Below, in pieces: positions 1-28,159 of a stretch of 28,159 nucleotides of DNA. Below the pieces are notes generated by a model. The model ran no database searches, was not told the DNA's origin, and saw nothing but the letters and a program-made list of their open reading frames with translations. The translations under genes were made by a program, and so were the position numbers. Where the stretch lies: the IMG/VR virus record IMGVR_UViG_3300033151_001031, positions 1 to 28,159 of that record. One strand, given 5' to 3'. Within the stretch, counting starts at the first letter, position 1. Each line of letters opens with the position of its first letter. This stretch comes from a virus.

Positions 1-911
1 AGGCTGATATCATCAAAGATCTTGCCGGACTGGATCTCTCCTCTATAGCTGCTAAAAGGTTGGTGGCATACGATGAGAGGACATTGGTCAACCGTGAGAC
101 TAAGCGATTCGAGGGTGACCTTGATGCTCTAGAGTTTAACTCTGATGAGAAATATAAAGATGCTATAGACCTGGAACAGGTTTTAACTGATATTAAGCTC
201 AACAATGAACTCATTGAAAAGGTTGATGGACTCCGAATTTTAGTTCAGGAAAATAACACCATCTACGATAACGATGAGGATAGAGATAAGGTTATCGATA
301 AAGAAATTGATCACCTTCAACAAGAGAAAAAGGATATTGAGTCACGTAGAAAAACTATTCTGAAAGAGAATGTTTCTTGGGCAGAGACAATAGTAGCTAT
401 TCAGAAGAAACAGTTTGACACTGATGTCCTGGAGGAGAAATTAACCACCTCATCAGCCCATAACGATGTTGTGAAAAGCAATCTTGACTATATCGCAGCT
501 GAAAAAAAGGTAACAGTATCCGAGAAAACAGCAAAGGATTTGACCAGTAAAATATCTGCTGCAGATACTGAAAAAGAAAACCTTATTAAATCGGCCAAAA
601 TGCCTATCTCATCGCTTTCTTTTGATGAAGAGGGATTGCTCACCTACCAAAACATTCCCTTCTCCCAGGCCTCCCAGGCTGAGAAAATAAGGGTGTCTGT
701 TGCTATCGGGATCGCAATGAACCCGAAACTTAAAGTCCTCCTGATAAAAGAAGGTTCCCTTTTAGATGAAGATAATCTCAATATGATTTCCAAGATGGCT
801 GAAATAAAAGATGCACAACTCTGGGTTGAGACTGTTGGTACCAGAGATGGCTGCAGTGTGATCATGGAGGATGGAGTATCGAAGGATCCTGAAGTAGATA
901 TTGAAGTCTAA
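1..911 (+). CDS. SMC/RecF-like phage ATPase, C-terminal part (5' end outside window)
   Basis: The frame is open from base 3 to the TAA at 909-911, giving 302 codons, so the gene starts upstream; the TTG at 60 is internal. Most of the visible protein is charged and heptad-like, as expected for an SMC/Rad50-type coiled coil. The last ~100 residues look like the C-terminal half of an ABC ATPase head. A signature-like FSQASQAEKIRV replaces the usual LSGGE, followed by a Walker-B-like strand LKVLLIKEGSLLD. In the phage family I recall, this strand also reads as an R/K-D/E-G-S variant rather than hhhhDE. Such proteins usually sit beside phage recombination genes (single-strand annealing protein, exonuclease) and are thought to act in DNA repair or replication. 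The gene heads the + strand replication module. The class assignment is fairly safe; the exact role is inferred. Confidence 0.75.
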   Translation, partial: ADIIKDLAGLDLSSIAAKRLVAYDERTLVNRETKRFEGDLDALEFNSDEKYKDAIDLEQVLTDIKLNNELIEKVDGLRILVQENNTIYDNDEDRDKVIDKEIDHLQQEKKDIESRRKTILKENVSWAETIVAIQKKQFDTDVLEEKLTTSSAHNDVVKSNLDYIAAEKKVTVSEKTAKDLTSKISAADTEKENLIKSAKMPISSLSFDEEGLLTYQNIPFSQASQAEKIRVSVAIGIAMNPKLKVLLIKEGSLLDEDNLNMISKMAEIKDAQLWVETVGTRDGCSVIMEDGVSKDPEVDIEV

Positions 912-1074
912 GCGAGGTGGATGCCCTGCTTACCCAGGTAATGATTTAGCACCTGATGAATGGTGTGAACATAATCGGGGTGAGTGGTGTATCGGTTCCG
1001 GATGTGGAAGAAATAACACTCGTAAGATAAGTATCTACCAAAAGGAAAAGAAGAATGGAAAGGGGATACGTTAA
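901..1074 (+). CDS. Small Cys-rich protein with TTG start, possible zinc knuckle
   Basis: This frame is protein-like across the gap between the ATPase and the replication initiator genes. It encodes 57 residues from the TTG at 901 to the TAA at 1072-1074. A stop (TAG) lies two codons upstream and no ATG is available, so TTG is the only reasonable start. The SD is weak (GAAGGA about 14 nt upstream), so translation may be coupled to the ATPase gene, whose end it overlaps by 11 nt. Cysteines fall at residues 8, 22, 30 and 35, with CPAYPG, EWCEHNRGEWC and GSGCGR contexts. The C-terminus is Lys-rich and could bind nucleic acid. It overlaps the next gene start by 20 nt. I do not recognise the family; a small metal-binding protein is an inference from the four Cys. 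Confidence 0.5.
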   Translation: MKSKRGGCPAYPGNDLAPDEWCEHNRGEWCIGSGCGRNNTRKISIYQKEKKNGKGIR

Positions 1075-1903
1075 ACTCTGGAGGAGATCTATTGACTCTG
1101 TTGTTTTTGAAGACCCAGAGTTGTGGAAATTGTGGAGTCTGTGTTTGATGCTGGCAACCCATAAAGGTAGAACTGTTCTTATAGGGGAAACTAAAGATGC
1201 GGTGAAGATGATTCCTGGTCAGTTCCTAACCGGCAGATATGCTCTCCATAGTCTCTATTATCCAGGCAAGAAAAAGAAGGGTGAGAAAAGGAAATCTCCA
1301 CTAACACTCTGGAGATGGTTGCAAAAACTAAAAAACATGGAAAAACTGAACATCAAATCTTACTCAAAGGCATCTGTAATAACTATATTAAATTGGGAGG
1401 ACTACCAAGTTGGTGAACAAGAAGTGAACAACAGTCGAACATCAGTTGAACATGAGTTGAACACAAACAAGAATGAAAAGAATGAAGAGAATGAAAAGAA
1501 AACTACTAAGAAGGGGAAAATTGATCTAACAAAAATGGAAATGTCTGATGTTGATTTTGAAAAGATTCCTTCAGTAATAACCAAGGAATCGATTGAACAA
1601 TTCATCCTTCATAGAAAAGTTTTGAAAGCACCTCTTACACAAAATGCCTTGGAGTTGACATGTGGGTCAGTGATGAAATGTCATGAGGCATATAACATGG
1701 ATCCAAATGATGCCCTGCAGCACTGTATAAAGATGGGTTGGAGATCCATAAATGTTAAATGGCTGGAAAGGGATTTTGGAAAGAATGGGTCATCCAATCC
1801 TGGCCAGAAAAAAGGAGAAGGCAATAAACATGGAGACTTCGATAAAAGAGATTATAGCGAAGACACTACCAGTACCGAAAACATTCCCGAGTACCTCAAA
1901 TGA
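1055..1903 (+). CDS. Replication initiator-like protein (winged helix plus DnaD/DnaT-like C-terminus)
   Basis: This 282-aa protein lies directly upstream of a DnaC-like helicase loader, the usual place for a phage replication initiator. The ATG at 1055 has an AAAAGGAAAAG SD. Residues about 1-115 look like the N-terminal winged-helix domain of phage replisome organisers (GYVKLWRR at the start; a recognition-helix-like SPLTLWRWLQKLK at 81-93). Residues 120-165 are a polar Asn/Lys/Glu linker. Residues 175-240 (FILHRKVLKAPLT, then MGWRSINVKWL) match the small helical C-terminal domain of DnaD/DnaT-type proteins, which contacts loader and helicase. Its expected job is to bind the phage origin and recruit the loader encoded next. 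Family is assigned from pattern and neighbourhood, not from a search. Confidence 0.68.
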   Translation: MERGYVKLWRRSIDSVVFEDPELWKLWSLCLMLATHKGRTVLIGETKDAVKMIPGQFLTGRYALHSLYYPGKKKKGEKRKSPLTLWRWLQKLKNMEKLNIKSYSKASVITILNWEDYQVGEQEVNNSRTSVEHELNTNKNEKNEENEKKTTKKGKIDLTKMEMSDVDFEKIPSVITKESIEQFILHRKVLKAPLTQNALELTCGSVMKCHEAYNMDPNDALQHCIKMGWRSINVKWLERDFGKNGSSNPGQKKGEGNKHGDFDKRDYSEDTTSTENIPEYLK

Positions 1904-2630
1904 TGGGACAGAGAAGGTTCTTTGTGAGCATGGTCATGAGGTTTGGATGAGGGGGAGCAGGGTGGAACACTATGAATGCGGTGAATGCTCCGAAAAATAT
2001 TCCGAAAGGATCAAGGCTATAGATAAGTTTGAAAGTATACAACACGATTTTAAGATGAGGATGTATGAACTTGAACCTTTCAATAAAATTCCAAAGAGGT
2101 TCAAGGATAAAACTCTTGATAACTATGAAGCAAACTCGAATGATCAAAGTGCTGTCCTGAATCTTTGTAAAAAATACATAGAAAACTACGACACTGTTAA
2201 AGAGAAAGGAACGTGTCTGGTTTTTTGTGGGATGCCTGGGACAGGTAAGACCCATTTGGCTTATGCGATAGTTAAGGCACTGAGAGAGCAAATGGTATGT
2301 GCAATAAAAATAAATGCTGCAGAGATGACCAGTGTTGTTAAGGAGGCTATCACTGGGAAAACAGACGAGAGTGCCGGTGATGTTTCCAGCACATTCAAAA
2401 GAATTGACATGCTGGTAATAGATGAGGTCGGTGTCCAGGTTGAATCTGATTCAGAGAGGAGGGTTTTCTTTGACATCATTAACGGTCGATATGATGAGAT
2501 GAGGCCGACCATTTTAATTTCAAACCTTAAAATAGAGGAGTTGACCAAGTTCATTGGGGTTCGTGTTATCGATAGGATGAAAGAGAACAATGGTGTTGTA
2601 TTTGGTTTTGGTTGGAACTCTTACAGATAA
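1830..2630 (+). CDS. DnaC-like helicase loader, AAA+ ATPase
   Basis: The ATG at 1830 is preferred over the longer frame from 1752 because AAAAGGAGAAG lies just upstream; this gives 266 aa and a 74-nt overlap with the initiator gene. The AAA+ core is clear. Walker A is GMPGTGKT at residues 134-141, Walker B is LVIDE at 195-199, a sensor-1-like TILISN ends at Asn232, and a DRM arginine-finger-like segment lies near 248-250. The N-terminal part has Cys32, His34/His36 and Cys50-x2-Cys53, a small zinc-knuckle-like element seen in many phage DnaC/IstB-type loaders. The expected role is to load the host or phage replicative helicase at the origin, in partnership with the upstream initiator. Confidence 0.87.
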   Translation: METSIKEIIAKTLPVPKTFPSTSNDGTEKVLCEHGHEVWMRGSRVEHYECGECSEKYSERIKAIDKFESIQHDFKMRMYELEPFNKIPKRFKDKTLDNYEANSNDQSAVLNLCKKYIENYDTVKEKGTCLVFCGMPGTGKTHLAYAIVKALREQMVCAIKINAAEMTSVVKEAITGKTDESAGDVSSTFKRIDMLVIDEVGVQVESDSERRVFFDIINGRYDEMRPTILISNLKIEELTKFIGVRVIDRMKENNGVVFGFGWNSYR

Positions 2631-2648
2631 AACAAACAGGAGAATATT

Positions 2649-3140
2649 ATGATCAAGAGATTGGATTCCAGGGGAGTTGTTGCATGTGTTGATCTACTGG
2701 TGGCAACCCCTGAGGACTACAGAGGGATAACTCAGGTAATGGTCGCAAAATCATTATCAGCCCAAACAGGAGAGGATGTTAGGGTTGGGCACATGCCGAG
2801 GTTGGTCAAAGATGCATTAAAGGATTTAGGGGAGGAAGGGCCTTGGCAATATTCAAAAATAATGGTTCCGGTGAAGGAGAAAGTCCAACCTGAAAGCGAG
2901 GGGAGTGGTGACGATACACTCGATCTGCTTGAGGAATATGCCTCCGCTCATGAGGAAATTGTACAAAAACTTTATTTCTTCCTTAGGCAGCAGTCGAAAA
3001 GGATAAATGAACTGATCTCTATCAACAACGGACTGGAACCGTATAAATATAAATGTATGGTTGAGGGGAAGTACCACCTTCACCATTTAATCACTGACCC
3101 ACTCCATGAGGTAGTGGGGAGGGATCGTCTGGATGAGTAA
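2649..3140 (+). CDS. Unknown protein of the replication module
   Basis: This 163-aa protein has an ATG at 2649 preceded by AACAGGAGAATATT, a good SD. It sits 18 nt after the helicase loader and is probably in the same operon. The first ~85 residues read like a compact alpha/beta or winged-helix-type unit (EDYRGITQVMVAKSLSA, then VGHMPRLVKDALKDL). Residues 95-140 are predicted helical (DLLEEYASAHEEIVQKLYFFLRQQ). There is a His cluster near the C-terminus (KYHLHHLI). No family is recognised. A DNA-binding accessory replication protein is possible from context only. Its TAA stop forms a TAATG overlap with a 25-codon reading frame downstream. Confidence 0.75.
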   Translation: MIKRLDSRGVVACVDLLVATPEDYRGITQVMVAKSLSAQTGEDVRVGHMPRLVKDALKDLGEEGPWQYSKIMVPVKEKVQPESEGSGDDTLDLLEEYASAHEEIVQKLYFFLRQQSKRINELISINNGLEPYKYKCMVEGKYHLHHLITDPLHEVVGRDRLDE

Positions 3141-3217
3141 TGCCTAAGTATAGGGAGAGATTTAAATTCAACAGAGGAGCATATAGTGCCCTTGTACCCT
3201 GGTATGCCAAGTATTGA
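3140..3217 (+). CDS. Possible 25-aa peptide coupled to the upstream gene
   Basis: The ATG at 3140 shares its A with the TAA stop of the previous gene (TAATG), an arrangement that favours re-initiation. The frame stops at 3215-3217. The 25-residue product is basic and aromatic (MPKYRERFKFNRG, then LVPWYAKY at the end). It overlaps the GTG start region of the next gene in another frame. There is no convincing independent SD, so this may simply be leader sequence. Low confidence. Confidence 0.28.
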   Translation: MPKYRERFKFNRGAYSALVPWYAKY

Positions 3218-3401
3218 TGCCTATGGATATGTGAACAAAGAAGGTGTTCACATGACAAGAGTAACCAGAAACGGAAAAATAATTAAGGAGGAACCTACAC
3301 CACCGGAACAGATCAAACCGAAAGAGAGTTGTCATTTATGGAAGTATGGAGATGATGGCATTAAAGATAAAACTTTTAAAAAAATTACGAGGAAAAAATG
3401 A
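3186..3401 (+). CDS. Small hypothetical protein (GTG start)
   Basis: This 71-aa frame starts at the GTG at 3186, with AGAGGAG six nt upstream. The in-frame ATG at 3204 lacks a comparable SD, so GTG is favoured. The protein is polar and basic, with a Pro-rich centre (EEPTPPEQIKPKE) and a Lys-rich C-terminus (DKTFKKITRKK). It has no recognisable domain. It overlaps the next gene by four nt (ATGA at 3398-3401), showing membership of the same operon. Confidence 0.62.
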   Translation: MPLYPGMPSIDAYGYVNKEGVHMTRVTRNGKIIKEEPTPPEQIKPKESCHLWKYGDDGIKDKTFKKITRKK

Positions 3402-3886
3402 CAGAGATTAATTTGGATGCATCAAAGGAAGATATCAGGTTGGAAATTGACAATGAGGTGGCGAGGTCATGCCGGATACATGATCCCCAGTTCGATTCTC
3501 CCCTTGAGGCCCTTGGAGTACTCACGGAAGAGTACTATGAGTGTGTTGAGGCCTTCAGGATGTCTAAGGATAAGTATCCTGAGGGGAACATTAAACTCAG
3601 GATAGAGTTGGTGCAGCTGGCAGCTATGTGCCAGAAGGCATTTTTTTCAGTTCCTGACTGGGATCCTGAGGTGTTTGAGAAAATGGTAGACGAGGCACAT
3701 GAGGAAAATTATTCTACCATGTCTGCCTTGGGTTCAGTTACCAGGAGTTACCATAGAATCTTGATGATATTCGTTTCTAGCGAAATATCTACGGTTGAAC
3801 GCATGAATATGCTACGGACAGCACTGGTGAAGCTGTACTTCAGTTGTTTGTCCAGCATCATGTCATGCTGTGTTTATCAAAAATGA
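3398..3886 (+). CDS. MazG-like / NTP-pyrophosphohydrolase-related protein
   Basis: This 162-aa protein starts at ATG 3398 (ATGA overlap, upstream GAGGAAAAA). Residues 35-80 resemble phage MazG-like proteins. They show EALGVLTEEYYE, carrying the EExxE part of the metal-binding motif at residues 44-48, followed after ~20 residues by RIELVQLAAMCQKA, like the second helix (ExxQxAAM) of that family. The second acidic position (ExxD in true MazG) is not obvious, so catalysis is uncertain. Enzymes of this fold hydrolyse NTPs or dNTPs and could tune nucleotide pools or (p)ppGpp during infection. Residues 100-162 extend beyond the usual core and are unknown. Confidence 0.5.
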   Translation: MTEINLDASKEDIRLEIDNEVARSCRIHDPQFDSPLEALGVLTEEYYECVEAFRMSKDKYPEGNIKLRIELVQLAAMCQKAFFSVPDWDPEVFEKMVDEAHEENYSTMSALGSVTRSYHRILMIFVSSEISTVERMNMLRTALVKLYFSCLSSIMSCCVYQK

Positions 3887-3903
3887 GTTTTGATGGAGGT
3901 GTT

Positions 3904-4176
3904 ATGAAAAACCCCAGATTTAAAGACCTGTGGGCAAGGTTGACCTTTAAAGGAAAGGTCAGGATGGTAAGGAATAGACTCTTGATGTCGCTTATGCCCC
4001 GTGACGATGAGATGAGGTTTGCTATGGGATCGTGTATTGATGTCATCCAGTATGCCCTCAAGAAAGAAAGGATAACGAGGGCCGATGCCGAGAGGTTTTG
4101 TCTTATGGTGTTGGATGGTAAGTATTTTAATGTGATTAATAGTCTTTCTGACAAGACCTTTGCGGAGGAGAAATGA
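3904..4176 (+). CDS. Small hypothetical protein, helical and basic
   Basis: The ATG at 3904 is chosen because GGAGGT lies five nt upstream, giving 90 aa. An alternative in-frame ATG at 3883 overlaps the preceding stop as ATGA and would add seven residues. The protein is basic and predicted mostly helical (LWARLTFKGKVRMVRNRLL; DVIQYALKKERITRADAERF). It ends in an ATGA overlap with the CHC2 finger gene. No family is recognised. Its place between MazG-like and zinc-finger genes suggests a role in DNA metabolism or regulation, which is inference only. Confidence 0.65.
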   Translation: MKNPRFKDLWARLTFKGKVRMVRNRLLMSLMPRDDEMRFAMGSCIDVIQYALKKERITRADAERFCLMVLDGKYFNVINSLSDKTFAEEK

Positions 4177-4394
4177 GTGAGATAGTTGATGAGATAAGTA
4201 AGGTAGTTAAATTAAGAGAATCTGGTGTTGTCTACCTGGGGTTATGTCCGTTTCATGAGGAGATAACCCCATCCTTCTCTGTAAGGAAATCCACCGAAAG
4301 GTTCCACTGTTATGGTTGTGGAGTGGATGGGGATTTGAAAGAATTCTTAAAATTAATGGAAGAAAAAAAAGAGGTAGAGAATAGTGATAAATAA
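4173..4394 (+). CDS. Stand-alone CHC2 zinc-finger protein (DnaG primase N-terminal type)
   Basis: This 73-aa protein contains the zinc motif of bacterial and phage primases: Cys25-P-F-His28, then Cys46-x2-Cys49, within [17 protein letters not shown] and RFHCYGCG, followed by the usual GDLKEFLK helix. In full DnaG this domain recognises the single-stranded template start site. The TOPRIM polymerase domain is absent here, and no other primase is seen in the window. The product may assist a host or phage primase encoded elsewhere, or act as a small regulator of priming. It overlaps the previous gene by four nt (ATGA) and the SSB gene by 11 nt. Confidence 0.85.
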
Positions 4395-4815
4395 AGTGAT
4401 TTTGGTAGGAAACCTCGGGCAGGATCCAGAGGTAAGGTATACCCAGGCAGGCACAGCTGTTGCCTCTTTCTCTCTTGCTACATCAGAAAGGTGGAAAGAT
4501 AAGGAAGGGAATCAACAGGAGAAGACTGAGTGGCACAGGATTACTGCCTGGAGCAGGCTCGGGGAAATTTGTGGGGAGTATTTATCCAAAGGTCAGCAAG
4601 TTTATGTGGAGGGTAAACTGGAGACCAGAAAATGGCAGGACAAAGATGGTAGTGATAGGTATACCACTGAGGTAATTATTCAGGTGATGAAGATGCTCGG
4701 TGCCAAGGGATCATCAGGAGGTCAGCAAAGAGGTGGCCAGGAAAGTGGCCAGGAAGGTGGATTCCAGGACAGTGGTAGAGGGTATGAAGGAACTGGAGAG
4801 GATGTTCCGTTTTAA
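4384..4815 (+). CDS. ssb: Single-stranded DNA-binding protein
   Basis: This is a textbook bacterial/phage SSB of 143 aa. The OB fold starts [21 protein letters not shown] and continues with [29 protein letters not shown] and [21 protein letters not shown] Gly/Gln-rich disordered tail follows, and the acidic tip EDVPF matches the conserved DDIPF tip used to bind partner proteins. The start is GTG 4384, inside the end of the CHC2 gene; AAAGAGGTAGAGA upstream acts as the SD. It coats single-stranded DNA during phage replication and recruits repair and replication partners. Confidence 0.96.
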
Positions 4816-4870
4816 CTAAATAATCTCGGTGTGTATATGTTTCTGGAAAATGTAAAAAAAGGAGAATGTA

Positions 4871-5389
4871 ATGAAAGAACCAAAATTTACAGTAGTTGAG
4901 TACCCAGTTTTGTTTGATGAACTTTCTTGGTATATTGGAGATTTGAGAAACCTCTATTCCAAAGCAATGAACGAGGCTGCACCTGAATTTAAAAGGGGTG
5001 ATCAATCTGAAAACGTGAATCCTATGGGTGTCCTTGGTGAGATGGTTATGCATAAATATCTCACAGACAAAGGTGTGAAGTTTTCAGCTGATCCTTTCAT
5101 TGGGGTTGTAGGGAAAGGTGCTGATCTTATAATCGGATCTGATCATGTTGATGTGAAAACATCCAGGCCGGATGCTCCAGATTTTCTGGTTAATGAGAAA
5201 GCTCACAATAAAACCGGAAAAAAGGTTACTCATTATTGTTTTGTGAAAAAACTTTCACCAGGGTGGGTTGTTTTTATAGTGCTACCTTACGGTGTTATTG
5301 GGAAGTGGAACGTGAAGGATTGCAAGTACAGTAATGCATATGCCCTTCCTGTGAGTGAAGCAAAAAAACTGTATGGTGACTGGGAGTAG
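4871..5389 (+). CDS. PD-(D/E)XK nuclease-like protein
   Basis: This 172-aa protein starts at ATG 4871 with an AAAAAAGGAG SD. A plausible PD-(D/E)XK core is visible: Glu57 in GVLGEMVMHKYL (the early helix acid), Asp85 in GKGADLIIG, and Asp94-x-Lys96 in HVDVKTS. Spacing and hydrophobic strands fit restriction-endonuclease-fold proteins. The C-terminus (LSPGWVVFIVLPYGVIGKWNV) would supply further strands. Lying just after SSB at the end of the replication module, it could be a recombination or resolution nuclease or a host-DNA-degrading enzyme. The fold is moderately supported; the substrate is unknown. It is the last + strand gene before the convergent terminator. Confidence 0.6.
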   Translation: MKEPKFTVVEYPVLFDELSWYIGDLRNLYSKAMNEAAPEFKRGDQSENVNPMGVLGEMVMHKYLTDKGVKFSADPFIGVVGKGADLIIGSDHVDVKTSRPDAPDFLVNEKAHNKTGKKVTHYCFVKKLSPGWVVFIVLPYGVIGKWNVKDCKYSNAYALPVSEAKKLYGDWE

Positions 5390-5406
5390 TGAGACCAGAA
5401 AAGAAT

Positions 5407-5428
5407 GCCGGTGACACGCACCGGCTTT
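5407..5428. terminator. Bidirectional intrinsic terminator between convergent operons
   Basis: A perfect 7-bp stem, GCCGGTG (5407-5413) and CACCGGC (5419-5425), closes a 5-nt loop. On the + strand it is followed by TTTAATCTT. On the - strand it is followed by ATTCTTTT. It lies just after the nuclease-like gene (+) and just after the 27-aa zinc-ribbon gene (-), so it can end both converging transcription units. Confidence 0.72.
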
Positions 5429-5435
5429 AATCTTA

Positions 5436-5519
5436 TCAGCAGGTGCTGGATCCGCATACTAAGCAGATCCAGCATCCACCATCCCACATCATCCTTACTC
5501 CGCATTCTTCACAGGTCAA
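5436..5519 (-). CDS. 27-aa zinc-ribbon micro-protein (TTG start)
   Basis: On the - strand a TTG at 5519-5517 lies six nt after ACGGAG and opens a 27-codon frame ending in TGA (5438-5436). The product has six Cys in a compact double-knuckle layout: TCEECG near the N-terminus, then GGCWICLVCGSSTC to the end. This resembles the free C-terminal zinc ribbon of B12-dependent ribonucleotide reductases and small phage zinc-ribbon proteins. A later ATG pair would remove the first CxxC, which argues for the TTG start. It is the last gene of the - strand cluster, followed by the terminator. Function unknown; metal binding is inferred from spacing. Confidence 0.6.
   Translation of the reverse strand: MTCEECGVRMMWDGGCWICLVCGSSTC
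5444..5474. repeat. Perfect 9-bp inverted repeat inside the zinc-ribbon micro-gene
   Basis: TGCTGGATC (5444-5452) and GATCCAGCA (5466-5474) are exact reverse complements around a 13-nt loop. The hairpin lies within the coding sequence of the 27-aa gene. It would fold in its mRNA shortly before the stop codon, ahead of the terminator. Confidence 0.7.
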
Positions 5520-5530
5520 ATCGATCTCCG

Positions 5531-6361
5531 TTAATCAAAATAAACAATAACTTTTGAAAGTTCTTTTCCTGCAGGCCCAAAGATAGATGCCTTTGTACCG
5601 TTGGATTCCTCTGGGGAATTATTGGTACCGCAAAAGAATGTTTCGTGACTATGACCCTCTGGGCTGAAGTCTTTAGACCCATCAGGAACAACAAATACAT
5701 AATCGATTTCAGGCCAATAAAACACCAAGGTTCCTTTATACCCTGGTCTCAACCAAGTGAAGGATTTATTGTGGACAAATTTAAGATCTGTCCACTCTTC
5801 TTTACGGAATAGACCTTCTGCTTCTGCAGGCCTGCCATCGTGCTCCTTGGTCTCCTCTACGATCTCGATATAGCATTCTTCAGATCTGCAGTTGGCACCA
5901 GTGATGATGGCCATCCCTCTTCCTTGAACGTCAGACTGTTTTATAATTGTGGATCCATGTACAAGTCGGATCCCGTTATGACTCATCACCGGTATAGTAA
6001 CACACCCAGCAATTACGACTAAGAACTGTTGAGGGTAATCTTTCATCGGCAGGTTGAAGTACCACATAGGCCGGTCACCGTTATGTCGGCCATGGTACCT
6101 GCCAATCTCCTTACTTGTATCAAGGTCTTCATAAGGTTCATCGTCAGGTTCAAGGAAACTGTCATCAAGTTCCTCAAGTGGCTTGGTGTTCTCCCATTTG
6201 TCTCTTTTACCTAAGAGCCAATCGAAGTTGTCTGGATCCATTAACCAGTCACGGAAACCGATAAGGAATTTTTCCGTGACTCCTGGGAAGTTCACTGTTG
6301 ATACCAAGAGTATCACCAGGAGCCTCAACTTTGTTGCACTGAACGTCTTCAACAGATTCAT
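5531..6361 (-). CDS. Unknown protein with N-terminal hydrophobic segment (signal or anchor)
   Basis: The start is set at the ATG at 6361-6359 because AAGGAGATAAAG precedes it; an ATG eight codons upstream contains this SD inside its frame. This gives 276 aa. Residues ~10-28 (TKLRLLVILLVSTVNFPGV) form a hydrophobic stretch after a short basic N-terminus, compatible with a signal peptide or single membrane anchor. Residues ~60-85 are acidic (PLEELDDSFLEPDDEPYEDL). The rest looks like mixed beta structure with a few Cys (GANCRSEECYIEI; ETFFCGTNN). A secreted or envelope-associated phage protein is possible. No family is recognised. Only 11 nt separate its stop from the downstream TTG gene. Confidence 0.7.
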   Translation of the reverse strand: MNLLKTFSATKLRLLVILLVSTVNFPGVTEKFLIGFRDWLMDPDNFDWLLGKRDKWENTKPLEELDDSFLEPDDEPYEDLDTSKEIGRYHGRHNGDRPMWYFNLPMKDYPQQFLVVIAGCVTIPVMSHNGIRLVHGSTIIKQSDVQGRGMAIITGANCRSEECYIEIVEETKEHDGRPAEAEGLFRKEEWTDLKFVHNKSFTWLRPGYKGTLVFYWPEIDYVFVVPDGSKDFSPEGHSHETFFCGTNNSPEESNGTKASIFGPAGKELSKVIVYFD

Positions 6362-6412
6362 CGTTTTCTTTATCTCCTTTTGCATGCTATAAATTAGCCG
6401 ATCTTGTAGCGA

Positions 6413-6781
6413 TTATCCGACAGAGATTACTACAGGAACACGGAATTTCTTTTTTTTCTTAACGTTTGGATCCCAGCATTCCATACCCCACATAGAACCA
6501 TACCCACAACGGAGAACATCAACATCTATTCTCGCCTTCTGGTTATTTGAGGTGATGGACACAGTATCTGCTTTTCCTTTTTTTGTAATGGTAAAAATAA
6601 TAGTGGCCTTGATTTGTCTTCCTGCAGCATCCTCAGAAAAAACCACATTCTCACAACCCAGAATATCACCTCTCTTGTTTTTAACAACAGCAAAAGCACC
6701 TTTCAACAGGTGTCTAAATACTGACTTTCTCCATATTTTATAGGCGTAGTCATGCATAGTTGCGTTGCTAATAATTATCAT
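6413..6781 (-). CDS. Hypothetical protein
   Basis: This 122-aa protein starts in an ATGA overlap with the stop of the preceding (upstream on -) gene, with AGAGGTTATT before the ATG. The sequence is mixed alpha/beta: an N-terminal segment YAYKIWRKSVFRHLLKG, a central strand-rich part IKATIIFTITKKGKADTVSIT, and a basic KKKKKF run near the C-terminus. Two Cys (LRCGYG; MECWDP) are not arranged as an obvious metal site. No family is recognised. Translational coupling to the upstream gene suggests related function. Confidence 0.65.
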   Translation of the reverse strand: MIIISNATMHDYAYKIWRKSVFRHLLKGAFAVVKNKRGDILGCENVVFSEDAAGRQIKATIIFTITKKGKADTVSITSNNQKARIDVDVLRCGYGSMWGMECWDPNVKKKKKFRVPVVISVG

Positions 6782-7134
6782 AATAACCTCTTTTGAGACC
6801 TCTCGATAACATCGATCAGGGCAATCCGGTTGACCTTTGTCATCTGTTCAACTTTTTTAACAACATCAACAGAAACTCTTTTATTCCTCAAGAGCATTGG
6901 CAGCAATGTTGTCTCTTCTTTAGCACTCGCTTTACCAAAAATATGGTCAACCATACACTCAAAGATCTCTGTGTATTCTCCTACAGAGAGATGTTTTGGG
7001 GTGAGTGCGTCCAGGAGGAATAGGTACCTGTCGAGACTGACGTTGAAAAAACCACTAACGTTCTCAACATCCCTGTCCTTTAAGGCAGCCATGATCTTCC
7101 CGTTAATATATACAGATCGTTTTTCACCTGACAC
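6778..7134 (-). CDS. Hypothetical protein, possibly ribbon-helix-helix type
   Basis: The GTG start (7134-7132) is supported by CCGGAGG six nt upstream, inside the end of the DUF5131 gene, which it overlaps by 11 nt. The 118-aa product starts MSGEKRSVYINGKIMAAL, then NVSGFFNVSLDRYLFLLDAL. A short strand followed by two helices is reminiscent of ribbon-helix-helix DNA-binding proteins, but the match is weak. The C-terminal half is basic and helical (LLRNKRVSVDVVKKVEQM). A small regulator is one possibility. Confidence 0.62.
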   Translation of the reverse strand: MSGEKRSVYINGKIMAALKDRDVENVSGFFNVSLDRYLFLLDALTPKHLSVGEYTEIFECMVDHIFGKASAKEETTLLPMLLRNKRVSVDVVKKVEQMTKVNRIALIDVIERSQKRLL

Positions 7135-7843
7135 GATACACCTCCGGAAATTCCTGGATGTCCAGGTAGTCTGGAATAAGTTCCCTTTCTGGTTTTAACC
7201 GGCCAGCCATCTGCTTCATGAAAAAGGGGATCCCTTTTTGCTGGCACTGCTGCAAAACTCCCAGTGCCCAGTTGGGATCCATGGGCCGGAATTTATTACC
7301 GGATTCTCCACCGACTATAACCCAGTCGATTTTCTGCCGGTCGAATGGGTTGAGGTTTACACTGGAGAGCATCGGCTCAATACTGATAAAGTGGCAGATA
7401 TTGGGGATCTCGAGCAATACAGGGATCCTGGCATTAGCCATCTCCTGGTTTTCTGCAGTGACACCCAGCCATACATTAGGATATCCACCAGATCCCCAAT
7501 CAGCAGGCAGCCGGTCAACAATATTCTCAGGCCTCTTGGTGAGCAGCTGAAAATCAAGATGGGGGCAGGCCTTAATGATATCCCAGGCCTCAGATCTCCA
7601 CTCATCTGCCTGCTCAATAAAGAAATCAGACCAGCTGCAGACAAAGACAAGGGCATACTTCTTCACCCTGAATGGCATGTTGAATGTGGCATCCTTTGAC
7701 CTGACAATGTCTGTCGGATCCTGCCTGAATCGAGTTTTATCTCGGTACATATAACAGTAGGTACAACCCTCCGAGACCTTCCGGCATCCCTGCCAGGGGT
7801 TCCAGGTGTGGTTTGTCCAGTTAATCTTGCTGTTTTTTCCCAT
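7124..7843 (-). CDS. DUF5131 (phage Gp37/Gp68) radical-SAM-like protein
   Basis: This 239-aa protein has the hallmark opening of the DUF5131 family: INWTNHTWNPWQGCRKVSEG, then CTYCYMY. The three Cys are spaced C-x6-C-x2-C, an FeS/radical-SAM-like site. Later family motifs are also present: FVCSWSDFF, FQLLTKRPENI, PNVWLGVTAENQE, FISIEPMLS, DWVIVGGESG and GIPFFMKQM. Length is typical, and the ATG at 7843 has a CAAAGGAGAG SD. Members occur in many phages and mobile elements; their reaction is not established, and a radical-SAM TIM-barrel chemistry is presumed. It is the only - strand gene here with a confident enzyme-type assignment. Confidence 0.92.
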   Translation of the reverse strand: MGKNSKINWTNHTWNPWQGCRKVSEGCTYCYMYRDKTRFRQDPTDIVRSKDATFNMPFRVKKYALVFVCSWSDFFIEQADEWRSEAWDIIKACPHLDFQLLTKRPENIVDRLPADWGSGGYPNVWLGVTAENQEMANARIPVLLEIPNICHFISIEPMLSSVNLNPFDRQKIDWVIVGGESGNKFRPMDPNWALGVLQQCQQKGIPFFMKQMAGRLKPERELIPDYLDIQEFPEVYRVR

Positions 7844-8012
7844 AAATACTCTCCTTTGGGGGGATGAATTTGATCTTGAATTTATCAGCCTTTATTATCA
7901 TCTTTGCTGAGATGATAATCGGACGGTCTGGGACGTTCTTCCCCTGCTTGACCTCCTTGTAGATGTTGTCCGTGATTACTATCATGTGTATCAGTAGTAG
8001 TGCTGAGATCAT
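7821..8012 (-). CDS. 63-aa overlapping gene with hydrophobic N-terminus
   Basis: The ATG at 8012-8010 follows GGAGGAAGAAAA, one of the strongest SD sites in the cluster. It opens 63 codons that overlap the C-terminal 128 nt of the 7885-8394 gene in another frame, and then the first 23 nt of the DUF5131 gene. The product begins MISALLLIHMIVI, a short hydrophobic segment, and continues with a Lys/Ile-rich part (IIISAKMIIKADKFKIKFIPP). It could be a small membrane or secreted peptide. It looks more protein-like than the polar tail of the gene it overlaps. No family is recognised. Confidence 0.55.
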   Translation of the reverse strand: MISALLLIHMIVITDNIYKEVKQGKNVPDRPIIISAKMIIKADKFKIKFIPPKESIYGKKQQD

Positions 8013-8394
8013 TTTTCTTCCTCCGGATAACATCTTTAGCCCAGTCCAACATGGCCTTTCCACATATCCCTTTTTGATTTTCAAGGCACAGAGATCCGTA
8101 TGTGCCATATCCTGACCTGAAGTGCAGCCACGTTCCATCACTGCCTTGAGTGATGTCCAGGCCTGCACATGGTCGAATAGATCCCTCTGGCATCATCTCT
8201 GCGTTGCTTGTAGGTGGTGTCCACCCAAGCTCCAGTAGTGCCTGCCTAATACCGGCATCCCTGGTATCACAGATCCAAGTGCAAACCTTTGTCGATTTCT
8301 TATCCAGGTCTACCCTCGTAAGACTTTGCTCAATAACTCCATCTCCGAATATGGAAGTATTGATCCTGTAATCCAAACATTTTCTTTCACTCAT
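7885..8394 (-). CDS. Hypothetical protein
   Basis: The ATG at 8394-8392 is favoured by AGGGAGATTTAAA upstream; an ATG eight codons earlier has no SD. The product is 169 aa. Residues 1-125 look like a folded domain with several Cys (KVCTWICDTRD; RPCAGLD; SLCLENQKGICGKAM) and a GTWLHFRSGYGTYG strand pair. The last ~40 residues (STTTDTHDSNHGQHLQGG and on) are low-complexity and polar, and coincide with the out-of-frame 63-aa gene, so they may be a passive extension. Function unknown. Confidence 0.65.
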   Translation of the reverse strand: MSERKCLDYRINTSIFGDGVIEQSLTRVDLDKKSTKVCTWICDTRDAGIRQALLELGWTPPTSNAEMMPEGSIRPCAGLDITQGSDGTWLHFRSGYGTYGSLCLENQKGICGKAMLDWAKDVIRRKKNDLSTTTDTHDSNHGQHLQGGQAGEERPRPSDYHLSKDDNKG

Positions 8395-8549
8395 TTTAAA
8401 TCTCCCTATGTAGGCCATGATCCTCTTTCACCGGCAAATGGTTGGTAACCACCCTCGAGCATACACCTCCAGAGAACCATGGCCCAGGCACTCAGCAGCA
8501 AACAGGGTACCAATCCTGCAGCTGCCTGCACCCTCTGGGGTTGATAAAA
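8395..8549. other. 155-nt intercistronic gap with nested inverted repeats
   Basis: There is no convincing gene in this gap. It contains nested complementary segments, CCCAG/CTGGG and AGGGT/ACCCT, around a CTGCAG-containing core near 8490-8540. A GGTTACCAACC near-palindrome lies close to 8440 (- strand sense). Frames of 18-40 codons exist on the - strand but lack well-spaced SD sites. It may be a structured leader for the 7885-8394 gene. Confidence 0.4.
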
Positions 8550-8876
8550 TTAGTCTCTCTCCAACTTTACTCCAAGGATTCTCTCAATCCCTTGCCTGAC
8601 TTGCTCCCTGCCTTCTCGGTGACCGGCATTAAAACCTTCGTTATATACCTGCTGCACAAGATCAAGAAGCACATCCCAGGCCTCTACACCCAGGGAGTGA
8701 AACGTGAAATCAGAAGTATCCTTGATCTTTACAGGTGGAGCATCGTCCGGCACATTCTTTCCCCCAAACCGGACACCAAGGATATGATTTTCATGATCAT
8801 CAATCCAGATATCACGTCCTTTTGGTGTGGTAAATCCTTTTGGGTCTTGAACTTTAACTGCATTTTTCTTCGTCAT
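8550..8876 (-). CDS. Hypothetical protein
   Basis: This 108-aa protein has an ATG at 8876-8874 preceded by AAGGAGGTTTT, a near-perfect SD. The N-terminal half is basic and strand-rich (KNAVKVQDPKGFTTPKGRDIWIDD, DFTFHSLGVEAW). The C-terminal half is one or two amphipathic helices (VLLDLVQQVYNEGFNAG, then EGREQVRQGIERILG). No family is recognised. It follows the 8886-9119 gene by nine nt, so it is probably on the same transcript. Confidence 0.7.
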   Translation of the reverse strand: MTKKNAVKVQDPKGFTTPKGRDIWIDDHENHILGVRFGGKNVPDDAPPVKIKDTSDFTFHSLGVEAWDVLLDLVQQVYNEGFNAGHREGREQVRQGIERILGVKLERD

Positions 8877-8885
8877 AAAACCTCC

Positions 8886-9119
8886 TTAAATGAATAGATC
8901 TACAAGATCCTTCTGCTGCCCATTGGTGTACAGGCCTTCCGGATCCTTCCAATAATAATTTCTCCTCATCCTCTGCCGGTCTCTACCCATAGCTTCATCA
9001 GGGTCAACATGCAGTGCGAACGCACTCTCCATAAATCCCTCATGGGGTGACTGCTTATCCTCTATAGGAACGAAACCACAATGAGCATAAAAATGAGAGT
9101 AAAGGTATGGGTGACTCAT
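8886..9119 (-). CDS. Small hypothetical protein
   Basis: This 77-aa protein starts in an ATGA overlap with the stop of the 9116-9526 gene and has GGAGGAGTT as SD. The sequence is His/Tyr/Asp-rich (SHPYLYSHFYAHCGFVP; ALHVDPDEAMGRDRQRMRRNYYW), with several His and one Cys, but no clear metal motif. Coupled translation with the upstream gene suggests a functional link. No family is recognised. Confidence 0.65.
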   Translation of the reverse strand: MSHPYLYSHFYAHCGFVPIEDKQSPHEGFMESAFALHVDPDEAMGRDRQRMRRNYYWKDPEGLYTNGQQKDLVDLFI

Positions 9120-9526
9120 AACTCCTCCAGTTCTCCATCCCAGTCGAGATGGATGTGTAAAATTTTTCCTTCCTGGTTAATTTTCTCCACCTTAAAAGGA
9201 ACTCTGACCTCTGTGTCATCATACTTGCCATGGATAGTCACATCAACAAAAGAGGAGTATTCTATCTTTACAATATCCCTACCCATCCACTTGATCAGCC
9301 GGTCAGAAACGTCCGGCAGCTGAACAGAGAAAACTTCCAGGCAATCTTCTGCATAAGGATAAGAGTGCCCATGATCAAAACCTTTCTGGCCCCAGAATTC
9401 ATATGGCCCTATGCCGGTGCTCTCCCAGCTGATCGTTGGGGGATTTTCATCAACAGCAAGTTCCATGTTATCAAGGATGAGTTCAATCAGTAATTCGATG
9501 GTGCATGTGTGGTCGTTGTTCATCAT
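9116..9526 (-). CDS. Conserved-looking hypothetical phage protein
   Basis: The start is the ATG at 9526-9524, placed by AAAGGAGAATAGCT; the frame stays open upstream but without an SD. The product is 136 aa. Residues 30-55 carry ISWESTGIGPYEFWGQKGFD, a motif I recall from uncharacterised phage proteins. The following part alternates strands (CLEVFSVQLPD, IVKIEYSSFVDVTIHGKYDD) and ends in a very acidic tail (HLDWDGELEEL). Function unknown. Confidence 0.68.
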   Translation of the reverse strand: MMNNDHTCTIELLIELILDNMELAVDENPPTISWESTGIGPYEFWGQKGFDHGHSYPYAEDCLEVFSVQLPDVSDRLIKWMGRDIVKIEYSSFVDVTIHGKYDDTEVRVPFKVEKINQEGKILHIHLDWDGELEEL

Positions 9527-9614
9527 AGCTATTCTCCTTTTGTCAGTGGCTATCATAATCATACTCCAGGAACCACCCTGGAATGACTCCCCTCGCAGGA
9601 GGAGTTTCGAATTA

Positions 9615-9827
9615 TTAAACTTTGAAAAGACCGTTAACCATCTGAGGGCCAAGCTCAATGGAACACCCTTGATGAGGTTCGTTCTCGGTTGTGTACGTGT
9701 TTATCCACAACTTGCACTTATACTCCTGGCAGGGCACAAAAGATTCCTCTGCTATCACTCCGGAACCATCCCCCTCTTCAGGGCCTCTTTTAAATTGTGG
9801 TCGAGACATAATTGGACAAATGGCCAT
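9615..9827 (-). CDS. Small Cys-containing hypothetical protein
   Basis: The ATG at 9827-9825 is chosen because GAGGAGGAATTT precedes it; a longer frame from 9869 has no SD and would include it. The 70-aa product starts MAICPIMSRP and later has PCQEYKCKLW and a GCSIEL element. This gives four Cys in an arrangement seen in small phage proteins that probably bind a metal. A perfect 12-bp hairpin lies 31 nt upstream of the start. Function unknown. Confidence 0.68.
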   Translation of the reverse strand: MAICPIMSRPQFKRGPEEGDGSGVIAEESFVPCQEYKCKLWINTYTTENEPHQGCSIELGPQMVNGLFKV

Positions 9828-9857
9828 AAATTCCTCCTCACACTTTTGTTGATATTG

Positions 9858-9887
9858 TGTGAGACACAAACCATCTTGTGTCTCACA
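9858..9887. promoter_or_regulatory. 12-bp perfect dyad upstream of the 9615-9827 gene
   Basis: TGTGAGACACAA (9858-9869) and TTGTGTCTCACA (9876-9887) are exact reverse complements with a 6-nt centre. On the - strand this would be a stem-loop in the leader just before the SD of the 9615-9827 gene, or a DNA operator. It matches the dyad at 11695-11722 apart from compensating changes, a different central pair and its ends. There is no T-run, so a simple intrinsic terminator is unlikely. Confidence 0.7.
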
Positions 9888-9913
9888 GATTGGGTTTGAC
9901 GAGCATCAAACCA

Positions 9914-10066
9914 TTAAATCTCGGTGACAACCAAGCCACCAAGGACATGTGGATTGTACCCGATAGCAATCAAGTATGACCGTGCATACCCTTTCGCCTC
10001 GAGCATATGAGAAGCCGTAAACCTATGGACTTCTCGATGATCCAGAACAGCACGATACCAAATCAT
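9914..10066 (-). CDS. 50-aa hypothetical protein
   Basis: The ATG at 10066-10064 follows TAGGAGGTGCC, an excellent SD, and opens 50 codons to TAA at 9916-9914. The product (MIWYRAVLDHREVHRFTASH, then GYARSYLIAIGYN and a hydrophobic LGGLVV end) looks like a small folded alpha/beta protein. It fills what would otherwise be a 300-nt gap. A 10-bp hairpin sits immediately upstream of its SD. No family is recognised. Confidence 0.7.
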   Translation of the reverse strand: MIWYRAVLDHREVHRFTASHMLEAKGYARSYLIAIGYNPHVLGGLVVTEI

Positions 10067-10076
10067 GGCACCTCCT

Positions 10077-10119
10077 AAATAAGAGGCACTGACTAAATAG
10101 GCAGCACCTCTTATTTTTT
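10077..10119. promoter_or_regulatory. 10-bp hairpin between two - strand genes
   Basis: AAATAAGAGG (10077-10086) pairs exactly with CCTCTTATTT (10107-10116) around a 20-nt loop. On the + strand it continues into a T-tract (10114-10119). On the - strand it lies just after the stop of the 10130-10429 gene, and its 3' arm abuts the AGGAGG of the 50-aa gene. It may be a partial terminator, a processing site or a translational control element. Confidence 0.6.
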
Positions 10120-10129
10120 CAGTTAAGTT

Positions 10130-10429
10130 TTACGCTACCATGAAACTCTGGCCATTGATGCGAAGGCCCTGCAGTTTCCGGACATTAACATTGCGATAGC
10201 CTTTGCTGTTTACATCCCAGACAGTGATGTACTTAGGGATGTGAGAAGTGGTGCTGGGCTTGCCAGGAACAGTCTTCAAGAACTTCTTGACTCCCAACTT
10301 ACAGGTCATATCCCTGCTATCACCATTCTTCTTGGTGAAGGTCACTCCAAAGAAGCCGGACATTGGCTTGTTGCCGTTCTTACGGATCTCGTTCACTGCC
10401 TCTGCTGCACTAATAAGTTTCTGTCCCAT
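10130..10429 (-). CDS. Small conserved-type phage protein of unknown function
   Basis: The start is the ATG at 10429-10427, with AAGGAGAATATC upstream, giving 99 aa; a longer frame includes this SD. The sequence has an N-terminal helix (ISAAEAVNEIRKNG), then strands with FFGVTFTKKNGDSRDMTCK. The C-terminal YITVWDVNSKGYRNVNVRKL is followed by LRINGQSF, a pattern I recall from small uncharacterised phage proteins. It is basic overall and could bind nucleic acid. Function unknown. Confidence 0.7.
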   Translation of the reverse strand: MGQKLISAAEAVNEIRKNGNKPMSGFFGVTFTKKNGDSRDMTCKLGVKKFLKTVPGKPSTTSHIPKYITVWDVNSKGYRNVNVRKLQGLRINGQSFMVA

Positions 10430-10451
10430 GATATTCTCCTTATCTTTGGGT

Positions 10452-10523
10452 TTATGAAACAAGTCTAAAAACAACGATCAACCAGATTACTATATTGAGA
10501 ACTGCCAATATTTTAATAGTCAT
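10452..10523 (-). CDS. 23-aa predicted membrane micro-peptide
   Basis: The ATG at 10523-10521 follows ATGGAGGATCTAT (seven-nt spacing) and encodes 23 residues ending in TAA (10454-10452). Almost the whole peptide is one hydrophobic helix (MTIKILAVLNIVIWLIVVF) with single Arg and Lys residues, long enough to cross a membrane. It overlaps the end of the small 10513-10608 frame by 11 nt and ends 23 nt before the next gene start. Short hydrophobic phage peptides can act in superinfection exclusion or lysis, but nothing here decides that. Confidence 0.5.
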   Translation of the reverse strand: MTIKILAVLNIVIWLIVVFRLVS

Positions 10524-10608
10524 ATAGATCCTCCATGTAGAGTTGATCGGCTATCTCGTCAGTGCCTGGAACCACCCAGGACAGACACACCCTCATAACC
10601 GGAACCAT
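10513..10608 (-). CDS. Possible 27-31-aa acidic peptide
   Basis: This frame lies between the 10625-10807 gene and the 23-aa peptide. Two in-frame ATGs (10608 and 10596) precede an acidic end (DEIADQLYMEDLYDY). The SD evidence is poor. Its 11-nt overlap with the strongly initiated 23-aa gene is the main reason to suspect it is translated. Otherwise this is simply the leader of that gene. Confidence 0.28.
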   Translation of the reverse strand: MVPVMRVCLSWVVPGTDEIADQLYMEDLYDY

Positions 10609-10624
10609 AGGATGTGTTTCGAAT

Positions 10625-10807
10625 TTACTTAATGTTTCCTTTTGCCTTCTCAAGGATCCAGTAACCACCTCCAATATCCATGAAGTTTTTTGCTCCAGGA
10701 TAAGGAACTCCGAATCCAACCAGATCACTTATCAGGGATTTTTTATCAAGGTTACCCTGCTTTGTGCGAGTTCTTACAAAATCTCTACACTCTTCTTTTG
10801 TTCTCAT
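10625..10807 (-). CDS. Small hypothetical protein
   Basis: This 60-aa protein starts at the ATG at 10807-10805, with GAGG about ten nt upstream, 17 nt after the preceding stop. It has a charged helical N-terminus (MRTKEECRDFVRTRTKQGNLD) and a Gly-rich centre (VGFGVPYPGAKNFMDIGGGYW). It is preferred over the overlapping longer frame at 10513-10728 because of its SD, its position and its balanced composition. No family is recognised. Confidence 0.62.
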   Translation of the reverse strand: MRTKEECRDFVRTRTKQGNLDKKSLISDLVGFGVPYPGAKNFMDIGGGYWILEKAKGNIK

Positions 10808-10824
10808 GATGTCATTTCCTCAAC

Positions 10825-11076
10825 TTAAAATATCTGATGCCTTGTGATCCTGATAATGTCTTTATTGCCGACCTCATCGTTCACCTCTACAATCGACACT
10901 TTTGATGAATCAATATCAGCAAGGTTCTCTAATATAAAGTCAAACAGTTTCAGGTCAGTGACAACCCAGTCGAATTCATTTACAATCTGGCAAATGATTT
11001 CATCTACTGTCTTGATCTTTTCACAGAAGGAACTTTCCTCCCCATGTTCGATCATCCAGCCTATTTTTATTTTCAT
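10825..11076 (-). CDS. Small acidic hypothetical protein
   Basis: This 83-aa protein has an ATG at 11076-11074 and a TGAGGTAAATAA leader. It is acidic and alternates strand and helix (MKIKIGWMIEHGEES; VDEIICQIVNEFDWVVTDL; VSIVEVNDEVG). Small acidic early phage proteins sometimes mimic DNA or block host enzymes, but nothing specific is visible. No family is recognised. Confidence 0.62.
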   Translation of the reverse strand: MKIKIGWMIEHGEESSFCEKIKTVDEIICQIVNEFDWVVTDLKLFDFILENLADIDSSKVSIVEVNDEVGNKDIIRITRHQIF

Positions 11077-11097
11077 TTTATTTACCTCAGTTAAAAT

Positions 11098-11328
11098 TTA
11101 ATCCGGAAGTACTGCCTGAACCCCTGTCGTTTTCTTGGGCAACCATTTGGGAAGTGCCTGGGCTACTGTATGATAGGCCTTCCTGCTGCCGGTTCTACCA
11201 GGAACGTGGGAGATGAATTTAAAGCCACCCAACACTGGGTAAAACTGGATGACTCCGTACAGCATGTATGGAATTGTAGTCCCAAATATTTTCGCAACCG
11301 TGAATGGTGCTGACCTTTTCTTCGCCAT
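11098..11328 (-). CDS. Small basic hypothetical protein
   Basis: This 76-aa protein has an ATG at 11328-11326 following GTAGGAGATACC. It is strongly basic (MAKKRSAPF; RTGSRKAYH; KWLPKKTTG), with an aromatic and hydrophobic middle (IPYMLYGVIQFYPVLGG) that is too short and broken for a clear membrane helix. Nucleic-acid binding is possible from charge alone. It is eight nt downstream of the zinc-ribbon protein gene, probably on the same transcript. Confidence 0.62.
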   Translation of the reverse strand: MAKKRSAPFTVAKIFGTTIPYMLYGVIQFYPVLGGFKFISHVPGRTGSRKAYHTVAQALPKWLPKKTTGVQAVLPD

Positions 11329-11336
11329 GGTATCTC

Positions 11337-11672
11337 CTACCCGTGAAAGTTTTTGCCGGTTTGCTTCCTGTACATGTTCTGAAGGATGTTGACCCTCTTC
11401 TGTGCCTTGAGGATTCTGTGCTGAAGGACTAAGAGATCTACTTCTTGATTGTCCTTTCCATCCTTATACCGTGTGATCAATTCCCCGTATTGAACCTCGA
11501 TAACTTCTGGCTCAATAACCTTAAAGCCACAATCCCTGCACTTCACAAAGGGAGTTAATTTTTCGCCATCCCAATCACTACCACCGAGCATTGCATTTCC
11601 ACTGAAACACTTTGGACATGTGCCCTCTGTACCTGCTGACCTGTAGATCTTTGTTTCTGTTTCTTTATTCAT
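11337..11672 (-). CDS. Zinc-ribbon / coiled-coil hypothetical protein
   Basis: This 111-aa protein has an ATG at 11672-11670 with a CAAGGAGATGTC leader. The N-terminal half contains a clear zinc ribbon, GTCPKCFSGNAML then VKCRDCGFKVIEP (CxxC...CxxC), as in phage restriction-alleviation Lar-like and other ribbon proteins. The C-terminal half is a long basic helix (VLQHRILKAQKRVNILQNMY). The closest known pattern is Lar/DUF551-type, but the tail is longer; function unproven. A perfect dyad (11695-11722) lies 22 nt upstream. Confidence 0.7.
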   Translation of the reverse strand: MNKETETKIYRSAGTEGTCPKCFSGNAMLGGSDWDGEKLTPFVKCRDCGFKVIEPEVIEVQYGELITRYKDGKDNQEVDLLVLQHRILKAQKRVNILQNMYRKQTGKNFHG

Positions 11673-11694
11673 GACATCTCCTTGTAGTTAATAG

Positions 11695-11722
11695 ATGAGT
11701 CACAAAGTATCTTGTGACTCAT
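11695..11722. promoter_or_regulatory. 11-bp perfect dyad upstream of the 11337-11672 gene
   Basis: ATGAGTCACAA (11695-11705) and TTGTGACTCAT (11712-11722) are exact reverse complements around a 6-nt centre. It shares the TGAG-W-CACAA / TTGTG-W-CTCA pattern with the dyad at 9858-9887; the W pair is A/T there and T/A here. Both lie 20-35 nt upstream of a - strand start codon. It is either a protein operator or a conserved leader hairpin. Confidence 0.7.
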
Positions 11723-11747
11723 ATTTATGGTTTCGTGATACACAAAC

Positions 11748-12446
11748 TTAAATGTTGTCGAGCATTGATGATGCCTGCATGACCTCTGCAGTGATGCTGT
11801 TGTAAGCAGCTTTAAAGTCTTTGGAGTTTTTCCGGCCATACTGTTTAGCCAGGATCTCGAGCATGATGCTCAGGCCTCTGCCACGGGGGAGTTCTGCTTT
11901 ACGCAGGCCCATGGCTACATCATCACAAAAACCTCTCATACCGTCCTGCAGGGCATCAGCATAAGGGATAAGGATGTCAAGCACCGGCTGCAGCTTATCC
12001 AATCTCTGCTGCTCCATACGATTCCGGATGATCTCTGACCATCTGTTCTCACTCTCACCTTTCGAGAGACCGGCATAGATCTGACGTTCCTGGAAGAGCC
12101 GAGCCTCACGTTGCTGCAGCTGCTTGGCATGTTTCTTTTCCCTGATGCGTTTGTTCTTTGCATATCGTGCAGCATTTATCAGGCCAACATCACCGGCCTT
12201 ATTGATACACTCAGATCCAACCGCACTGACTTTGCCGTTCATATCCTTGATCAGATAGTGAACACTGATTCCCATACCGCAATAATGGCAACTGCCGACA
12301 CCACATGGGGCCGATGCTATCATCCTGTTGTACTGGTTTGGATAATTAGCCTGGAACCCTCTGGATGGCATTTCCCAGATTCCTACAAATCTAAATGGTG
12401 CAAAACCAAGACCTCGAATTTCAAATACATGAATATTTTCTGCCAT
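11748..12446 (-). CDS. Conserved-type protein with Cys cluster and coiled coil
   Basis: The ATG at 12446-12444 is used because AGGAGGATTAGTC precedes it (232 aa); a longer frame starts in the previous gene. The N-terminal domain reads HVFEIRGLGFAPFRFVGIWE, then APCGVGSCHYCGMGISVHYL and VGSECINKAGDVGL. This gives Cys in C-x4-C-x2-C plus a later Cys, a probable zinc site. I recall this layout from uncharacterised proteins of phages and their hosts. Residues ~110-160 are a charged coiled coil (KRIREKKHAKQLQQREARL). The C-terminus is helical. Function unknown. Confidence 0.75.
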   Translation of the reverse strand: MAENIHVFEIRGLGFAPFRFVGIWEMPSRGFQANYPNQYNRMIASAPCGVGSCHYCGMGISVHYLIKDMNGKVSAVGSECINKAGDVGLINAARYAKNKRIREKKHAKQLQQREARLFQERQIYAGLSKGESENRWSEIIRNRMEQQRLDKLQPVLDILIPYADALQDGMRGFCDDVAMGLRKAELPRGRGLSIMLEILAKQYGRKNSKDFKAAYNSITAEVMQASSMLDNI

Positions 12447-12448
12447 GA

Positions 12449-12694
12449 CTAATCCTCCTGGTAACCATTTCTCCAGGTCTCTGAGTACATCCACTCATTG
12501 AGCCTAGTGTTGAAAGTCAGAATCATATAAAAACAATTCAGTCCTTTCCGAGTTCGATACTTCCCTGACTGCTCCCTGGCCTTTTCCCTGGCCATCTTCA
12601 TACTGCTTTCCAGAGGCCCAACGATACGGGTTATTTCAGTCTCGCAGTTATAGAGCAGGGAGTCTGTGTGTTTTACTATCTTCCTTAAAGCCAT
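12449..12694 (-). CDS. Small hypothetical protein
   Basis: This 81-aa protein has an ATG at 12694-12692 after CAACAGGAGATCC. The protein is basic and helical in the first half (LRKIVKHTDSLLYNCETEI; MKMAREKAREQSGKYRT) and aromatic in the second (CFYMILTFNTRLNEWMYSETW). It lies two nt before the start of the 11748-12446 gene, whose SD is inside its 3' end, so the two are probably translated together. A repeated hairpin element lies just upstream. No family is recognised. Confidence 0.65.
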   Translation of the reverse strand: MALRKIVKHTDSLLYNCETEITRIVGPLESSMKMAREKAREQSGKYRTRKGLNCFYMILTFNTRLNEWMYSETWRNGYQED

Positions 12695-12710
12695 TGGATC
12701 TCCTGTTGAG

Positions 12711-12772
12711 GTTGATGTTTAAAACATATCCCCAGCAACCGACTATGCCGGTGGCCAGGAAGTTGTTTTAAA
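12711..12772 (-). repeat. Copy 1 of a repeated intercistronic hairpin element
   Basis: TTTAAAACA (12718-12726) and TGTTTTAAA (12764-12772) form an outer AT-rich stem. Between them the - strand folds CCTGGC/GCTGGG and ACCG/CGGT around ACTATGC's complement, using G-U pairs that exist only in - strand RNA. The outer flanks (GTTGATGTT...) match copy 2 at 13188-13246. The element spans the stop of the 12768-13076 gene and precedes the SD of the 12449-12694 gene. Confidence 0.62.
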
Positions 12773-13076
12773 TACTGGGGAGGTTATCCCAACCTTCATG
12801 AACATTGTCCATGAGGTCTTTGATATCCATACAAGACTTGACGAGAGCCTCGTTACGCATATCGTACCGGCCATTTTCATACTCCTTGCCCCATGCTCTG
12901 ATCAGGGCAAATATCAATCGACCAAGGTTCTGCTGCAGGGTGCGGTGAGTCCTACCCACAATCTGCTCGATGAAGATGTCTTTCCGGTGACCAGACCGGT
13001 TAACAAAGTCACGGAGGTCTCCTGCCAGATCAACTGCCTCTTTGGTTCTTTCCTGCTCAATAAGATCTTTTTCCAT
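12768..13076 (-). CDS. Helical hypothetical protein
   Basis: This 102-aa protein has an ATG at 13076-13074 with a TAGGAGAACAGC leader. It is almost entirely predicted helix, rich in Glu, Arg, Asp and Leu (EKDLIEQERTKEAVDLAGDL; TLQQNLGRLIFALIRAWGKE; SCMDIKDLMDNVHEGWDNL). It might be a small oligomeric or protein-binding factor. No family is recognised. A long inverted repeat lies directly upstream. Confidence 0.66.
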   Translation of the reverse strand: MEKDLIEQERTKEAVDLAGDLRDFVNRSGHRKDIFIEQIVGRTHRTLQQNLGRLIFALIRAWGKEYENGRYDMRNEALVKSCMDIKDLMDNVHEGWDNLPSI

Positions 13077-13100
13077 GCTGTTCTCCTATGAAGGTTGAAA

Positions 13101-13189
13101 GTTAATCACCTGCCTGCCTGTCTTTACCTCTGTGCGAGGAGTAGCCAAGGGGCAAACCTGGACTTAACAATCATCGGCAGGTGATTAGT
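13101..13189. repeat. Long inverted repeat, possible structured RNA of about 85 nt
   Basis: AATCACCTGCC (13104-13114) and GGCAGGTGATT (13176-13186) are exact complements. One further A-T pair and two G-U-type pairs extend this to about 14 bp enclosing ~61 nt. The interior has smaller helices (CCTC/GAGG around GCACA on the - strand; GCC/GGC nearby). It fills most of the 166-nt gap upstream of the 12768-13076 gene. It may be a leader RNA or small RNA. It lacks tRNA features, and no ORF with an SD is present. Confidence 0.55.
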
Positions 13190-13246
13190 TGATGTTAAAA
13201 ACATGTCTCCGACTGCAGCTGCCTGCAGCCAGAAAATTGTTTTTAA
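13188..13246 (-). repeat. Copy 2 of the repeated intercistronic hairpin element
   Basis: TTAAAAACA (13195-13203) and TGTTTTTAA (13238-13246) form the outer stem. Inside, the - strand pairs CTGGCTGCAG with CTGCAGTCGG across GCAG, a 10-bp stem that needs G-U pairs available only in - strand RNA. Flanks match copy 1 (20 of 23 nt on one side by eye), while the hairpin core differs in sequence. It overlaps the stop of the 13243-13524 gene. Confidence 0.62.
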
Positions 13247-13524
13247 ACTTGGCCTATTGCTTTCAAGGCACTGTGAGCACCCAGAGCAAAGGAGTTTACC
13301 AGCAGGGATGCCTTGTAATACTCTTTGTTACAGAAGTCTTTTGCTTCACAAGACCACAACTTCATAAAGTTTCCACTGTCCTCAGACATATTCCTGATCC
13401 AGATCATCAACCTTCTATCATCTCCCCAGGATTCGAAGTTCCCGATGTATCCAAACTCGAGAGTTCCAATGTCGGCTACCAGTGTATTCAAGTCTTGCTC
13501 GGTCTTGTCATTTTTCCTTGCCAT
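13243..13524 (-). CDS. Hypothetical protein
   Basis: This 93-aa protein has an ATG at 13524-13522 and a TAGGAGAGAATC leader. It has a polar N-terminus (MARKNDKTEQDLNTLVADIG), a central aromatic part (FGYIGNFESWGDDRRLMIWI) and two Cys (LWSCEAKDFCNKE). The C-terminus is helical and small-residue-rich (LVNSFALGAHSALKAIG). Nine nt separate it from the 13534-13884 gene. No family is recognised. Confidence 0.66.
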   Translation of the reverse strand: MARKNDKTEQDLNTLVADIGTLEFGYIGNFESWGDDRRLMIWIRNMSEDSGNFMKLWSCEAKDFCNKEYYKASLLVNSFALGAHSALKAIGQV

Positions 13525-13533
13525 GATTCTCTC

Positions 13534-13884
13534 CTATTTAGTGAAGTCTCTTGTGGTTACAACTTTCAGGTCTTCGTGACCAAGGTCGGTACCGGATTCC
13601 ATATTGGTTCTGTATATGAGATCCGCAATAGCTGCAGAGGTGTTATCCCCTCTACCTAATGGACAACCCTTAATCTCATCGTGTGGCAGGTTGAATGATG
13701 CCCTGTAGGCCAGCTTACCAGTAGGTACGCCAGCATATCTTCCTTCTGAGATCTCTACAATGATGCCCTTCTTGAAGAAAGGATGAACTCTCCCACACAT
13801 GGCACATGTTCTATCAGGGGTGCCTTCGTTGGGATCGAGCAGGTCAACATCACAACTACATCCTGTTACTTTCTCTATCTGCAT
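13534..13884 (-). CDS. Hypothetical protein with N-terminal Cys cluster
   Basis: This 116-aa protein has an ATG at 13884-13882 after TAAGGAGACACC. The first 35 residues carry GCSCDVDLLD, then RTCAMCGRVHPFF (CxC and CxxC with a following His), a likely zinc or other metal site. The rest is mixed alpha/beta (GIIVEISEGRYAGVP; TSAAIADLIYRTNM). It is not recognised as a known family. It lies ten nt downstream of the first gene of the - strand cluster. Confidence 0.68.
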   Translation of the reverse strand: MQIEKVTGCSCDVDLLDPNEGTPDRTCAMCGRVHPFFKKGIIVEISEGRYAGVPTGKLAYRASFNLPHDEIKGCPLGRGDNTSAAIADLIYRTNMESGTDLGHEDLKVVTTRDFTK

Positions 13885-13893
13885 GGTGTCTCC

Positions 13894-14244
13894 TTAATAT
13901 TCCTGGTTGATTAGGTAACTGTCCTCGACTCCCTCGACCTTGGTGACATACCCAGATTCGAGTGCCTTGGCCAATAACTGGTCAGCATCAAGTTCAAAGT
14001 TAAAGCTCGGTGCCTGCTGCATGAAAAGCTGCTGCTTGTTTACGATCTCACCTTCATATACTTCAGGATCAGGAGTATCTTCAGTGTCTCGAGATACTAT
14101 CTTGATGCCCTTGTAGCCATCGTCTTTCCATCCTTCCTTCTCAGCATCCATTTCGTATTTGCAATCGGCTCTTACGAATGAACCAAAAAGAACTTCCTGC
14201 TTACCATCTATCTTGCCGACCACTTCATAATATTTGTTTGCCAT
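13894..14244 (-). CDS. First gene of the - strand cluster, hypothetical acidic protein
   Basis: This 116-aa protein has an ATG at 14244-14242 with a CAGGAGAACGAC leader. It is acidic and predicted alpha/beta (NKYYEVVGKIDGKQEVLFGS; RADCKYEMDAEKEGWKDDG; DADQLLAKALESGY). As the promoter-proximal gene of the cluster, it is expected to be among the first - strand products made. No family is recognised. A long leader (up to ~220 nt) with a hairpin precedes it if transcription starts near 14460. Confidence 0.68.
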   Translation of the reverse strand: MANKYYEVVGKIDGKQEVLFGSFVRADCKYEMDAEKEGWKDDGYKGIKIVSRDTEDTPDPEVYEGEIVNKQQLFMQQAPSFNFELDADQLLAKALESGYVTKVEGVEDSYLINQEY

Positions 14245-14439
14245 GTCGTTCTCCTGAATTCTTTAAGCTGCCACCATCCTATATAGTAGCAAGTCAAAAC
14301 ATTCGGAGGACTGTTCCAGGTATCTGTCTCATAAACAGATGAGGGCCTGGAAAATTGGGTTGACCTGTCACGGTCGGTTGCCTCTATACTCTTCCAGTCT
14401 CGCTCTGGGATGATCTTTTTCTGAGGAAACCTCCCCCGT

Positions 14440-14460
14440 CCAGCTGAATAACTCAACTGG
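14440..14460 (-). promoter_or_regulatory. Leader hairpin of the - strand operon
   Basis: On the - strand CCAGTTGA and TCAGCTGG pair over 8 bp (one G-U pair) around a 5-nt loop. The mismatch on the + strand (A-C) points to a - strand RNA. It lies ~200 nt upstream of the first - strand gene. Confidence 0.45.
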
Positions 14461-14467
14461 AGACTAA

Positions 14468-14496
14468 TATGTAGCACCTATGTAGCATAGTTACAA
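14468..14496 (-). promoter_or_regulatory. Candidate - strand promoter with phased direct repeats
   Basis: Read on the - strand: TTGTAA (14496-14491), a 17-nt spacer, then TACATA (14473-14468), a weak sigma70 match. Two copies of TGCTACATA (+ strand TATGTAGCA at 14468-14476 and 14479-14487), 11 bp apart, overlap the -10 and spacer, as a regulator's operator would. Speculative. Confidence 0.3.
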
Positions 14497-14644
14497 GAAC
14501 TAAATTGTTGTGATACTGCAGATAACCGGTAACAGCGTGGAATTACAGGGAATAATAATTTGTGAAAAAAAATGAAAAATAGTTGGTTCACTCCCCATCA
14601 CATCGTCATAAGTATTGCCGTGAATAATACTGAAAAAAAACCTG

Positions 14645-14673
14645 TTGTCTAAGTATCGCAACAAGGCTACAAT
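14645..14673 (+). promoter_or_regulatory. Sigma70-type promoter for the packaging/head operon
   Basis: TTGTCT (14645-14650) and TACAAT (14668-14673) are separated by exactly 17 nt, with five of six -10 positions and four of six -35 positions matching consensus. It ends 39 nt before the terminase small-subunit ATG, giving a short leader. Confidence 0.6.
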
Positions 14674-14712
14674 CTGGCTCCAGGAGAAGAGACACTCTAC
14701 AAAAGAGAGCAA

Positions 14713-15336
14713 ATGGCGAAGCAAAAAGACAAGTATGACTGGGATCTGATCTGGAGGGAGTATTCTACAGGTCAGTTCTCTGTTGCTGAACTGTCACGGA
14801 GAAATGGTTGCAGTCGTGCAGCCATCCACAAAAGGGTCAAGAAAGAGAAGTGGACTCGTGACAATAGTGAACAAGTTCGGGCACTTGCGAATGCTAAGTT
14901 AGTACAAGAGGATGCGACAGTTGCACAAGGAGTGACACCTGGGGTGACAGACTGTAACCTGCGTAGTCAAACCTCTGACAAGAAAAAAGAGAAGTCAGAG
15001 ATTGAATTAGCTGCAGAGACCAGAGTGGCCATCTTGAGGGATCACAGAGGTGATATCAGGAAACTCAGAGAACTGGAGTTAAAGTTCATTGAGGAACTTG
15101 GGGAAGATCCATCCAAGACAGTTGTTAGTGCCTATAAGGGTTCTATTGACTCATTGGATGTGAGTATTCCAGTCACGGAGAAAGCACAGGCCTTGAATAA
15201 TCTGGCCAATGTTCAACACAAGAGGATTGCTCTTGAGAGAACTGCTTTCAGCCTGGATAATGCAACTGATAAGGATGATGGACTACCTACGGTGATAGTC
15301 CACGATCCTACCGCACCCTCCAATGACAACGCATAA
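14713..15336 (+). CDS. terS: Terminase small subunit
   Basis: This 207-aa protein lies immediately upstream of, and overlaps by 14 nt, the terminase large subunit gene. Residues ~1-60 contain a helix-turn-helix typical of small terminases (DWDLIWREYSTGQFSVAELS, then NGCSRAAIHKRVKKEKW) for packaging-site DNA recognition. A charged central helix (residues ~95-140) fits the oligomerisation region. The C-terminus ends in a polar tail likely to contact the large subunit. The ATG at 14713 is chosen from the promoter position and the domain start; the SD (AAAGAGAG) is moderate. Confidence 0.87.
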   Translation: MAKQKDKYDWDLIWREYSTGQFSVAELSRRNGCSRAAIHKRVKKEKWTRDNSEQVRALANAKLVQEDATVAQGVTPGVTDCNLRSQTSDKKKEKSEIELAAETRVAILRDHRGDIRKLRELELKFIEELGEDPSKTVVSAYKGSIDSLDVSIPVTEKAQALNNLANVQHKRIALERTAFSLDNATDKDDGLPTVIVHDPTAPSNDNA

Positions 15337-16675
15337 ATATATCTTCACACCTCCAGGGCCTGTTTTACGTGAGTTTTATCACGATAGGTCTCCTGTTTCT
15401 ATCATTACTGGCCCTTTGGGGTCTGCCAAGACTACTACCATCTGTTATAAGATCCTGGATATCATCAAGGATCAAGCACCCAATAGAAGAGACATCAGGC
15501 CCTCCAGAAGTATTGCAATTCGTAATACATTTGGTGAGCTTTTATCTACCACTGCAAAGGATTTCTGCACCATTTTCGATGACCTTGGTATTTTCAAGGC
15601 AGGATCGAAAGAACCTCCCTCTTTCATCATGAGATTTAAGCTGCCGGATGGCACTGTCTGTCATCATGAGATGCTGTTCATTGCCCTTGACCGGCCACAA
15701 CATGTCAAAAAACTGCGTGGCCATCAGGTCACCTTCTTCTGGCTCAGTGAAACAAAGGAACTGCCAGTGCTGCCGACCTACTCCGGAATGATAGGAGATA
15801 CCAACCAGTGCGATGAAGACCATTGGCTATATGATTTTCAGGAAAAACAGAAGCCAGCTGGCATACTCCCAGACTGGTCTTTTTTTGTGCAGCCTGGAGG
15901 TGTAATCAAAAGAGGTGGCCAGTGGGTACTCAATGAAGTTGCGGAAAACGTAGAGAATCTCCCTAAGGGCTACTATGACAAACGGATACAGGGAAAGAGC
16001 GAGGACTGGATCAAGGTCAATCTTGGCAATCAGTACGGATTCGTTATGGATGGCAAACCGGTACATCCGGAGTACGAAGATAGCCTCCATAATAGTGACA
16101 ATCGAGATCCTCTGCCTGATACTGAAATCGTCCTGGGATTTGATTTTGGCCGGACACCGGCATGTGCAATCATCCAGCAGCAGGGCCAAACCTATTACGT
16201 TCTCGATGAGTACTGTGCCATCAACATGTCTGCAGCCAAGTTCGCACCCAACCTCCTTGTCTATCTGGCAAAGCACTACAAGGGTTTTTCTTTTATTGGA
16301 TGGGGAGATCCTGCAGGTGCCAACAAGGGAGAGCAGGTTGAGAACTCAGCAATAGAGATCCTCAACCTTAATGGAATACCTTGCATGCCGTGCGACACCC
16401 AGGATCCTCTTCAGCGGAGGGCAGCTGTTGCTCAACCTCTCACCCAGGTTGGAATGGGAGGTAAACCCAGGCTGATGGTATTGGCTGGCAAGTTCTGCTA
16501 TAGAAGATTGCAGGTGGCAGGAGATGAAAAGTTTATGGATGTTCCAGACAAGAATGCCTGGAGTCATCCTGTCGAAGCACTCGAGTATGGTCTCATGGGA
16601 GAGGGAGAAGGACTCGAGGCATTAATAGATGCCAACAGCAATGATTATGAAGAGCGACCGGCATCACCTTATTAA
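15323..16675 (+). CDS. terL: Terminase large subunit
   Basis: This 450-aa packaging motor has an N-terminal ATPase with Walker A GPLGSAKT at residues 30-37. The Walker-B region is VTFFWLSE at 136-143, unusual in having Ser where the Asp of hhhhDE is expected. The C-terminal RNase H-like nuclease shows GFDFGRTPA (Asp274), GWGDPAGAN (Asp329) and HPVEALEY (His415-Glu418), the usual metal-binding positions. It cuts concatemeric DNA and drives it into the prohead through the portal encoded downstream. It starts within the end of the terS gene, so translation is probably coupled. Confidence 0.96.
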   Translation: MTTHKYIFTPPGPVLREFYHDRSPVSIITGPLGSAKTTTICYKILDIIKDQAPNRRDIRPSRSIAIRNTFGELLSTTAKDFCTIFDDLGIFKAGSKEPPSFIMRFKLPDGTVCHHEMLFIALDRPQHVKKLRGHQVTFFWLSETKELPVLPTYSGMIGDTNQCDEDHWLYDFQEKQKPAGILPDWSFFVQPGGVIKRGGQWVLNEVAENVENLPKGYYDKRIQGKSEDWIKVNLGNQYGFVMDGKPVHPEYEDSLHNSDNRDPLPDTEIVLGFDFGRTPACAIIQQQGQTYYVLDEYCAINMSAAKFAPNLLVYLAKHYKGFSFIGWGDPAGANKGEQVENSAIEILNLNGIPCMPCDTQDPLQRRAAVAQPLTQVGMGGKPRLMVLAGKFCYRRLQVAGDEKFMDVPDKNAWSHPVEALEYGLMGEGEGLEALIDANSNDYEERPASPY

Positions 16676-16695
16676 CCCCTTTGGGAGAAATTAAA

Positions 16696-17136
16696 ATGGC
16701 AAAGCAAGACCCAATCAAGCTACCGGCAGCAGAACAAGCACTGGCCGGTGCATCAACAACAAAAGATGAAGATTTAACACCTCAACAGAAGGCAGCAAAG
16801 ACCAGGGCAAAGAATAAAGCTGCAGCTGATCTGGCCGATGCTGAACAGGCCAAGGATGCACCTTCTATCATGGACACCGACACCAAACGACCCAGGGGAG
16901 ATCTTCCCACTGTTGAGGTTGAAGAGGAGCCGGTTGACTTAACTCCTGTCTCTCCCTGGAAGGAAGTGCATGAGCTTACTGATGAGGAATTGAAGATAGA
17001 GGCTGTGAACATTTTCGGGTACCAATTCCGTATGTGTTTACTGAGGATCAGGGTAGATGGACGATTGACCGGCCAGATAATTCCGGTAGAGAAAACCATC
17101 TATCATCCCACGAAAGGATTCCAACAAAATAAGTGA
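16696..17136 (+). CDS. Small protein between terminase and portal
   Basis: The ATG at 16696 is preferred (GGGAGAAATT upstream) over the TTG at 16681; the product is 146 aa. The first ~90 residues are low-complexity, rich in Ala, Lys, Asp and Pro (QQKAAKTRAKNKAAADLADA). The C-terminal ~50 residues look folded (EVHELTDEELKIEAVNIFGY, FRMCLLRIRVDGRLTG). Position suggests a packaging or head-assembly accessory factor. No family is recognised. Confidence 0.68.
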   Translation: MAKQDPIKLPAAEQALAGASTTKDEDLTPQQKAAKTRAKNKAAADLADAEQAKDAPSIMDTDTKRPRGDLPTVEVEEEPVDLTPVSPWKEVHELTDEELKIEAVNIFGYQFRMCLLRIRVDGRLTGQIIPVEKTIYHPTKGFQQNK

Positions 17137-17142
17137 TGAAAT

Positions 17143-19194
17143 ATGGAACTTGAAAAGGCACCACTGATAGTTCGCCAACTCCTCTCTGATATAGGCGAAC
17201 AGCCATCATGGAGGGGAGATGCTGCAGTTGACATGGCCTGGAGGGATAATAAGCAGTGGACAAAAGAACAGGTTGCTTACCTCGAGTCACTGGGCCTCAC
17301 TCCTTTGATGGTCAACCTCATGGCACCGGCAATGGATTCTGTTACTGGTTATGAGGCGAAACATCGGGTGGACTGGATGGTCAGTGGTGCTGCAGAAGAG
17401 CATGACGATATGGCCGAGGGTATCAATCATGAACTAAATGATGAGATGCGTCTTGCCAAGGCCAATCATGCCTGTTCTGAGGCATATGAATCACAAGCTG
17501 GTGTCGGTATCGGATGGGTGCATGTCAAACGCAACACCGATCCTCTCTCACCGAATAAGCTGTGTATTGAAGATATCCATCGGGATGAAATGTTCTGGGA
17601 TATGCGGTCACGTTCTGAGGATCTAAGGACTGACTGCAGATGGGTGGCCAGGAGAAAATTCTTTGATAAGGACGTTGCCAAGGTCTTCCTCGGGAAAGAA
17701 CATGAAGAACTTATCGACTTTACCTTCTCAGACTGGCAGACCATTGATATAGCAGAGGAGAGTCCATCTCTTGGGTGGTACTCTGAAGTATCAAACTATA
17801 CCGATCCGATAGACCTTATCATGGACAACACAACGTCCAGGCCCAGGGTGGCTATCTATCAGGTCTATTACAAACAGTTCGAGCATAAAGATTTGATCAT
17901 CAGCCACAATGGCAGTGTTGCAGAATTCAGGAGGGAGAATCCATCTCACCTGGAGATACTCGTAACAGGATCAGGCTACATCGAAGAGAAAGTACCTATC
18001 AATGTTTGCAGGGTTGCATGGTTTGTCGGCTGCCACATGATCTATGATGGCCCTACCAATGAACCACATAATCATTTTCCTTTTGTACCTTTCTTTGGCC
18101 CCAGGGAAGATGCCGGTAATGTACCTTATGGATTACTTCGCAGGATGCGTGGTGCCCAGGAGCAATACAACAGGGCAATCGTAGAGATACAACGGATCCT
18201 CCGCACCAGACGTATAGAGAAAGATCATGATGCACTCCATAAAATGAGTGACCAGCAGGCCATTTTCGAGATCAACCGCACTGATGGTGTGATCAACAAG
18301 AAACATGGCAGAGAGTTCCAGGTTATAAGGGAATGGGAAAAAATTGCTGTGTTGGAGGGCATATGTCAAAGATCAAGGGAAGAGATCAATGCATCGTCAG
18401 GGATATATCAGACATTCCAGGGCCAGGGAGAGGGAGACCAGAGTGGGATTGCTGTCGAATCAATAGCCGAGCTTGGTGCTCAGTCTTTGGGGAAAATCAA
18501 TGCAAACTATCAGCTTGCGAGAAAATTAGTGGGAGACCTGGCATTTGCCCATATAGTCGATGACATTGGTGTGAATCGCAGAGTGGTCAATATACCTCAG
18601 GATATAGGTCAGCAGAAGAAACAAATTATACTCAATGATGGCATCAACAATCGGGTGCCAATGTTGAGAGCACAGGTAGCAATGCAGGATATCCATACCT
18701 CGGCAGGATATAAGCAGCATACCCATCAAAGACTTACAACGTTCATGGAAAAACTCCCTGAACAGTTCATTGTACCTTTCATTCCTCTCTGGCTGGAATC
18801 GGCAGACATCCCTAAAAAAGAACAGGCACTCAAGATGTTTAACAAGATTGCCGGTTACGAACAGGATGAAGTCAAGAGGGAGCAGCAAGAGATGGTAGAG
18901 GCCCAAGAGGCCCAGGAACAACGACAACTCGAGATCAGGAAGTTTGTTGCAGATATCGAGGAAACTGAAGCTGGTGCCGAGCAGAAGAAGGCCCAGGCCA
19001 CAAACCATATGGCCGATGCTCTGAAGAAGAGGATCGAGACCGCACAACTCATAAGAGATTTTAAACAGGGCCGATTGCCTCAGGTGACCGGCACTGTTTC
19101 TAATAAGCCAAGGTCTCTGCCTGATCAGCAGAAGGCCCTGCCCCCTGGAGCATCAGGTGGTAATAAACCCCAGACAAGCAATGCTCCTGCTTAG
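17143..19194 (+). CDS. Portal protein (P22-like)
   Basis: This 683-aa protein follows the terminase and precedes the scaffold gene. It has the character of P22 gp1-type portals: early MAWRDNKQWTKEQ and TPLMVNLMAPAMDSVTGYEA, then QAGVGIGWVHVKR. The wing/stem region has FPFVPFFGPREDAGNVPYG, then LLRRMRGAQEQYNRAIVEIQ. A long C-terminal helical and Gln/Glu-rich segment (residues ~565-640) fits the barrel/coiled coil of this class. Twelve copies would form the DNA channel at the head vertex and dock the terminase. The start at ATG 17143 lies six nt after the upstream stop. Confidence 0.9.
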   Translation: MELEKAPLIVRQLLSDIGEQPSWRGDAAVDMAWRDNKQWTKEQVAYLESLGLTPLMVNLMAPAMDSVTGYEAKHRVDWMVSGAAEEHDDMAEGINHELNDEMRLAKANHACSEAYESQAGVGIGWVHVKRNTDPLSPNKLCIEDIHRDEMFWDMRSRSEDLRTDCRWVARRKFFDKDVAKVFLGKEHEELIDFTFSDWQTIDIAEESPSLGWYSEVSNYTDPIDLIMDNTTSRPRVAIYQVYYKQFEHKDLIISHNGSVAEFRRENPSHLEILVTGSGYIEEKVPINVCRVAWFVGCHMIYDGPTNEPHNHFPFVPFFGPREDAGNVPYGLLRRMRGAQEQYNRAIVEIQRILRTRRIEKDHDALHKMSDQQAIFEINRTDGVINKKHGREFQVIREWEKIAVLEGICQRSREEINASSGIYQTFQGQGEGDQSGIAVESIAELGAQSLGKINANYQLARKLVGDLAFAHIVDDIGVNRRVVNIPQDIGQQKKQIILNDGINNRVPMLRAQVAMQDIHTSAGYKQHTHQRLTTFMEKLPEQFIVPFIPLWLESADIPKKEQALKMFNKIAGYEQDEVKREQQEMVEAQEAQEQRQLEIRKFVADIEETEAGAEQKKAQATNHMADALKKRIETAQLIRDFKQGRLPQVTGTVSNKPRSLPDQQKALPPGASGGNKPQTSNAPA

Positions 19195-19203
19195 TCCCTC
19201 CCT

Positions 19204-19226
19204 GGTATAGGGATGAAATCTATACC
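19204..19226 (+). promoter_or_regulatory. 7-bp hairpin between portal and scaffold genes
   Basis: GGTATAG (19204-19210) and CTATACC (19220-19226) pair exactly around nine nt. A small AGAG/CTCT hairpin follows. There is no T-run, so this is more likely an mRNA stability or processing element than a terminator. Confidence 0.45.
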
Positions 19227-19262
19227 CCGAGAGAAAACTCTGTAAAAACGATGGAGAGAATT

Positions 19263-20360
19263 ATGGGAACTGAAGTGAATGTGGAAGTAGATGTGAGCAA
19301 TATAGACAATCTGTCACAAGCTGAAATGGAAGCACTTGAGGATAAAATGTATGCAGACGAGGCCTCTCCGGATGCCAAAGACCCTGCAGCTGCCTCACCG
19401 GAACCAACACCAGCAGCTGAACCTGCAGCACCCCAAAAGAATGCCGAGACTGGAGGGGAGCAACCAGGGGATGCAAAAGATGGTGAAGATCCGGAGGCCA
19501 AATCCACTCCTGCCGATCCAGCAAAAGAGGGTGAACCTGACCCTGAGTTGGTGAAACATGTTTCTCCTCCCAGTAAATGGGCACAGGAACGGCATGAGAA
19601 AAAGGAACTCCGTGACAAGCTGGCCACGGCTGAAGAAAAAGCAGCAAAGACTGATACACTCGAGGAGGAGTTGTCAGTAGTCCGTGGTGAAATGGATTGG
19701 ATGAAGACTGCTATAGAGAGTAAGGGGATCGAATTACCAAGCAATCCACTGGAAACCTTTTCTGAAGAGAAGATTACAGAGATCAGGGATGAATTTGGTG
19801 ATGAGTTGGCCGATATGTTCCAGGCAACGAAAGCTGTTCTGGCTGGCCAATCAACGAAACCAACATCAACACCGGCAGCCAAGAAAGAGGCAGACCCTGA
19901 ACCAGCAGCACCGGCACAACCTGCAGCCCAACCGCAGGCTCAACCGGCTGATACTGGGCCAGATAAAGACTTGCTCGAGGCCATATCCGATAACGATGAA
20001 CTTTCTTACTGGCAGGAGAACTCACCGGCCCTCTGGAACAAGGCAATTGAACTGGATGGTACTTTGCTTCAAGACCCAGCGTACCAAAGTCTCCCATACA
20101 AAGACCGGTTCCTCAAAGTTGTGGAGCAGGTAAAGACCGATGTAATGAAAGGTGCTATTCCTAAAAAAAACCAGAACCAGGGAGATGGCAAGCCACCGGC
20201 TGATACTCTTTCTGGTGCTGGGGGGGATACACCACCCCAAACCGGAAACTCTGCCTACGACCGAGTCATGGCAGCCTCGGATGCTGATGCACAGCTAAAA
20301 GTGTACAACACGCTATCCCAGGCTGACAGAGACTTAGTCGATCAGGCACTTGATATTTAG
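19263..20360 (+). CDS. Putative scaffolding protein
   Basis: The ATG at 19263 follows GGAGAGAATT (365 aa); an ATG four codons upstream contains that SD. It is highly acidic and rich in Ala, Pro and Glu, with no Cys visible. Low-complexity stretches (DAKDPAAASPEPTPAAEPAA; PEPAAPAQPAAQPQAQPAD) flank a coiled-coil-like middle (RHEKKELRDKLATAEEKAAK). The C-terminus is helical (DAQLKVYNTLSQADRDLVDQ). Composition and place between portal and major capsid genes are typical of tailed-phage scaffolds, which template the prohead and then leave. The function is inferred from these points. Confidence 0.75.
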   Translation: MGTEVNVEVDVSNIDNLSQAEMEALEDKMYADEASPDAKDPAAASPEPTPAAEPAAPQKNAETGGEQPGDAKDGEDPEAKSTPADPAKEGEPDPELVKHVSPPSKWAQERHEKKELRDKLATAEEKAAKTDTLEEELSVVRGEMDWMKTAIESKGIELPSNPLETFSEEKITEIRDEFGDELADMFQATKAVLAGQSTKPTSTPAAKKEADPEPAAPAQPAAQPQAQPADTGPDKDLLEAISDNDELSYWQENSPALWNKAIELDGTLLQDPAYQSLPYKDRFLKVVEQVKTDVMKGAIPKKNQNQGDGKPPADTLSGAGGDTPPQTGNSAYDRVMAASDADAQLKVYNTLSQADRDLVDQALDI

Positions 20361-20371
20361 GAGCAATAACA

Positions 20372-21549
20372 ATGGCTGATTCAAGACAAATCCTTGCGGA
20401 TCGAATCATATTCGGTGAGTGTCACAAACAGCACTCACTCCCCAACCTTTTAACTGCCGATGCACCAACGATGATCTCGGCACATGATGGTAAGAAGCAA
20501 ACTGCACCATCAGCACCTGTTGTTCAGATCAACGATCTGAGTAAAAACCATGGTAATACTGTGTCCGTTACCATCGTGATGGATACGAAGAGGACATCTC
20601 CGAGGCAACCTTTGACCTCAAGATCGATCAGTATCACCACTCTGTAAAGGTGCCGTTGATGATCGAGCAGCAGAAGGTCGGATTTAACCGTAAGAAACTG
20701 GGTCGGCCTCTTTTGACCAAGTATCACGGACAGGTTGCGGATGAGATCTGTGTATATCATCTGTGTGGTGCTCGAGGCACTTATGCCACTGTTGACAGGA
20801 TTATCCCTCTCGCAAGTGACCCTGAATTTGCAGAGATTTTGGTTAATCCAATCACTGCACCGACCTTCGACCGTAAGATGTATAGTGGGTCGGCTGAGTC
20901 TATTGATGGTTCCGATGGTGGTACCGCAATGATTGCTGGAGATAACTTCTCTGCAAGTGATACCCGTAAGTTCAAGCAGGCAATTGAGCTTATGCCTCAT
21001 CCTCCCGAGCCTGTTTCTATGGGTGGTATTGATGGTGGACAGGGTTGTGATGCTCTCTATCTCGGATTTGTTACTCCGAAGATGTGGAGTGACTATGAAG
21101 CTGGGTCTACTGACTTCCAGACCATGGTCTCCAATGCATCCAAACGCACCCAGGGATTTAGTCATCCTCTCTTCAAGGGTGAGATGTTCATGAAGGACAA
21201 CATCCTTTTCAAAAAGTACAACAAGCCGGTCGGTTGGTTGACAGGTGAAGATATGATGGTTTGTACTGATAGTGATGCTGCCACTGAAGCTGCTCAGACT
21301 GTACCTGCTGGGTTTAATGTTGAACGTGGTTTCATCCTTGGTGGCCAAGCACTGGCCATGGCCTACGGATCAGTTCTTCCTGGTGGCATGGGTAACTTCA
21401 AGGTCGATGGCGAACTCTTTAACCAGAAGGCATGGTGGAGACAATGGATGGATTGGCTGAACGGATTGGCCAAGATTCGTTTTGAGGATTCTTCAGGCCG
21501 GATGAACGATTACGGTGTTATCGCATTTGATGCTGCCGTATCACTGTAA
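20372..21549 (+). pseudogene. Major capsid protein (N4-gp56-like), read in two frames: apparent -1 frameshift
   Basis: The first frame (20372-20647) gives a normal capsid N-terminus up to APVVQINDLSKNHGNTVSVT, then becomes meaningless. From 20578 the -1 frame reads DGYEEDISEATFDLKIDQYH and runs to the stop at 21549. Joined at GTG 20576-20578, the product is ~392 aa, the usual size for N4-gp56-type capsid proteins. A single missing G would explain it. No XXXYYYZ slippery site exists in the permitted shift window (20557-20644), so a sequencing or assembly error, or a true mutation, is more likely than programmed shifting. ATG 20372 has a TAGGAGCAATAAC leader. Confidence 0.85.
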
Positions 21550-21609
21550 GTTGCTGTTGTACTGAGCAAACAAACGTTTCGCATATATTTATTTTAACGG
21601 AGACATATT

Positions 21610-22026
21610 ATGTCTATCAAAGCACCAAGCTACAAAGCACCTTCTTTCGAGGGTGGAATTGGTAATCTTATTTGTGACGTTATCTCTTACACCTTCACAG
21701 GGAAAGAGCTTGTTGACGTTCCTATACTTCTCAGAAAAATGTCTGAGAGAAACACTTATGTTCGGGTAACCATTATTGGTTCCGCAACTATTACCGCATT
21801 GACTGCAGCCGACCTTGGCTTTCTCAATCGTGAGGGTGGAGCAGATGAACCTTCTGCTCTGGCTGACGATGCAGTCCTCACTGTGCTGTCTGCTGATACT
21901 TTGGCAGCACCTGTCGAAGTTGCCTATAAGCACGATGTTGCCTTGACCTGTGGTGTCCTTGCCGATGCTGCAAACGAGGTAGGTGAAACTGTGATCATTA
22001 TCCTGGAGTTTGTTGCTAACGGTTAA
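21610..22026 (+). CDS. Putative head decoration protein
   Basis: This 138-aa protein has an ATG at 21610 preceded by ACGGAGACATATT, directly after the major capsid gene. It is Ala/Thr/Val-rich and predicted beta (YTFTGKELVDVPILL; YVRVTIIGSATITALTAADL; LAAPVEVAYKHDVALTCGVL). Size, composition and position fit a capsid-stabilising decoration protein, but no specific family is recognised. A long hairpin follows its stop. Confidence 0.6.
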   Translation: MSIKAPSYKAPSFEGGIGNLICDVISYTFTGKELVDVPILLRKMSERNTYVRVTIIGSATITALTAADLGFLNREGGADEPSALADDAVLTVLSADTLAAPVEVAYKHDVALTCGVLADAANEVGETVIIILEFVANG

Positions 22027-22043
22027 TGAGATCTGAATAACCA

Positions 22044-22077
22044 AGACCACGGCACTCTATCATGGGTGCTGTGGTCT
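22044..22077 (+). promoter_or_regulatory. 12-bp hairpin after the capsid/decoration genes
   Basis: AGACCACGGCAC (22044-22055) pairs with GTGCTGTGGTCT (22066-22077), with one G-U pair, around ten nt. There is no T-run downstream. It could protect the 3' end of the abundant capsid mRNA, be an RNase III-type site, or reduce read-through into the adaptor genes. Confidence 0.62.
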
Positions 22078-22092
22078 ATAGGCAGGTGAAAC

Positions 22093-22758
22093 ATGAATGC
22101 AGAACAGATGATCGAATTGGTTATTGGCATTGTCGATGACCCTGACCATGAGGATACAGAGATTGTCCTTGGGCATCTCAACGATTCTCAGAAGAGATTG
22201 GCTGATGACCTTTTTCTACCAGATCTCGAGGATGGTTTTGACACCATTGACACCTTAGTTGACGCATGGGAAGTTCCTTTCCCTGAGACCTACCATAAGG
22301 GATTGTATCTCGCACAGGCTGATGGGGTAACACTCAATGTCCATAAGGATATGCGGTCTATGGCCCTGGCTCTTGGTGGTCTCACTATGGAGGCTGGCGA
22401 TGTGAAGGATATCTGTGCCAGGAGTTCTGGTACCATTATGTATCAAGCTATTTCTGATACGGTGTCAATCGTCACCCTTTTCTTTTATCGTCTGCCTATC
22501 CCTATGGAGGAATCGACTGAAAGTTTTCCAGACGGTGCCAGGGGGATGGATGACTTTGAGTGGGCTATTATCCATGATGCATGTTCCAAGATCTTCAATG
22601 ACATTGAGGATGGTATGGAAGGTGCCAAGGTCAACACGTCAAGCCATGAGGCGAAGTTTGCTGAACGGTTTGCTCTTCTTGATGTCTTCTCAGAAGGGAA
22701 AGGACAATCCTTTGCAATCCGTCCAGGAGTCAGCCGTGGATGGTTAGGAGGTAACTGA
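22093..22758 (+). CDS. Putative head-tail adaptor protein
   Basis: This 221-aa protein has an ATG at 22093 with an AGGCAGGTGAAAC leader. It has an acidic helical N-terminus (NAEQMIELVIGIVDDPDH, then LGHLNDSQKRLADDLFLP) and a central beta part (YQAISDTVSIVTLFFYRLPI). A C-terminal helical region follows (WAIIHDACSKIFNDIEDGME). Phage adaptors that sit under the portal (P22 gp4-like) commonly combine an N-terminal helical 'number of samples' segment with this layout. Assignment rests on pattern and position. The stop overlaps the next start (TGATG). Confidence 0.62.
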   Translation: MNAEQMIELVIGIVDDPDHEDTEIVLGHLNDSQKRLADDLFLPDLEDGFDTIDTLVDAWEVPFPETYHKGLYLAQADGVTLNVHKDMRSMALALGGLTMEAGDVKDICARSSGTIMYQAISDTVSIVTLFFYRLPIPMEESTESFPDGARGMDDFEWAIIHDACSKIFNDIEDGMEGAKVNTSSHEAKFAERFALLDVFSEGKGQSFAIRPGVSRGWLGGN

Positions 22759-23672
22759 TGGGCCAACCTATACCTATTGCGAAGAAATTTGCTGGACTGA
22801 ACAATAAGGTGGATCCGGCAAGGCTCGAGCTTAACCTGGAAACCCTGGTGTGTGAGTGTTCCCAGTCTGTCAACCTCAAGTATGACGAGACCGGCAGGCC
22901 CAGGTTAAGGAGAGGACAGGTGCCACGTCATGTTGGTAACTTCCATTCTCTCTGGACATTCCAGGAAACTTATGGGTATGTCGGCCTGGACAATCTCCTC
23001 TATAAACTCAACGATGATCTCAGCCTTACAGGTGTGAGGGATGAACTGTCCGGTAGCAGGATAGCATTCTGTTGGACTCCCCTTGGTATTTACTATGCCA
23101 ATGGCACCCAGAAGGGAATCCTTCAGGGTGATCGATCTCTTCTTTGGGAACAAACAGAAGGTCGTAAACGTTCACCCAGGCACTACACCGGCCCTCCCGA
23201 TAAGGGCCTACATATTGAACTCTTTTCCCAATGCCTGCTGGTTTCAGAAGGCAATGTCGTATATAGAAGTCAACCAAACAATTACGGTTTATTCCGGAAG
23301 TCTGCTGACCATAGTGTCTTCCCTGGGCCTGTCCGAATGATGAAGGCAGTGGCCGGTGGAGTCTATTGGTCTGATGATGCCAGAACGTATTTCACTCCTG
23401 GCAACGATCCAAGGGAGTGGGTACGCAGAACCGTTATGGAGTGTCCAGCAATGGAATGGTCGGCAATTCCTGATCTCATCAACCCGAAAGATATAGGGAT
23501 GGAGGGAGATGATGGATGGGCCTGCTGGGTGTCTGCCGAGGGTATTGTTTATGGCAGTCCTCAAGGGAACATTATTCAACCGACAAAAGATAAGATTAGA
23601 CTGCCGTCTGGATTTCAGCAGGGTGCTGCTATAATGGACGGTCACAACTGCATTTATAACATGCATCAATAA
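22758..23672 (+). CDS. Putative propeller-like head/tail completion protein
   Basis: This 304-aa protein starts in a TGATG overlap (SD TTAGGAGGTAAC). The opening PIPIAKKFAGLNNKVDPARL, followed by CSQSVNLKYDETGRPRLRRG, matches the start of many phage completion/nozzle proteins of the P22 gp10 or T7 gp12 functional class. Repeated short blades follow, such as YGYVGLDNLLYKLNDDLSL, GIYYANGTQKGILQGDRSLL and GVYWSDDARTYFTPGNDP, suggesting a beta-propeller. Its role would be to close the portal channel and dock the tail. This is functional inference; no single family name is certain. Confidence 0.65.
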   Translation: MGQPIPIAKKFAGLNNKVDPARLELNLETLVCECSQSVNLKYDETGRPRLRRGQVPRHVGNFHSLWTFQETYGYVGLDNLLYKLNDDLSLTGVRDELSGSRIAFCWTPLGIYYANGTQKGILQGDRSLLWEQTEGRKRSPRHYTGPPDKGLHIELFSQCLLVSEGNVVYRSQPNNYGLFRKSADHSVFPGPVRMMKAVAGGVYWSDDARTYFTPGNDPREWVRRTVMECPAMEWSAIPDLINPKDIGMEGDDGWACWVSAEGIVYGSPQGNIIQPTKDKIRLPSGFQQGAAIMDGHNCIYNMHQ

Positions 23673-23684
23673 CGAGGTGAAAAA

Positions 23685-24422
23685 ATGTCTTTCAGACTTT
23701 CAACAGCTTTAAGAAATAAGATGCTCGAGACCGAGGCATCTATACAAGAAGTAGCAATGTTCGTTAATACCCTGACCTTTGGGGATGGTGATGGTGCCGG
23801 TGGTGTCGATACGATCACTGACTCAGGCAATGGTCTCGCAAACTTTTCAGTAGGTGATAAGATCCAGGTCAAGGGGTCTGCATCTAATGATGGTGAATAT
23901 GAGATCCTGACAGTGGGTGCCGGAACTGTCGAGGTGCCAGCAGGATCCTTGGCTGCAGAGGTGGCAGATGCTGTCACCGTTGTCCTGGTGTCTTGTCGTG
24001 GAGGATCGTTCAACGATATCTTCCGCAACTGTGTTATGAGAATTTTCTCAGGCAGCCAGCCATCTACAGCTGATGACACGGAAATAGGCACCCTGCTGGT
24101 GGAACTCACAAGGGATGGTTTAGCCTTTGACGGTTCCAACGGTATTAACTTTGGTGAAACTGCAGCCAATGGCATCCTGGGTAAGGAACCATCAGAGACA
24201 TGGAGTGGGCAGGCCGGTGCAACAGATGATGCCGGTTGGTTCCGTATTTATCCAAATGATGTGGGCAACCATACTGGAGCAGATGCCGGATCTGAGACCA
24301 AGATCAGGCTCGATGGTGCAATTGCAAACAGTGGGGCACAGCTGAACATGTCGAGTGTTGGCATAACTTCTGGTGGTACCACTACTATCGATTCTGTTGC
24401 GGTAACACTGCCAACAGCCTAA
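23685..24422 (+). CDS. Structural (tail-associated) hypothetical protein
   Basis: This 245-aa protein has an ATG at 23685 and an AACGAGGTGAAAAA leader. A short helical N-terminus (SFRLSTALRNKMLE) precedes a Gly/Asp/Thr-rich beta region. A central motif, MRIFSGSQPSTADDTEIGTL, with LVELTRDGLAF after it, is one I recall from uncharacterised virion proteins of many phages. The C-terminus is Gly/Ser/Thr-rich (GAQLNMSSVGITSGGTTTI), like a small fibre or appendage subunit. It is followed by an intrinsic terminator. Confidence 0.68.
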   Translation: MSFRLSTALRNKMLETEASIQEVAMFVNTLTFGDGDGAGGVDTITDSGNGLANFSVGDKIQVKGSASNDGEYEILTVGAGTVEVPAGSLAAEVADAVTVVLVSCRGGSFNDIFRNCVMRIFSGSQPSTADDTEIGTLLVELTRDGLAFDGSNGINFGETAANGILGKEPSETWSGQAGATDDAGWFRIYPNDVGNHTGADAGSETKIRLDGAIANSGAQLNMSSVGITSGGTTTIDSVAVTLPTA

Positions 24423-24456
24423 TGTTGAGCACTTTGCTCTCAACCTTTACGTGGGG

Positions 24457-24493
24457 AACCGGATTGGGGTAACTCCCATTTCCGGTTTTTTTT
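24457..24493 (+). terminator. Strong intrinsic terminator ending at the next start codon
   Basis: AACCGGA (24457-24463) pairs with TCCGGTT (24481-24487), with an inner GGG/CCC helix. It is followed by an unbroken run of eight T (24486-24493). The next gene's ATG begins at 24494, with no space for a promoter or SD. A weaker GTTGAG/CTCAAC hairpin lies upstream (24424-24444). Confidence 0.85.
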
Positions 24494-26365
24494 ATGGCTG
24501 TTGACTGGGAACATCTATTAGGCGAAGCTAATCTCTGGCCTGACTCTGGGGTTTATAATCCACCTGATGGCTATACAGGGGTGTCTGGATCTGGCATTAC
24601 CACTTACGCCCATTGTGGTGGAGAAGGGCATTCTTATGATATAGCACACCCAGAGTGGTACATCGAATGCACTGGTAGCCAGACCATTACTGTCACATTT
24701 TTAATTGTAAATGCTGATGACAGTGGTGCTTATTACATAGACAACAGCCCAAATTCCGGCATCCACCATGTCCTTCAGAATATCGAGACCGGACTCGCTT
24801 GGGGTTCTGGGATGTGGTACTACTACTACAACAGAGACACTCAGTGGGGTGAAATAGGGTTTCAGGCAAACTACTTGTTTGGTTCCACTTACCAGATATA
24901 CGAAGACATTTCCTTCGTTACCCTCACCTATAATAATGCGACCGGCCAAGTAAGTGGTACGCATTGGGATGGCACAGCCACTCGCTCGGGTGGCCCATAC
25001 ACTATAGGAACTCCTGGGGGAACCAATAAGATATCATTCGCTATCTTATGTCAGGACAAATACGAATTCAATATCCAGATGGCTATAACTAATCTCCATA
25101 TCGTTTCTGACGGTGTCATGAAAACAGATAGATGGAATGCTGCTCTTGTAGCTGCCTTTGAGCCGATGGAGATGATTCACCCTTGGGATGGGATGAATGG
25201 TCAGGTGGTGTATCAAGACCCCAATCTGGGATACATTGAATATTTTAATAGATACTTTGATGTAACAAACTATCAGTCCGGAACAGATGGAGATGGATAT
25301 TTCTATGTTAAAAACATCCCCAATGAGCACTTAAAGGCAGTATATAAATCCATATTCCGAGGAGATTTCCGTGTCGGGCCTTTCAGGTGGTCGTATCTGA
25401 CCAACTATCCATCATACATAAGATTGTGGACAGAGAATGGTGGTGAATGGCTTATCTGGGGTGATTATGATTCGGGCAGGACTCCGACAAAACATCAAAT
25501 GTACCTGACTGAACCAGATGGTACTGTGACCACCATTTTCGGTTCTGACGCAGGGCCACATACCTACTACGAATTCAAGAGAGAGGACGGTTTGTTTTCT
25601 CTGTATGGGCATGGTTCATTGACCACCGGAGTAACACAAACACATTTTGAAGATGTGGTCATGGAGGGAGTAGAGTTCAAGTGGGAACTTGGTACCGGCC
25701 CAACAGCCAGCACTGTTTATCAATATTTTTATCCCTATCTTCTGTGGTGCAAGTGGTGGCCAAGGGAAAATGAAGGCCCATACTTACAGCTGGTCTCCTG
25801 GGAATTGATGGACATGGCCATGGAGCAGCTGGTCTCCAAAAAATATATGATGTTCTTTGAAAAGCTCATCAACTCCCTGGACGCATATGACATCGACACA
25901 GTCAGGGGATCAAAATATATCGACATAGATGGGTTTGGATCATGCGTTGATGTTGGGAGTGTTGCTTTCGTTCTTGATAGATTTCACAGAGGTTATCTGT
26001 ACATCTTGAGAATGGATGACCAGATCGCAGACAATCCCCCTGATATTATCACCCTGTCAAGATCTCCTGACGGTCACTATTGGGAGTTGCTCAGTATCTG
26101 TCAGCACGATGATGCTGTGCCCAGAATGTGGTCAGAGCAATGCATGGATCATGTTACTGACCTTGTCCCAGGACTTTGTCAATTTGAAGCCGGTGGTGAT
26201 GAGAATAAGTATATGTGTCAAGTAGTGCATAATAAAATTGTTAACCCGATATACCTCAGGGCATTCAAGGTGCCAGGAGAGAATCAGGTACGTGTTGAAA
26301 TTACTCCAGGATATGAACCAATGACTGCATATAATGTGAAGGTTAATCTTCTGATGGTGCCATAA
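24494..26365 (+). CDS. Large appendage-type virion protein
   Basis: This 623-aa protein starts at ATG 24494, directly after a terminator U-run and without an SD. A stop lies upstream in frame (24470-24472) and there is no better start. The sequence is rich in Tyr, Trp, Gly and Asp, with beta-sandwich/lectin-like character in the first ~210 residues (HPEWYIECTGSQTITVTFLI; GMWYYYYNRDTQWGEIGFQA). A second sandwich-like part spans ~270-400 (FRVGPFRWSYLTNYPSYIRL). Propeller-like blades come near the end (DIITLSRSPDGHYWELLS). It could be a tail fibre, receptor-binding or carbohydrate-binding protein. No catalytic residues were recognised. Confidence 0.68.
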   Translation: MAVDWEHLLGEANLWPDSGVYNPPDGYTGVSGSGITTYAHCGGEGHSYDIAHPEWYIECTGSQTITVTFLIVNADDSGAYYIDNSPNSGIHHVLQNIETGLAWGSGMWYYYYNRDTQWGEIGFQANYLFGSTYQIYEDISFVTLTYNNATGQVSGTHWDGTATRSGGPYTIGTPGGTNKISFAILCQDKYEFNIQMAITNLHIVSDGVMKTDRWNAALVAAFEPMEMIHPWDGMNGQVVYQDPNLGYIEYFNRYFDVTNYQSGTDGDGYFYVKNIPNEHLKAVYKSIFRGDFRVGPFRWSYLTNYPSYIRLWTENGGEWLIWGDYDSGRTPTKHQMYLTEPDGTVTTIFGSDAGPHTYYEFKREDGLFSLYGHGSLTTGVTQTHFEDVVMEGVEFKWELGTGPTASTVYQYFYPYLLWCKWWPRENEGPYLQLVSWELMDMAMEQLVSKKYMMFFEKLINSLDAYDIDTVRGSKYIDIDGFGSCVDVGSVAFVLDRFHRGYLYILRMDDQIADNPPDIITLSRSPDGHYWELLSICQHDDAVPRMWSEQCMDHVTDLVPGLCQFEAGGDENKYMCQVVHNKIVNPIYLRAFKVPGENQVRVEITPGYEPMTAYNVKVNLLMVP

Positions 26366-26366
26366 C

Positions 26367-28159
26367 ATGAGTGTCTACATGTGGGTTGGAGATCTTTGTG
26401 GATTTAATGGTCTGGCTGGAATGAGAGACCAGTACACAGGTACCACTACTGATGGCCTTCTTCTGGTGGATGGCAGCTTGATGGCAGTTACGCATATGTA
26501 TAACTACCTCCAGGCTACTGAACTTGGTTGTAATTATGTCAGCCAGCTGAACATGACCTCACCTTATGAGACCAAATCTAACCCTGGATTCTATTCAACA
26601 TTTGTTTACGACAGAGATAGTGATTTTGCCATGATCGCTGTGTCCGATGTCTGGTGGTGGAGGTGTAGTGACGCACAGCAAAGTTACAACCTGCCATTTG
26701 ACACAGCAAATGGAGAGGCCAGTAGAGGTGCAGTATTTGAACAACTTGTCATCCAGGAGGAGGTTACAGACCAGGATGCCGATATCATCTACAACACTTC
26801 ATACGATACAGGCCAGATCATCTATGACGATGAGATTAACTGGGATTGGGATGATGTCCTGGGTATACAGCTGAGTCAGATAAGCAATTACACTTATGGC
26901 CGGTCGATTCATTCTGAGTATAATTTTTTAGCAACAGGTGGAGCAGCTTACAACGCAAACTTGTACAGGTGTCAGCCTCACGTCAGAATGGTCGATGGAT
27001 TTTTCTGCTTCATTAATTTCTCTACAGGTGTCCACGAACTCTGTCTTGCTGAGTATGACTTTGCCACCGACACCGTTATAGTGCGTGACACCCTAGTTAC
27101 CGCAAACACCCTCTCTAATGTTGGTGACCATTGGATTGGTGCAAACCTCATTGCGTTCAATGAAGCAACCGATGAGGTTTTCTATGGGGATCCAACCTAC
27201 ACCGGCAGCAAGCCGGAACAGGGCAGGGTTCAAGTTATTGATGTTGATCTCGCACTGAAGACCCTCACTCATCAGACCTATATCGATAATCCTACTCCTT
27301 CAAGGTATGGGGCATTTGGGTATTGTATTGATATTGACGATGGTGCCACTGGTTCTGGCAATCTTGTTGTTGGTGCCCAGGGTGATGACATGATTAGAAC
27401 GTTTAATCCTACCACCTTTGCGGAAATCACCTCATTTGAAGGTGCCAAGGATTCATGTACTGGTGGATTGTTTGCAGCCAGAAACGGGATCCTCATATAC
27501 GCAACATATGGCACTTACCTGGAGGTTATAACAGCCACCTGGACAGGAACAGCATGGGGAGGGCATCTTCCACCTTGGGGCAGCCTCACTGCAGATCCTG
27601 GCACCTCGATATTTGGGTGTGAACAGAAGGGGTATTTTTACTCTGATGGTTACGGAGAATTCCCTTGTTTCCATGTTCTCTACTTTAATAACACTTTTCT
27701 GTATGGGGCCTTTTATACTCTCTACATGGATGAAGGCAGGGCCATGTACAACACCACCATCACCAATATTGTCACAATGAATAATGGTGACAATTGGTAT
27801 CCTTATTATGAGACCTCTTATGCCAGGAAACTTGACCCTGGTATTCTCTGGTACACCAATTCGTACACAGAACCTCTCGGGGTGCCTGTTGCAGATACCA
27901 GAGGGTGGACGGTAAGGTATAACATTCCTGTTGAAAATCCTTTAGATCCATTGGATCAGAGGTTGCTCACTATCCATATTGGAGACCTGAACGATGTGAG
28001 ATACACCAACCTCCACCTTGGCCTGCAGGACGTTCTTTCCTTCAGAGCAGGGGATATGTATTGCATCGACAAGATTAACTGTAGTCAGTGGTCTGAGATT
28101 GTGGGCTTTTCGTGGGGTAGTGGGGGATATGCCTTTGGTGATGGCACTGATGACCTGAG
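26367..28159 (+). CDS. Large appendage-type virion protein, 3' end outside window
   Basis: The frame opens at ATG 26367, one base after the previous stop (TAACATG), and stays open to the window end, for at least 597 codons. There is no clear SD, so translation is probably coupled to the upstream gene. The protein resembles its neighbour in its Tyr/Asp/Gly/Thr-rich beta composition. It shows repeated propeller-like blades such as FGYCIDIDDGATGSGNLVVG, MIRTFNPTTFAEITSFEGAK and NGILIYATYGTYLEVITATW. It is likely part of a tail fibre or baseplate-like assembly. No catalytic motif was recognised. Confidence 0.72.
   Translation, partial: MSVYMWVGDLCGFNGLAGMRDQYTGTTTDGLLLVDGSLMAVTHMYNYLQATELGCNYVSQLNMTSPYETKSNPGFYSTFVYDRDSDFAMIAVSDVWWWRCSDAQQSYNLPFDTANGEASRGAVFEQLVIQEEVTDQDADIIYNTSYDTGQIIYDDEINWDWDDVLGIQLSQISNYTYGRSIHSEYNFLATGGAAYNANLYRCQPHVRMVDGFFCFINFSTGVHELCLAEYDFATDTVIVRDTLVTANTLSNVGDHWIGANLIAFNEATDEVFYGDPTYTGSKPEQGRVQVIDVDLALKTLTHQTYIDNPTPSRYGAFGYCIDIDDGATGSGNLVVGAQGDDMIRTFNPTTFAEITSFEGAKDSCTGGLFAARNGILIYATYGTYLEVITATWTGTAWGGHLPPWGSLTADPGTSIFGCEQKGYFYSDGYGEFPCFHVLYFNNTFLYGAFYTLYMDEGRAMYNTTITNIVTMNNGDNWYPYYETSYARKLDPGILWYTNSYTEPLGVPVADTRGWTVRYNIPVENPLDPLDQRLLTIHIGDLNDVRYTNLHLGLQDVLSFRAGDMYCIDKINCSQWSEIVGFSWGSGGYAFGDGTDDL

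Follow-up and report, generated by a model that had tools for sequence, protein, structure and literature searches.

Paralogous hairpins anchored on stop codons in a minus-strand phage operon

Why would a phage place two near-copies of one hairpin between the small genes of an operon? The question arises in a virus record of 28,159 bases, the whole of which was analysed and is referred to here as the window. Its terminase shares 43% identity with that of Burkholderia phage BcepC6B, and terminase and portal together suggest a podovirus-like phage. On the minus strand a series of small genes, from 14244 to 5531, diverges from terS/terL, and two of its intergenic gaps are occupied by the hairpins, which we term e1 and e2. 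A 93-aa gene (13243–13524, minus strand, no family) lies upstream of e2, a 102-aa gene (12768–13076, minus strand, no family above the cut-off) separates e2 from e1, and an 81-aa gene (12449–12694, minus strand, no family) lies downstream of e1. Gene order and strand suggest that both elements sit between genes of one polycistronic phage transcript.

The two hairpins follow a common plan: a 9-bp A/U base containing one C-G pair, a 2×2 internal loop (A·A plus C·U or U·C), a core of 13–14 pairs and a terminal loop of 3–4 nt. In e1 (12718–12772, minus strand), the base UUUAAAACA/UGUUUUAAA leads through the loop AC/UA into a core consisting of an 8-bp helix (UUCCUGGC/GCUGGGGA), a C·U mismatch and a 6-bp helix (ACCGGC/GUCGGU) capped by AUA. 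In e2 (13195–13246, minus strand), the base UUAAAAACA/UGUUUUUAA, the loop AU/CA and an uninterrupted 13-bp core (UUUCUGGCUGCAG/CUGCAGUCGGAGA) end in the loop GCAG. The flanks are also held in common, with GTTGATGTT.AAAACAT on one side (23 nt, 87% identity) and GCCAG..A..TTGTTTT on the other. A duplicated hairpin element at these positions, with near-identical flanks and a common outer AT stem, is what a sequence-only reading of this DNA had described, and that description is accurate. Exact matches to the flank GTTGATGTTNAAAACAT occur in the window only at e1 and e2; looser matches to the flank motif number five, a count that shuffled sequences never reached. When the whole window was scanned by ungapped stem score, e1 and e2 ranked as the top minus-strand stems. 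Directly 3′ of e2, at 13103–13187 on the minus strand, lies a further structured stretch (z −3.3), in which a perfect 12-bp closing stem (UAAUCACCUGCC/GGCAGGUGAUUA) encloses a structured interior of 61 nt.

Convincing folding is confined to one strand. The minus-strand energy of e1 is −26.3 kcal/mol, against −14.3 ± 2.5 for shuffles (z −4.75), and that of e2 is −27.9 kcal/mol, against −12.7 ± 2.8 (z −5.34); none of 200 shuffles matched either value. On the plus strand both fold weakly (z −0.46 for e1 and −1.53 for e2). RNAfold places four G-U pairs in e1 and three in e2; on the plus strand these turn into A-C, as the earlier reading had noted. It had also claimed that the cores differ in sequence and still pair: in the two-copy alignment 97.7% of cells are paired, with both sides changed in 4 of 22 pairs and one side in two more (G-C/G-U switches), whereas sliding the partner by 1–3 columns left 41–55% of cells paired and no double changes. 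A column-shuffle control reached the observed value in 30 of 500 trials. Because this control is weak with two sequences, we weighed it jointly with the difference between strands, the compensatory changes and the evidence from related phages. By their anatomy, strand and compensatory change, e1 and e2 are paralogous hairpins on minus-strand mRNA.

We then looked for the same sequence elsewhere. BLAST against phage records with e1, e2 and the operon returned no match, Rfam covariance models gave none either, and relatives of the flanking proteins were marginal or absent. The two conserved arms also served as patterns for scanning 2.9 million viral contigs, which yielded 101 and 98 stretches: the hairpin formed in none of the 101, and in the 98 from the second scan blastn matches to e1/e2 were confined to the surroundings of the short pattern. 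Within the collections searched, the exact sequence exists in two copies only.

Relatives of the terminase, mostly at 62–73% identity, offered another route. Their minus-strand operons carry genes largely different from those of the window, and in five of them (L006, L007, L008, L009 and L011) the minus-strand operon upstream of terS contains a hairpin of its own, about 60 nt long and laid out as TTGAYCATTGGACCA-[G+C hairpin]-GCAGTCGAGCGGTCAAACATCAAC. Searching the whole contigs yielded exactly two copies in L006, L008, L009 and L011, and one in L007, whose contig is truncated. Across the nine copies 98.8% of cells are paired, with 12 double-change cells, a result reached by 0 of 500 shuffles; the slid controls contained no double-change cells except at +2 (6 cells). 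The RNAalifold consensus is stronger on the minus strand (−29.5 versus −20.5 kcal/mol), although individually the copies fold with similar strength on either strand. At the base, GGACCA...GCAGUCGAGCGGU is invariant in all nine copies, unpaired bases included, while the top hairpin varies; the stem is less regular than is typical of RNase III substrates, and none of the copies has a U tract beside it. The sequence-only reading had staked its case on e1 and e2 being more than an isolated pair devoid of covariation in relatives: the exact sequence did stay at two copies, but the relatives carry covarying pairs of their own element. Strand-specific folding, compensatory changes and an architecture that covaries in related phages support its proposal that selection acts on minus-strand RNA.

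The comparison among relatives also shows what surrounds the element, and its neighbours are often unrelated. The copy at 8169–8227 of L006 is 98.3% identical to that at 7478–7536 of L008, and the flanking sequence on both sides is non-homologous, so that in this pair the element is kept while both neighbours are replaced; in L011, the gene adjoining copy b is unlike that in L006 and L008. In L008 and L009, the match to the terminase large subunit is split (9035–9151 and 10001–11428 in L008; 9047–9163 and 10001–11458 in L009), with residues 1–39 matching separately, some 850 bp ahead of the main match, a pattern that would suit an inserted intron or homing-endonuclease gene.

That each element spans a stop codon, also pointed out in the sequence-only reading, proved its most telling feature. 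In e1 the UAA of the upstream 102-aa gene (12768–12770, minus strand) lies in the 5′ arm as bases 3–5 of the stem, and in e2 the UAA of the 93-aa gene (13243–13245, minus strand) forms bases 2–4. The stop takes stem position +1/+2 in e1, in e2 and in six of the nine copies in relatives, though the upstream genes differ; in those six, a UGA or UAA falls exactly at +1, and in the other three the stop precedes the stem by 7, 12 and 24 nt. If stops fell uniformly over 43 positions, such clustering at +1 would have a chance of about 1e-8, a significance that is over-estimated since the copies share descent. This anchoring, irrespective of which gene supplies the stop, is the unusual part of the arrangement. 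On the other side of e1, the single-stranded tail ACAUCAACCUCAAC (12705–12717, minus strand; G-free, its first base possibly paired) separates the hairpin from the next Shine-Dalgarno sequence, an AGGAG at 12700–12704 (minus strand) that belongs to the 81-aa gene and lies outside the stem; 3′ of e2 stands the conserved tail CAUCAAC (13188–13194, minus strand). Copy a of L009 carries exactly the tail of e1, AAACATCAAC, and tails before Shine-Dalgarno sites contain 6 G in 190 nt, compared with 22–25% G in the genomes.

Do the two hairpin families share an ancestor? The covariance model of the relatives' element, run against the window, scored e1 at 8.8 bits, with a non-significant E of 3.8, and the search that the sequence-only reading had proposed, with a model built from e1 and e2, failed to match L006 or L008. 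With E 3.8 at best, the models do not demonstrate a shared ancestry of the hairpin bodies. What the families share is anatomy, position, copy number, orientation, stop-codon anchoring and the tail. The matching arrangement occurs with another hairpin sequence in five related phages, and this speaks for a functional mRNA element and against a chance repeat.

Among known systems, we place e1 and e2 with the intergenic hairpins of phage operons, as a variant. REP-type 3′-stabilising hairpins of bacterial operons likewise stand just past a stop codon, but REP elements occur in many copies and are tied to RAYT/Y1 transposases. For the T7 early-region RNase III sites (R0.3, R0.5, R1, R1.1 and R1.3), we folded sequence from the T7 record at what we take to be the site positions, which were not drawn from the record's annotation. 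At these presumed positions the sites, like e1 and e2, are built as lower stem, internal loop and upper stem; they too lie between the small genes of an operon and are paralogous copies whose upper stems vary and remain paired, and in R0.5 the stem begins at the gene 0.4 stop codon, as e1 and e2 start in stops. The T7 type is a hairpin of at least about 20 bp that contains an internal loop, and e1 and e2 are of this form. The sequences themselves are unlike (nothing in e1 or e2 resembles AAGGUC...GGCCUU), and the T7 sites have asymmetric internal loops and upper stems of about 9–10 bp, compared with a 2×2 loop and a 13–14 bp core here. Cleavage of the T7 sites is established, as cited in PMC5371410; for e1 and e2 it would be a prediction. 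The ESAS elements of Cluster K mycobacteriophages are, like e1 and e2, imperfect inverted repeats in intergenic gaps; they lie upstream of non-structural gene starts, have a lineage-specific consensus and are of unknown function (PMC3203893). They adjoin a 13-bp SAS, GGGATAGGAGCCC, and occur many times, unlike the two copies here, which are tied to an upstream stop codon; the window holds only two matches to SAS at 3 mismatches, below chance and none of them near e1 or e2. The 17-bp palindromic repeats of Cluster O mycobacteriophages also occupy short intergenic regions and coincide with gene insertions and deletions, but these are 34 invariant short palindromes, about a third of them in coding regions, and are probably DNA sites (PMC4351075).

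What might such hairpins do? By analogy with the T7 RNase III sites, our leading and still tentative reading is that translation gates e1 and e2, and that these mRNA hairpins serve to process stretches of the operon transcript or to protect them. The terminating ribosome would sit over the 5′ foot of the stem; on its departure the stem would close, presenting a cleavage site or a barrier to exonucleases. The folded hairpin would then act as a processing or end-protecting site, splitting a long transcript and shielding its segments, a role suggested by the architecture (9-bp base, internal loop, 13–14 bp core, intergenic position, paralogous copies and compensatory variation), and the G-poor unpaired tail AAACAUCAAC may keep the next ribosome-binding site open. 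The earlier suggestion of processing or 3′-end elements that partition the operon is therefore plausible and in line with this reading; its further option, attenuation or termination, is disfavoured, given stems that begin in stop codons and relatives that lack a U tract.

Termination was weighed in its own right. Intrinsic, perhaps partial, terminators or attenuators could grade the expression of distal genes, and the e2 core with its CATGTTTTTA tail does pass a simple, loose terminator scan, as does e1 weakly and only as a short stem. Yet the U run begins 4 nt past the core and is itself paired within the 9-bp base, and the relatives' elements have no U tract although terminator-like stems with a T run exist elsewhere in the same relatives (for example L004 2925–2974 and L008 3240–3275). 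The stem, moreover, begins in a stop codon, and translating ribosomes repress terminators close behind one (PMC4824070). Because the U run lies in the stem, the relatives lack it and ribosomes repress stop-proximal terminators, we consider intrinsic termination unlikely.

The main rival is instead a specific RNA-binding protein, since the basal sequence of the relatives' element is invariant. The hairpins would in that case be binding sites for a phage or host protein controlling translation or anti-termination along the operon without cleavage, in the manner of boxB/put or ESAS. The invariance in nine copies, down to unpaired bases, hints at this, and a G-poor tail upstream of ribosome sites would suit it; set against it are the absence of that basal sequence from e1 and e2, the lack of an identified candidate protein, and a location of both copies inside the operon and not in a leader. 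We regard it as a serious possibility, though a clearly less probable one than processing or protection. Blocks of homology between relatives stop where the element lies, on one flank or on both, and the stop codon keeps its position behind different genes, as expected of a DNA-level joint for exchanging gene cassettes that gives a stop codon to whichever gene is joined. An identical picture would, however, result from the usual mosaic recombination at a conserved intergenic block of any kind, while the bias to the minus strand and the compensatory changes argue for RNA; attC-type R boxes were not seen by eye, and neither a tyrosine integrase nor a Y1 transposase was found in these contigs, which may be incomplete. 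A dedicated recombination boundary is thus improbable. On the same two absences, and with the same reservation about incomplete records, an integron attC-like reading (no tyrosine integrase) and a REP/RAYT reading (no Y1 (HUH) transposase) were rejected. Least probable of all is that e1 and e2 arose by chance or by neutral duplication of an intergenic hairpin and have no function: this would fit two exact copies in a window without close relatives in the collections searched, but not a core that diverged with compensation, nor the parallel hairpin pairs of the relatives.

Returning to the stop-codon anchoring, a broader proposal joins these strands and is more speculative than processing or protection taken by itself. 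e1, e2 and the relatives' elements could belong to a family of modular intergenic hairpins, two per phage, each with its own stop codon in the stem foot and a tail open to the next ribosome; genes would be swapped around the elements, the terminating ribosome would gate a processing or protein-binding hairpin, and the hairpin sequence would turn over between phages as the arrangement stays. If this is right, phages possess a compact, exchangeable means to separate genes within one transcript, and the stop codon would be a component of an RNA switch. A search rule independent of sequence would follow (hairpin foot on a stop codon, G-poor tail, ribosome site), applicable where a phage's RNA biology is beyond the reach of culture, and the elements might make useful spacers for synthetic operons.

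Other hairpins accompany e1 and e2. Within the operon (5531–14244, minus strand), nearly all gaps of at least 60 nt contain a strong hairpin, one more lies at 10077–10116, and gaps shorter than 30 nt have none. Two of the spacers, igA (11680–11752, minus strand) and igB (9846–9918, minus strand), are paralogous tandem hairpins with compensated stems, GAGUCACAA/UUGUGACUC versus GAGACACAA/UUGUGUCUC. Elements of this type, with the core TGAGNCACAA-N4-TTGTGNCTCA, also lie at 7533–7607 of contig L215 and 7712–7765 of contig L224; the igA spacer is 79% identical over 75 nt to one in an unrelated phage contig, and a similar one is present in a Magnetococcales genome. The palindrome also stands beside Fic_N/Fic genes in Pontiella, Gramella, Algibacter and a gammaproteobacterium, and igA/igB may be the operator of Fic-type regulators carried by phages. 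Because they match operator-like DNA sites beside bacterial Fic genes, we gave up a first view in which the operon's intergenic hairpins were all one RNA family; igA and igB are probably a separate thing from e1 and e2.

Paralogous intergenic hairpins were also seen in another, unrelated phage, L215, where a hairpin followed by GCATCATTTAACGGAG is repeated at 8107–8156 and 8465–8517 (85% alike). Elsewhere in the window, 8419–8549 is a possible unlisted gene, a 24-pair hairpin at 14250–14310 (minus strand) lies in the leader of the first minus-strand gene and takes in its Shine-Dalgarno AGGAG, and a perfect 14-bp hairpin, with no U tract, lies between two late genes at 22044–22077 on the plus strand.
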